DNA of 44,310 nucleotides from Gammaproteobacteria bacterium. Its GTDB lineage: Bacteria; Pseudomonadota; Gammaproteobacteria; Ga0077536. Location: the NCBI GenBank assembly GCA_019747795.1, contig JAIEQK010000225.1:1-44310 (forward strand). Direction: 5' to 3'. The translations under genes were made by a program, and so were the position numbers. Below the pieces are notes generated by a model. That model ran no database searches and was not told the origin of the DNA. It saw only the letters and a list, made by a program, of their open reading frames with translations. The number at the start of each line of letters is the position of its first letter. Within the stretch, counting starts at the first letter, position 1. Shown here piece after piece: positions 1 to 44,310 of the stretch.

Positions 1-434
1 GCCAGCCGCTGGCGCTCGGCCTCGTCCAGCGGCGGCGGGGCCGCGGCGCGCTGGCGCGCGATGCGCACCACCACCACCACGGCCAGCAGCAGCGCGAAGG
101 GCCCGACCCACAAGAGCCAGGTGGACTCCTTCATCGGCGGACGGTACAGCACGAAATCGCCGTAGCGCGCCACCAGGTAGTCGTGGATCTGCTGGTCGTC
201 GCGACCCTGTTCCAGGAGCTGCTTGACCTCGTCGCGCAGGTCCTGGGCCAGCTCGGCGTGGGAATCCTTCAAGGTCTGGTTCTGGCAGACCATGCAGCGC
301 AGCTCTTCGAGCAGCTTGTCGTAGCGCGCCGCGAGCGTCGGGTCGGCGAACTCCGCCGGCGCATCGGCGGCGGGCGCGCCGGCCGCGAACGCCCAGCACA
401 GCAGGGCCAGGAGCAGGGCGCGTGGGGCGCTCAT
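1..434 (-). CDS. ccmH: Cytochrome c maturation protein CcmH (partial, C-terminus off window)
   Basis: CcmH is a membrane-anchored periplasmic thiol oxidoreductase that helps reduce apocytochrome c before heme ligation. The frame opens at ATG 434 (reverse strand) with a signal peptide of about 20 residues (LLLALLCWAFAAG). It contains the family hallmark LRCMVCQNQ near residues 46-54 with the CxxC pair, then a helical region and a transmembrane segment (WLLWVGPFALLLAVVVVV). Around 144 codons are present and the stop lies beyond base 1. The start ATG overlaps the ccmG stop as ATGA, so the two are translationally coupled. Any CcmI-like gene would lie outside the window. The identification rests on the CxxC motif, topology and operon position. 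Confidence 0.95.
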   Translation of the reverse strand, partial: MSAPRALLLALLCWAFAAGAPAADAPAEFADPTLAARYDKLLEELRCMVCQNQTLKDSHAELAQDLRDEVKQLLEQGRDDQQIHDYLVARYGDFVLYRPPMKESTWLLWVGPFALLLAVVVVVRIARQRAAAPPPLDEAERQRL

Positions 435-961
435 GGCTGGCGCGGCGCGAGCTGGGCGAGCAGGGGCAGCAGCTCGCGCGCCAGCACGTCGTTGGTCAGC
501 GGTCCCACGTGCTTGTAGCGGATGGTGCCGGTGGCATCGACCAGGAAGGTCTCCGGCACGCCGTAGACGCCGAGGTCCAGGCCCAGCCGACCCTCGGGAT
601 CGAACAGGGTCAGGCCATAGGGATCACCGCGTTCGGTCAACCACGCGCGCGCCGCGCCCAGCTCGTCGTGGTAGTTCAACCCCACCAGGGTGACCTGGCC
701 AGTGCGCTGCAGGTCCAGCAGCAGGGGATGCTCCTCGCGGCACTGCGCGCACCACGAGGCCCACACGTTCAATAGATAGGGCTTGCCGAGCAGGTCGGCG
801 CGCTTCACCGCGGTGTCCGGCGTCGCCAGCGTGCCGAGCGCGAAGTCGGGCGCCGGCTTGCCGATCAGCGGCGACGGCACGAGGCGCGGATCGCGATGCA
901 GGCCGACGTACAGGAAGCCGACCAGCGCGGCGAACAGGACCAGCGGCAGGGCGTAACGCAT
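431..961 (-). CDS. ccmG: Thiol:disulfide interchange protein CcmG/DsbE
   Basis: Periplasmic membrane-anchored thioredoxin-fold protein that hands reductant to CcmH and apocytochrome c. It has 176 residues, normal for CcmG. An N-terminal anchor (residues 3-20) is followed by the thioredoxin domain with active site W70-C71-A72-Q73-C74 and the conserved cis-Pro segment GVYGVPETF near residue 130. The inner dipeptide AQ differs from the more usual PT or VP, which may shift redox potential (inference). The gene starts 6 bases after the ccmF stop and overlaps ccmH by 4 bases. Confidence 0.96.
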   Translation of the reverse strand: MRYALPLVLFAALVGFLYVGLHRDPRLVPSPLIGKPAPDFALGTLATPDTAVKRADLLGKPYLLNVWASWCAQCREEHPLLLDLQRTGQVTLVGLNYHDELGAARAWLTERGDPYGLTLFDPEGRLGLDLGVYGVPETFLVDATGTIRYKHVGPLTNDVLARELLPLLAQLAPRQP

Positions 962-967
962 GTCGGT

Positions 968-2944
968 TCAGCCCGTGACCGCGCCACCGGTGGCCGCGCG
1001 CGCGGCGAGGCGCGTGGCGAGGCGCCGGAAGCGCGGATCGCACATCGCGACCGCGCCGCCGGCCGCCATCAGGAGGGCGCCCAGCCACAACCAGCGCACG
1101 AAGGGCTTCACGCTGACCCGCACGCTCCAGGTCTTCTCGTCGAGTGGCTCGCCGAGCGAGACGTAGAGATCGCGCCGCAGGCCGGGCGCGATGCCGGCCT
1201 CGGTCATCGGCATGCCGCGCACGTGGTAGTTGCGCTTCTCGGCCGACAGCGTCGTGACGTGCTCGCCGTCGCGCGTGACTTCGAAGCGCGCCGCGGTGCC
1301 GTCGTAGTTCGGGCCTTCGATGGGCGTGGCGGCGGCGAAGGTGAAGACGTAGTCGCCGGCCGTCACGCTGTCGCCGGGCGCCGCGCGCGAGTGCACGTCG
1401 ACCGTGTCCAGGCTGACCAGGGTCACGCCAATGATGGTCACCGCGAAGCCGATGTGCGCGAGGTGCTGGCCGAGGTAGGCGGCCGGCAGATGCATGAACG
1501 CGGCCCAGGGCGCGCTCCGCGCGCGACAGCGGCGCAGCACGCCGCCGACGCTCGAGGCCAGCACCCAGAACGCGAGCGCGAGGCCGAAGACGGCGCGCGG
1601 CGAACGCGCCTCGCTCAAGGTCGCGACCGCGGTCGCGAGCAGCACCAGGGTGCCGAGCAGGGGCAGGCGCAGACCGCGGCACAGCTCGGCGAAGCGGTCC
1701 TGTTTCCAGCGCGCGTGCTGGCCGAGGCCCAGCAGCACCACCAGCGGCGCCATCAGCGGCACGAACACCGCGTTGAAGTAGGGCGGGCCGACCGAGATCT
1801 TGCCGAGCCCGAGCGCATCCAGGACCAGCGGGTAGAGCGTGCCGAGCAGCACGGTCGCGCAGCTGACCGTCAAGAGCACGCTGTTCGCGAGCAGGAAGGA
1901 CTCGCGCGAGGTGAGCGCGTAGCTCGCGCCGCTCTGCATGCTGGTGCCGCGCCAGGCGTAGAGCGCGAGCGCGCCGCCGATCACCAGCACCAGGAACACC
2001 AGGATGAACACGCCGCGCGCCGGGTCGCTCGCGAAGGCGTGTACCGAGGTCAGCACGCCGGAGCGGACCAGGAAGGTGCCGAGCAGGCTCAGGCCGAAGG
2101 CACCGATGGCGAGCAGCACCGTCCAGCTCTTGAACACGTCGCGCTTCTCGGTCGCGGCCAGCGAATGGATCAGCGCCGTGCCGAGCAGCCAGGGCATGAA
2201 GGACGCGTTCTCCACCGGGTCCCAGAACCACCAGCCGCCCCAGCCGAGCTCGTAGTACGCCCACCAGCTGCCGAGCGCGATGCCGAGCGTGAGGAAGGTC
2301 CAGGCGAGCAGCGTCCAGGGTCGCGCCCAGCGCGCCCAGGCGCTGTCGAGATGGCCGCCGATGAGCCCCGCGATGGCGAAGGCGAAGGCGACCGAGAAGC
2401 CGACGTAGCCGGTGTAGAGCATCGGCGGATGCACCACCAGGCCGAAGTCCTGGAGGAGCGGGTTCAGGTCCGCGCCGTCGCTCGGCGGCGGCAGCTGGCG
2501 CAGGAAGGGGTTGGAGGTCGCGAGCATGAACAACAGGAAGCCGACGCTGATGGCACCCATCACCGCCAGCACGCGCGCGCTGAAGGCGAGCGGCAGGCCG
2601 CGGCTGCCGAAGCTGACCGCGCAGGACCAGGCGGACAGCAGCAGCACCCACAGCAGCAGCGAGCCCTCGTGAGCGCCCCACAAAGCCGAGATGCGGTAGG
2701 CCAGTGGCAGCGCGGAGTTGGAGTTCTGCGCCACGTAGGCGAGCGAGAAATCATTGTTGATGAAGGCGTGCGCGAGCGCCGCGAAGGCCAGCGCCACGAA
2801 CAGGAACTGGGCGCGCGCCGCGGGCCGCGCGAGCGACATCCACAGCACGTTGCCGCGCTGCGCGCCGATGAGTGGCACGAGCGTCAGCAGCACGCCGATG
2901 GCGAGCGCCATGGCCAGCGCGAAGTGTCCGAGTTCGGCAATCAT
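968..2944 (-). CDS. ccmF: Heme lyase subunit CcmF
   Basis: Large polytopic membrane protein of the CcmF/CcmH heme ligation complex, which attaches heme from holo-CcmE to the CxxCH motif of apocytochrome c. It has 658 residues, the usual CcmF length. The tryptophan-rich WWD heme-binding motif ([14 protein letters not shown]) sits at about residues 234-247. Conserved flanking segments include [12 protein letters not shown] near 89 and [10 protein letters not shown] at 171-180, carrying a candidate heme-ligand His172. Many transmembrane helices and a periplasmic domain before the last helix are visible. Its ATG overlaps the ccmE stop as ATGA. Confidence 0.97.
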
Positions 2945-3384
2945 GGCTTCATCCCCGCCTGCGCCTTGCCGTCCTTGAGCGCCTGCGCGACCTCGGGCGG
3001 CATGTAATTCTCGTCGTGCTTGGCCAGCACCTCGCTCGCCACGAACACGCCGCCAGGGTCGAGCTGGCCGATGGCGACGATGCCCTGCCCCTCGCGAAAC
3101 AGGTCCGGCAGGATGCCCTTGTAGGTCACGGTCCGCTGCTGCGCGAAATCGGTGACGGCGAAGCGCACGGTCAGATCCTGCGGGTCGCGCTGGACGCTGC
3201 CCTTGACCACCATGCCGCCGAGGCGGAAGGCGCGGTTGCCCGGCGCTTCGCCACGCGCGACCTCGCTCGGGCTGTAGAAATACATCAGGTTCTGGTTGAA
3301 GGCGGCCAGGATCAGGGCCACGGCCACGCCGATGCCCAGCACCCCGAGTCCGATCACCAGCATGCGCTTACGCCTGGGCGTCAT
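2941..3384 (-). CDS. ccmE: Periplasmic heme chaperone CcmE
   Basis: CcmE binds heme covalently through a histidine and carries it from CcmC to CcmF. A single N-terminal anchor (about residues 9-28) precedes the OB-fold domain. The heme-binding signature [13 protein letters not shown] lies near residues 120-132, giving His123 as the covalent ligand and Tyr127 as the axial ligand. The ATG at 3384 is chosen; a TTG one codon upstream (3387) is also possible. The 5' end overlaps ccmD by 17 bases. Total length is 147 residues, normal for the family. Confidence 0.96.
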
Positions 3385-3550
3385 CAATCGTTCCGAGTTC
3401 TCGGCGTCGCGCCAGCGCCGCCAGCGCCGCGCGCTCCGCGCGGCGCGGCAGCAGCACGTTCAGCGCCAGCACCACCAGCGCGAGGCCGTAGGAGGTCCAC
3501 ACGTAGACCGCGTAGCCGCCCATGTGCAGGAAGGCATCGAGTCCGCTCAC
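3368..3550 (-). CDS. ccmD: Heme exporter protein CcmD
   Basis: Small (60-residue) single-pass membrane protein that helps release holo-CcmE from the CcmABC complex. The typical N-terminal pattern of [19 protein letters not shown] is present, followed by one transmembrane helix and a basic cytoplasmic tail ([15 protein letters not shown]). The start is GTG at 3550: the ATG inside HMGGY would remove conserved residues. It begins 3 bases after the ccmC stop and ends inside ccmE. Confidence 0.93.
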
Positions 3551-3553
3551 GGC

Positions 3554-4300
3554 TCAGGCTCGCGTCGGCAGGTCGAGTTCCCGCACCCAGGCGGCGTTGC
3601 GGTCGTACTCGAGGATCTGGGCGCGCACGCGCACCAGGAGGTTCCAGAAGAAGTAGCACTGGAAGGCCGCGATCATCACCAGCAGCGGGATCAGCATGTC
3701 GATGTGGATGGAGGGCTTGTCGAACTTGGTCACCGTCGCACCCTGGTGCAGCGTGCTCCACCATTCCACCGAGAAGTGGATGATGGGGATGTTGACCACA
3801 CCGATCAGCGACAGCACCGCGCCGGCGCGCGCCGCCGCGCGGCGATCGTCGAAGGCGCCGTGCAGGGCCATCACGCCGAGGTAGAGGAACAGCAGGATGA
3901 GTTCCGAGGTGAGCCGCGCGTCCCATACCCACCAGGTGCCCCACATGGGCTTGCCCCACAGCGAGCCGGTGACCAGCGCGAGGAAGGTGAACGAGGCGCC
4001 GAGCGGCGCGCAGGCGCGGGCGACGATTTCCGCCAGCTTGAGCTTCCATACCAGCGCCGCGCCGCCGGCCGCGGCCATGGTCACGTAGACGAACATCGAC
4101 ATCCAGGCGGACGGCACGTGCACGTACATGATGCGGAAGCTCTCGCCCTGCTGGTAATCGGCCGGCGCGAACACGAGCCCGCTGACCAGGCCCCAGGCGA
4201 ACAGTGCCAGGGTCAGCCCCGCCAGCCAGGGCGTGAGCGTGCGGCTCAGGCGGTAGGCGTGCATGAGCGACGCGTACTTGTGCAGGAAGGCGAAATTCAA
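3554..4300 (-). CDS. ccmC: Heme exporter / transporter CcmC
   Basis: Six-helix membrane protein that loads heme onto CcmE. It has 248 residues. The tryptophan-rich WWD motif WGTWWVWDARLTSELIL begins at residue 120, and candidate heme-ligand histidines are His61 (YVHVPSAW) and His185. The N-terminus aligns with the family only from the TTG codon at 4300 (MNFAFLHKYAS). A GAGG Shine-Dalgarno lies about six bases upstream of this TTG; an internal ATG at residue 13 would cut the conserved start. A 39-base gap separates it from ccmB. Confidence 0.96.
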   Translation of the reverse strand: MNFAFLHKYASLMHAYRLSRTLTPWLAGLTLALFAWGLVSGLVFAPADYQQGESFRIMYVHVPSAWMSMFVYVTMAAAGGAALVWKLKLAEIVARACAPLGASFTFLALVTGSLWGKPMWGTWWVWDARLTSELILLFLYLGVMALHGAFDDRRAAARAGAVLSLIGVVNIPIIHFSVEWWSTLHQGATVTKFDKPSIHIDMLIPLLVMIAAFQCYFFWNLLVRVRAQILEYDRNAAWVRELDLPTRA

Positions 4301-4339
4301 GCGGACCTCGGAGCGCGTGGCGGGGCTCGATCGTTGGCG

Positions 4340-5011
4340 TCAACTCATGCGGATGCGCAGCGCCGCGGCCGTGGCCCAGGGTGCCAGCGTCACGGCCAGG
4401 ACTACGAGGCCGGCGAGGAAGTAGATCTCGCCCGTGACCGGCAGTCCGAGGGCCGCGTTGGCGGTGGCCGACGCACCAAAAATCAGCACCGGAATGTACA
4501 ACGGCAGGATCAACATTGCCAGGAGCAGGCCGCCGCCGCGCAGACCCACGGTGAGCGCGCTGATGGCGCTGCCGACCAGGCTCATGACCACGCTGCCGAG
4601 CGCCAGCGTGGCGAGCAGCACGCCGAGCACCGCGCCGGGGACGTCGAGCGCGAGGCCGGCCGGCACCGCCAGCACGAGCACCGGCAGGCCGGACAGCAGC
4701 CAGTGCGCGAGCGCCTTCGCGAAGCCGAGCAGGGCGAGCGGCGCGCCGCCCGTCACCAGCACCTCGAGCGTGCCGTCGGCGTAGTCGGCGCGGAACAGGG
4801 ACTCGAGCGACAGGGCCGCGGCGAGCAGCGCGGCGACCCACACCGCGCCGGCCGCGATCCGCGACAGGAGCGCGCTGTCGGTGCCGAGCGCGAAGGGGAA
4901 CATCAGGATCACCAGGGCGAAGAACAGGAGCGGATGCAGGGCCTCGGCCTGGTTGCGCGCCGCGCGCAGGAGTTCGCGGCGCAGGACCGCCGCGACCACG
5001 TCGCCGCTCAC
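4340..5011 (-). CDS. ccmB: Heme exporter permease CcmB
   Basis: Membrane subunit of the CcmAB(C) ABC transporter that powers release of holo-CcmE. It has 223 residues, the standard size, with six predicted transmembrane helices. The conserved opening (LRRELLRAARNQAEALHPLLFF) and the LFRADYADGTLE segment near residue 72 fit CcmB. The start is GTG at 5011, overlapping the ccmA stop as GTGA, so translation is coupled. Confidence 0.95.
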   Translation of the reverse strand: MSGDVVAAVLRRELLRAARNQAEALHPLLFFALVILMFPFALGTDSALLSRIAAGAVWVAALLAAALSLESLFRADYADGTLEVLVTGGAPLALLGFAKALAHWLLSGLPVLVLAVPAGLALDVPGAVLGVLLATLALGSVVMSLVGSAISALTVGLRGGGLLLAMLILPLYIPVLIFGASATANAALGLPVTGEIYFLAGLVVLAVTLAPWATAAALRIRMS

Positions 5012-5694
5012 GCCGCACGCTCCAGCGGCACGACCGTCACCGGGTGGCGGGAGTCGAAGCCCTGGTGAGTGGCGATGAGGACCGTGCCGCCGGCCTCGAC
5101 CTGCTCATCGATCAGGGTCTCTACCAGGGCGCGGCTGGCGTGGTCGAGCGCGGTGAAGGGCTCGTCCAGCATCCACAGACGGGTGTCGAACAGCGCCAGT
5201 CGGGCGAGCGTCACCCGCTGGCGCTGGCCGGCGGACAGGTAACGCACCGGGCGCTCGGCGAACTCGGCCGCGTTCAGCGCGCGCAGCGCCGCGGCCACGC
5301 CGAGGCGCCTGGGCGCGGCGGCGAGCGCGGCGATGAAGTCGAGGTTCTCCTGCGGCGTCAGCTCGGCGTTCAGGCCGCCGTGGTGGCCGATGTAGGTGAG
5401 ACTCGCGCGGAAGGTCGGCAGGGTGGCGAGCGCCTGGCCTTGCCAGAGGATCTCGCCGGCATCCGGGGTCACGAGGCCCGCCAGGGTCTTCATCAGCGTG
5501 GTCTTGCCGCAGCCGTTCGCACCCTGCAGCTGCACGATGCTGCGCGCCGGCGCGGAGAAACTGAGCCCGTCGAACAACAGCCGCGGGCCGCGCTCCAGGC
5601 GCAGGCCGCGGACGTCGAGACCGCTGTCGGGCATGGGTGAGGACGCCGGGGTCGCGGGCGATGCGGGACGCCGCGCGCGCGGCGCCGTGGTCAC
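5008..5694 (-). CDS. ccmA: Heme exporter ATPase CcmA
   Basis: ATP-binding subunit of the CcmAB complex. It shows an intact Walker A (GANGCGKTT, residues 58-66), ABC signature YLSAGQRQR, Walker B with catalytic Glu (LWMLDEPFTALD) and the switch His (ATHQG). The GTG at 5694 overlaps the stop of the preceding hypothetical gene as GTGA. This gives a 20-residue Pro/Ala-rich N-terminal extension not typical of CcmA. The alternative ATG at 5634 (MPDSGLDVRG) would give a normal length but has no better ribosome site. The enzyme assignment is secure; the start is less so. Confidence 0.95.
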   Translation of the reverse strand: MTTAPRARRPASPATPASSPMPDSGLDVRGLRLERGPRLLFDGLSFSAPARSIVQLQGANGCGKTTLMKTLAGLVTPDAGEILWQGQALATLPTFRASLTYIGHHGGLNAELTPQENLDFIAALAAAPRRLGVAAALRALNAAEFAERPVRYLSAGQRQRVTLARLALFDTRLWMLDEPFTALDHASRALVETLIDEQVEAGGTVLIATHQGFDSRHPVTVVPLERAA

Positions 5695-6092
5695 TTGAGG
5701 ATGAACTTGCCTCCGGACCGACCGCCGGGCAGGCCGCCGAGGTCACCCGGGCCGCCCTGGCCCGGCACGACGATGCGCGAGGCCTCCTCGCGGGCCATTT
5801 CCCGCGCGCGCTCGTTGAGTCGCTCGATGGCGCCCTTGATGCCCTCGGGGAACTGCGCGCAGGCCTCGGCCAGGCTCGGTCCCTCGAGCGGGAACTGCAC
5901 CGGGATGGGGCCCATCTGCGTCATCAGCGTGGTGTCGCCGATGAAGCGCTGCGGCCGGGACGGGTCGTCGCTGCCGTCCGTGCGTATCGGGATCAGGCGA
6001 CGAATGGTGGCCGCGTGCAGATCGGTGATCGCCTCTTCGCGGTAGAGGTTGTCGACGTCGACGGTGAAGGAATCTGCGCTGCTGCCAGCCAT
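5691..6092 (-). CDS. Conserved hypothetical cytoplasmic protein at head of ccm operon
   Basis: A 133-residue soluble protein with no signal peptide or membrane segment. It begins at ATG 6092 with a GGGAG ribosome site about seven bases upstream. Notable segments are VDVDNLYREEAITDLHAATIRRL (as a pattern, residues 10-32), PIPVQFPLEG near 65, an amphipathic helix IERLNERAREMAREEASR (about 88-105), and a glycine-rich tail. It resembles small conserved proteins of unknown function in gammaproteobacteria, but I cannot name a family. It overlaps ccmA as GTGA, so it is probably co-transcribed and translationally coupled with the ccm genes. Confidence 0.8.
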   Translation of the reverse strand: MAGSSADSFTVDVDNLYREEAITDLHAATIRRLIPIRTDGSDDPSRPQRFIGDTTLMTQMGPIPVQFPLEGPSLAEACAQFPEGIKGAIERLNERAREMAREEASRIVVPGQGGPGDLGGLPGGRSGGKFILK

Positions 6093-6227
6093 GTCGGTAC
6101 TCCCGCTCGATCAGTGGCGCGATGGTAGCAGAATCGTGATGCAGCGCGGGTTTAAAGCCGGCCGCGCCGGCTCCGATATACAGACCGACGGTGTAAGCTA
6201 ATCGCACCCACGAGAATCCGAAACCCT
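6093..6227. promoter_or_regulatory. Divergent promoter region between ccm operon and sugar operon
   Basis: This 135-base gap separates two divergent operons. On the minus strand a TACCAT hexamer (6127-6122) in the context TGCTACCATCGCG resembles a sigma70 -10 box, placing transcription start near 6115, ahead of the hypothetical gene. No good -35 was found. A perfect 7-base inverted repeat (AGCCGGC-CGC-GCCGGCT) lies at 6156-6172. The sequence between 6172 and 6227 (GATATA, TAAGCT) could hold the plus-strand promoter, but this is weak. Confidence 0.4.
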
Positions 6228-7234
6228 ATGAAAGTCCTGGTCACGGGCGCCGCTGGCTTCATCGGCTCCCGCCTGTGCGAACACCTGCTGGCGCGCGGCG
6301 ACGAAGTGGTCGGCGTCGACAATCTCAATGACTACTACGAGGTCTCGCTCAAGTACGCGCGCCTCGCGCGGCTCGAGCCGGCGCCGAATTTCCGCTTCCA
6401 CAAGCTGGACATCGCCGACCGCGCCGCGATGCCCGCGCTGTTCGCCGCCGAGAAGCCCGCGCGCGTCGTGCATCTCGCCGCCCAGGCCGGCGTGCGCTAC
6501 TCGCTGGAGAACCCCCACGCCTACATCGACGCGAACATCGTCGGCACGACCAACATCCTGGAGGGCTGTCGCCACCACGGCGTCGAGCACCTGGTGTATG
6601 CCTCGTCGAGCTCGGTGTACGGCGCCAATACCCGCATGCCCTTCTCGGTGCACGACAACGTCGACCACCCGGTGTCGCTGTACGCCGCCACCAAGAAGGC
6701 CAACGAGCTCATGGCCCACACCTACAGCCACCTGTTCGGCCTGCCGGCCACGGGGCTGCGCTTCTTCACCGTGTACGGCCCCTGGGGCCGGCCGGACATG
6801 TCGCTGTTCATGTTCACCCGCAAGATCCTGCGCGGCGAGCCGATAGACGTCTTCAACTACGGCAATCACCGGCGCGACTTCACCTACATCGACGACATCG
6901 TCGGCGGGGTGGTGGGCTGCCTGGACACCATCGCGACGCCGAATCCTGCATGGCAGAGCGACGCGCCGGACCCCGGCACGTCGCGCGCCCCGCACCGGCT
7001 GTACAACATCGGCAACAACTCGCCGGTGGAGCTGATGGACTTCATCGCCACCCTCGAGGAGTGTCTCGGGATGGAAGCGAAGAAGAACATGCTGCCCTTG
7101 CAGCCCGGCGATGTGCCCGACACCTACGCCGATGTCACCGCGCTGGTGGAGGACATCGGCTACCGTCCCGGCACGCCCATCAAGCAGGGCATCGCCAATT
7201 TCGTGAGCTGGTTTAAGGAGTACTACAAAGTCCC

Positions 7235-7238
<4 letters not shown>
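6228..7238 (+). CDS. UDP-glucuronate 4-epimerase family NAD-dependent epimerase
   Basis: Extended short-chain dehydrogenase of 336 residues, predicted to interconvert UDP-glucuronate and UDP-galacturonate (LspL/CapI type). The NAD-binding GAAGFIG is at residues 7-13. The catalytic pair is Y152/K156 ([10 protein letters not shown]), and the family segment [18 protein letters not shown] follows. The early motif [13 protein letters not shown] is typical of UDP-GlcA epimerases rather than GalE. It overlaps the next gene by four bases (ATGA), and together with the two dehydrogenases downstream it can make uronic acid donors. Substrate identity is inferred from family. Confidence 0.9.
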
Positions 7239-8524
<1,286 letters not shown>

Positions 8525-8528
8525 ACAC

Positions 8529-9833
8529 GTGAATGTCGTGATGATCGGCACCGGCTATGTCGGCCTGGTGTCGGGTGCCTGCTTCGCCGAGTTCGGCGCC
8601 AATGTCATCTGCGTCGACGTCGACGCAGGCAAGATCGCCAAGCTGCACGCCGGCCAGATGCCGATCTACGAGCCGGGGCTCGACACCCTGGTAGCGAACA
8701 ACGTCAACGCCGGCCGCTTGAGTTTCACCACCGAGATCGGGCCAGCCGTGGCCGCGGCCGACCTGGTGTTCATCGCGGTCGGCACGCCGAGCCGCCGCGG
8801 CGAGGGCTTCGCCGATCTCTCCTACGTCTACGAGGCGGCCCGCCAGATCGCGACCCACCTGTCGCGCTACGCGGTGATCGTCGACAAGTCGACGGTGCCG
8901 GTGGGCACCGCGCGGAACGTCGCGCGCATCGTGCGCGAGACCAATCCCGCGGCCGACTTCGATGTCGCCTCCAATCCCGAATTCCTGCGCGAGGGCGCCG
9001 CGATCAGCGACTTCATGCGCCCGGACCGCGTGGTCATCGGCTGCGAGAGCCCGCGCGCCGAAGCGCTGCTGCGCGAACTCTACCGGCCCCTGAACCTGCG
9101 TGAGACGCCGATCCTGGTCACCAACCTGGAGAGCGCGGAACTCATCAAGTACGCGGCCAACGCCTTCCTGGCCACCAAGATCAGCTTCATCAACGAGGTC
9201 TCGAGCCTGTGCGAGGCGGTCGGCGCGGATGTCCACGCGGTCGCCAAGGGCATGGGCATGGATGGCCGCATCGGCGGCAAGTTCCTGCACCCGGGGCCCG
9301 GCTACGGCGGCTCCTGCTTTCCGAAAGACACCCAGGCCCTGGTGCGCATCGCCCAGGAGCACGGCGTCGGCAGTCGCATCGTGGAGGCGGTCATCGAGGT
9401 CAACGCCGCGCAGAAGGCGCGCATGATCAAGAAGATTCGCGAGGCCCTGGGCGGCTCCGAGGCGGGCAAGACCATCGGCGTGCTGGGGCTCACCTTCAAG
9501 CCCGAGACCGACGACATGCGTGATTCCCCGGCGCTGTCCATCCTGCCGCCGCTGATGGAGAAGGGCGCGCGGGTGCGGGCCCACGATCCGCAGGGCGTGC
9601 ACGAGGCGCGGCAGTACCTGCCGGCCGAGGTGCAGTACTGCGACGCCATCTACGATGTGTGCGAGGGCGCCGACGCGCTGGTGCTGCTGACCGAGTGGAA
9701 CGCGTATCGCGGGCTCGATCTCGAGCGCGTGAAGCGCGGGCTCAAGAGCCCGGTATTCATCGATCTGCGCAACGTCTACGAGCGGGGTACGCTCGAGAAG
9801 CTGGGCTTCGCCTATTACTGCGTGGGGCGGTAA
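8529..9833 (+). CDS. ugd: UDP-glucose 6-dehydrogenase
   Basis: Two-step NAD-dependent oxidation of UDP-glucose to UDP-glucuronate, the precursor for the epimerase at 6228. It has 434 residues. GTGYVGLVSG sits at 7-16, the K207 region reads AELIKYAANAFLATKISF, and the catalytic cysteine is C263 in GPGYGGSCFPKD. The C-terminal LTFKPETDDMRDSPA is typical of Ugd. The start is GTG at 8529, four bases after the previous stop. It is the last gene of the three-gene sugar operon. Confidence 0.95.
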   Translation: MNVVMIGTGYVGLVSGACFAEFGANVICVDVDAGKIAKLHAGQMPIYEPGLDTLVANNVNAGRLSFTTEIGPAVAAADLVFIAVGTPSRRGEGFADLSYVYEAARQIATHLSRYAVIVDKSTVPVGTARNVARIVRETNPAADFDVASNPEFLREGAAISDFMRPDRVVIGCESPRAEALLRELYRPLNLRETPILVTNLESAELIKYAANAFLATKISFINEVSSLCEAVGADVHAVAKGMGMDGRIGGKFLHPGPGYGGSCFPKDTQALVRIAQEHGVGSRIVEAVIEVNAAQKARMIKKIREALGGSEAGKTIGVLGLTFKPETDDMRDSPALSILPPLMEKGARVRAHDPQGVHEARQYLPAEVQYCDAIYDVCEGADALVLLTEWNAYRGLDLERVKRGLKSPVFIDLRNVYERGTLEKLGFAYYCVGR

Positions 9834-9851
9834 TCGCCCCTGGTCCGCGCG

Positions 9852-9916
9852 CCCGGCTTGCCCGGGATGACGGCTCCCGACTCCTCACGGCCGGCGCGCG
9901 CTAAGATGCGCGCGCC
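9852..9916 (+). promoter_or_regulatory. Promoter and hairpins before the O-acyltransferase gene
   Basis: Two inverted repeats occupy this gap. The first is CCCGG-cttgc-CCGGG (9852-9866). The second is a perfect 9-base repeat, GGCGCGCGC (9893-9901) and GCGCGCGCC (9908-9916), with loop TAAGAT; it ends at the base before the ATG. The loop also reads as a -10 box (TAAGAT, 9902-9907), which would start transcription near 9914 and give a leaderless or nearly leaderless mRNA. No Shine-Dalgarno is present, which fits that reading. No clear -35 is seen. Confidence 0.4.
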
Positions 9917-11278
9917 ATGTTGTTCACCACCCAGGTCTTCCTGCTCGGCTTCCTGCCGCTGACGGCGCTCGTCTACCACGCGGTCAACTCGCGGCGCCTG
10001 CGGCTGTGGGTGCTGCTGGCCGCCTCGCTGTTCTTCTACGCCTGGTGGGACGTGCGCTTCCTGCCGCTGCTCCTGCTCACGGGCGCGGTCAACTACGGGC
10101 TCGCGGCGGCCTATCGCCGGCACCGTCGACGCGCCTTCATCGCGCTCGGCATCGCCTTCAATCTCGCGGTGCTCGGCTTCTTCAAGTACACCAACTTCCT
10201 GCTCGGCGCGGTCGTGACGGCGCTCGGGGCGAGCTACGCGCCGCTCGACATCGTGCTGCCACTCGGCGTCAGCTTTTTCACCTTCCAGCAGATCTCCTAC
10301 CTGCTGGATCTCGAGCGCGGGCAGGTGGCGGCCTACGGCCCGCTCGAGTTCGCCTGCTACGTGAGCTTCTTTCCGCACCTCATCGCCGGCCCCATCATCC
10401 GTCACCACGAACTCATTCCGCAGTTCGACGGCCTGGGCCAACGCCACATCGATCGCGAGATGATGGCGCGTGGCCTCGGCCTGTTCGCTTTCGGGCTCAT
10501 GAAGAAAGTGTGGGTGGCCGATCAGCTCGCACCCTATGCCGACGCGGGCTTCGCCGCGGCGGCGCCGAGCGTGGCGCTCGCCTGGCAGGCGGCGCTCGCC
10601 TACTCGCTGCAGCTCTACTTCGATTTCTCCGGCTACTCCGACATGGCGCTGGGTCTCGCCGGGCTGTTCGGGCTGACCCTGCCCGTCAACTTCGACGCGC
10701 CCTACCGCGCGACCAGCATCCGCGAATTCTGGCGGCGCTGGCATATGACGCTCTCGCGCTTCCTGCGCGACTACCTCTACATCCCGCTCGGCGGCAGCCG
10801 CGCAGGGCCGGCGCGGGCCTACGCGGCGGCGCTCGGCACCATGCTGCTCTGTGGCCTGTGGCACGGCGCGGGCTGGACCTTCATCGCCTGGGGCGGCCTG
10901 CACGGCGTGGCGGTGTGCTGCAACCGCTGGTGGATGGGCCGTGGCTTCGCGCTGCCCGCGCCGCTCGGCTGGGCGCTCACCATGCTGTTCGTGGTGGTCG
11001 GCTGGGTGCTGTTCCGCGCCGACGACTTCGCCGGCGCGGCGCGCATGCTGACCGCTATGGCGGGGCAGGGGGGCGTGGCGCGAGCGGACGAGGACGGCTG
11101 GTCGCTCCTGCTGCTGGCCGGCGCGCTCGCCCTGGTCGGGCCGACCAACCTCGGTCTGTCGCGGCGCGACTGGCTCTATCGCCCGGCGCTGGCGCTGCCG
11201 CTCGCGCTGCTCCTGCTCGGCACGGTGCTCCGCGTCGGCCAGGGCCGCGGCATCGAGTTCATCTACTTCCAGTTCTGA
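9917..11278 (+). CDS. MBOAT-family membrane O-acyltransferase (AlgI/DltB-like)
   Basis: Multi-pass membrane protein of 453 residues, predicted to move acyl (usually acetyl) groups across the inner membrane for O-acetylation of a polysaccharide. Family landmarks are LPLGVSFFTFQQISYLLD near 114-131, FFPHLIAGPI near 154-163, EFWRRWHMTLSRFLRDYLYIP near 271, and the putative catalytic His316 in LWHGAGWTF. The next gene, one base downstream, encodes an SGNH-like protein, the same pairing as AlgI with AlgJ/AlgX. There is no ribosome-binding site before the ATG. The acceptor polymer is unknown. Confidence 0.92.
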   Translation: MLFTTQVFLLGFLPLTALVYHAVNSRRLRLWVLLAASLFFYAWWDVRFLPLLLLTGAVNYGLAAAYRRHRRRAFIALGIAFNLAVLGFFKYTNFLLGAVVTALGASYAPLDIVLPLGVSFFTFQQISYLLDLERGQVAAYGPLEFACYVSFFPHLIAGPIIRHHELIPQFDGLGQRHIDREMMARGLGLFAFGLMKKVWVADQLAPYADAGFAAAAPSVALAWQAALAYSLQLYFDFSGYSDMALGLAGLFGLTLPVNFDAPYRATSIREFWRRWHMTLSRFLRDYLYIPLGGSRAGPARAYAAALGTMLLCGLWHGAGWTFIAWGGLHGVAVCCNRWWMGRGFALPAPLGWALTMLFVVVGWVLFRADDFAGAARMLTAMAGQGGVARADEDGWSLLLLAGALALVGPTNLGLSRRDWLYRPALALPLALLLLGTVLRVGQGRGIEFIYFQF

Positions 11279-11279
11279 G

Positions 11280-12302
11280 ATGCGCTTCGACACCTGGCTA
11301 CGCGTGGTGCTGGCCGGCGGCGGCGTGCTGGGCGTGCTGATCTACGCCTTCATCCTGGTCATCGATCCCTACCAGGTCGTGCCGTTCGCACCGGCGCTGC
11401 CGCGCGCGCCCATCTCCACCAACCAGCGCTTCTCCTATCCCGCCATCGCCCGATCGGCGGCCTTCGACAGCGCGGTGATCGGCACCTCGACCATGCGCCT
11501 GATCGATCCCGCGCGGCTCTCTGCCGGCAGCGGCGCGCGCTTCGCCAACCTCGCGATGAACTCCGCCACCGCCTACGAGCAGGCGCGCATGCTCGAACTC
11601 TTCATGCGTCATCATCCGGCGGCCCGAGCGCTCGTGATCGGCAACGACGGCACCTGGTGCAACCGCCGCCCGGACGTGCCGCAGTACACCTTTCGCGCCT
11701 TTCCGGAGTGGATGTTCGACGATGATCCGTGGAACGATCTCCTCTATCTGTTCAACGACAAGGCGCTGGAAGACGCGGTGCGCATGGCGGAATACCTGGC
11801 CGGCCGGCGCGGGGCCAAGTATCGACCGGACGGCTACCGCGACTTCACCCTGGACTTCGGTCCGCGCGATCCGCGCGCTGCGCACAAGCGCCTGTTCAAG
11901 GCGCGCCCCCGACCCGCGGAGCGGGGCGACGCCGCGCCGCGTCTCGAGCATCCCAACTGGCGATTTCCCTTGCTCGACCGGCTCGCCGCGCGCATCAACG
12001 CCCTGCCGGCGAACACGCGGGTCGTGCTGGTCTACCCGCCGGTGCACGACCACTACCTGCAGACCATGGCGGTCAGCATGGGCGAGTGCAAGGCGCGCGC
12101 CGCGGGCCTGCTGGCCGGGCGCCACGACCTCGTGACGCTGGACTACATGCGGCCGACGGCGCTGACGCGGGACGAGGACAACTTCTGGGACGCGGTGCAT
12201 ACCACCAGCGACGTTGCCCGCATGCTCGAAGAGGACATCCGCGCGGTGTGGCGAGGCGAGACGCCACCGTCGCCGCACGTGGTGTCATGGCGCAACGACT
12301 GA
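11280..12302 (+). CDS. SGNH/AlgJ-like partner of MBOAT acyltransferase
   Basis: A 340-residue protein with one N-terminal membrane anchor (about residues 8-28, VLAGGGVLGVLIYAFILVI); the rest is probably periplasmic. It contains an SGNH-hydrolase-like first block (VIGTSTMRL, near 66-74, with the candidate nucleophile Ser) and a C-terminal DAVH block (D304, H307), giving a possible Ser-Asp-His triad. It starts one base after the MBOAT stop. By analogy with AlgJ/AlgX it would complete acetyl transfer to the exported glycan. Overall similarity to any named family could not be established, so the function is inferred from motifs and context. Confidence 0.75.
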   Translation: MRFDTWLRVVLAGGGVLGVLIYAFILVIDPYQVVPFAPALPRAPISTNQRFSYPAIARSAAFDSAVIGTSTMRLIDPARLSAGSGARFANLAMNSATAYEQARMLELFMRHHPAARALVIGNDGTWCNRRPDVPQYTFRAFPEWMFDDDPWNDLLYLFNDKALEDAVRMAEYLAGRRGAKYRPDGYRDFTLDFGPRDPRAAHKRLFKARPRPAERGDAAPRLEHPNWRFPLLDRLAARINALPANTRVVLVYPPVHDHYLQTMAVSMGECKARAAGLLAGRHDLVTLDYMRPTALTRDEDNFWDAVHTTSDVARMLEEDIRAVWRGETPPSPHVVSWRND

Positions 12303-12351
12303 GTTCCCGCCGTCCCGGCGTGCGCGCGAACCCAAGCGCACCAAGTCGAGT

Positions 12352-12372
12352 GCGGTGCCGAGGAGGCACCGC
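12352..12372. other. 8-bp perfect inverted repeat (hairpin)
   Basis: The arms GCGGTGCC and GGCACCGC enclose a GAGGA loop in the 217-base gap after the SGNH-like gene. No T-run follows, so it is not a standard intrinsic terminator. It may still slow or protect the 3' end of the MBOAT transcript. The rest of 12303-12519 shows nothing else I can support. Confidence 0.4.
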
Positions 12373-12519
12373 TGGACGAACGCTGGTTGCAAAGAATCGG
12401 CCATTCACGCCAGGATCGATGGGGCGCGCTCGGGCTCGGCAGGCGGACGTTGCAGATCCCCTCCCCGAGCTCGAACCCCATGCGTGTGCGCCCACCCACT
12501 CCAGGACCCCGGAACGCGC

Positions 12520-13587
12520 GTGAGAATCATCGTCACCGGCGGTGCCGGTTTCATCGGGTCGGCCTTGGTCAGGCATCTGCTCACGTCCACTGATCACCAG
12601 ATCCTGAACATCGACGTGCTCGGCTACTGCAGCAGCCTCGCTGCCCTCGAAGGCGCGCTCGATCACGCGCGGCACCGCTTCGCGCAGATCGACATCACCG
12701 ACGGCGAGCGCGTCGCTGCGCTGCTCGACGAGTTCCAGCCCCATGCCCTCATGCATCTCGCCGCCGAGTCCCACGTCGATCGGTCCATCGATTCACCTTG
12801 GCCATTCGTGCGTTCCAATATCCTCGGCACCTACGAGCTGCTGGAGCGAGTCCGCGCCCATCTCGCGCGCCGAGACACCGCGGCTCGGCAGAGCTTTCGT
12901 TTCCTGCACGTCTCCACCGATGAAGTATTCGGCGGCCCTGATGACGGCGCCCTGCTCGACGAAGCGACGCCCTATGCCCCGAGTTCGCCCTATGCGGCCA
13001 CCAAGGCCAGCGCCGACCACCTGGTGCGCGCCTGGCACCGCACCTACGGCATGCCGACCATCGTCACCAACTGCTCGAACAATTTCGGACCCTACCAGTT
13101 TCCGGAGAAGCTCATCCCGCTGGTGATCGCCAACGCGCTGGCGGGTCGCCCGCTGCCGGTGTACGGGGACGGCCAGCAGGTGCGCGACTGGCTGTACGTG
13201 CAGGATCACGTCGAGGCGCTGTGTCGCGTGCTCGAGTGGGGCAAGCCGGGCGCCACCTACAACATCGGCGCCTTCAACCCGCGCACCAATCTCGAGGTGG
13301 TGCAGATGGTTTGCGCGACGCTCGATGCCTGTGTGGCCGTCCGCCCTGCGGGCCTCGACAGCCACGCGCAGCTGATCCGCTTCGTCGCCGATCGACCCGG
13401 CCACGATCGGCGCTACGCCGTCGACGCCGGACGCATGCGCGATGAACTCGAGTGGCGCGCCCGTCATCCCTTCGAGGCCACGCTGGGGGAGACCGTGCGG
13501 TGGTATGTCGAGCACCAGGACTGGTGCCGCGAAGTCGGCGCCTCGGAGGTGGCAGCGGCGCGCCGCGGCTTGGGAGGCGGTGCATGA
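12520..13587 (+). CDS. rfbB: dTDP-glucose 4,6-dehydratase
   Basis: Converts dTDP-glucose to dTDP-4-keto-6-deoxyglucose, the branch point to rhamnose and other deoxysugars. It has 355 residues. The NAD motif GGAGFIG is at 7-13, the catalytic T133-D134-E135 in STDEVFGG, and Y158/K162 in YAATKASADH. The segment NCSNNFGPYQFPEKLIPL is diagnostic of RmlB. The GTG at 12520 is chosen because it begins the Rossmann strand directly. The other rml genes (A, C, D) are not in the window, so they must be elsewhere or the keto-sugar is used differently. Confidence 0.93.
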   Translation: MRIIVTGGAGFIGSALVRHLLTSTDHQILNIDVLGYCSSLAALEGALDHARHRFAQIDITDGERVAALLDEFQPHALMHLAAESHVDRSIDSPWPFVRSNILGTYELLERVRAHLARRDTAARQSFRFLHVSTDEVFGGPDDGALLDEATPYAPSSPYAATKASADHLVRAWHRTYGMPTIVTNCSNNFGPYQFPEKLIPLVIANALAGRPLPVYGDGQQVRDWLYVQDHVEALCRVLEWGKPGATYNIGAFNPRTNLEVVQMVCATLDACVAVRPAGLDSHAQLIRFVADRPGHDRRYAVDAGRMRDELEWRARHPFEATLGETVRWYVEHQDWCREVGASEVAAARRGLGGGA

Positions 13588-13736
13588 CTCGCAGGGGCAG
13601 CGCGCCGGCGGGCGCCCCACCAGGCGCAGAACACCGCTGAGGCAGCCAGGCGCCGGCAGGGCGCGACACGGCGAGCGGGGCAGGGGACGCCAGGGCAGCG
13701 AGGCCGGGTAACGAGCGAAACCCCAAGGTGTTGTGT

Positions 13737-13784
13737 GTTCACGATGCGAACAACACCATGCTACCATGCGTTCACATTTTGAAC
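13737..13784 (+). promoter_or_regulatory. Promoter with two operator-like repeats, module A
   Basis: Two 15-base sites of the form GTTCA-N5-TGAAC lie here: GTTCACGATGCGAAC (13737-13751, one arm mismatch) and GTTCACATTTTGAAC (13770-13784, perfect). Between them sits a sigma70-like promoter: TTCACG (13738-13743), an 18-base spacer and TACCAT (13762-13767). The first site covers the -35 and the second the expected start point, and their centres are 33 bases apart. This is the layout of an autorepressor. The regulator ATG follows at 13793. Confidence 0.6.
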
Positions 13785-13792
13785 GGGGCCCC

Positions 13793-14410
13793 ATGAAACG
13801 CGAGCCAGGCGAAGCACGCACGCTCGAGATCCTCGAAGCCATCGAGGCCCGGCGTGACGTCACCCAGCGACGGCTCGCGGACCAGCTCGGCGTCGCCCTG
13901 GGGCTCGCCAACTCCTATCTCAGGCGCTGCGTGCGCAAGGGCCTGGTCAAGATCCAGCAGGCGCCGGCCAATCGCTACGTGTACTACCTGACGCCGCAGG
14001 GCCTGGCCGAGAAGAGCCGCCTCACCGCCGAGTACCTGCGTTCCTCCTTTGATTACTACCACCGCGCCGGCCAGGCGGTGGGCGAGTGCTTCGCCCGCTG
14101 CGAAGCCCAGGGCTGGCGTCGGCTGGTGCTGGCAGGCATGTCGGAGATCTCCGAGATCGCTTCGATCCGCGCCCACGACCTCGAGCTCCTCGGCACCATC
14201 GACCTCGGTGCCAAGGTGCCGCGCTTCATCGGTCGCCCGGTGTGGACCAGCACCGCCGCCGCGCCACCCTGCGACGCGGTGCTGTTCACCGCGCTGGCCG
14301 AGCCGCTCGACCTGTACGCCGCGCTGCTCGCGGCCTACCCGGCCGAGCGCGTGCTGGTGCCCGAGATCCTGAAGCCGGTGCTGGACGCGCCGCCGGAGGC
14401 GGAGGCCTGA
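13793..14410 (+). CDS. Winged-helix transcriptional regulator with Rossmann-like C-domain, copy A
   Basis: A 205-residue protein. Residues 9-72 form a winged helix-turn-helix of MarR-like type (VTQRRLADQLGVALGLANSY for the helix-turn-helix; RYVYYLTPQG for the wing). Residues 108-195 resemble a nucleotide-binding alpha/beta domain (WRRLVLAGMSEISEIASI, then LLGTIDLGAKVPRFIGRPV), as seen in sugar-linked proteins. I infer that it senses a pathway metabolite and controls the downstream genes and itself. A close homologue lies at 18043, behind the same operator type. ATG 13793 is chosen because it aligns with the start of copy B. It is three bases from the glycosyltransferase start. Confidence 0.8.
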   Translation: MKREPGEARTLEILEAIEARRDVTQRRLADQLGVALGLANSYLRRCVRKGLVKIQQAPANRYVYYLTPQGLAEKSRLTAEYLRSSFDYYHRAGQAVGECFARCEAQGWRRLVLAGMSEISEIASIRAHDLELLGTIDLGAKVPRFIGRPVWTSTAAAPPCDAVLFTALAEPLDLYAALLAAYPAERVLVPEILKPVLDAPPEAEA

Positions 14411-14413
14411 GGC

Positions 14414-15580
14414 ATGCGCCAGGTGGTCGTGAGCCTCGCGGACCTGTCCGCCTCCATCGGCGAGGCGGTGACTTCGGTGCGCCTGGCGCGAAGCTTCGCC
14501 GAACTGGGTCACGAGGTGACCTTGCTCGCGCCGACGCCGCGTGAGGCCCGGCCAGTGGTGGCGGCCGCGCCCGCGGCGGTGCGCTACTCGCCCAACGTCA
14601 CGCGCCTCGGTCTGCCCAATTCCCTGAATTCGCTGGTGCAGGTGTGGCTGGTGCTGGGCCTTGTGCTGCGCCGGCAGGTGGACGTGGTGTACGTGCGCGC
14701 TGCGTCGCTGACCTTCCTGTTCGGTCTCCTGCTGCGTGGCTGGACGCGCGTCGTCGTGGTGACCGAGCACCACGGCTGGCTCGCCGCCGAGCGGTTGATC
14801 TCCGGTCGCCGCACGTGGCTCGCGCCGCTCGAGCGCTGGCTGCAGGTGCTGGACGCACGCTGCGCGCGCCGCGTGCGCACGGTGGTGCCGGGCATTCGCC
14901 AGCGGCTCGCGGACGGCGGCGTCGAGGCCGCGCGCGTCATGGTGATCGGCAACGCCGCCGACACCGAGGCCATTCGGCCGCTGCCGCGCGAGCCGGCGCT
15001 GCACCGCTACGGGCTCGATCCGGCGCGCGTGTACCTGGGATTCCTCGGCAGTCTGACCGCCTGGCAGGGCCTGGACGACGTGCTGCGCGCCTTCGCGCGC
15101 CTCGCCCGCGAGGATGCGCGCCTGCACCTGCTGCTGGTGGGCGAGGGGCCGTGCCGCGCCGAACTGGAGGCGCTCGCTCGAGAACTCGGCCTCCAGTCGC
15201 GCGTGACCCTGCTCGGGCGGGTTGGTCACGAACAGGTCGGCGACGCGATGGCCTGCTTCGACCTCGCGTTGCTGCCCACCCACCGCGGCGCCTACGCCGA
15301 CATCGGGCGCTCGCCACTGAAGCTCCGCGAGTACGCCGCGGCCGGCCGCGCGGTGCTGGCCGCCGAGATCGATGCGGTCGACGCGCTCGCCGCCGAGCCG
15401 TGGATCGCCTTCTACCGGCCCGGCGACGCGGAGAGCTTCTGCGCGGCCGCGCGGCGCCTGCTCGGCGACGGTGCGCAGCTCGTCGAGGCGGGCCGCGCCG
15501 CGCGCGTCTACGCCGAGCAGCATTTTGCCTGGCCGGTGATCGCCGCGTCCATCCTGGCCGGGCTGCCGCGCGCCGCCTGA
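14414..15580 (+). CDS. GT4-type glycosyltransferase, copy A
   Basis: A 388-residue GT-B fold glycosyltransferase. The N-domain begins MRQVVVSLADLSASIGEAVTS and includes LARSFAELGHEVTLLAP. The C-domain shows LGFLGSLTAWQGLDDVLRAF near 200-220 and the nucleotide-sugar binding stretch SPLKLREYAAAGRAVLAAE near 301-319, typical of GT4. It is probably cytoplasmic or membrane-associated and adds a sugar to the growing repeat unit; donor and acceptor are unknown. It pairs with the regulator just upstream and is clearly homologous along its whole length to the gene at 18671. Confidence 0.88.
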   Translation: MRQVVVSLADLSASIGEAVTSVRLARSFAELGHEVTLLAPTPREARPVVAAAPAAVRYSPNVTRLGLPNSLNSLVQVWLVLGLVLRRQVDVVYVRAASLTFLFGLLLRGWTRVVVVTEHHGWLAAERLISGRRTWLAPLERWLQVLDARCARRVRTVVPGIRQRLADGGVEAARVMVIGNAADTEAIRPLPREPALHRYGLDPARVYLGFLGSLTAWQGLDDVLRAFARLAREDARLHLLLVGEGPCRAELEALARELGLQSRVTLLGRVGHEQVGDAMACFDLALLPTHRGAYADIGRSPLKLREYAAAGRAVLAAEIDAVDALAAEPWIAFYRPGDAESFCAAARRLLGDGAQLVEAGRAARVYAEQHFAWPVIAASILAGLPRAA

Positions 15581-15611
15581 CCCCTTCCATTCCACTCCAA
15601 GGACCTTGCGT

Positions 15612-15701
15612 ATGAGCGACTCGAACTACTCCGCCGGCACGGATTGTTCCAGGGCGGCGTCAGCGCGGGCGGAGCAGGACGCGGCGACGAATCACGCCTA
15701 G
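15612..15701 (+). pseudogene. 5' remnant of an acetyltransferase gene (module A third gene)
   Basis: ATG 15612 follows an AAGGA site, 31 bases after glycosyltransferase copy A. The first 12 codons read MSDSNYSAGTDC. They line up without gaps with MSTATYTCGDDC, the start of the hexapeptide acetyltransferase that follows glycosyltransferase copy B by 26 bases. Six of twelve residues are identical, and the others are mostly similar. After about 15647 the resemblance ends and the frame stops at TAG 15701, inside the 3' end of the reverse gene. I read this as a truncated relic; chance similarity over 12 codons cannot be fully excluded. Confidence 0.55.
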
Positions 15702-17783
15702 GACGCGGCTGGCAAGTTGGCGCAGCCTGCGCACGACGCGGCGCAGGCGCGCCGAAGGCGACGGCGCCAGACCCTGCTGGCGCCGCAGCCACTGCTGCAT
15801 TCCCGCGTGCTGCCTGCGATGACGTTCCTCGGTCCGCTGCAACCTGTCCTTGAGCGCTAGGTATTCGCCCAAGGGATTGAACGCGAAGGCGCGTTCCTCG
15901 ATCTTGCTGGTCAAGGTCGGCGTGACGCCCCACGAGGGTGGGGGCTCTCCGGTCTCGAGCCCGGCAAGGAACTCGACGTCGAGGTCCAGGGCGCGTTGCT
16001 GATCGGGCGATAACTCGAGCAGATGCGCCGGGAGCGCCTCGGCCACCAGCTGACGGTAGCGCTCGTACCCCCAGGGCGCATGCGCGATGCATTCGGTGGT
16101 GTGAACGGTGACCCCGATGCGCATGTCCTGGTAAAGCCCCTCCTGGTTGGCCAGCCCGGTCAACCACATGCGGGGACGCGCCACGCACACCAGCGGAACG
16201 CCTTGATCCTTGGCCAGGATGGAGAAGCGCAGGTCGACCATGACGTGCGGAAGGAAGTCCTCGAACCGGGCCCGCAGAACGGAAGTGCGAAACGCGAACG
16301 TGCCCGAACCGATCAGGTTGACGAAGCGGTCGGACGCCAGGGCGGCCTGAAACGGATACCCGACCGAACGCTCAAAGTACCAACCCGGGTGCTCCGGCAG
16401 CACCGACCCATGCACGGCGACGCCGACCTTGTCGCCGTACTTGTGCATGGTGGCGAGCATGCGTTCGACGTAGTCGGGCGGGAAGAGAATGTCGTCATCC
16501 AGCGAGAAGAAGTAGCAGTCATCGAGTTCACCAAGGGCAAAGGTCTTGCCTATGGCGCTCAAGTTCCAGTAATCCTGGCTGCGGAACACCGTGATCCTGG
16601 CGTCGTCCAGAAACGCTGGGATGCTCGCATAGTCGTTCAGAAAGACGAAGAGATGGTCGACCTGCGGCAGTATGCTGGCCACGGACTGGGCGAACACGGG
16701 CTCACGGGCCGCATAGGACGCGACGCCGGCGACGACGCGGCACGGCGGTATGGACGGTATCCGGCGTAGCCGCAGGACCAGATCCGCCGGCACTGGCCGG
16801 GCCGGATCGATTCTGCTCTCCATGAGCGCCTTGCGTTCGGACAGCTCCGCCACGCGCCGCGCAGCCCGGGATTGCGCGGCCGCGCTGCGTGCGAGGCCGC
16901 GGCGCGCGGAGGTCAAGCGACCGTGCAGGAACGCGAGGCTGTCCGGTGGGACGGGCAGTTCCGCCGCCTGGTCGCGCAGGTCCGTCGCGTAAGCGAGCAA
17001 CTCGTCGGAACTCACGGCGCCGGCGGCGAAACCGGTCAACGCGCGATAGAGTTCGCGCGTGACGACCGACAGTTCCACATCCTTCCGCGCGACGTCCGCT
17101 GCCGGGTGCTCGTGCTCGTCGAGCCTAGGGGCGGGTGGCTGTTCGACGACCTGTACCTCGTCGTCAGCGCCGAGAAGGCTCTCCAGTCTGGCGAGATAGC
17201 TGCGGCGATCGCGGTGCCAGGATTCCCAGCGGAACACGTTGAGGCGCCCGCCGGTACGGAGGACGGCATCGAGATGGTGGCCTATCCAGGCCAGTTCTGC
17301 GGCCGGGGCGGACAGGTCCTCGGTGATCTGCATCTCCACGAGCGCGGCTCGCGGATCGCGCAGGCACAGGACGAAACGGGGCTCACAATTGAGCGCGTCG
17401 AAGACTCTGCGCCAGAGCGGCAGCAGGTGGGCCGTTTCACGTGCCGCGATCGTCCAGGGGTGCTGGGTCTCGCGTTGACATTGTCCGAGGTGGGCGAGCA
17501 GGCGCGACTCGATGCGACGCGTGAACGCCTGCTCCAGCCAATCGGCAGGCAGCGGCAGATGCGCGAGCAGTTCCGGCCGGCGGTCGAAGTGACGCAGGAG
17601 CGCTCGGGACAACCTGCCTATCGTGCGGTCTTCGTGAGCCGCGGGCGTGTCCGACGCGAGCGCGCTCGTCTGCGCCAGGAAGCACGCCACTTCAGATTTC
17701 GCCGCACCCAGCACCACCAGGACTCGGCGAGGTGCCTTGCCGACCTCAGGCGAGGGGGAAAGCGCCGGCTTCTGTCTCGCCAC
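15660..17783 (-). CDS. Sulfotransferase-like N-domain fused to GT2-type glycosyltransferase
   Basis: About 707 residues, on the strand opposite its neighbours. The N-terminal third looks like a degenerate sulfotransferase: RRVLVVLGAAKSEVA stands where PAPS-binding HRSGTS would be, and FVLCLRDPRAALVEMQ resembles the 3'-phosphate loop. From about residue 348 a GT-A domain begins (RVVAGVASYAAREPVFAQSV), with a DDD metal motif near 428 in YFFSLDDDILFPPDYVERM. A basic tail ends the protein. The frame is open to 17939, but a TACCAT -10 box at 17854-17849 suggests starting at GTG 17783 (or TTG 17792). It lies between the two regulator modules and interrupts the first. Confidence 0.8.
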   Translation of the reverse strand: MARQKPALSPSPEVGKAPRRVLVVLGAAKSEVACFLAQTSALASDTPAAHEDRTIGRLSRALLRHFDRRPELLAHLPLPADWLEQAFTRRIESRLLAHLGQCQRETQHPWTIAARETAHLLPLWRRVFDALNCEPRFVLCLRDPRAALVEMQITEDLSAPAAELAWIGHHLDAVLRTGGRLNVFRWESWHRDRRSYLARLESLLGADDEVQVVEQPPAPRLDEHEHPAADVARKDVELSVVTRELYRALTGFAAGAVSSDELLAYATDLRDQAAELPVPPDSLAFLHGRLTSARRGLARSAAAQSRAARRVAELSERKALMESRIDPARPVPADLVLRLRRIPSIPPCRVVAGVASYAAREPVFAQSVASILPQVDHLFVFLNDYASIPAFLDDARITVFRSQDYWNLSAIGKTFALGELDDCYFFSLDDDILFPPDYVERMLATMHKYGDKVGVAVHGSVLPEHPGWYFERSVGYPFQAALASDRFVNLIGSGTFAFRTSVLRARFEDFLPHVMVDLRFSILAKDQGVPLVCVARPRMWLTGLANQEGLYQDMRIGVTVHTTECIAHAPWGYERYRQLVAEALPAHLLELSPDQQRALDLDVEFLAGLETGEPPPSWGVTPTLTSKIEERAFAFNPLGEYLALKDRLQRTEERHRRQHAGMQQWLRRQQGLAPSPSARLRRVVRRLRQLASRVLGVIRRRVLLRPR

Positions 17784-17848
17784 GTCTGCCAAGGTCCAAC
17801 ATCGATGTCTGGTTCTAACGTGCCTGCACGGAACTTTCGCGCTGCGCA

Positions 17849-17854
17849 ATGGTA
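17849..17854 (-). promoter_or_regulatory. Possible -10 box for the reverse glycosyltransferase gene
   Basis: TACCAT in the context GGTTACCATTGCGC on the minus strand matches the pattern seen before other transcription units in this window. It would start transcription near 17842, 50-60 bases before the proposed GTG/TTG start. No good -35 is visible. Confidence 0.3.
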
Positions 17855-17985
17855 ACCAGTGCGGGCCTCGAGGAACATCGCCCTCGTCTCCGCTGTGCCC
17901 TTTGCACATTGGCGACGCGCCCATCGGCCCGCGCAGCACGAACTCTCCCTGTCAGCGTCTGCCTGACGAGCGCCCTAGCGAAAGC

Positions 17986-18016
17986 GTTCACGAAATGAAC
18001 GACAGCGTGTTAGCAT
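17986..18016 (+). promoter_or_regulatory. Promoter with operator-like repeat, module B
   Basis: GTTCACGAAATGAAC (17986-18000) is a perfect GTTCA-N5-TGAAC repeat. It covers the -35-like TTCACG (17987-17992), followed by an 18-base spacer and the -10 TAGCAT (18011-18016). The arrangement is the same as at 13737-13767. A weaker partial match (10 of 15) at 18028-18042 sits next to the ATG at 18043. The sequence from 17784 to 17985 has no other gene. Confidence 0.6.
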
Positions 18017-18042
18017 GCGGCCTCGCGATACACGAAGTGAGT

Positions 18043-18666
18043 ATGAGACCGAAGGTCGGCGAGCAGCACACGCTTGAGATTCTCGAGGCTATCGAGGCTC
18101 GGCGGGACGTCACGCAGCGTCGCCTGGCTGATCAGCTCGGTGTCGCGCTCGGGCTCACCAATTCCTACCTGCGGCGGTGCGTGCGGCAGGGGCTGGTGAA
18201 GATCCAGCAGGCGCCGGCCAACCGCTATTTCTACTACCTGACGCCGCAAGGCATGGCGGAGAAAAGCCGGCTGGCGGTGGCCTACCTGCGCTCCTCGCTC
18301 GGCTACTACCATCGAGCAGGCGAGTCCATCGGCGCCTGCTTCGCGCATTGCCAGGCGCAGGGGTGGCGCAGGCTGGTGCTGGCCGGGATGTCGGAGATTG
18401 CCGAGATAGCTTCCATTCGCGCCCACGACTTCCATATCGAAGTGCTGGGCACCATCGATCTCGGCTCCAAGGTCGATGTCTTCCTGGGCCGGCCGGTATG
18501 GACCACGACCGGCGCGGCGCCCAGCTGCGACGCCGTGGTGTTCACGGCGCTGGCGGAACCCATCGCGTTGCATTCGGCCCTGCTGGCGCATTACGCCCCC
18601 GACCGAGTGCTGGTTCCCGAGATCCTGCGCTCCGTGCTGGACACGCCGCAACCTCACACTGCGTGA
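18043..18666 (+). CDS. Winged-helix transcriptional regulator with Rossmann-like C-domain, copy B
   Basis: A 207-residue homologue of the protein at 13793. The DNA-binding domain is almost unchanged (VTQRRLADQLGVALGL, then NSYLRRCVR), while the C-domain varies more and has a two-residue insertion (HDFHIEVLGT versus HDLELLGT). Conserved DNA-contact residues together with the same operator suggest both copies bind the same sites and may cross-regulate. The difference in the sensor domain could mean different ligands (inference). The ATG 18043 directly abuts the second, weaker repeat. It is followed at once by glycosyltransferase copy B. Confidence 0.8.
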   Translation: MRPKVGEQHTLEILEAIEARRDVTQRRLADQLGVALGLTNSYLRRCVRQGLVKIQQAPANRYFYYLTPQGMAEKSRLAVAYLRSSLGYYHRAGESIGACFAHCQAQGWRRLVLAGMSEIAEIASIRAHDFHIEVLGTIDLGSKVDVFLGRPVWTTTGAAPSCDAVVFTALAEPIALHSALLAHYAPDRVLVPEILRSVLDTPQPHTA

Positions 18667-18670
18667 CATC

Positions 18671-19849
18671 GTGCGTCAGGTGCTGATCAGCCTCGCGGAC
18701 TTGAGCGCTTCCATCGGCGAGGCGGTGACGTCCATCCGCCTCGCCCGCACCTTCGCCGAACTCGGCCACGAGGTAACGTTGTTGGCACCGGCGCCCGCCG
18801 GCAGCCGGCCGGTCGTCGCGGCCAGGCCAGCCCGGGTGCGCCACAGCTTGAATGTCGCGCGCTGGGGCCTGCCCAACTCGCTGAACACCCTGGTCCAGCT
18901 GTGGATCGTACTGAGGATGGTGTTGGCCGGCGAAGTGGACGTCATCTACGTGCGCTCGGCTTCGCTCACGTTCCTGTACGGCCTGCTGTTCCGCGGCTGG
19001 ACCCGAGTTCTCGTGGTCAGCGAACACCACGGCTGGCTGGCCGCCGAGCGACGGATCTCCGGACGCTACGCCTGGCTTGCACCGCTGGAGCGCTGGCTGC
19101 AACTGCTGGATGCCCGGTTCGCCAGCCGTGTCCGCACCGTCGTGCCGGGGATCCGTCAGCACCTCACCGCCGGTGGGGTGAATGCCGAGCGTGTGGTCGT
19201 CATCGGCAACGCCGCCGACACCGAGGCGATCCGACCGCTCCCGCGCAATCCGGCGCTCGCGAAGTTCGGCCTCGATCCCGACGGCGTCTATCTCGGGTTT
19301 CTCGGCAGTCTCACGCCCTGGCAAGGGCTCGACGATGTACTGCCTGCCGTGGCCCAACTGGCCGCACGGGACCCACGCATTCGTCTGCTGCTGTGTGGCG
19401 AGGGCCCCTGTCGGGCGACGCTCACGGCGCAGGCCCAGGCGCTCGGCATCGCCGACCGAGTCGTATGGCTGGGTCGCGTCGCTCATGACCAGGTGGCCCG
19501 GGTGCTCGCCTGCTTCGACCTCGCCCTGCTCCCCACCCATGTGGGCGCCTACGCGGAGATCGGTCGCTCGCCGCTCAAACTGCGCGAATACGCGGCAGCG
19601 GGGCGCGCCGTGCTGGCCGCCGAGATCGATGCGATCGATTCCCTGGTGGGCCAGCCCTGGATCGAGTTCTATCGGCCTGGTGACCTCGAAGGCTTCTGCG
19701 CCACCGCGACGCGCCTGCTGACAGACCGCGCGGCGCTGGAGCGCGCCGGACGCGCGGCGCGCGACTACGCCGAAAGTCACTACGCCTGGCCGGTGATCGC
19801 CCGCAGCATCCTCGCCGGTCTGCCGCTGCCCGCCAGGGTCGGGCCCTGA
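18671..19849 (+). CDS. GT4-type glycosyltransferase, copy B
   Basis: A 392-residue homologue of the gene at 14414, sharing nearly all motifs (EHHGWLAAERRISGRYAWL, VIGNAADTEAIRPLPRNPAL, SPLKLREYAAAGRAVLAAE). The start is GTG 18671, four bases after the regulator stop, and aligns with the ATG of copy A. DNA divergence is concentrated at third codon positions while protein changes are few, so this is an old or separately acquired duplicate under purifying selection. Donor and acceptor are unknown. Confidence 0.88.
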   Translation: MRQVLISLADLSASIGEAVTSIRLARTFAELGHEVTLLAPAPAGSRPVVAARPARVRHSLNVARWGLPNSLNTLVQLWIVLRMVLAGEVDVIYVRSASLTFLYGLLFRGWTRVLVVSEHHGWLAAERRISGRYAWLAPLERWLQLLDARFASRVRTVVPGIRQHLTAGGVNAERVVVIGNAADTEAIRPLPRNPALAKFGLDPDGVYLGFLGSLTPWQGLDDVLPAVAQLAARDPRIRLLLCGEGPCRATLTAQAQALGIADRVVWLGRVAHDQVARVLACFDLALLPTHVGAYAEIGRSPLKLREYAAAGRAVLAAEIDAIDSLVGQPWIEFYRPGDLEGFCATATRLLTDRAALERAGRAARDYAESHYAWPVIARSILAGLPLPARVGP

Positions 19850-19875
19850 AGACTTTGATACCCGGATAGCGTTCC

Positions 19876-20496
19876 ATGAGCACAGCGACCTACACCTGCG
19901 GCGACGACTGCATCATCGACCCTGGCGCCATCGTCGGCCTCGCCTATCGCAACGACGCGGCGCCGGCGCGACTGGGGGCGCATTGCGTGGTGCGAGCAGG
20001 AGCGATCATCTACGCCGACGTCGTGGCGGGTTCCTACCTGCAGACCGGACACCATGTGATGGTTCGCGAACACACCGTCATCGGCGACCACGTCGTCCTC
20101 GGCACGAATACCGTGGTCGATGGCCGGGTGACCATCGGCAGTTTCGTCAAGATCGAGTCCAACTGCTACATACCGACAGACGTCGTGATTGGCTCCCGGG
20201 TGTTCCTTGGCCCGGGTGTCGTGCTGACCAACGATCGGTATCCGCTGAAGCAGCGCTCGACCTACAGGCCTGAAGGGCCAGTGCTCGAGGACGGCGTGAC
20301 GCTCGGGGGCGGCGTGGTCGTGGTGCCCGGCGTGACCATCGGACGTGACAGTTTCGTCGCGGCAGGGGCGGTCGTAACCAAGGATGTGCCGCCGGGCAGC
20401 CTGGTCACTGGTGTGCCAGGTAAGATCCGGCCGCTGCCGCCGCACCTGCGCGAAACCAACATGGCGCTGTCCTGGATGAAGTATCTCGCCAAATGA
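19876..20496 (+). CDS. Left-handed beta-helix N-acetyltransferase (WbpD/WlbB-like)
   Basis: A 206-residue hexapeptide-repeat protein. Repeated [VI]-G-x-x-x-x units run through residues 30-180 (VIGDHVVLGTNTVVDGRVTIGSF; VFLGPGVVLTNDRYP; GRDSFVAAGAVVTKDVP). The LTNDRYP loop is typical of WbpD/WlbB-type UDP-3-amino-sugar acetyltransferases, which use acetyl-CoA. The next genes (Gfo/Idh dehydrogenase, DegT aminotransferase, 2-epimerase) are the other steps of the UDP-2,3-diacetamido-uronate pathway, which supports this role. The protein probably forms a trimer (family knowledge). Confidence 0.88.
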   Translation: MSTATYTCGDDCIIDPGAIVGLAYRNDAAPARLGAHCVVRAGAIIYADVVAGSYLQTGHHVMVREHTVIGDHVVLGTNTVVDGRVTIGSFVKIESNCYIPTDVVIGSRVFLGPGVVLTNDRYPLKQRSTYRPEGPVLEDGVTLGGGVVVVPGVTIGRDSFVAAGAVVTKDVPPGSLVTGVPGKIRPLPPHLRETNMALSWMKYLAK

Positions 20497-20539
20497 AAGG
20501 CGGGATTGCGCCCGACCATCAAGCTCAGGGATTTCTGCT

Positions 20540-21541
20540 GTGACCAAGATCGCTCTGATTGGATGCGGTAAACAGGCGCCCAAGCACATCGCGGGCCTGC
20601 GTGCCGCCGGAGCCGGCGACATTCTGCTCTACGACCTCGACGTGTCGCGTGCGGCAGCGTTGGCGGCGAAGGAGAATCTTGCCTGGTCGGCCGACCTGGA
20701 CGCCCTGTTTGGCGACGCGGCGGTCGACATCGTCGACATCGCCACGCCAACGGCCAGTCACGCACCCTTGATTCAGCGCGCCATCGCCGCGGGCAAGCAC
20801 TTCTTCTGTGAGAAGCCGCTGTGCGCCTCCCTCGACGAGGCCTGGTCGATCAAGTCCGCCGCGGAGGCCCGCGGCGTCTTCGGCATGGTTGGCTACATCT
20901 ACCGATTCGCGCCGGTGTTCGCATCGGGCTTCAAGCTCACGCCCGATGCCGGGGCGCCGCTGGGTCAGCCCGTCACCGCCCACTTTCGCATCGGCGGTCG
21001 CGGCGATCACGAGGTCTGGAAGCACAACCGCGCCACCGCCGGCGGGGCCGCCAATGAAATGCTGGTGCACATGCTCGATCTCGCCATCTGGTATTTCGGC
21101 GAGGTACGGGCCGTGCAGGTGCTGGCCAACGACCTCCTGCGTCCGGTGCGGATGATTGGCGGCAAGGAAGTGAAGGTCGACGCGGCGGACTTCGTGCTCG
21201 TGCGCCTGGAGATGGCGCACTGCTCCAGTGTGTTCCTGCAGGCGGACCTGGTCACCCCGGCGTTCAACCAGTACGTCGAAATCCAGTACGAACGCGGCAG
21301 CTTCATGGGGTCGATCCAGCCGGAAGTGGCGTCGTACGTGTTCGCCACCGATGCCGGCGGCGAGTTCCCGATTGGCAGGACCAGGCTGGACAATGGCGAC
21401 GGAAATCTTTTCACGTTCCAGATGGCCGCGCTGCTGGAGCACGTTCGCCGGGGCGAGCCGCCACCCTGCAATCTTATCGATGATTCAGTCAAGTTGATGG
21501 AGGCAATGAGCATGTTGCAGCAACAAGGTGTAGGGCGATGA
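20540..21541 (+). CDS. Gfo/Idh/MocA-family sugar dehydrogenase (WbpB/WlbA-like role)
   Basis: A 333-residue NAD(P)-dependent oxidoreductase. The Rossmann start is KIALIGCGKQAPKH and the catalytic EKP motif is at 91-93 (FFCEKPLCAS). The C-terminal half has the family's alpha/beta substrate domain. In this context it would oxidise C3 of UDP-GlcNAcA to the 3-keto sugar, the substrate for the next enzyme. The start is GTG 20540 with a CAGGG site upstream. Its stop overlaps the aminotransferase start (ATGA). The exact substrate is inferred from gene order. Confidence 0.87.
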   Translation: MTKIALIGCGKQAPKHIAGLRAAGAGDILLYDLDVSRAAALAAKENLAWSADLDALFGDAAVDIVDIATPTASHAPLIQRAIAAGKHFFCEKPLCASLDEAWSIKSAAEARGVFGMVGYIYRFAPVFASGFKLTPDAGAPLGQPVTAHFRIGGRGDHEVWKHNRATAGGAANEMLVHMLDLAIWYFGEVRAVQVLANDLLRPVRMIGGKEVKVDAADFVLVRLEMAHCSSVFLQADLVTPAFNQYVEIQYERGSFMGSIQPEVASYVFATDAGGEFPIGRTRLDNGDGNLFTFQMAALLEHVRRGEPPPCNLIDDSVKLMEAMSMLQQQGVGR

Positions 21542-22635
21542 TCGGTATTGCGGACACCCGCCTCACGGAAGACGAGATTGCCGCGGCGGTAAGCGTGCTG
21601 CGTTCGGGCGCGTTACGCCAAGGCAAGGTCAGCGATGCCTTCGAGACGGCCTTCGCCGCCAAGGTCGGCGCCAAGCACGCCATCACGTGCGCGAACGGCT
21701 CGGCGGCGCTGCACCTGGTCTACATGGCGGATTTCGAGCCGGGTGACGAAGTGCTGGTGCCGGCCTTCACCTTCATCGCGACCGCCAGCATGGCCGCGGT
21801 ATGCGGCGTGAAGCCGATCATCTGCGACGTCGATCCCCACACCTTCCTGATCGATCTCGCCGACGCCGAGAAGCGCATCACCCCGCGCACCAAGGCCATC
21901 TCTCCGGTGCACCTGTTCGGTAACCCGCTGAACATCGATGCCGTGCAGACGTTCGCGCAGAAGCATGGACTAAAGATTATCTGGGACGCCGCGCAGAGCC
22001 ACGGGGCATTGTGGAAAGGCACGGATATCGGCGACTTCGATGACTACGTGTGCTACTCGTTCTATCCGTCGAAGAACATGTTCGTCGGCGAAGGCGGCAT
22101 GGTGTGCACCAACGATGATGATGCCGCGCATCGGATTCGTTACCTGCGCATGCACGGTCAGACCGGCAAGTACTACCACACCTCGCTGGGGCTCAATTAC
22201 CGCCTGACCGACGTCGAAGCGGCCATCGGTCTGGAACAGATGAAGCGTCTGGACGCCATGTTGGAGATCCGGCGGCGCAACGCGGCGGCGCTCACCGCGG
22301 GACTCAGCGGCATCGCGGGACTCTCGCTGCAGAAGGTCACGCCACAGGGCACGCACGCCTGGCACCAGTTCTGCGTGCTGGTCGAGCCGGCCGAGTTTGG
22401 CTGCACTCGCGATCAGCTGGCGGAGCGCTTGCAGGCGCAGGGCGTGGCGTCGGGCGTGCACTATCCTCGCGGCTTGCATCAGCAACCGATATTCGAGCAG
22501 ATGTACGGCAAGTGCGCCCTGCCGGTGACCGAGCGCTTGGCGGATACCATTCTCGCCCTCCCGGTGCACCACGGTCTCAGTGCGGCCGATGTCGAGACGG
22601 TGGTGGACGCGGTACGCAAGTCCGCGGGCGCCTGA
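21538..22635 (+). CDS. DegT/DnrJ/EryC1/StrS-family PLP aminotransferase (WbpE/WlbC-like role)
   Basis: A 365-residue sugar aminotransferase. The PLP lysine is K179 in SFYPSKNMFVGEGGM; D150 (IIWDAAQSHGA) contacts the PLP ring. The sequence TCANGSAALHL near 50-60 and the C-terminal HYPRGLHQQPIF are typical of the family. It would transfer an amino group from glutamate to C3 of the keto-uronate made by the preceding dehydrogenase. It is translationally coupled upstream and lies 17 bases before the 2-epimerase. Confidence 0.92.
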   Translation: MIGIADTRLTEDEIAAAVSVLRSGALRQGKVSDAFETAFAAKVGAKHAITCANGSAALHLVYMADFEPGDEVLVPAFTFIATASMAAVCGVKPIICDVDPHTFLIDLADAEKRITPRTKAISPVHLFGNPLNIDAVQTFAQKHGLKIIWDAAQSHGALWKGTDIGDFDDYVCYSFYPSKNMFVGEGGMVCTNDDDAAHRIRYLRMHGQTGKYYHTSLGLNYRLTDVEAAIGLEQMKRLDAMLEIRRRNAAALTAGLSGIAGLSLQKVTPQGTHAWHQFCVLVEPAEFGCTRDQLAERLQAQGVASGVHYPRGLHQQPIFEQMYGKCALPVTERLADTILALPVHHGLSAADVETVVDAVRKSAGA

Positions 22636-22652
22636 ATCCAGACCGAGCGACG

Positions 22653-23810
22653 ATGTCCGCAGACATCAAGATCCTGTCGGCAGGCGAACTTCAGCCGGAG
22701 GTCGCCGTGGTGGTCGGCACGCGTCCCGGGATCGTGATGTTCGCGCCCATCATTCACGAGCTGCGCCGACGCGGGCTGCCGCACTTCGTGATCCACACGG
22801 GACAGCACTACTCGCCGAACATGGATGCGGAGTTCTTTCGTGACCTGGAGCTGCCCGCGCCTGACTACCGGCTCGAGGAGACCGCGGCACACCGTACCCA
22901 CGGCGGCCAGACGGCCCACATGCTGGTCGGCATCGAGCGCATCCTGCTCGAACGCAAGCCGCGGCTCGTGCTGGTGGGGGGCGACGCCAACTCGAACCTG
23001 GCCGGCGCGCTCGCGGCGCGCAAGCTGCACGTCGCGGTCGGGCATGTCGAGGCAGGGGAGCGTAGCTTCGACTGGTCCATGCCCGAGGAACACAATCGCC
23101 GCATCATCGATCACATCTCGGATTACCTGTTCGTCACCGGCGACAAGGCACGTCTGAATGTCGAGCGCGAGATGGTGCGCGGCACCGTCGTAATCACCGG
23201 CAATCCCATCGTCGACGCATCGCGGCAGCATCTCGAGATCGCGCAGAAGCGACATGGCGTGTTGGCCTCGGCCGGGGTGCAGCCGGGGGCGTATGGTGTC
23301 TTGACCATGCACCGCGAGGAGAACGTCGACCACGCGGGCAGGCTCCGCGACGGGCTGGCAGGCGCGTCGGCCGCGGCCGCCGCACTGAGCCTCCCGCTGC
23401 TGTTCTTCATGCATCCGCGAACCGAGAAGCGCCTATCGGAGTTCGGCATGAGCGACTGGGCGCGCGAGTTGCCGTGGATCCGGCCCATGGCGCCGGCCGC
23501 CTATCTAGATTTCCTGGCTTTCATCGCCCACGCCGGCCTGGTGTTCACCGACTCCGGTGGCGTTCAGCAGGAGGCTTGTATCCATCACGTGGGTTGCGTG
23601 ACTTTGCGCAACAACACAGAGTGGACGGAGACCCTGGAGATCGGCGCCAATCGGTTGGCCGGTTGCGATCCGAAGGCAATCGTCGCAGCCGCGCAGTCCG
23701 CATGGCGCGCCGCGCGAGGGTGGGTCGTCCCTTTCGGCCACGGCGATGCAGCCGAGCGTATCGTCGACTACGTGGCGCCGCTGCTCACGCGAATCGAGGG
23801 TGGGGCCTGA
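22653..23810 (+). CDS. wecB: UDP-N-acetylglucosamine 2-epimerase family protein (WecB/WbpI)
   Basis: A 385-residue GT-B-like epimerase. Key segments are VVGTRPGIVMFAPIIHEL (the common glutamate after GTRP is Gly here), GGDANSNLAGALAARKL with D111, GHVEAGERSFD with E133, and MPEEHNRRIIDHISD around 143-157. TDSGGVQQEA near the C-terminus completes the active site. In this cluster it more likely acts as WbpI/WlbD, converting UDP-GlcNAc(3NAc)A to UDP-ManNAc(3NAc)A, than as housekeeping WecB. ATG 22653 is chosen over an upstream open frame that only reads through the aminotransferase. Confidence 0.9.
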   Translation: MSADIKILSAGELQPEVAVVVGTRPGIVMFAPIIHELRRRGLPHFVIHTGQHYSPNMDAEFFRDLELPAPDYRLEETAAHRTHGGQTAHMLVGIERILLERKPRLVLVGGDANSNLAGALAARKLHVAVGHVEAGERSFDWSMPEEHNRRIIDHISDYLFVTGDKARLNVEREMVRGTVVITGNPIVDASRQHLEIAQKRHGVLASAGVQPGAYGVLTMHREENVDHAGRLRDGLAGASAAAAALSLPLLFFMHPRTEKRLSEFGMSDWARELPWIRPMAPAAYLDFLAFIAHAGLVFTDSGGVQQEACIHHVGCVTLRNNTEWTETLEIGANRLAGCDPKAIVAAAQSAWRAARGWVVPFGHGDAAERIVDYVAPLLTRIEGGA

Positions 23811-23811
23811 C

Positions 23812-25761
23812 GTGACCACTGGCGCCACCGGTCGGCTGCTGCCCGGCGACTCGCTGTTCGACAGACGCATCGGCGTGTGGCCACTGATCGCATTTCTCTG
23901 CATCGCGGTGGTCGTGAGCTTCGCATTGCACCTGCCGGCGCGTTACGGCGTCACCTGGGACATGTCGACCTATCTCGCGAACGCCAGGTTTGCCTCGCAG
24001 GCGGCGGCGCTGGCCGAGGGCGACATGTTCGCCACCAGTCGCGGCGGCTACATCGGCATGCTGGCGGTACTGCTCGCCTTGCCCGGCGAGCCACTGTTCA
24101 ACCTGGCGTTGTTCCAGACGGCGTGCGCAGCGCTGCTGGCGGCGGCACTCGGATGGCTGGCCTGGCGCACCGTGGGGTGCGCCGCGGCTTGCGGGACTTT
24201 GGGGCTGTGGCTCAGTTCGAGCGATCTGCTGTGGCGTCTGCCGCTCGTGATCGACCCCATCTGGCCGCTGTGCATCCTCGGGGCACTGCTGCTCCTGTGG
24301 CGCGCCGACGACGAGCTCGTGTCGCCGTTCGCCCTTGGCGCGGCCGGTGGCCTGGTGGGACTCGGGCTCGCGATCAAGGAAGCGGCAGCGCCCTTCCTCC
24401 TGCTTCCGATGGTGCTGGCCGGCCTGAAGGTGATCCGGCTGCGACCGTCCGGTCTCCTCGCGTGGCTGGCGATGGCGGCCGCGATTTATCTCGCGATTGG
24501 CGCGGCAGCCCCGAGCGTGGCGCCGCTCACCGAACGTGGCGCCGCCTATGGCTCGGGTGGCGGGCTGCTGTCCGATTGGGTGATGCGCGAGGTGGCGACC
24601 GCGGGTGGACTCAGCATCGCCACGGTGGCAGGACTCGCACTGGAAGCCATGCATGCGTATTTTCTGCCGACCTATCGAGGACCTGGCCTGTTCTCGGTAT
24701 TGCCGTTGCTGCCGCTGTGCGCGGCGGGCTTGCTGTGGGGCGCCTGGCGCTGGGCGAAGCGCGGTGATCGTGCGGCCGGTCTGCTCGTCATCACCTGTGT
24801 GCTCAGCCTGCCGCTGGCGGCAATCAGTGGACTGATGGGGCTGCGGCCGACGCAGAACCTGCTGTTGATCGGCGTTGGCCTGATGCTGGCCGCGGGGCTG
24901 CTGGTGCAGCTTGCGGTGCAAGTGCTGGAACGCATCGATGCCGTGCCGGCGACGCGTCCTCCGCGACCCGCCCGCGTGCTGCTGCTGGCCGGGCTGCTGG
25001 TCGCGGCGGCCGTGGTGTATGGCGACCAGCGCGCCAAGCTCGGACTCGTGAAGTGGGCGCAGCGTAGTGCCAGTCATCGTTTGGTGTCCGGCAAGGCACG
25101 GCCACTGCAGGTGACGGTGCCTGGCCAGGCCGTCGCGCATTGGATAAAGGAACATCTACCCCGTGGTTCGACCGTGATGGTCGAAAACGTCGCCGTGCGC
25201 TACGGAACCGCGTTTCTGCTGGGGCCGGCGTATCGCATCCTGCCGGTCCCGCTCGAGAACGCGGGTTTTACGCCAAGCTGGCCGTACTACCCCCCGATGC
25301 GCGAGACTCCGGGCCGGCCGCTCGATTTCGTGGCGCTCTCGTCCCCGCGCCCGGGGGAGTTCCTCAACATCCTCCTCGGCGCTCGCAGCGAAATGCTGAA
25401 CGCCGGGATGGAGAAGTTCGGTCGGCCGCATGTCGCGATTGCCGATCACGGCTACGGCCTGCCGCTGTCCAGGTGGCTGACCGAAACGCAGGGCTACGAA
25501 CCTGTCGCGAGCATCACGGGCCGTACGCCGATAGAGTCGTTCGTCATCCTGCGACCGCCACCCGAGGCTGTCGGCGCCTCGGGGCACCGTTTCGTCGATC
25601 AACGCGTCCTGGACCACCTGCAACGCCTTGCCGAAAGCCATGCGGCCCGGTTGCATGACTGGCACGTTGCGTTTGTCCAGGCTCTGCTCGGCGTGGAAGT
25701 CACGCGCCCGCCTGCCGAACCGGCCGCCTGCGCGGGTCGGCCCGTGCTCGTCTGCTACTGA
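23812..25761 (+). CDS. GT-C fold multi-pass membrane glycosyltransferase or polymerase candidate
   Basis: A 649-residue integral membrane protein with about 10-12 hydrophobic helices in the first 400 residues and a soluble C-terminal domain of about 200. The first outer loop contains TWDMSTYLANAR with D50, the position of the catalytic Asp in GT39/GT83 (PMT/ArnT-type) enzymes. It would use a polyprenyl-linked sugar on the periplasmic side. No other Wzy candidate is seen, so a polymerase role is possible but unproven. The start is GTG 23812, one base after the epimerase stop. Confidence 0.7.
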   Translation: MTTGATGRLLPGDSLFDRRIGVWPLIAFLCIAVVVSFALHLPARYGVTWDMSTYLANARFASQAAALAEGDMFATSRGGYIGMLAVLLALPGEPLFNLALFQTACAALLAAALGWLAWRTVGCAAACGTLGLWLSSSDLLWRLPLVIDPIWPLCILGALLLLWRADDELVSPFALGAAGGLVGLGLAIKEAAAPFLLLPMVLAGLKVIRLRPSGLLAWLAMAAAIYLAIGAAAPSVAPLTERGAAYGSGGGLLSDWVMREVATAGGLSIATVAGLALEAMHAYFLPTYRGPGLFSVLPLLPLCAAGLLWGAWRWAKRGDRAAGLLVITCVLSLPLAAISGLMGLRPTQNLLLIGVGLMLAAGLLVQLAVQVLERIDAVPATRPPRPARVLLLAGLLVAAAVVYGDQRAKLGLVKWAQRSASHRLVSGKARPLQVTVPGQAVAHWIKEHLPRGSTVMVENVAVRYGTAFLLGPAYRILPVPLENAGFTPSWPYYPPMRETPGRPLDFVALSSPRPGEFLNILLGARSEMLNAGMEKFGRPHVAIADHGYGLPLSRWLTETQGYEPVASITGRTPIESFVILRPPPEAVGASGHRFVDQRVLDHLQRLAESHAARLHDWHVAFVQALLGVEVTRPPAEPAACAGRPVLVCY

Positions 25762-25772
25762 CCGCCGGCTGT

Positions 25773-27710
25773 ATGTGCGGCATATTCGGACTCATCGCAC
25801 TCCCACAAGCCGGCCTGGATCGTGCGGCCTGTACCACGCTCCTGGACGAGCTGTTCAGACGCTCCGAGTCTCGTGGGCGCGAGGCGGCCGGGCTTGCCAT
25901 CCGCTACCAGGACCAACTGTCGGTCTTCAAGAAGCCGCTCGCCGCGTCCGAGATGATCAAGCGCGCGGACTATCAACGCATGCTGGGAACCGCCATCCCG
26001 GATCGCCGGCTGACCGGACCTCTGGCGGTCATCGGGCACTCAAGACTGGTGACCAACGGTTTCCAGGCTGAACCGGACAACAATCAACCGGTCGTGCGGG
26101 GTGACGTGGTCGTTGTTCACAACGGCATCGTGGTGAACATCGATTCGCTGTGGGAATCCTGCGATGAAGCGCGCGGCAGCGACGTCGATACCGAGATCAT
26201 CGCCGCGATGCTCGCGCACGCGGCCGAGCGCGCGCAGGACCTGGCCGAGGGCGTGCGAAAATTCTATCGCGAGCTGGTCGGCACGGCGGCCATAGGCGTG
26301 CTCTCGGCAGCGCATTCCATGCTGCTGCTGGCTTCGAACTACCACACGCTCTATTTCGTCCGGGACACCGCGGAGGGCGTCCTGCTGTTCGCTTCGGAAC
26401 GCTTCATCGTAGAGCAGCTCATGGCGCATCCAAGTCTGCGCCACCTGTCACCGGGGCCCATAGAAGTGGTCGGACCTCGGCAGTTCGTCACCATCGACTT
26501 CGATCGACTCGCGGTGACCTGGCGCGAAGTGATGACCCCGGCCGAGGCGGAATCACCCATTGCGCCGGCGTCGGCGAAGCTCCGGGTTCGCGACTACGCG
26601 CGGGACGACGATCCGGCGCGTGCCGAGCTGCGGCGCTGCACCAGGTGCATTCTTCCGGACACGATGCCGTTCATCGAGTTCGACGCCGCGGGTGTCTGCA
26701 ATTTCTGCCGCGATCATCGGCCGTTCGAATACGAAGGCGAAGACGAACTGCGTCGCGAACTGGAGACCTACCGACGTCGCGACGGCAGGCCGGACTGCAT
26801 CGTCGGTTTCAGCGGCGGCCGGGACAGCTCTTACGGCCTGCATCTGCTCAAGTCCGAGTTCGGCATGCATCCGCTGGCGTTCACCTACGACTGGGGCATG
26901 GTCACCGATCTCGCGCGACGCAACCAGGCGCGCATCTGCGGCAAGCTCGGCGTCGAACACGTGATCGTCTCGGCGGATATCCAGCAGAAGCGCAACTTCA
27001 TCCGCAAGAACGTCCTGGCCTGGCTCAAGCGGCCAAGACTCGGCATGGTTCCCCTGTTCATGGCGGGGGACAAGCAATACTTCTATTACATGAATCAGGT
27101 GGCGCGTCAGAACGACATCAAGCTGATCATCTTCTGCGAGAACGGCAAGTTCGAGCGCACGCATTTCAAGTCCGGGTTCGCCGGGATCAACGAAGGGAGT
27201 CGGCGCGCGTTCAATGTGAGCGTCGCCGAGAAGATGCGCCTGGTGGCCTACTATCTCGGCAATTTCCTCGCGACCCCGGCTTACATCAACGCATCGCTGT
27301 GGGACACGGCGTTCGCCTTCTTCTCGTCCTACGTGCTGGGTCACGAGGATTATCTGTTCCTCTACGATTACATCCGCTGGCAGGAGCACGAAGTGGAGGG
27401 GACGCTCCGCTCGGTGTATGACTGGGAAATGGCGCCGGATACCAACTCTTCCTGGCGCATCGGCGACGGTACGGCGGCCTTCTACAATTACATCTATTTC
27501 ACCATGGCCGGATTCACCGAGAACGACACGTTCCGCAGCAAGCAGATTCGCGAGGGCCTCATCGCGCGGGACGATGCCCTGAGACTGGTCGCTGAAGAGA
27601 ACCGACCCCGCTGGGAGTCCCTGCAGTGGTACGCGCAGCAGGTGGGCTTCGATTTGAACGAAGCGCTGCGCATCATCAATGGCGCGCCCAAGCTCTATCG
27701 GGCGGAATGA
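25773..27710 (+). CDS. Fused class II glutaminase + N-acetyl-sugar amidotransferase (WbpG-like)
   Basis: A 645-residue two-domain protein. Residues 2-270 form an Ntn-type class II glutamine amidotransferase: MCGIFGLIAL gives Cys2 as the nucleophile after Met removal, and HSRLVTNG and VVHNGIVVN match the glutamine site. Residues 289-640 match N-acetyl-sugar amidotransferases: a zinc-type C289-x2-C292 ... C309-x2-C312 cluster and a PP-loop GFSGGRDSSYGL near 345-356 for ATP. WbpG normally gets ammonia from separate HisH/HisF-like partners; here the glutaminase is on the same chain, as in AsnB. The likely product is an acetamidino sugar. It overlaps the next gene. Confidence 0.87.
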   Translation: MCGIFGLIALPQAGLDRAACTTLLDELFRRSESRGREAAGLAIRYQDQLSVFKKPLAASEMIKRADYQRMLGTAIPDRRLTGPLAVIGHSRLVTNGFQAEPDNNQPVVRGDVVVVHNGIVVNIDSLWESCDEARGSDVDTEIIAAMLAHAAERAQDLAEGVRKFYRELVGTAAIGVLSAAHSMLLLASNYHTLYFVRDTAEGVLLFASERFIVEQLMAHPSLRHLSPGPIEVVGPRQFVTIDFDRLAVTWREVMTPAEAESPIAPASAKLRVRDYARDDDPARAELRRCTRCILPDTMPFIEFDAAGVCNFCRDHRPFEYEGEDELRRELETYRRRDGRPDCIVGFSGGRDSSYGLHLLKSEFGMHPLAFTYDWGMVTDLARRNQARICGKLGVEHVIVSADIQQKRNFIRKNVLAWLKRPRLGMVPLFMAGDKQYFYYMNQVARQNDIKLIIFCENGKFERTHFKSGFAGINEGSRRAFNVSVAEKMRLVAYYLGNFLATPAYINASLWDTAFAFFSSYVLGHEDYLFLYDYIRWQEHEVEGTLRSVYDWEMAPDTNSSWRIGDGTAAFYNYIYFTMAGFTENDTFRSKQIREGLIARDDALRLVAEENRPRWESLQWYAQQVGFDLNEALRIINGAPKLYRAE

Positions 27711-28375
27711 TGATGGGCGTTCGAATCTATGCGCGGGGCGTGTATCGCTCCAGGCTGCATTGGCTGGTCAACCAAGTTCTTTTCCCATTGAAGCTGCTGG
27801 TCCCGCAGCCGCTGATCCGGCGCATCGCCGGCCTGACGACCAACGAAGACCTGCGGATCGCGACGGTGGGGCAGCGAGTCGAAGGGCGCCTGCTGGACAT
27901 CGGCTGCGGCCAGAATCGCCTGGCGCGAGAGTATCGTGCGGCAGGTGGCGTCGCGCAGGGCGTGGATGTCTTTCCCTGGGAACATGTCGACATGGTCGTG
28001 GAGGATACCGCGCGCCTGCCGTTTGCGGATGGAAGCTTCGACACCGTGAGCTTTGTAGCGTGCCTCAATCACATACCGAATCGGACGGAAGTCCTGCGTG
28101 AGGCGGGACGGGTGCTGGACGCCAATGGACTGCTGCTCATCACCAACTTGCAACCCTGGCTCTCGCGCGTCTGGCACGCGTGGGCGTTCTGGGATCGGGA
28201 TCAGCACGAGCGCGGCATGGCGCCGGGCGAAGTATGGGGACTCTCGGCGCGGCAGATGCGTGAACTGCTCTCGGCGGCGGGCTTCGACATCGAGGAGCGC
28301 CGATACTTCGCCTGGGGCCTCAACCAACTGTGGGTGGCGCGCAAACGGCAGGGCGGTGCTGGCCGTGGGGCCTGA
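27707..28375 (+). CDS. SAM-dependent class I methyltransferase
   Basis: A 222-residue methyltransferase. SAM-binding motif I is LLDIGCGQNRL near 62-72, the acidic end of strand 2 is GVDVFPWEHVDM, and motif II/III is FADGSFDTVSFVACLNHIPN. The first 45 residues are basic and hydrophobic and may touch the membrane. Three consecutive ATGs occur (27707, 27710, 27713); the first overlaps the amidotransferase stop. It probably methylates a sugar or an acetamidino group in the glycan (inference). Confidence 0.85.
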   Translation: MMMGVRIYARGVYRSRLHWLVNQVLFPLKLLVPQPLIRRIAGLTTNEDLRIATVGQRVEGRLLDIGCGQNRLAREYRAAGGVAQGVDVFPWEHVDMVVEDTARLPFADGSFDTVSFVACLNHIPNRTEVLREAGRVLDANGLLLITNLQPWLSRVWHAWAFWDRDQHERGMAPGEVWGLSARQMRELLSAAGFDIEERRYFAWGLNQLWVARKRQGGAGRGA

Positions 28376-29279
28376 AGTGGGTGCCGGCCATGGCGCCGTC
28401 TGTCCCCTGTGCGAATCCGCCAGGACGGCGTTCTACGCGCGTCATGACCGGATGGACCAGGCGCTGTTTCGCTGCGCTGATTGCGGCTTCTATTTCGTCT
28501 GGCCGCACGAATCGGTGATTCCCACCGTCACGGATGGCGAGGCCGACGCGGAGTTTTCTTTCTGGGGCAGCGAGGCGGCCCATCGGGCCTACCAAGCCTG
28601 GCGCGACGAGGAGAATCGCGAGATCGGCGCAATGGCGCTAAGCCGAGCGCGTCGTGAGGGCAGCCATCGATTGCTCGAGATCGGTTTCGGCGAAGGACCC
28701 CTGACGGAGATTCTCGCGCCGGCCGTGGACGAGTACTGGGGCATCGAGCCGGTACCGGCGACCCATCGCAAGACCGTTGAACGGCTTCAGCTGACGCCCG
28801 GGCGCGCGCTCTGCGTGCGTGCCGAGCAATTGCACGAAGTCGCGCCGTTCGCGGAACTGGACGGCTACTTTGACCTTATCGTCATGGTCAGTGTGTTCGA
28901 GCACCTGTCCCGTCCGCGGCAGGTATTGCAGGACGCCTATCGACTGTTGGATCGCGGTGGTCGCCTGCTGATCTCGACGCCGGACTCGACCTGCTTTCGA
29001 CAATTGCGCTTTCTCCGGAGGTGCGCCCGGCTGGAGCCGTGGACCCATTTCCACATCTCGTTCTTCACGGAGAACAATCTGGAACGGGCGTTCGATGCGC
29101 TTGGGTTTACCGTGCTGGAGCGTCGACGCAGACCCTTGGTGACCCCCCTGTCGATAGCCTACTTCCGTGCCTTGACGGCATCGCCGGCGGTAGGCGCCTT
29201 GATGTCGATGTTTCGCGGTAGCGGCCTGGCAAAGGTGTTGCGGACTCATACGCTCTTCTACCTGCTCGGCAAGCCGTGA
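28365..29279 (+). CDS. Zinc-ribbon SAM-dependent methyltransferase
   Basis: About 304 residues. An N-terminal zinc ribbon (CPLC near 13-16, CADCGFYF near 37-44) precedes a class I methyltransferase core (LLEIGFGEGPL near 103; DLIVMVSVFEHLSRPRQVL). Proteins of this layout are common in polysaccharide clusters. The start is uncertain: in-frame GTG codons at 28356, 28365 and 28377 all overlap or abut the previous gene, and no ATG precedes the zinc ribbon. The coding frame itself is clear. The acceptor is unknown. Confidence 0.82.
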   Translation: MGPEVGAGHGAVCPLCESARTAFYARHDRMDQALFRCADCGFYFVWPHESVIPTVTDGEADAEFSFWGSEAAHRAYQAWRDEENREIGAMALSRARREGSHRLLEIGFGEGPLTEILAPAVDEYWGIEPVPATHRKTVERLQLTPGRALCVRAEQLHEVAPFAELDGYFDLIVMVSVFEHLSRPRQVLQDAYRLLDRGGRLLISTPDSTCFRQLRFLRRCARLEPWTHFHISFFTENNLERAFDALGFTVLERRRRPLVTPLSIAYFRALTASPAVGALMSMFRGSGLAKVLRTHTLFYLLGKP

Positions 29280-29331
29280 GTCCCGCGCGAGGCGGTGCCG
29301 CGCCTCGGTAGCGCGCGCGGACAAAGAAATC

Positions 29332-30618
29332 ATGGGAAGCGGGACACGCGCCTCGGGAGGCGCGAGATCGGCCGGCATCAGCACCGAGATGGCCTGGAGC
29401 GCCCTGAGCTTCGCGCTCATGGCGGCCGCAGGCGCGGGCGCCTATGCCGTGATCGGCAGGTTCTACGGGCCGGAGGCGCTCGGCGTGTTCAGTCAGGCCT
29501 ATGCGGTCTACGTGGTGCTGTCGCAGGTCGTGGTGCTCGGCGTTCAGTTTTCCGTGCTGTGCAACGCCGCGGCGCTGGGCGGGGCCGAGCAGGAAATGCG
29601 CGCGATGGTGTGGGGGGCCCTCTGGCTGGTCCTGTTCAGTGCCGGGATCACCGCACTGTCAGGCGGCCTGGCGCTGCACCTCTGGCGCGAATCGTTCGCC
29701 GAGCGACAGCTACCCGTCGCGCTGCTCGCCGCGGCGCCGGGCCTGGTGTTCTTCTCGTTCAACAAGGTGGTGATCAGCTGGTTGAACGGCATCGGACGCA
29801 TCCGTGCCGTCGCGCTGGCGCAAGGGGCGCGAGGGCTGTTGATAATTGCCTGGACCGCAATCCTGGTCGTGCTCGAGGTGCCGGCCGCCTGGCTGAGCGG
29901 GGCATTGTCGATGGCGGAGGCGTCGCTGGGCGTGGCGTTGGCGGCCAGTTGTCTGCGCGGACTGGCGCCGGTCGCAGGTCGCGCCGCGTGCGCTTGGGCG
30001 GCCAGGCACGCGCGCTTCGGCCTGCGGGCGCTCGGCACTGGGGTCATCCTGGAGTGTAATGGGCGTATCGACGTCCTGATGCTCGGCTGGTATCACACGG
30101 ACCGTGTCGTCGGCATCTACAGTATCGCCGGGCTGGGCCTGGAAGCCATGCTGCAGCTATGCCAGCTGATGCGCATCAGCTGGAATCCACGTTTTGCCCG
30201 CCTGTACGCCGCTCGCCGCCCGCGGGCGCTCCAGCGCATGGCCAGGGCCGTGCGTGATGTTGCCTTTCGACTGCTGGCGCCCTTGGCCATCCTCGCGGTC
30301 TGCCTCTATCCGTGGCTGACCGCGGTCGTGCTGGGCGAGGCGTTTGCAGCGGGCACGACGTGCTTTGCCGTGCTGATGTTCGGCTTCGCCGTCACCAGCG
30401 GCTATCGGCCACTCGATCTGCTGCTCATGCAGACAGGTCGCCCGGGGCGCCAGACGGCGGTTCTAGGTGGGACGATGCTGGTCAACGTGGTGTTGAACGC
30501 GCTGCTGATACCGCACTACGGCATGCTGGGCGCCGCGACGGCGATGGCGGCCTCCACGCTGGTCGGGACGCTGTTCCTGCGCGCCGCGGTGCGAAGATCC
30601 GTCGGTGTTCTGATCTAG
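29332..30618 (+). CDS. Polysaccharide flippase (Wzx/MATE-like, MOP superfamily)
   Basis: A 428-residue protein with about 12 hydrophobic helices and the pattern of oligosaccharide flippases: an N-terminal FALMAAAGAGAYAVIGRFYGPEALGVFSQAYAVY segment and a later LNALLIPHYGMLGAATAMAAS. It would flip undecaprenyl-linked repeat units to the periplasm. Of the transport genes in the window it is the one clear polysaccharide exporter. The start ATG 29332 lies 52 bases after the methyltransferase. Confidence 0.88.
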   Translation: MGSGTRASGGARSAGISTEMAWSALSFALMAAAGAGAYAVIGRFYGPEALGVFSQAYAVYVVLSQVVVLGVQFSVLCNAAALGGAEQEMRAMVWGALWLVLFSAGITALSGGLALHLWRESFAERQLPVALLAAAPGLVFFSFNKVVISWLNGIGRIRAVALAQGARGLLIIAWTAILVVLEVPAAWLSGALSMAEASLGVALAASCLRGLAPVAGRAACAWAARHARFGLRALGTGVILECNGRIDVLMLGWYHTDRVVGIYSIAGLGLEAMLQLCQLMRISWNPRFARLYAARRPRALQRMARAVRDVAFRLLAPLAILAVCLYPWLTAVVLGEAFAAGTTCFAVLMFGFAVTSGYRPLDLLLMQTGRPGRQTAVLGGTMLVNVVLNALLIPHYGMLGAATAMAASTLVGTLFLRAAVRRSVGVLI

Positions 30619-30634
30619 AATCTGTCACAGGCAA

Positions 30635-30654
30635 GGCAGTGCGGGAGCGCTGCC
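30635..30654 (+). other. Hairpin with GNRA-type loop between flippase and GT2 gene
   Basis: GGCAGTGC and GCGCTGCC pair over 8 bases (one G-U in RNA) around a GGGA loop. It lies in the 67-base gap before the ATG at 30686. No T-run follows, so an intrinsic terminator is unlikely; an RNA stability element is possible. Confidence 0.3.
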
Positions 30655-30685
30655 ACGGGGGACTCGCCTCGCTCGAGGCTCGGCA

Positions 30686-31735
30686 ATGTACGAATTCTCC
30701 AATCTGCGCATGGCAGGCGTGCTGCTCGGGCTTGCGGCACTCGCGTGGGTTTTCTTCGATTTGCGTCGCTATCGCGTGCGACGCATCAATCCGGCGTCGA
30801 TGCTCGTCTTCGCACTGGCCAGCCTGGCGTTGGCCCTGTGGCCGGGGCTGGTGGATGCGCCGGCGGATTTCATGGGGCTGTCGGGCATTTCCGGCGGACG
30901 ACTGATCGCGCTCCTCATCGTGTCGAACGTTCTGCTGTGGCTGCTGGCAATCCGGCATCGAGGGCGGCTCGGCGCGGCGATGGATGACCTGACGGCAACC
31001 ATGCGTCATCTCGCGGTTGCGGAATTCGCTGCCCGGCATGCAAGCCTGCCACCACAGCGGGTGTGGGTGGTCATCCCAGTCTTCAACGAGGCGGCGAACA
31101 TCGAAGCCGTGGTCTCGCGCGTGCCGAACTGGTTAAGCGAGGTGCCACTGCAAGTCCTGGTGGTCGACGACGGCAGTACCGACGGCTCCGCCACGGCCGC
31201 TCGATCGGCCGGCGCGGTGTGCGCCCGCCTGCCACGCAACTGCGGCGGTGGGGCGGCGCTCTTGACCGGATTCGAGATCGCCCTCAGTCACGAGGCGCGA
31301 GCGGTGGTCACGATGGACGGCGACGGCCAGCACGATCCGGCCGCGGTGGAGGCGCTGATTGCGCCGATAGTCAGTGGGCGGGCCGATGTGGTCATCGGCT
31401 CGCGAATCCTGGGACGCCATGACGCCAAGGTGGGACTGCGCAGCGTGGGCGTCCATTTCTTCAGCCGCCTCATCAACCTCTTGATGGGCAGTCGTATCAC
31501 CGATTGCTCCAGCGGCTTCCGCGCCATCGCGCCTGGGGTGCTGCGTGCAGTGGCGCTGCGCGAGCCTCAGTATCACGCGCCCGAACTGCTCATCGGTGCG
31601 ATCAAGCGTGGGCTGGTGGTCACCGAGGTGCCCATACACATCCGCCAGCGTCTGTCCGGCAAGAGCAAGAAGGGTGCGGACCTTCGTTACGGTTGGATGT
31701 TCGTGCGCTCGATAGTGCGTGCGTGGTTGCGCTGA
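30686..31735 (+). CDS. DUF2304-like membrane domain fused to GT2 (DPM1-like) glycosyltransferase
   Basis: A 349-residue protein. Residues 1-120 carry three membrane helices with the features of stand-alone DUF2304 proteins (DLRRYRVRRINPASM, LALALWPGLVDAPADFMGL). Residues 124-349 are a GT2 domain of dolichol-phosphate-mannose synthase type: WVVIPVFNEAANIEAVV, VVDDGSTDGS, a DGD metal site at 211-213 (TMDGDGQHDP) and ITDCSSGFRAI. It is expected to build an undecaprenyl-phosphate sugar. Such a donor would serve the GT-C protein at 23812. The fusion joins genes that are usually adjacent. Confidence 0.87.
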   Translation: MYEFSNLRMAGVLLGLAALAWVFFDLRRYRVRRINPASMLVFALASLALALWPGLVDAPADFMGLSGISGGRLIALLIVSNVLLWLLAIRHRGRLGAAMDDLTATMRHLAVAEFAARHASLPPQRVWVVIPVFNEAANIEAVVSRVPNWLSEVPLQVLVVDDGSTDGSATAARSAGAVCARLPRNCGGGAALLTGFEIALSHEARAVVTMDGDGQHDPAAVEALIAPIVSGRADVVIGSRILGRHDAKVGLRSVGVHFFSRLINLLMGSRITDCSSGFRAIAPGVLRAVALREPQYHAPELLIGAIKRGLVVTEVPIHIRQRLSGKSKKGADLRYGWMFVRSIVRAWLR

Positions 31736-31837
31736 GGGCGGCATGAGGCGTTGGTCCGCCATTGGCGACGCCTATGGGATGCGGCCGACCACGGCGCGCC
31801 GATGGCGGTCTCTAGCGCGGAACCGTCCGCGAAACAT

Positions 31838-31852
31838 GTTCACGATGCGATT
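31838..31852 (+). promoter_or_regulatory. Partial operator-like site upstream of GT at 31889
   Basis: GTTCACGATGCGATT matches 13 of 15 bases of the operator at 13737-13751, but the second arm is lost, so only a half-site remains. It sits 37 bases before a glycosyltransferase start. No -10 box follows at the expected spacing. It may be fortuitous. Confidence 0.2.
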
Positions 31853-31888
31853 TCGGCTTGGTGGCCGGCAGGCGACGAGGGGCCTTGA

Positions 31889-33241
31889 GTGGCGACGGCA
31901 AATCTGAAGGCGATCTACCGCAGCCTCGTGCCGATACCGGTGAGGCGGGCGGTCTACCAATTGCGTCGCCGCGCGGCGGCGCTGGCCGGCGGCCGTCGGG
32001 AGGAGGCGCAAGCGGCCCAGCCGGTCGCAGCACGCACCGAGGGCCGCGCCAGGCGCATGACGCAGGAGGACATCCTGGTCCGCTACCTGAACGGCATCGC
32101 CCTGCATTCCTATCGACTGCGGCAACTGTTCGCGGAGCAGCCGCCGCCCCCCTACGGTGTCATTCTGGCCCACGAGGCCTTCATCAGCGGCCTGACAGCG
32201 TTGCGGATCGCTGAGCAGCATCCCGGCAGTCGCCTGCTGCTGGACAATGTCGAGTACCCGCGAATCAGCGGACGTTCGAGTCAGGCGCGCGAGTCGGCGA
32301 AGCGCGACATGCTGGGCGACCGGCTCCTGAGCGCGTTCGTCGCGCAGATCGCCAACGAGTTCGATCAGCTGTTTGCGACGAGTAGGGGGCAGGCGGACGT
32401 GCTGCGTGAGATCGGTGTGACGCGCCCCGTCTCTCTCCTGCGCAACATGCGTCTACGCGCGCGACTCTCGCGCGACGATCAGATCCGGCGCGACGCAGGC
32501 TGCCTCGAGGGGCAGACCCTGCTCTTGTATCCCAACAATGTCTACGAACTGGGCGGCGCGGAGGAATGCCTGCAGGCATTGCATCGGTTGCCGGCCGAGT
32601 TTCATCTGGCTTTCCTCGGGGAGGTGCAGAAGGGCCTCGAGGCACGGGTCGACGCACTGCTGAAGACCTACGGGCTCGTCGAGCGCGTGAAGTTTCTGAA
32701 GCCGGTCCAGCCGGACAGGCTGATTGGCTACATCTCTGGCGCCGATGTTTCAATCGTTCCGCTCAGGCCCGAGATTGCCAATCATCAGCACTGCCTGCCG
32801 AACCGGATCTTCGAGTCCATTGCCGCCGGAGTGCCGCTTGTCGTGCCGAGCGGCTCGGAGATCGGTGCGTTCGTGCAGGCGCACGGTGTCGGTGTGACCT
32901 TTCCGGATTTCGAAGCTGACAGCGTGGCCGAGACGCTGCTGCGAGCGGTGAACGGGCGACGCGCCGGCGCATTCGACGAGGCCATCGAGACGGCGCAGCG
33001 GGACCTGGTCTGGGAGAACGAGCAAACGGTGCTGCAGGAGGCGCTGCGCCCGGTCCTGGAGACGGGGCCGCGCCGCTGCCTGGTGGTCGCCTGCAAGCGC
33101 ATCGAGCGCAATGACCGCTTGTTCAGGATTACGCACACGCTCAGATCCATGGGGTTCGAAGTCGATGTCGCGGCGTACTCGCGGCCTTACCAAGGACTGG
33201 TGCTGGACGGGGTCAATTACCTGCTCATTCCACGCGAGTGA
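31889..33241 (+). CDS. GT4-like glycosyltransferase with apparently permuted domain order
   Basis: A 450-residue protein starting at GTG 31889 behind a GAGGGG site. The middle matches the N-domain of GT4 enzymes from the substrate loop onwards (RLLLDNVEYPRISGRS, then FDQLFATSRGQADVL). The C-domain follows (LLLYPNNVYELGGAEECLQA; LPNRIFESIAAGVPLVVPSG near 305-325). The usual first strand and helix are missing at the N-terminus. A similar element occurs instead as the last 56 residues (RRCLVVACKRIERNDRLF... to the stop). It is probably a cytoplasmic glycosyltransferase with unknown donor. Confidence 0.8.
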   Translation: MATANLKAIYRSLVPIPVRRAVYQLRRRAAALAGGRREEAQAAQPVAARTEGRARRMTQEDILVRYLNGIALHSYRLRQLFAEQPPPPYGVILAHEAFISGLTALRIAEQHPGSRLLLDNVEYPRISGRSSQARESAKRDMLGDRLLSAFVAQIANEFDQLFATSRGQADVLREIGVTRPVSLLRNMRLRARLSRDDQIRRDAGCLEGQTLLLYPNNVYELGGAEECLQALHRLPAEFHLAFLGEVQKGLEARVDALLKTYGLVERVKFLKPVQPDRLIGYISGADVSIVPLRPEIANHQHCLPNRIFESIAAGVPLVVPSGSEIGAFVQAHGVGVTFPDFEADSVAETLLRAVNGRRAGAFDEAIETAQRDLVWENEQTVLQEALRPVLETGPRRCLVVACKRIERNDRLFRITHTLRSMGFEVDVAAYSRPYQGLVLDGVNYLLIPRE

Positions 33242-33335
33242 ACCGCGCGGTTCTGGCGTCCCGAAGGCCGCGATCCTCGCTCGCCTGACGACGGGGGAGT
33301 CGCTCAGTCTGCGTTCGCCGTCGGACGCGGCACGC

Positions 33336-35288
33336 TCACGCGGTCGCGGCGCGGGGTGGCGGTCGGTGGGTCTTTGCGATGCTCTCGAGCAGCACGTTGG
33401 TCAACGCGGGTCGGTCATCCATCGGTGCCGCGCAGAGCAGGGCACTGCCGTCGCTCACGAACAACAACCCGTTGCCGCGACGCCCGAGGGCGCGGCGGAC
33501 ATCGGCGTCCACCAGCAGCACCGTCTGCCCAGTGAAGCGGCCGAGCGCCAATATCTGCCCGCTCTCGTTCAGCCGGCCAAGAGGGCCGCAGTCGACTGCG
33601 ACTATCGGCGAGTCCTCGCATGCCAGATGCAAGGACTGCAGGAGTGCCCGGAGTATGTCGATGTGCGGGCGGTTCAGCGGCTGCTCGAGGCGGGCGACGC
33701 GGCGGACCTTGTCTGGCGATACCACCTGCCCGCCGCTGGACAGCACCCGGGAAAGCCAATCGGCGTCCTCGTCCCGTAGTTCCATGGCTTGTGTCGGGCG
33801 CGGTACCGCCTGGCGGGCAGTGCCCAGGGCCTTGACCAGCTGACCCGAGGCGTCGCCGGATGCCATGAGCAATGCTTCGAATTGCTCCAGGGCCCCATTC
33901 ACGTCCATGCCACTGCCGGTGATGCAGTGAACGGTGCCGGGCTCGAGCGAGCCACTGAGCTCTTGTACCTCCGGCGTGTGGAGTCGCCACGTCAAGGGAC
34001 GATTCGCGAGGTCGCGAGCGCCCAAAGGAAGGATCCGATCCGCCTGCCAGACCCCGGACTGGAGACCGAACTCGACATGTCGGCCGCGACCCTGCCCTGC
34101 CGCCTCGTTGTCGAGATCGGTGATTAGTGCTCGCAGGCGCACGAGATGCGGAATGAAACGGTTGATTGAGGTCAGTGTCACCATGCTGCCCTCGATGCCG
34201 AGCAGTACGAAGCGCAGGCCGAACAGCAACAGCAGCAGGGAACTCGCGCTCGCGATGTGAAGATCCTGGTATGCGTACAGCAGCCATACCAGGATGCCGA
34301 TCCCGGCGGCCACCATGGACGACATGGTGACGCGCGAAAGTTCGGTGACGCGCAGGCGCTGTTCCAGCACGCTGACGTACCGCTCGAGGGTGTCGCCCGT
34401 CACCGGTCCGGCCGGGGTGGCGAGGGCCGGGACGTCGTCGTCGTCCTGCGAGAGGATGTCATCCCCCGTGCCGAGTCCCATCTCGCTATCCGCTCGAAAT
34501 CCCTCCAGCGCGGACTCGAGGCGCGCCTTCAGGTAGGTCGCCCGCAACGCACTGAACTCCTCGAGACTGCGGGTGGTGCGCGCCGCGCGCAGGGTGAGCG
34601 GATACATGGCGGTGGCCGCAATCAGTGCAAAGGCGCCTATCAACGGCAGCAGCAGCGGCGCGTGGAACGCCAGGACCATCAAGCCGACCGCGATGTTGCC
34701 GAGGTGGGTGATGTTGAACAGCGCCAGCCGCGCCGCCACACCGGGAAAGCGGCTGTCGCTGATCAGCACGCGCATGAGTTGATGGCGAGCCGACAGGAGC
34801 GGGCGGCGCAGGATCTTCACGGTGCGCCGAACGTCATCCGGCGCTACTTTCAACCGCTCGATGATGTAATCGATGAAATGGAGATAGAGTTGGCACTCGA
34901 CATTGATGGCTATGCTGCGGCCCACATAGCCGACGACGCTTCCTATGGCGAACAACCCGACGAACAGCGACAGGAGCGTGCCGGTAGTCGGTGCGGGCAG
35001 GAGAACGCCCACGGAATCCAGCAACGGAAAGTGTGTGAGTTCACTTCGTGACTGCATCGCAGCCACCGCGCGTACCAGTATGCCCAGCGCGGCGGCATGC
35101 AAGACGATACCGAGCGTCGAGGCGGTGGCGGAACTGAGCATCGGGCGGTAGCACTTGCGGATGGTCAGGCGTCCGAACCATGCAACCAGGGCGAAATAGG
35201 CGCGGGCTCGCCAGAGGGCATCCCGCAGGGGACGTCTCGACGCGCGCTTGCTGCTCGCGGCAGTGCTCGGCAGGTGCGCTTTCTCCAT
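33336..35288 (-). CDS. ABC exporter-like protein with degenerate ATPase domain
   Basis: A 650-residue protein starting at ATG 35288 with a GGGAGC ribosome site five bases upstream; the frame is open further upstream but without coding character. Residues 30-370 hold about six membrane helices in type I ABC exporter layout. The C-terminal third keeps the outline of an ATPase but lacks key residues. The Walker A position reads ITGSGMDVNG (no Lys, no Ser/Thr), the signature is replaced by LSSGGQ, and the Walker B position reads IVAVDCGPLG without catalytic Glu. It is convergent with the GT ending at 33241. The role is unknown; ATP-driven export seems unlikely. Confidence 0.72.
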   Translation of the reverse strand: MEKAHLPSTAASSKRASRRPLRDALWRARAYFALVAWFGRLTIRKCYRPMLSSATASTLGIVLHAAALGILVRAVAAMQSRSELTHFPLLDSVGVLLPAPTTGTLLSLFVGLFAIGSVVGYVGRSIAINVECQLYLHFIDYIIERLKVAPDDVRRTVKILRRPLLSARHQLMRVLISDSRFPGVAARLALFNITHLGNIAVGLMVLAFHAPLLLPLIGAFALIAATAMYPLTLRAARTTRSLEEFSALRATYLKARLESALEGFRADSEMGLGTGDDILSQDDDDVPALATPAGPVTGDTLERYVSVLEQRLRVTELSRVTMSSMVAAGIGILVWLLYAYQDLHIASASSLLLLLFGLRFVLLGIEGSMVTLTSINRFIPHLVRLRALITDLDNEAAGQGRGRHVEFGLQSGVWQADRILPLGARDLANRPLTWRLHTPEVQELSGSLEPGTVHCITGSGMDVNGALEQFEALLMASGDASGQLVKALGTARQAVPRPTQAMELRDEDADWLSRVLSSGGQVVSPDKVRRVARLEQPLNRPHIDILRALLQSLHLACEDSPIVAVDCGPLGRLNESGQILALGRFTGQTVLLVDADVRRALGRRGNGLLFVSDGSALLCAAPMDDRPALTNVLLESIAKTHRPPPRAATA

Positions 35289-35794
35289 TGCTCCCGGATC
35301 GATGTCGGCTTGGCTGAACTGAAGTACGCGGGTACGACCGGATGGACCGGTGAGGCGGCGGAAAGTTACGGACCGTGCGAGGTCGCTTCGCGTGGCGACT
35401 ATGGCGGTTCCCGACAGGCCGCGCAAGCCGCGCGCGGTACGCTGTCCTTCGCTTTGACTAGGGGCGCCAGAGTGGTTGCCGACGCTGGAGTCCGGTGCGG
35501 TGTTTTCGCTACGCTCCGTGGCGCGCCGGCGAGGGCCGGGTGCCGAGCGCGCGAAACGGCCGGGCGAGTGCTCGAGCCCGGCGGCGGCCCCGGTACCTGC
35601 AGGATGTGCCGCCCCCCGTGGACGGGTCGATGACGGCCCCCACCGGTCGAGGTTGGTCAGGAGAAACGGTCCGGAGACACGATGATCTGCGCCTCTTCTC
35701 GCACCTGCGTGGCCGCCGGCTCTGCCAAGCAGAGGATCGCCGTTCGCCGACCTAAGCACGCCGGCCGAAAAGCCGGACTTCGAGCCTAGCGCCG
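35289..35794. other. 506-base stretch without a recognisable gene
   Basis: This region divides the divergent ABC-like gene and the GT at 35795. Open frames exist on both strands, but none has recognisable motifs or a good ribosome site. A short CCGGC-cgaaaa-GCCGG hairpin lies at 35761-35776. It presumably contains the promoters for both genes, but I cannot place them. Confidence 0.4.
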
Positions 35795-37132
35795 GTGCTC
35801 GACCGCGGCGGTTCTTTCACTTGGAGACGTCGGCTGGCGTCGTTGCTGACGCGGGCGGCCGACGGACTCGTGCCGCCCCCTTCCCGGGGGAGCGAGGGGG
35901 CGGGCGCCGCCGACCGGCGGGTCGAGAATCTGAAACGCGCCCAGCAGGCGCAGATCGAGCGCTTTGAACGGCGTCTCGCCGTGGCGCAGACCGCGCTCGA
36001 CGAGTACAACGCCAATCGGCCTGTTCTGACGTTCCTGCGCTTTGCGCGCCTGTGCGCGGCGGCGCGCACGGCGCTGGCCGCGGACGTCTACGTGGCTCAC
36101 GGCGTGCAAGCGCTGCCCGCGGCCGCGCTTCTGGCGCACGTCGACACCAAACGGCACATGTGCGACGTGATCGAGATCCCGTCCTTCCAGGCGCGCGCGG
36201 AGCCGTCGAAGTGGCAGGCCAGCAACGTCGAGTTCGTCGATCGAGCCCTGGAGTCCTACCTGCGCCACGCTGACGGTCTCATCACCATCGGCGCTGCGCT
36301 CGGCGAACGGCTCGCCGGTCTTCACGCGCGGGTGAGTGTGATTCCCAACTATCGCCGCGCCGAAACGCTTGTAAGGAGCAACGCGCTGCGTCAGCGCTGC
36401 GGCGTGGGCGAAGAGGCGTCGCTGGTGGTAGCGATCAGCAACGTCTCGTCCGGATTCGAACTGGTCCTCGAGGCGCTCGCACGCCTGCCGCGTGCGGTGC
36501 ACCTTGCCACCATCGGCAGGTTCTCGCCCCCGGACTACCGCGCCAGGTGCTTCGCCCTTGCCGAGCGATTGGGCGTGATGGCGCGATGGCATTGCCTGGA
36601 CCCGGTGCCCTATGCGGAGCTTGCGTCCTTCGCCTCGGCCGCCGACGTCGGGTTGATCGTGCGTGACCCAGGCATTCTGAACAATCAGATATCGCTGCCG
36701 AACCGCATCTTCGACTACATGGCCGCATCGCTGCCGGTATGCTCGCCGGACATCCCGGACATCGCGCGACTGATCACCACCTGGGAGATGGGAATCGTCG
36801 TGCGGGACGCTTCCCCCGCGGCCTGGGCCGCGGCCATCGCCGAGGTCTTGTCCCGCCGCGCCGCCATGGCGGCCCAGGCCGGGCGAGCCGCCGCGGCGCA
36901 CGTGTGGGAGGCGTTGGAAGAGCCGTTGCACGATGCGCTAGGACGTCCGCGCAGCGTCACGTTTCTCGGCCTCAGTCACTTGTGCGACAACAACCGGACG
37001 GTGCGCATGGCGCGTTCCCTGGCTGCGCGCGGTGTGCAGGTGACATTGGCTTCGCCGCCGCCACGCGGCGACTCCGTCACCCGCAACGAGGTGTCGGACG
37101 CGGGTATCCGCGTGGAGAACCTGCAGCTGTAG
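35795..37132 (+). CDS. GT4-like glycosyltransferase with apparently permuted domain order, second example
   Basis: A 445-residue protein starting at GTG 35795. Residues 40-75 are predicted coiled (RVENLKRAQQAQIERFERRL). N-domain features begin with DVYVAHGVQALPAAALLA and ADGLITIGAALGERLAG. The C-domain includes LPNRIFDYMAASLPVCSPD near 302-320. The last 60 residues (RSVTFLGLSHLCDNNRTVRM...) resemble the first strand-helix-strand of an ordinary GT4, which is missing at the N-terminus, as in the protein at 31889. Donor and acceptor are unknown. Confidence 0.78.
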   Translation: MLDRGGSFTWRRRLASLLTRAADGLVPPPSRGSEGAGAADRRVENLKRAQQAQIERFERRLAVAQTALDEYNANRPVLTFLRFARLCAAARTALAADVYVAHGVQALPAAALLAHVDTKRHMCDVIEIPSFQARAEPSKWQASNVEFVDRALESYLRHADGLITIGAALGERLAGLHARVSVIPNYRRAETLVRSNALRQRCGVGEEASLVVAISNVSSGFELVLEALARLPRAVHLATIGRFSPPDYRARCFALAERLGVMARWHCLDPVPYAELASFASAADVGLIVRDPGILNNQISLPNRIFDYMAASLPVCSPDIPDIARLITTWEMGIVVRDASPAAWAAAIAEVLSRRAAMAAQAGRAAAAHVWEALEEPLHDALGRPRSVTFLGLSHLCDNNRTVRMARSLAARGVQVTLASPPPRGDSVTRNEVSDAGIRVENLQL

Positions 37133-37245
37133 CAGGGGGCCACCTCACGCGCCAGCTTGCCTGGGCGGCGCTGGCCGCGAGATCGCGAGCATGTAGCCCG
37201 TGGCGTCGGGGCGTCCGCAAGCGGTCGTCCACCGGGACGGGCGGT

Positions 37246-38745
37246 TCAGTCGCGCCCGGGAAGCCATGCGCCGCAGGCTCGACGCAGGTGCGAGAGTTCG
37301 CGGCAGAGACGCGTTTCGATGGCGAGGATGTCGCGGAACACGTTGACCTGCAGAGCGATCAGGCGGGCGACGCGCGGTGACGCTCGCAAATCGTCACCGC
37401 CAAAGAGCTGGTCCTCGGCGCTCAGGATCGCGCGGAACAGGCGCGCCAGACCATTGTGGAAGCCCTGCTCGAACCGTCCTCGCACGTTCAGTTGGCCCAG
37501 GTTGGCGGCGCGCAGCTGCAGGGCATTCCAGCATGGAGCAACTTCGTGGCGCGAGTGGGGCGCGCGTCGCGCCACGGTGTTCTCCGCCAGCCTGTTCAGG
37601 AAGTTGGCGCTGAAGAAATCCAGGTCGCGCGTCCGGGTGTCGAGAGCCGCCTGCCGCCTCCCTCGCGCTTGACAGATCTCCAGATACTGCTCGGCGACCC
37701 TGCCGATGTCATGGAACGTCTCTACGGTTTCGCGGCCGCGCCTGGCCAGGTGGAGGCGCCAGTCATGGTCCTTGATGAGTCGCGCCAGAACCGACTTGAT
37801 GGTCACCGGCGTGGCGTTGGCCACCGGCAGATCCCGCGTGCCGTAGAAGGGCTGGAACAGGTCTTCTCGCAGGTAGGTGACGCAGGGCTTGCCGAGCGCC
37901 CAGGCCTCCAGCGTGAGGACGCCGGTCGCGCCGATCATGATCTGGTCCACGATGATGTCGGCACGGCGGTACCACGCCTGCGCTTCACTGTGGGGCACGC
38001 GTTCGAGCAGTCGAAAATCGAATCGCAAGCCTTCGCGACTCAGTTCCTCGAGAGCGCGAACGATGAAGTGCGAGCCCTTCACGGCCGCATTGCTGGGCGC
38101 ATGCACCACCAGGGGGCGCGGGTTCGGTCGCACACCGACGTATGGCCAGTCAGTCAGCGCCAGGCCGCGTGGCAGCACGCGGGCTTCGGGCATGAACTGC
38201 TGCATCTCCGGGTCCTGCACGAAGAACACATCGACGTGCTGGCGGAGCATCTCGATGTACTGCCGTTGGGCAGACTCCTTGAACGGTGGCACGAAACCGT
38301 GGAGAAAGGGGCTGTGCGGGTTGCGACGTCGATCTTCGCTCGGCAAACGAAGGTCGAAGCCTGTGAAACGGTGAAAGACCTGTGCGCCGCGCGCCTTGAT
38401 CAGTGGGAGATCGAAGCCGGTGAGGCCGTCGAGTTCGGGACGGAACAGCAGCGACCGCTGCCAGAAATGGTAGATGTCGAAGCCTTCCGCGAGTACGGCG
38501 CGCAGCACGTCGAGTTGGCGACGAAAGTCCCCCGAACGCATCAGCGCCAATCGATCCAGCGAGTAGCCGAGCGCGTGGCGCCCGTCGGTGGTGTACTGGA
38601 GGTGATGGGCGTCGACACCCCGCTGGCGCAGCGCGCGTACCAGGGCCATCGGCTGGTCGGCGAAGTTCATCGGCGCCATGAGGATGCGCGGCAGGCGTGC
38701 GGTGGACGTGTCGTCGGCGGACAGTGCGGCAGGCATGCTGGACAT
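37246..38745 (-). CDS. GT-B glycosyltransferase, paralogue of gene at 40139
   Basis: A 499-residue protein. The N-domain opens with RILMAPMNFADQPMALVRAL and contains FDIYHFWQRSLLF and GAQVFHRFTGFDLRLPSEDR. The C-domain shows VVHAPSNAAVKGSHFIVRAL near 213-232 and IMIGATGVLTLEAWALGKPC near 268-287, the usual donor-binding area. It has a 120-residue C-terminal helical extension. It is clearly homologous to 40139-41497 over the first 380 residues. The start ATG 38745 has no obvious Shine-Dalgarno; an ATG three codons later is possible. Confidence 0.82.
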   Translation of the reverse strand: MSSMPAALSADDTSTARLPRILMAPMNFADQPMALVRALRQRGVDAHHLQYTTDGRHALGYSLDRLALMRSGDFRRQLDVLRAVLAEGFDIYHFWQRSLLFRPELDGLTGFDLPLIKARGAQVFHRFTGFDLRLPSEDRRRNPHSPFLHGFVPPFKESAQRQYIEMLRQHVDVFFVQDPEMQQFMPEARVLPRGLALTDWPYVGVRPNPRPLVVHAPSNAAVKGSHFIVRALEELSREGLRFDFRLLERVPHSEAQAWYRRADIIVDQIMIGATGVLTLEAWALGKPCVTYLREDLFQPFYGTRDLPVANATPVTIKSVLARLIKDHDWRLHLARRGRETVETFHDIGRVAEQYLEICQARGRRQAALDTRTRDLDFFSANFLNRLAENTVARRAPHSRHEVAPCWNALQLRAANLGQLNVRGRFEQGFHNGLARLFRAILSAEDQLFGGDDLRASPRVARLIALQVNVFRDILAIETRLCRELSHLRRACGAWLPGRD

Positions 38746-38825
38746 GGAGAGGCCTTGAGTGGCGCAGACTGGTCAGAGGGGATTATGTAGGGAGAGCACT
38801 GGAGCATCCTGCGTGGTGGTTCACG

Positions 38826-40142
38826 TCACGCGATGGCGCGTGGCGGCAAGAGCGCGCGCAGCCAGGTGTCGTACTCCAGGGATTCTCGCTCCCAGCTGAG
38901 GCTCCGCGCGGCGTGTTCGACGCGCTCGCGCAGCGTCGCCTGGCGAGCCGGCTCCAGCACGCGCAGCAGCGCGACGGCGAGGCTCCGCGGATCACGTTCG
39001 TCGCAGGTTTCGCCGATCCCGTGGCTCGTGACCAGCTGCGCCAGATCGGGCAGGTTCGCCACCACGAGCGGCAGGCGTGCCATGATCATCTCGAACAGCC
39101 GGTTGGGCATGGCGAGCTGGTGATTCTGGCGGGTGTTCTGCAGTGCGATCACGCCGACGTCTGCCCCGGCGAACATGCCGACCACTTCGTCCGCGGCGCA
39201 AGGCGCGGGAAAGTGCAGACGCCCACCGACTCCGCGTCGGGCAGCAAGGTCTTCCAGCGTGGCGCGATAGGCGACGTTGCGCACAGGACCGAGCAGAGCG
39301 AGATGTACCGCGGGGGGCAGCAGCGCCAGCGCTTCGATGAGCTGTTCGATGCCCGCGTCCGGCACGATGGAGTTGGCGCTCAGCACCAAGTGATCTTCGG
39401 CGCCCAGCGCGCAAGCCGCGCGCAGACGTGGATCGCGGCACGCCGGCTGCCATTCACGGCAATTGCGCAGCAGCCGGGGCGCGGCAATCCCATATCGTGC
39501 GGCCATCCAATCGCGCAGGCCCGGGCCGACCGTGAGAACCAGGTCGGCGCGTCGAATCATGCGCGCTTCGCGCCAGGACTCCAGGCGCCGTAGCCCACGG
39601 GCGAGCGCGCCGGTGGCGAAGACCGCGCGGCCCTCCACCGCCTCGACCCCGTCGTACACCAGCCGCGCTCCATGGCGCCTTGCGAGCGCGCAGGCCGCGC
39701 GCAACGCCGGGCTGTCGTGGGCTTGCACCACCTCGCAGGGTTGGCCACCCAGCAGGGACAGGCAGGCACGTGCGAACAGCGTGCGCGCGATGAGCTCGCT
39801 CCAGGGCAGCAGCAGCCTGCGGAGCGCGCGCAGCACCGCGCCGTCCGCCGCGCGATCGACAGGCGTTGCCGGTTCCCGGTCAGGAGCCGAGGGCGTCGAA
39901 CTGGCGCTGCGCTTCAGGTACCGACGCGCCGCCTGGAGCGGGTGCGGCAGCACCACGGTCAGGTATTCGACTTCGGGCGCGCGGCTGCGCAGGGAAGCCA
40001 CCGGCGGCGCGAGGGAAGCAACGGTCACCCGCCAGCCGGCGCGTGCCAGCGTGGCGGCCTGGCGATGCACGCGGGTGTTGTAGGTGAGATCCTTGGCCGC
40101 GAGCAGGATGATGCTCGGCGCGCCCGGGGCCATCTGTGTCAC
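38826..40142 (-). CDS. GT4-type glycosyltransferase, conventional domain order
   Basis: A 438-residue GT-B enzyme. The N-domain begins normally: IILLAAKDLTYNTRVHRQAA, then LARAGWRVTVASLAP. It continues with VVQAHDSPALRAACALA and LVYDGVEAVEGRAVFA. The C-domain includes MPNRLFEMIMARLPLVVANL near 336-355. It resembles the proteins at 31889 and 35795, which carry the opening element at their C-termini. The GTG 40142 overlaps the stop of the upstream gene as GTGA; an ATG at 40133 is an alternative. Confidence 0.84.
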   Translation of the reverse strand: MTQMAPGAPSIILLAAKDLTYNTRVHRQAATLARAGWRVTVASLAPPVASLRSRAPEVEYLTVVLPHPLQAARRYLKRSASSTPSAPDREPATPVDRAADGAVLRALRRLLLPWSELIARTLFARACLSLLGGQPCEVVQAHDSPALRAACALARRHGARLVYDGVEAVEGRAVFATGALARGLRRLESWREARMIRRADLVLTVGPGLRDWMAARYGIAAPRLLRNCREWQPACRDPRLRAACALGAEDHLVLSANSIVPDAGIEQLIEALALLPPAVHLALLGPVRNVAYRATLEDLAARRGVGGRLHFPAPCAADEVVGMFAGADVGVIALQNTRQNHQLAMPNRLFEMIMARLPLVVANLPDLAQLVTSHGIGETCDERDPRSLAVALLRVLEPARQATLRERVEHAARSLSWERESLEYDTWLRALLPPRAIA

Positions 40143-41497
40143 CGTCGACCGCTGTGGCCGACGAGTCGCGCCAGCAGCCCACCCACCGCGCGAAACGCCA
40201 GCCCCTGGATGCGGAACAGCGTGCGAACCACGGCCAGTTCCACCCGGCGCATGCCGGCCTCGAGCGCTGCCAGAACGCGCAGCGCGGCCCGCGCATCCTG
40301 GCCGAGCACGGCGGGCGGCTGCTGTGGCGCGATGGCCGCAGTGAGCCGCGGGCGAAAGAACGTCAGCGCCGACCCTGGCTCGCGCGGCGCCATGCCCGAG
40401 CCGAGCGATGCATGGCACAGTGCGACGTAACGGTCGGCGATGTGCTCGATGTCGTGGTGACGTTCCACCAGCGCCCGGCCGCTGCGAGCCAGTTCTTCGC
40501 GCCACGCGAAGTCGCGGATCAGGCGGCGCAGCGTGTCTTCGATGGTGTCGGGCGTGGCATTGGCCACGGGGAGTTCCGAGACCCCGTAGAAGGGCTCGAA
40601 GAGGTCGCGACGCAGGTATGTCACGCACGGTTTGGCGAGTGCCCAGGCCTCGAGGGTCAGCACGCCCGTGGCGCCAATGAGGAGTTGATCGACGATGATG
40701 TCGGCGCGGCGATACCACTCCCTCGCCTCGGCGTGAGGAACGCGGTCGAGCAGCTTGAAGTCGAACGCCAGACCCTCGTGACGTAGCGTGTCCAGCGCGC
40801 GCACTACGAAGGCCGAGCCCTTGACTTCGCCGTTGCTGGGCGCGTGCACCACCAGTGGGCGAAGGGTGGGGGCCACGCCTACCGGTTCCCACGCGCTCAA
40901 TTCCAGGCCGCGCGGCAGGATGTGCGCCTCTGGCATGAACTGTCCCATCTCCGGGTCCTGGACGAAGAATCGGTCGACGTAGTCGCGCAGCATTGCGATA
41001 TAGGCATGTTGAGCGCGCTCGTCGAACGGGCTCTGGTAACCGTAGCGGAATGGGCTGTGCGGGTTGAGCCGCAAGTCCGCGCCCGCCATGCGCAGGTCGA
41101 AGCCCGTGAAGCGATGGAAGAGCCGCGCGCCCCGCGACTTGATGATCGGCAGGTCGAGGCCGGTCAGGCCGTCGAGGCTGGTGCTGTAGAGCAGCGAGCG
41201 CTGCCAGAAGTGGAAGATGTCGAAGCCGGACCGCAGCTGTTCTTGCAACACCTCGAGCTGGCGCCCGAAGTCGCTGTTCGTCAGGCGTGCCACCCGGTCC
41301 AGTGCATAGCCCAGCGGGTGGGCCCCCATCGCGCTGTACTGCAGATGATTGGCCTCGATGCCCCGGCGGCGCAGGGCGCGCACCAGCGCCATCGGTTGGT
41401 CGGCGAAATTCATGGGCGCCATCAGCACCTTGAACGGGGCCGCGGGCGTCGGCGCGGGGCTTGACATCTTGCGTCGCACTGTTGAAAGGACGTTCAT
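40139..41497 (-). CDS. GT-B glycosyltransferase, paralogue of gene at 37246
   Basis: A 452-residue protein sharing the opening FKVLMAPMNFADQPMALVRA, the FHRFTGFDLRMAGADLR segment and LLIGATGVLTLEAWALAKPC with the gene at 37246. The start is ATG 41497; an ATG at 41467 (MSSPAPTPAAP) matches the paralogue's start better, and neither has a clear ribosome site. It is the first gene of the reverse block 41497-37246 and diverges from the dehydratase at 41615. The C-terminal extension is shorter than in the paralogue. Sugar specificity is unknown. Confidence 0.82.
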   Translation of the reverse strand: MNVLSTVRRKMSSPAPTPAAPFKVLMAPMNFADQPMALVRALRRRGIEANHLQYSAMGAHPLGYALDRVARLTNSDFGRQLEVLQEQLRSGFDIFHFWQRSLLYSTSLDGLTGLDLPIIKSRGARLFHRFTGFDLRMAGADLRLNPHSPFRYGYQSPFDERAQHAYIAMLRDYVDRFFVQDPEMGQFMPEAHILPRGLELSAWEPVGVAPTLRPLVVHAPSNGEVKGSAFVVRALDTLRHEGLAFDFKLLDRVPHAEAREWYRRADIIVDQLLIGATGVLTLEAWALAKPCVTYLRRDLFEPFYGVSELPVANATPDTIEDTLRRLIRDFAWREELARSGRALVERHHDIEHIADRYVALCHASLGSGMAPREPGSALTFFRPRLTAAIAPQQPPAVLGQDARAALRVLAALEAGMRRVELAVVRTLFRIQGLAFRAVGGLLARLVGHSGRR

Positions 41498-41532
41498 GAT
41501 ACGGCTTTCGCCGCTCGCCGGGGCCGCGCAGA

Positions 41533-41583
41533 TTCATCGCGCCCGCCCCGCGTGGTACAGTGCGCGCGGCCCGTCGGGGCCGC
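41533..41583 (+). promoter_or_regulatory. Promoter and leader hairpin before the 4,6-dehydratase gene
   Basis: A weak TTCATC (41533-41538), a 17-base spacer and TACAGT (41556-41561) followed by GCGCGC fit a sigma70 promoter. A perfect 7-base hairpin (GCGGCCC-GTCG-GGGCCGC, 41566-41583) would lie at the very 5' end of the leader. The gene starts at 41615 with AGGA eight to eleven bases upstream. Confidence 0.45.
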
Positions 41584-41614
41584 AAAGCCCAGGCCCCCAT
41601 TCTCAGGACGGACG

Positions 41615-42688
41615 ATGAAACTCGAGCCCTTTTTCCGCGGCGCCAAGATCGCCGTTACCGGCGCCGCTGGCACGGTCGGTACCGAACTCGTGCGCCAGCT
41701 GCTCGAGTATCCCGTCGCCGAGGTGCGCGGGCTGGACAACAACGAGAACGCGCTGTTCTTCCTCGAGCAGAGCCATCGCGCCGATGCGCGCTTCCACGGC
41801 TTCATGTGCGACGTGCGCGAACTGCAGCAGGTCGAACGCATGTTCGGCGGCATGGACTACGTGTTCCACACCGCCGCCTTGAAGCACGTGCCTTCCTGCG
41901 AGCGCGCGCCGACCGAGGCCGTGCGCACCAACATTCTCGGCGTCGAGAACGTCTACCGCGCGGCGATGTCCGCCGGTGTGCGCAAGGTGCTGTTCACCAG
42001 CTCCGACAAGGCGGTCAATCCGACCAACGTGATGGGCACGTCGAAGCTCATGGGCGAGCGGCTGATCACCGCCGCCAACGCCCTGACCCAGGGCGAGAAC
42101 GGCCCGGTGTTCGCGTCCACGCGCTTCGGCAACGTCGCGGGTTCGGCGGGCTCGGTGGTGCCGCTCTTCTGCCGGCAGATCGCGCAGGGGCAGCCCATCA
42201 CGCTCACCCATCGCGCCATGACCCGCTTCCTCATGACGCTGAACGAATCGGTGCGCCTGGTACTGCTGTCGATGACGCTCGCGCGCGGCGGCGAGGTGTT
42301 CGTGACCAAGATGCCGGTCGCGCGCATCGAGGACATCGCCACCCTGCTGGTCAAGATAGTCGCGCCGGTCTACGGCCTCGACCCGGACGCCATCCGCATC
42401 GACGAGATCGGACCGCGCCCCGGCGAGAAGATGTACGAAGAGCTGATCAGCGACGAAGAGGTCCGCCGCAGCTTCGAACTCGGCGACCTGTTCGCCGTGC
42501 TGCCTGCCTTCCGCAACATCTACGACAACGTGGTGTTCGCCTACGAGGGCTACACTCTCGCGCCCATCGACCGCGTCTACAACTCGCAGAATGAACAGGC
42601 CATGGGCCTCGCCGAACTCGAACGCTTCCTGCTGCTGCCTGGCGTGCTGCCAGCGGAGGTCCGGGAGCGGCTGAAACTCTCCAACTAG
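41615..42688 (+). CDS. WbpM/CapD-like NDP-sugar 4,6-dehydratase (polysaccharide biosynthesis SDR)
   Basis: A 357-residue soluble member of the UDP-GlcNAc 4,6-dehydratase family. The NAD motif is GAAGTVG (16-22). The catalytic segment SSDKAVNPTNVMGTSKLMGE has D131-K132, with M140 in the place of tyrosine and K144, as in WbpM/CapD. The membrane domain of full WbpM is absent. The family C-terminal motif PRPGEKMYEELISDEE is present. It gives a 4-keto-6-deoxy-HexNAc precursor for sugars such as QuiNAc or FucNAc (substrate inferred). Confidence 0.88.
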   Translation: MKLEPFFRGAKIAVTGAAGTVGTELVRQLLEYPVAEVRGLDNNENALFFLEQSHRADARFHGFMCDVRELQQVERMFGGMDYVFHTAALKHVPSCERAPTEAVRTNILGVENVYRAAMSAGVRKVLFTSSDKAVNPTNVMGTSKLMGERLITAANALTQGENGPVFASTRFGNVAGSAGSVVPLFCRQIAQGQPITLTHRAMTRFLMTLNESVRLVLLSMTLARGGEVFVTKMPVARIEDIATLLVKIVAPVYGLDPDAIRIDEIGPRPGEKMYEELISDEEVRRSFELGDLFAVLPAFRNIYDNVVFAYEGYTLAPIDRVYNSQNEQAMGLAELERFLLLPGVLPAEVRERLKLSN

Positions 42689-42698
42689 GACTTTCACC

Positions 42699-43847
42699 AT
42701 GCGCATCCTGATCCTCGGCGGCGACGGCTACCTGGGGTGGCCGACGGCCATGCATCTTTCCGCGCGCGGCCACGAGGTCGCGGTCGCCGACAACTACCTG
42801 CGCCGCCGCTTGAGCCGTGAGCAGGACGTCGAGGCGCTGTTCCCGGTGCCGAACCTCGCGCAGCGCGCCAAGCTGTGGCAGGCGCGCGCCGGCCACGAGA
42901 TCAAGCATTACGTCGGCGATCTGTGCGAATGGGACTTCGTCGCGCAGATGTTCAGCGAATTCCGCCCCGAGGCCATCGTGCACTACGCCGAGCAGCCGTC
43001 GGCGCCGTACTCCATGCTCGACCGCCGCGCGGCCACGCTCACCCTGCACAACAATCTCGGCGTGACCGCCAACTGCATCTTCGCGGTGCGTGAGTTCTGT
43101 CCGGACGCGCACATCGTCAAGCTCGGCACCATGGGCGAGTACGGCACGCCGAACATCGACATCGAGGAAGGCTGGCTCGAGATCGAGCACAAGGGCCGCA
43201 AGGACAAGTTCCTGTTTCCGCGCCAGGCCGGCAGCCTGTACCACACGACCAAGATCCAGGACACCGATCTCCTGTGGTTCTACGTGCGGGTGTGGGGCTT
43301 GCGCGTAACCGACCTCATGCAGGGCCCGGTCTACGGCCTGTGGACCGAGGAGAACCAGGGCGACGAGCAGCTCTTCCCGTTCTTCAACTACGACGAGATC
43401 TTCGGCACGGTGGTGAACCGCTTCATCGTGCAGGCGGTGGCGGGCTATCCGCTGACGGTGTATGGCAAGGGCGGCCAGACGCGCGGGTATCTCAACATCA
43501 TGGACACGCTGAACTGCATTCGGCTGTCGATCGAGAATCCGCCCAAGGCGCACGAGCTGCGCGTGTTCAACCAGTTCACCGAGACCTTCTCGGTCAACGA
43601 ACTCGCCGAGCGCGTGCACGACTGCGGCAAGCGCAACGGGCTCGAGGTGAAGATCGAGTCCAAGCCGAATCCGCGCAAGGAGCTGGAGGAACACTACTAC
43701 AACCCGGCCCACACCGGCCTCTTGGAGCTCGGCCTCGAGCCGCACTTCATGACCGAGGACGTGCTCGACCAGCTGCTTGCGACGGTGCTGCGCTATCGCG
43801 AGAACATCAATCGCGACGCCATCTTTCGCGGCATCAAGTGGAACTGA
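42699..43847 (+). CDS. sqdB: UDP-sulfoquinovose synthase (SqdB-like)
   Basis: A 382-residue SDR with close family agreement to SQD1/SqdB, which makes UDP-sulfoquinovose from UDP-glucose and sulfite. Diagnostic segments are ILGGDGYLGWPTAMHL (5-20), EQPSAPYSMLDR (98-109), LGTMGEYGTPNIDIEEGW (142-159; T144, E147), YHTTK (Y181, K185) and VYGKGGQTRGYLNIMDT near 258-274. The C-terminal NPRKELEEHYYNPAHT is also typical. It follows the dehydratase by 10 bases. No typical SQDG synthase is adjacent, so the sugar probably enters a polysaccharide rather than a lipid (inference). Confidence 0.88.
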   Translation: MRILILGGDGYLGWPTAMHLSARGHEVAVADNYLRRRLSREQDVEALFPVPNLAQRAKLWQARAGHEIKHYVGDLCEWDFVAQMFSEFRPEAIVHYAEQPSAPYSMLDRRAATLTLHNNLGVTANCIFAVREFCPDAHIVKLGTMGEYGTPNIDIEEGWLEIEHKGRKDKFLFPRQAGSLYHTTKIQDTDLLWFYVRVWGLRVTDLMQGPVYGLWTEENQGDEQLFPFFNYDEIFGTVVNRFIVQAVAGYPLTVYGKGGQTRGYLNIMDTLNCIRLSIENPPKAHELRVFNQFTETFSVNELAERVHDCGKRNGLEVKIESKPNPRKELEEHYYNPAHTGLLELGLEPHFMTEDVLDQLLATVLRYRENINRDAIFRGIKWN

Positions 43848-43886
43848 GCCCGCGCGCGCGGCGCGCGCCGGGCAATGCCTGAGCGA

Positions 43887-44310
43887 GCGTGATCAGGCTG
43901 CTGCACGTCGTGACCGGCCTCGGCGGCGGCGGCGCGGAGACCATGCTCGCGCGCTTGAGCGGGGCGCTGCCGAGGTCCGAGTTCGAGCAGCAGGTGCTGT
44001 CCCTGACCGAGGATGGTCCGATAGGCGCGCGCCTGCGTGCCGCGGACGTGCCGGTCGCCACGCTCGGCCTGCGCCGCGCGACCGATCTGCCGCGCGGTCT
44101 CGCGGGCCTCGCCGGTGCCCTGCGACGCTTTCGCCCTGACGTCATCCAGACCTGGCTGGTGCACGCCGACCTGCTCACCGGCCTGGTGGCGCGCGCGCTC
44201 GGCGCCGCGCCGGTCGTGTGGGGCGTGCACCAGGCGGGCTATGACCCGGCCACCACGCCGCGCGCCACGCGGCTTGCGCTCGCAATCGCCGCGCGCCTGT
44301 CGGGCGTGCT
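43887..44310 (+). CDS. GT4-type glycosyltransferase (partial, C-terminus off window)
   Basis: The GTG at 43887 opens a frame that runs off the right edge with about 141 codons. The N-domain pattern is clear: IRLLHVVTGLGGGGAETML, FEQQVLSLTEDGPIGARLRA and RRFRPDVIQTWLVHADLLTG. This is the acceptor-binding half of a GT4 enzyme. It lies 39 bases after sqdB and could use the sulfoquinovose donor, but that is only positional inference. Confidence 0.82.

Follow-up and report, generated by a model that had tools for sequence, protein, structure and literature searches.

Two GT4-type glycosyltransferases with circularly permuted sequences beside a conventional paralogue in one gene cluster

Three related glycosyltransferase genes and their surroundings

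The window analysed here (the whole stretch of 44,310 nt, positions 1-44,310) carries two genes for GT4-type glycosyltransferases that appear circularly permuted, and a third gene for a paralogue of conventional order. The first, P0001 (31889-33241, + strand), encodes 450 residues from a GTG start. Its residues 1-89 (31889-32155, +) are helical, poorly conserved and without a β1 unit; residues 90-393 (32156-33067, +) comprise, by Pfam and structural match, the remaining GT-B N-domain and the entire C-domain; and the last 57 residues (394-450; 33068-33238, +) form a tail assigned by profiles and model to the relocated β1-α1-β2-β3 unit. The earliest recognizable GT-B element is β4 (YGVILAHE, residues 89-96), and the C-domain contains the LPNRIFE motif and a C-terminal helix at 375-392. 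An in-frame TGA (31886-31888) directly precedes the GTG, so that an N-terminal unit cannot be hidden in frame upstream.

The second gene, P0002 (35795-37132, +; 445 residues), was missed by the first-pass annotation and makes the better case. It has the same unit order and the same cut as P0001, to which it is 28-29% identical, and its tail (residues 386-445; 36950-37129, +) was recognized as the relocated β1-α1-β2-β3 unit by Pfam, BLASTP and the model. Frameshift truncation was rejected for both proteins: each reading frame stops right before a convergent gene, which leaves no space for a glycosyltransferase remnant. GC3 is 0.82-0.84, coding-like and equal to that of the neighbouring genes.

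The nearest relative of both proteins in the genome is P0003 (38826-40142, −). Its core is 33-34% identical to theirs and its N-terminal unit matches both tails, but it keeps the conventional order: the β1-α1-β2-β3 unit, homologous to both tails, lies at residues 9-60 (39963-40118, −).

The neighbourhood encodes nucleotide-sugar epimerases and dehydrogenases, a GT2 glycosyltransferase, a flippase-like protein and methyltransferases. Between P0001 and P0002 lies a gene (33336-35759, −) that by eye resembles an ABC-exporter half, with membrane and nucleotide-binding-like parts and a degenerate Walker A motif (GSGMDVNG); Pfam at E 1e-5 gave no match for a 646-aa part of it. P0003 is flanked by two similar glycosyltransferase-like proteins with PF13524 (37246-38745, −, and 40139-41497, −), both of which open with ...MAPMNFADQPMALVRALR and have long C-terminal extensions. 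At 25773-27710 (+), a glutamine amidotransferase domain is joined to a part that by eye resembles an N-acetyl-sugar amidotransferase of the WbpG/PseA type; Pfam confirmed the former domain alone, and the two are normally separate subunits. A regulator-like gene followed by a GT4 gene is present twice about 4 kb apart (13733-15580 and 17647-19849, +), as if this cassette had been duplicated. A similar cluster, with Gfo/Idh oxidoreductase, acyltransferase, DegT aminotransferase, wecB, asnB and GT4 genes, lies on a Pseudomonas frederiksbergensis plasmid (NZ_CP017887.1, 290110-306862), and all of its GT4 proteins are conventional.

Homology of the tails to the GT4 opening unit

The first-pass annotation had proposed that P0001 lacks the opening unit of a GT4 at its N-terminus and carries it at its C-terminus instead. 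The absence was borne out: a search for the conventional N-unit in residues 1-89 found nothing (hhalign, 0.1%), and in the rotated alignment these residues match the variable linker that follows β3 in conventional relatives. The P0001 tail contains KRIERNDRLFRITHTLRSMG and P0003 opens with KDLTYNTRVHRQAATLARAG, and the two blocks align without gaps over 20 residues as described, although with seven identities (K, N, R, R, T, L and G) rather than the five that had been counted. The parallel drawn between LPNRIFE in P0001 and MPNRLFE in P0003 was correct.

P0001 and P0002 are collinear from the core through the tail (BLASTP, E 7e-24, 28% identity), so that the permuted order is held between two diverged paralogues. 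Compared with P0003, P0002 aligned in blocks that are out of order (150-372/185-418 and 387-423/10-47), the second of them 42% identical. Pfam aligns PF13439 positions 7-36, the beginning of the GT4 N-domain, with P0002 residues 401-430 (E 2e-4). When a profile of the two junctions was run against the 5.9-Mb genome, the sole further match at E<=0.01 was the N-terminus of P0003 (39993-40121, E 0.0016).

An ungapped β1-α1-β2 profile built from 19 conventional relatives found its best site at residue 395 in P0001 and residue 386 in P0002, with scores equalled by 3 of 5000 and 1 of 5000 shuffled tails, respectively. Profile-profile comparison (hhalign) against ten conventional N-units gave a probability of 95.9% (E 5.5e-9, spanning β1 to β3) for both tails together and 94.7% for the P0002 tail by itself; the P0001 tail by itself reached 41% (E 3e-4), which is of moderate significance. 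The out-of-order homology thus appears both in this comparison and in the BLASTP alignment of P0002 with P0003.

The cleanest of the tests is the rotation scan, in which all rotations of each protein were scored against a profile built from 18 conventional relatives, with the window proteins left out. Rotation restored collinearity, with one best junction in each permutant: cutting P0001 at 389-394 raised the score from 141.7 to 154.2 bits (+12.5 over the native order) and cutting P0002 at 380-389 raised it from 169.5 to 186.4 bits (+16.9). Coverage of the profile widened from 114-420 to 3-419 and from 92-415 to 15-415, respectively. The control, P0003, scored highest at zero rotation, and the rotated scores were reached by 1 of 1000 shuffled-tail controls for P0001 and by 0 of 1000 for P0002. 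The Pfam N-domain models rose slightly on the rotated proteins and still fell under their cut-offs; Pfam alone would therefore not prove a permutation. Taken at the level of sequence, we regard the permutation in these two paralogous proteins as real and natural.

Predicted fold and family membership

For AlphaFold2, the conventional relatives in the input were trimmed, and the tail of each protein was covered only by the other permutant. The models reached a mean pLDDT of 81.3 and pTM of 0.78 for P0001, and 84.3 and 0.77 for P0002. The N-terminal segment of P0001 is modelled with helices at 5-13, 16-32 and 59-83. Its tail is modelled as a strand (396-401), a helix (409-420) and a strand (424-429), and that of P0002 as a strand (387-391), a helix (400-411), a strand (415-420), a helix (429-435) and a strand (439-442). 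By block, pLDDT in the tails is mostly about 90, with one P0001 block at 77; in P0001, the 19 residues beyond 431 are at about 30.

Both models have the two-domain GT-B fold and match solved GT4 structures at Z 19-25, mostly with 270-310 residues aligned. These alignments mostly begin at model residue ~56-80 and residue ~55-107 of the solved chain, and end at the C-terminal helix (~393). The first strands of the solved GT4s have no counterpart at the N-terminus of either model, and the remaining N-domain is modelled with four strands only; sequence and model agree in excluding an N-domain that already has its own first strand. The ranges of the structural matches behave as sequential, so the absence of the tail from them is uninformative about its packing. 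The economical reading of the models is that the tail would fill the place of the missing N-domain strands, probably inserting as strand 1.

In family terms, the C-domains of P0001 and P0002 match PF13692 (E 3e-10) and PF00534 over the curated cut-off, whereas a conventional-order GT4 N-terminal domain was not recovered in either protein (PF13439 and PF13579 under cut-off). Conventional GT4s, among them the solved HepE, MshA, BshA, WaaG, PglA and PimA, have a GT-B fold made of PF13439/PF13579 and PF00534/PF13692. The permutants share with them the C-domain, the remaining N-domain, the His of the AHD-type motif, the C-terminal helix and the β1-α1-β2-β3 unit; they differ in that this first unit is C-terminal and that their termini lie in the linker after β3. 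Of the EX7E-type acidic pair, the Glu of LPNRIFE is kept in P0001 and is Asp in P0002, and the partner Glu eight residues earlier is missing from P0001, P0002 and P0003. With Asp in place of the Glu of the family's LFE, activity of P0002 is not assured. NCBIfam models searched for a donor or acceptor assignment scored far under their cut-offs for both proteins.

Alternatives, origin and occurrence of the permuted order

We considered three other explanations for a GT4-like opening unit at the C-terminus. The tail might be what remains of the opening of another GT4, fused in tandem downstream and later cut off, in which case the first domain would be degenerate and the tail unused. The same history of duplication, fusion and end loss would yield this arrangement, and the poorly modelled last 19 residues of P0001 would suit it. 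A useless remnant, however, should decay independently in each protein, whereas the length, boundaries and key residues of the tail are kept between P0001 and P0002 at 28-29% identity; the N-domain is also without first strands of its own, and the tail is modelled as a confident hydrophobic β-α-β unit. We therefore hold a truncated fusion to be very unlikely. No more probable, in our estimate, is that the tail supplies the missing unit to another chain's N-domain, in a dimer or between P0001 and P0002, whose genes lie close together and have the same order. Against such swapping stand the confident single-chain models and the general consideration that closure within one chain takes the shortest path, the C-terminal helix of a GT-B protein returning to its own N-domain.

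β-α-β units look alike, and a C-terminal Rossmann-like extension could resemble the GT4 opening by chance; unrelated Rossmann proteins were indeed matched weakly by the junction profile, at E 0.001-0.006. The resemblance here extends to a specific N-x-R...L...G pattern and to the profile-profile score, shuffled sequences reproduced it at most 3 times in 5000 (ungapped profile) or once in 1000 (rotation), each protein has its optimum rotation precisely at the junction, and in their own genome the junction profile picks out P0003 alone at E<=0.01. Coincidence is thus scarcely credible. We conclude that, with high probability, P0001 and P0002 derive from a GT4-type GT-B glycosyltransferase by circular permutation, and that the tail would complete the N-domain sheet. 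The relocation of the opening unit proposed in the first-pass annotation is upheld by the tail homology, tail and conventional unit both ending at β3, by the rotation scan, the missing N-terminal strands and the recurrence in P0002.

In a permutant of this kind, the chain would begin in the variable linker after β3 and continue through the remaining N-domain and the entire donor-binding C-domain; the C-terminal helix would then lead straight into β1-α1-β2-β3, which would return to the N-domain and complete its sheet. The last helix of a GT-B protein crosses back onto the N-domain, which places the chain end near the start of β1. The new termini fall within a loop: many conventional relatives have a long, variable β3-β4 stretch where the permutants begin and end. 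The permutation would therefore be topologically cheap. The conserved N-x-R of the β1-α1 loop would be delivered by the C-terminus. These claims about fold and function are likely rather than certain.

A tree of the shared core places P0001, P0002 and P0003 in one group (94/93), so the permutation probably arose locally after gene duplication; the pairing of P0001 with P0002 is weak (80/24), and each sits on a long branch. The standard path to a permutation is gene duplication with fusion and subsequent loss of both ends, and with three related glycosyltransferases in one cluster such a route is plausible. It likely ran through tandem duplication of a P0003-like gene and in-frame fusion of the copies, after which the front of the first copy and the rear of the second would have been lost. 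The permuted gene would then have duplicated to give P0001 and P0002; their common cut point favours one event and hence a single origin of the order. No duplication or fusion intermediate was seen.

We found no third permuted protein in overlapping samples of 36 family, 369 class and 398 phylum genomes and two more of 134, and no permuted relative in 72,556 plasmids or in viral contigs. The relatives inspected (from the family, class and phylum samples, from Pseudomonas, Ruegeria and Agrobacterium plasmids, and from viral contigs) were all of conventional order. Two scans of genome contigs with poor automatic patterns returned one distant relative, also conventional. The weak junction-profile matches in G784, G094 and G096 were discarded as a short-chain dehydrogenase, a Kdo transferase and a sucrose-phosphate-synthase-like protein, respectively. 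A full-text search, with most subscription journals outside it, turned up no description of a naturally permuted GT-B glycosyltransferase. The description of P0001 as a first example fits these partial searches and is provisionally retained, except that there are two examples, P0001 and P0002, both in one genome.

Natural permutation is known elsewhere. GH70 glucansucrases are permuted relative to GH13 (PMC11046441), and there, as here, the units of a fold are reordered in a carbohydrate-active family that keeps its active site; they differ in being glycoside hydrolases with a TIM barrel and a large established family, as opposed to two GT-B proteins in one genome. In the cpCone clade of the lipocone superfamily (PMC12419801) a front element is likewise now C-terminal, and duplicated versions are taken as intermediates; the fold there is helical and unrelated, and among the permutants described here no intermediate was found.

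The surface-polysaccharide character of the gene neighbourhood makes it most likely that P0001 and P0002 act as ordinary glycosyltransferases of that pathway. We lean slightly towards the full account, that they are the first recognized natural GT-B permutants, made locally from a neighbouring GT4 gene and working as enzymes whose active site is partly supplied from the C-terminus. Few enzyme families are as large as GT4 and few enzyme folds as common as GT-B; domain profiles and structure aligners presuppose a single chain order. Permuted proteins of this kind are liable to be annotated as truncated glycosyltransferases. For the family, the first unit of the N-domain could come from the C-terminus past the cross-over helix, and the break point may be usable for engineering permuted glycosyltransferases. 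With permutants and a conventional paralogue together in one cluster, the locus would offer a compact example of the way permutations originate.
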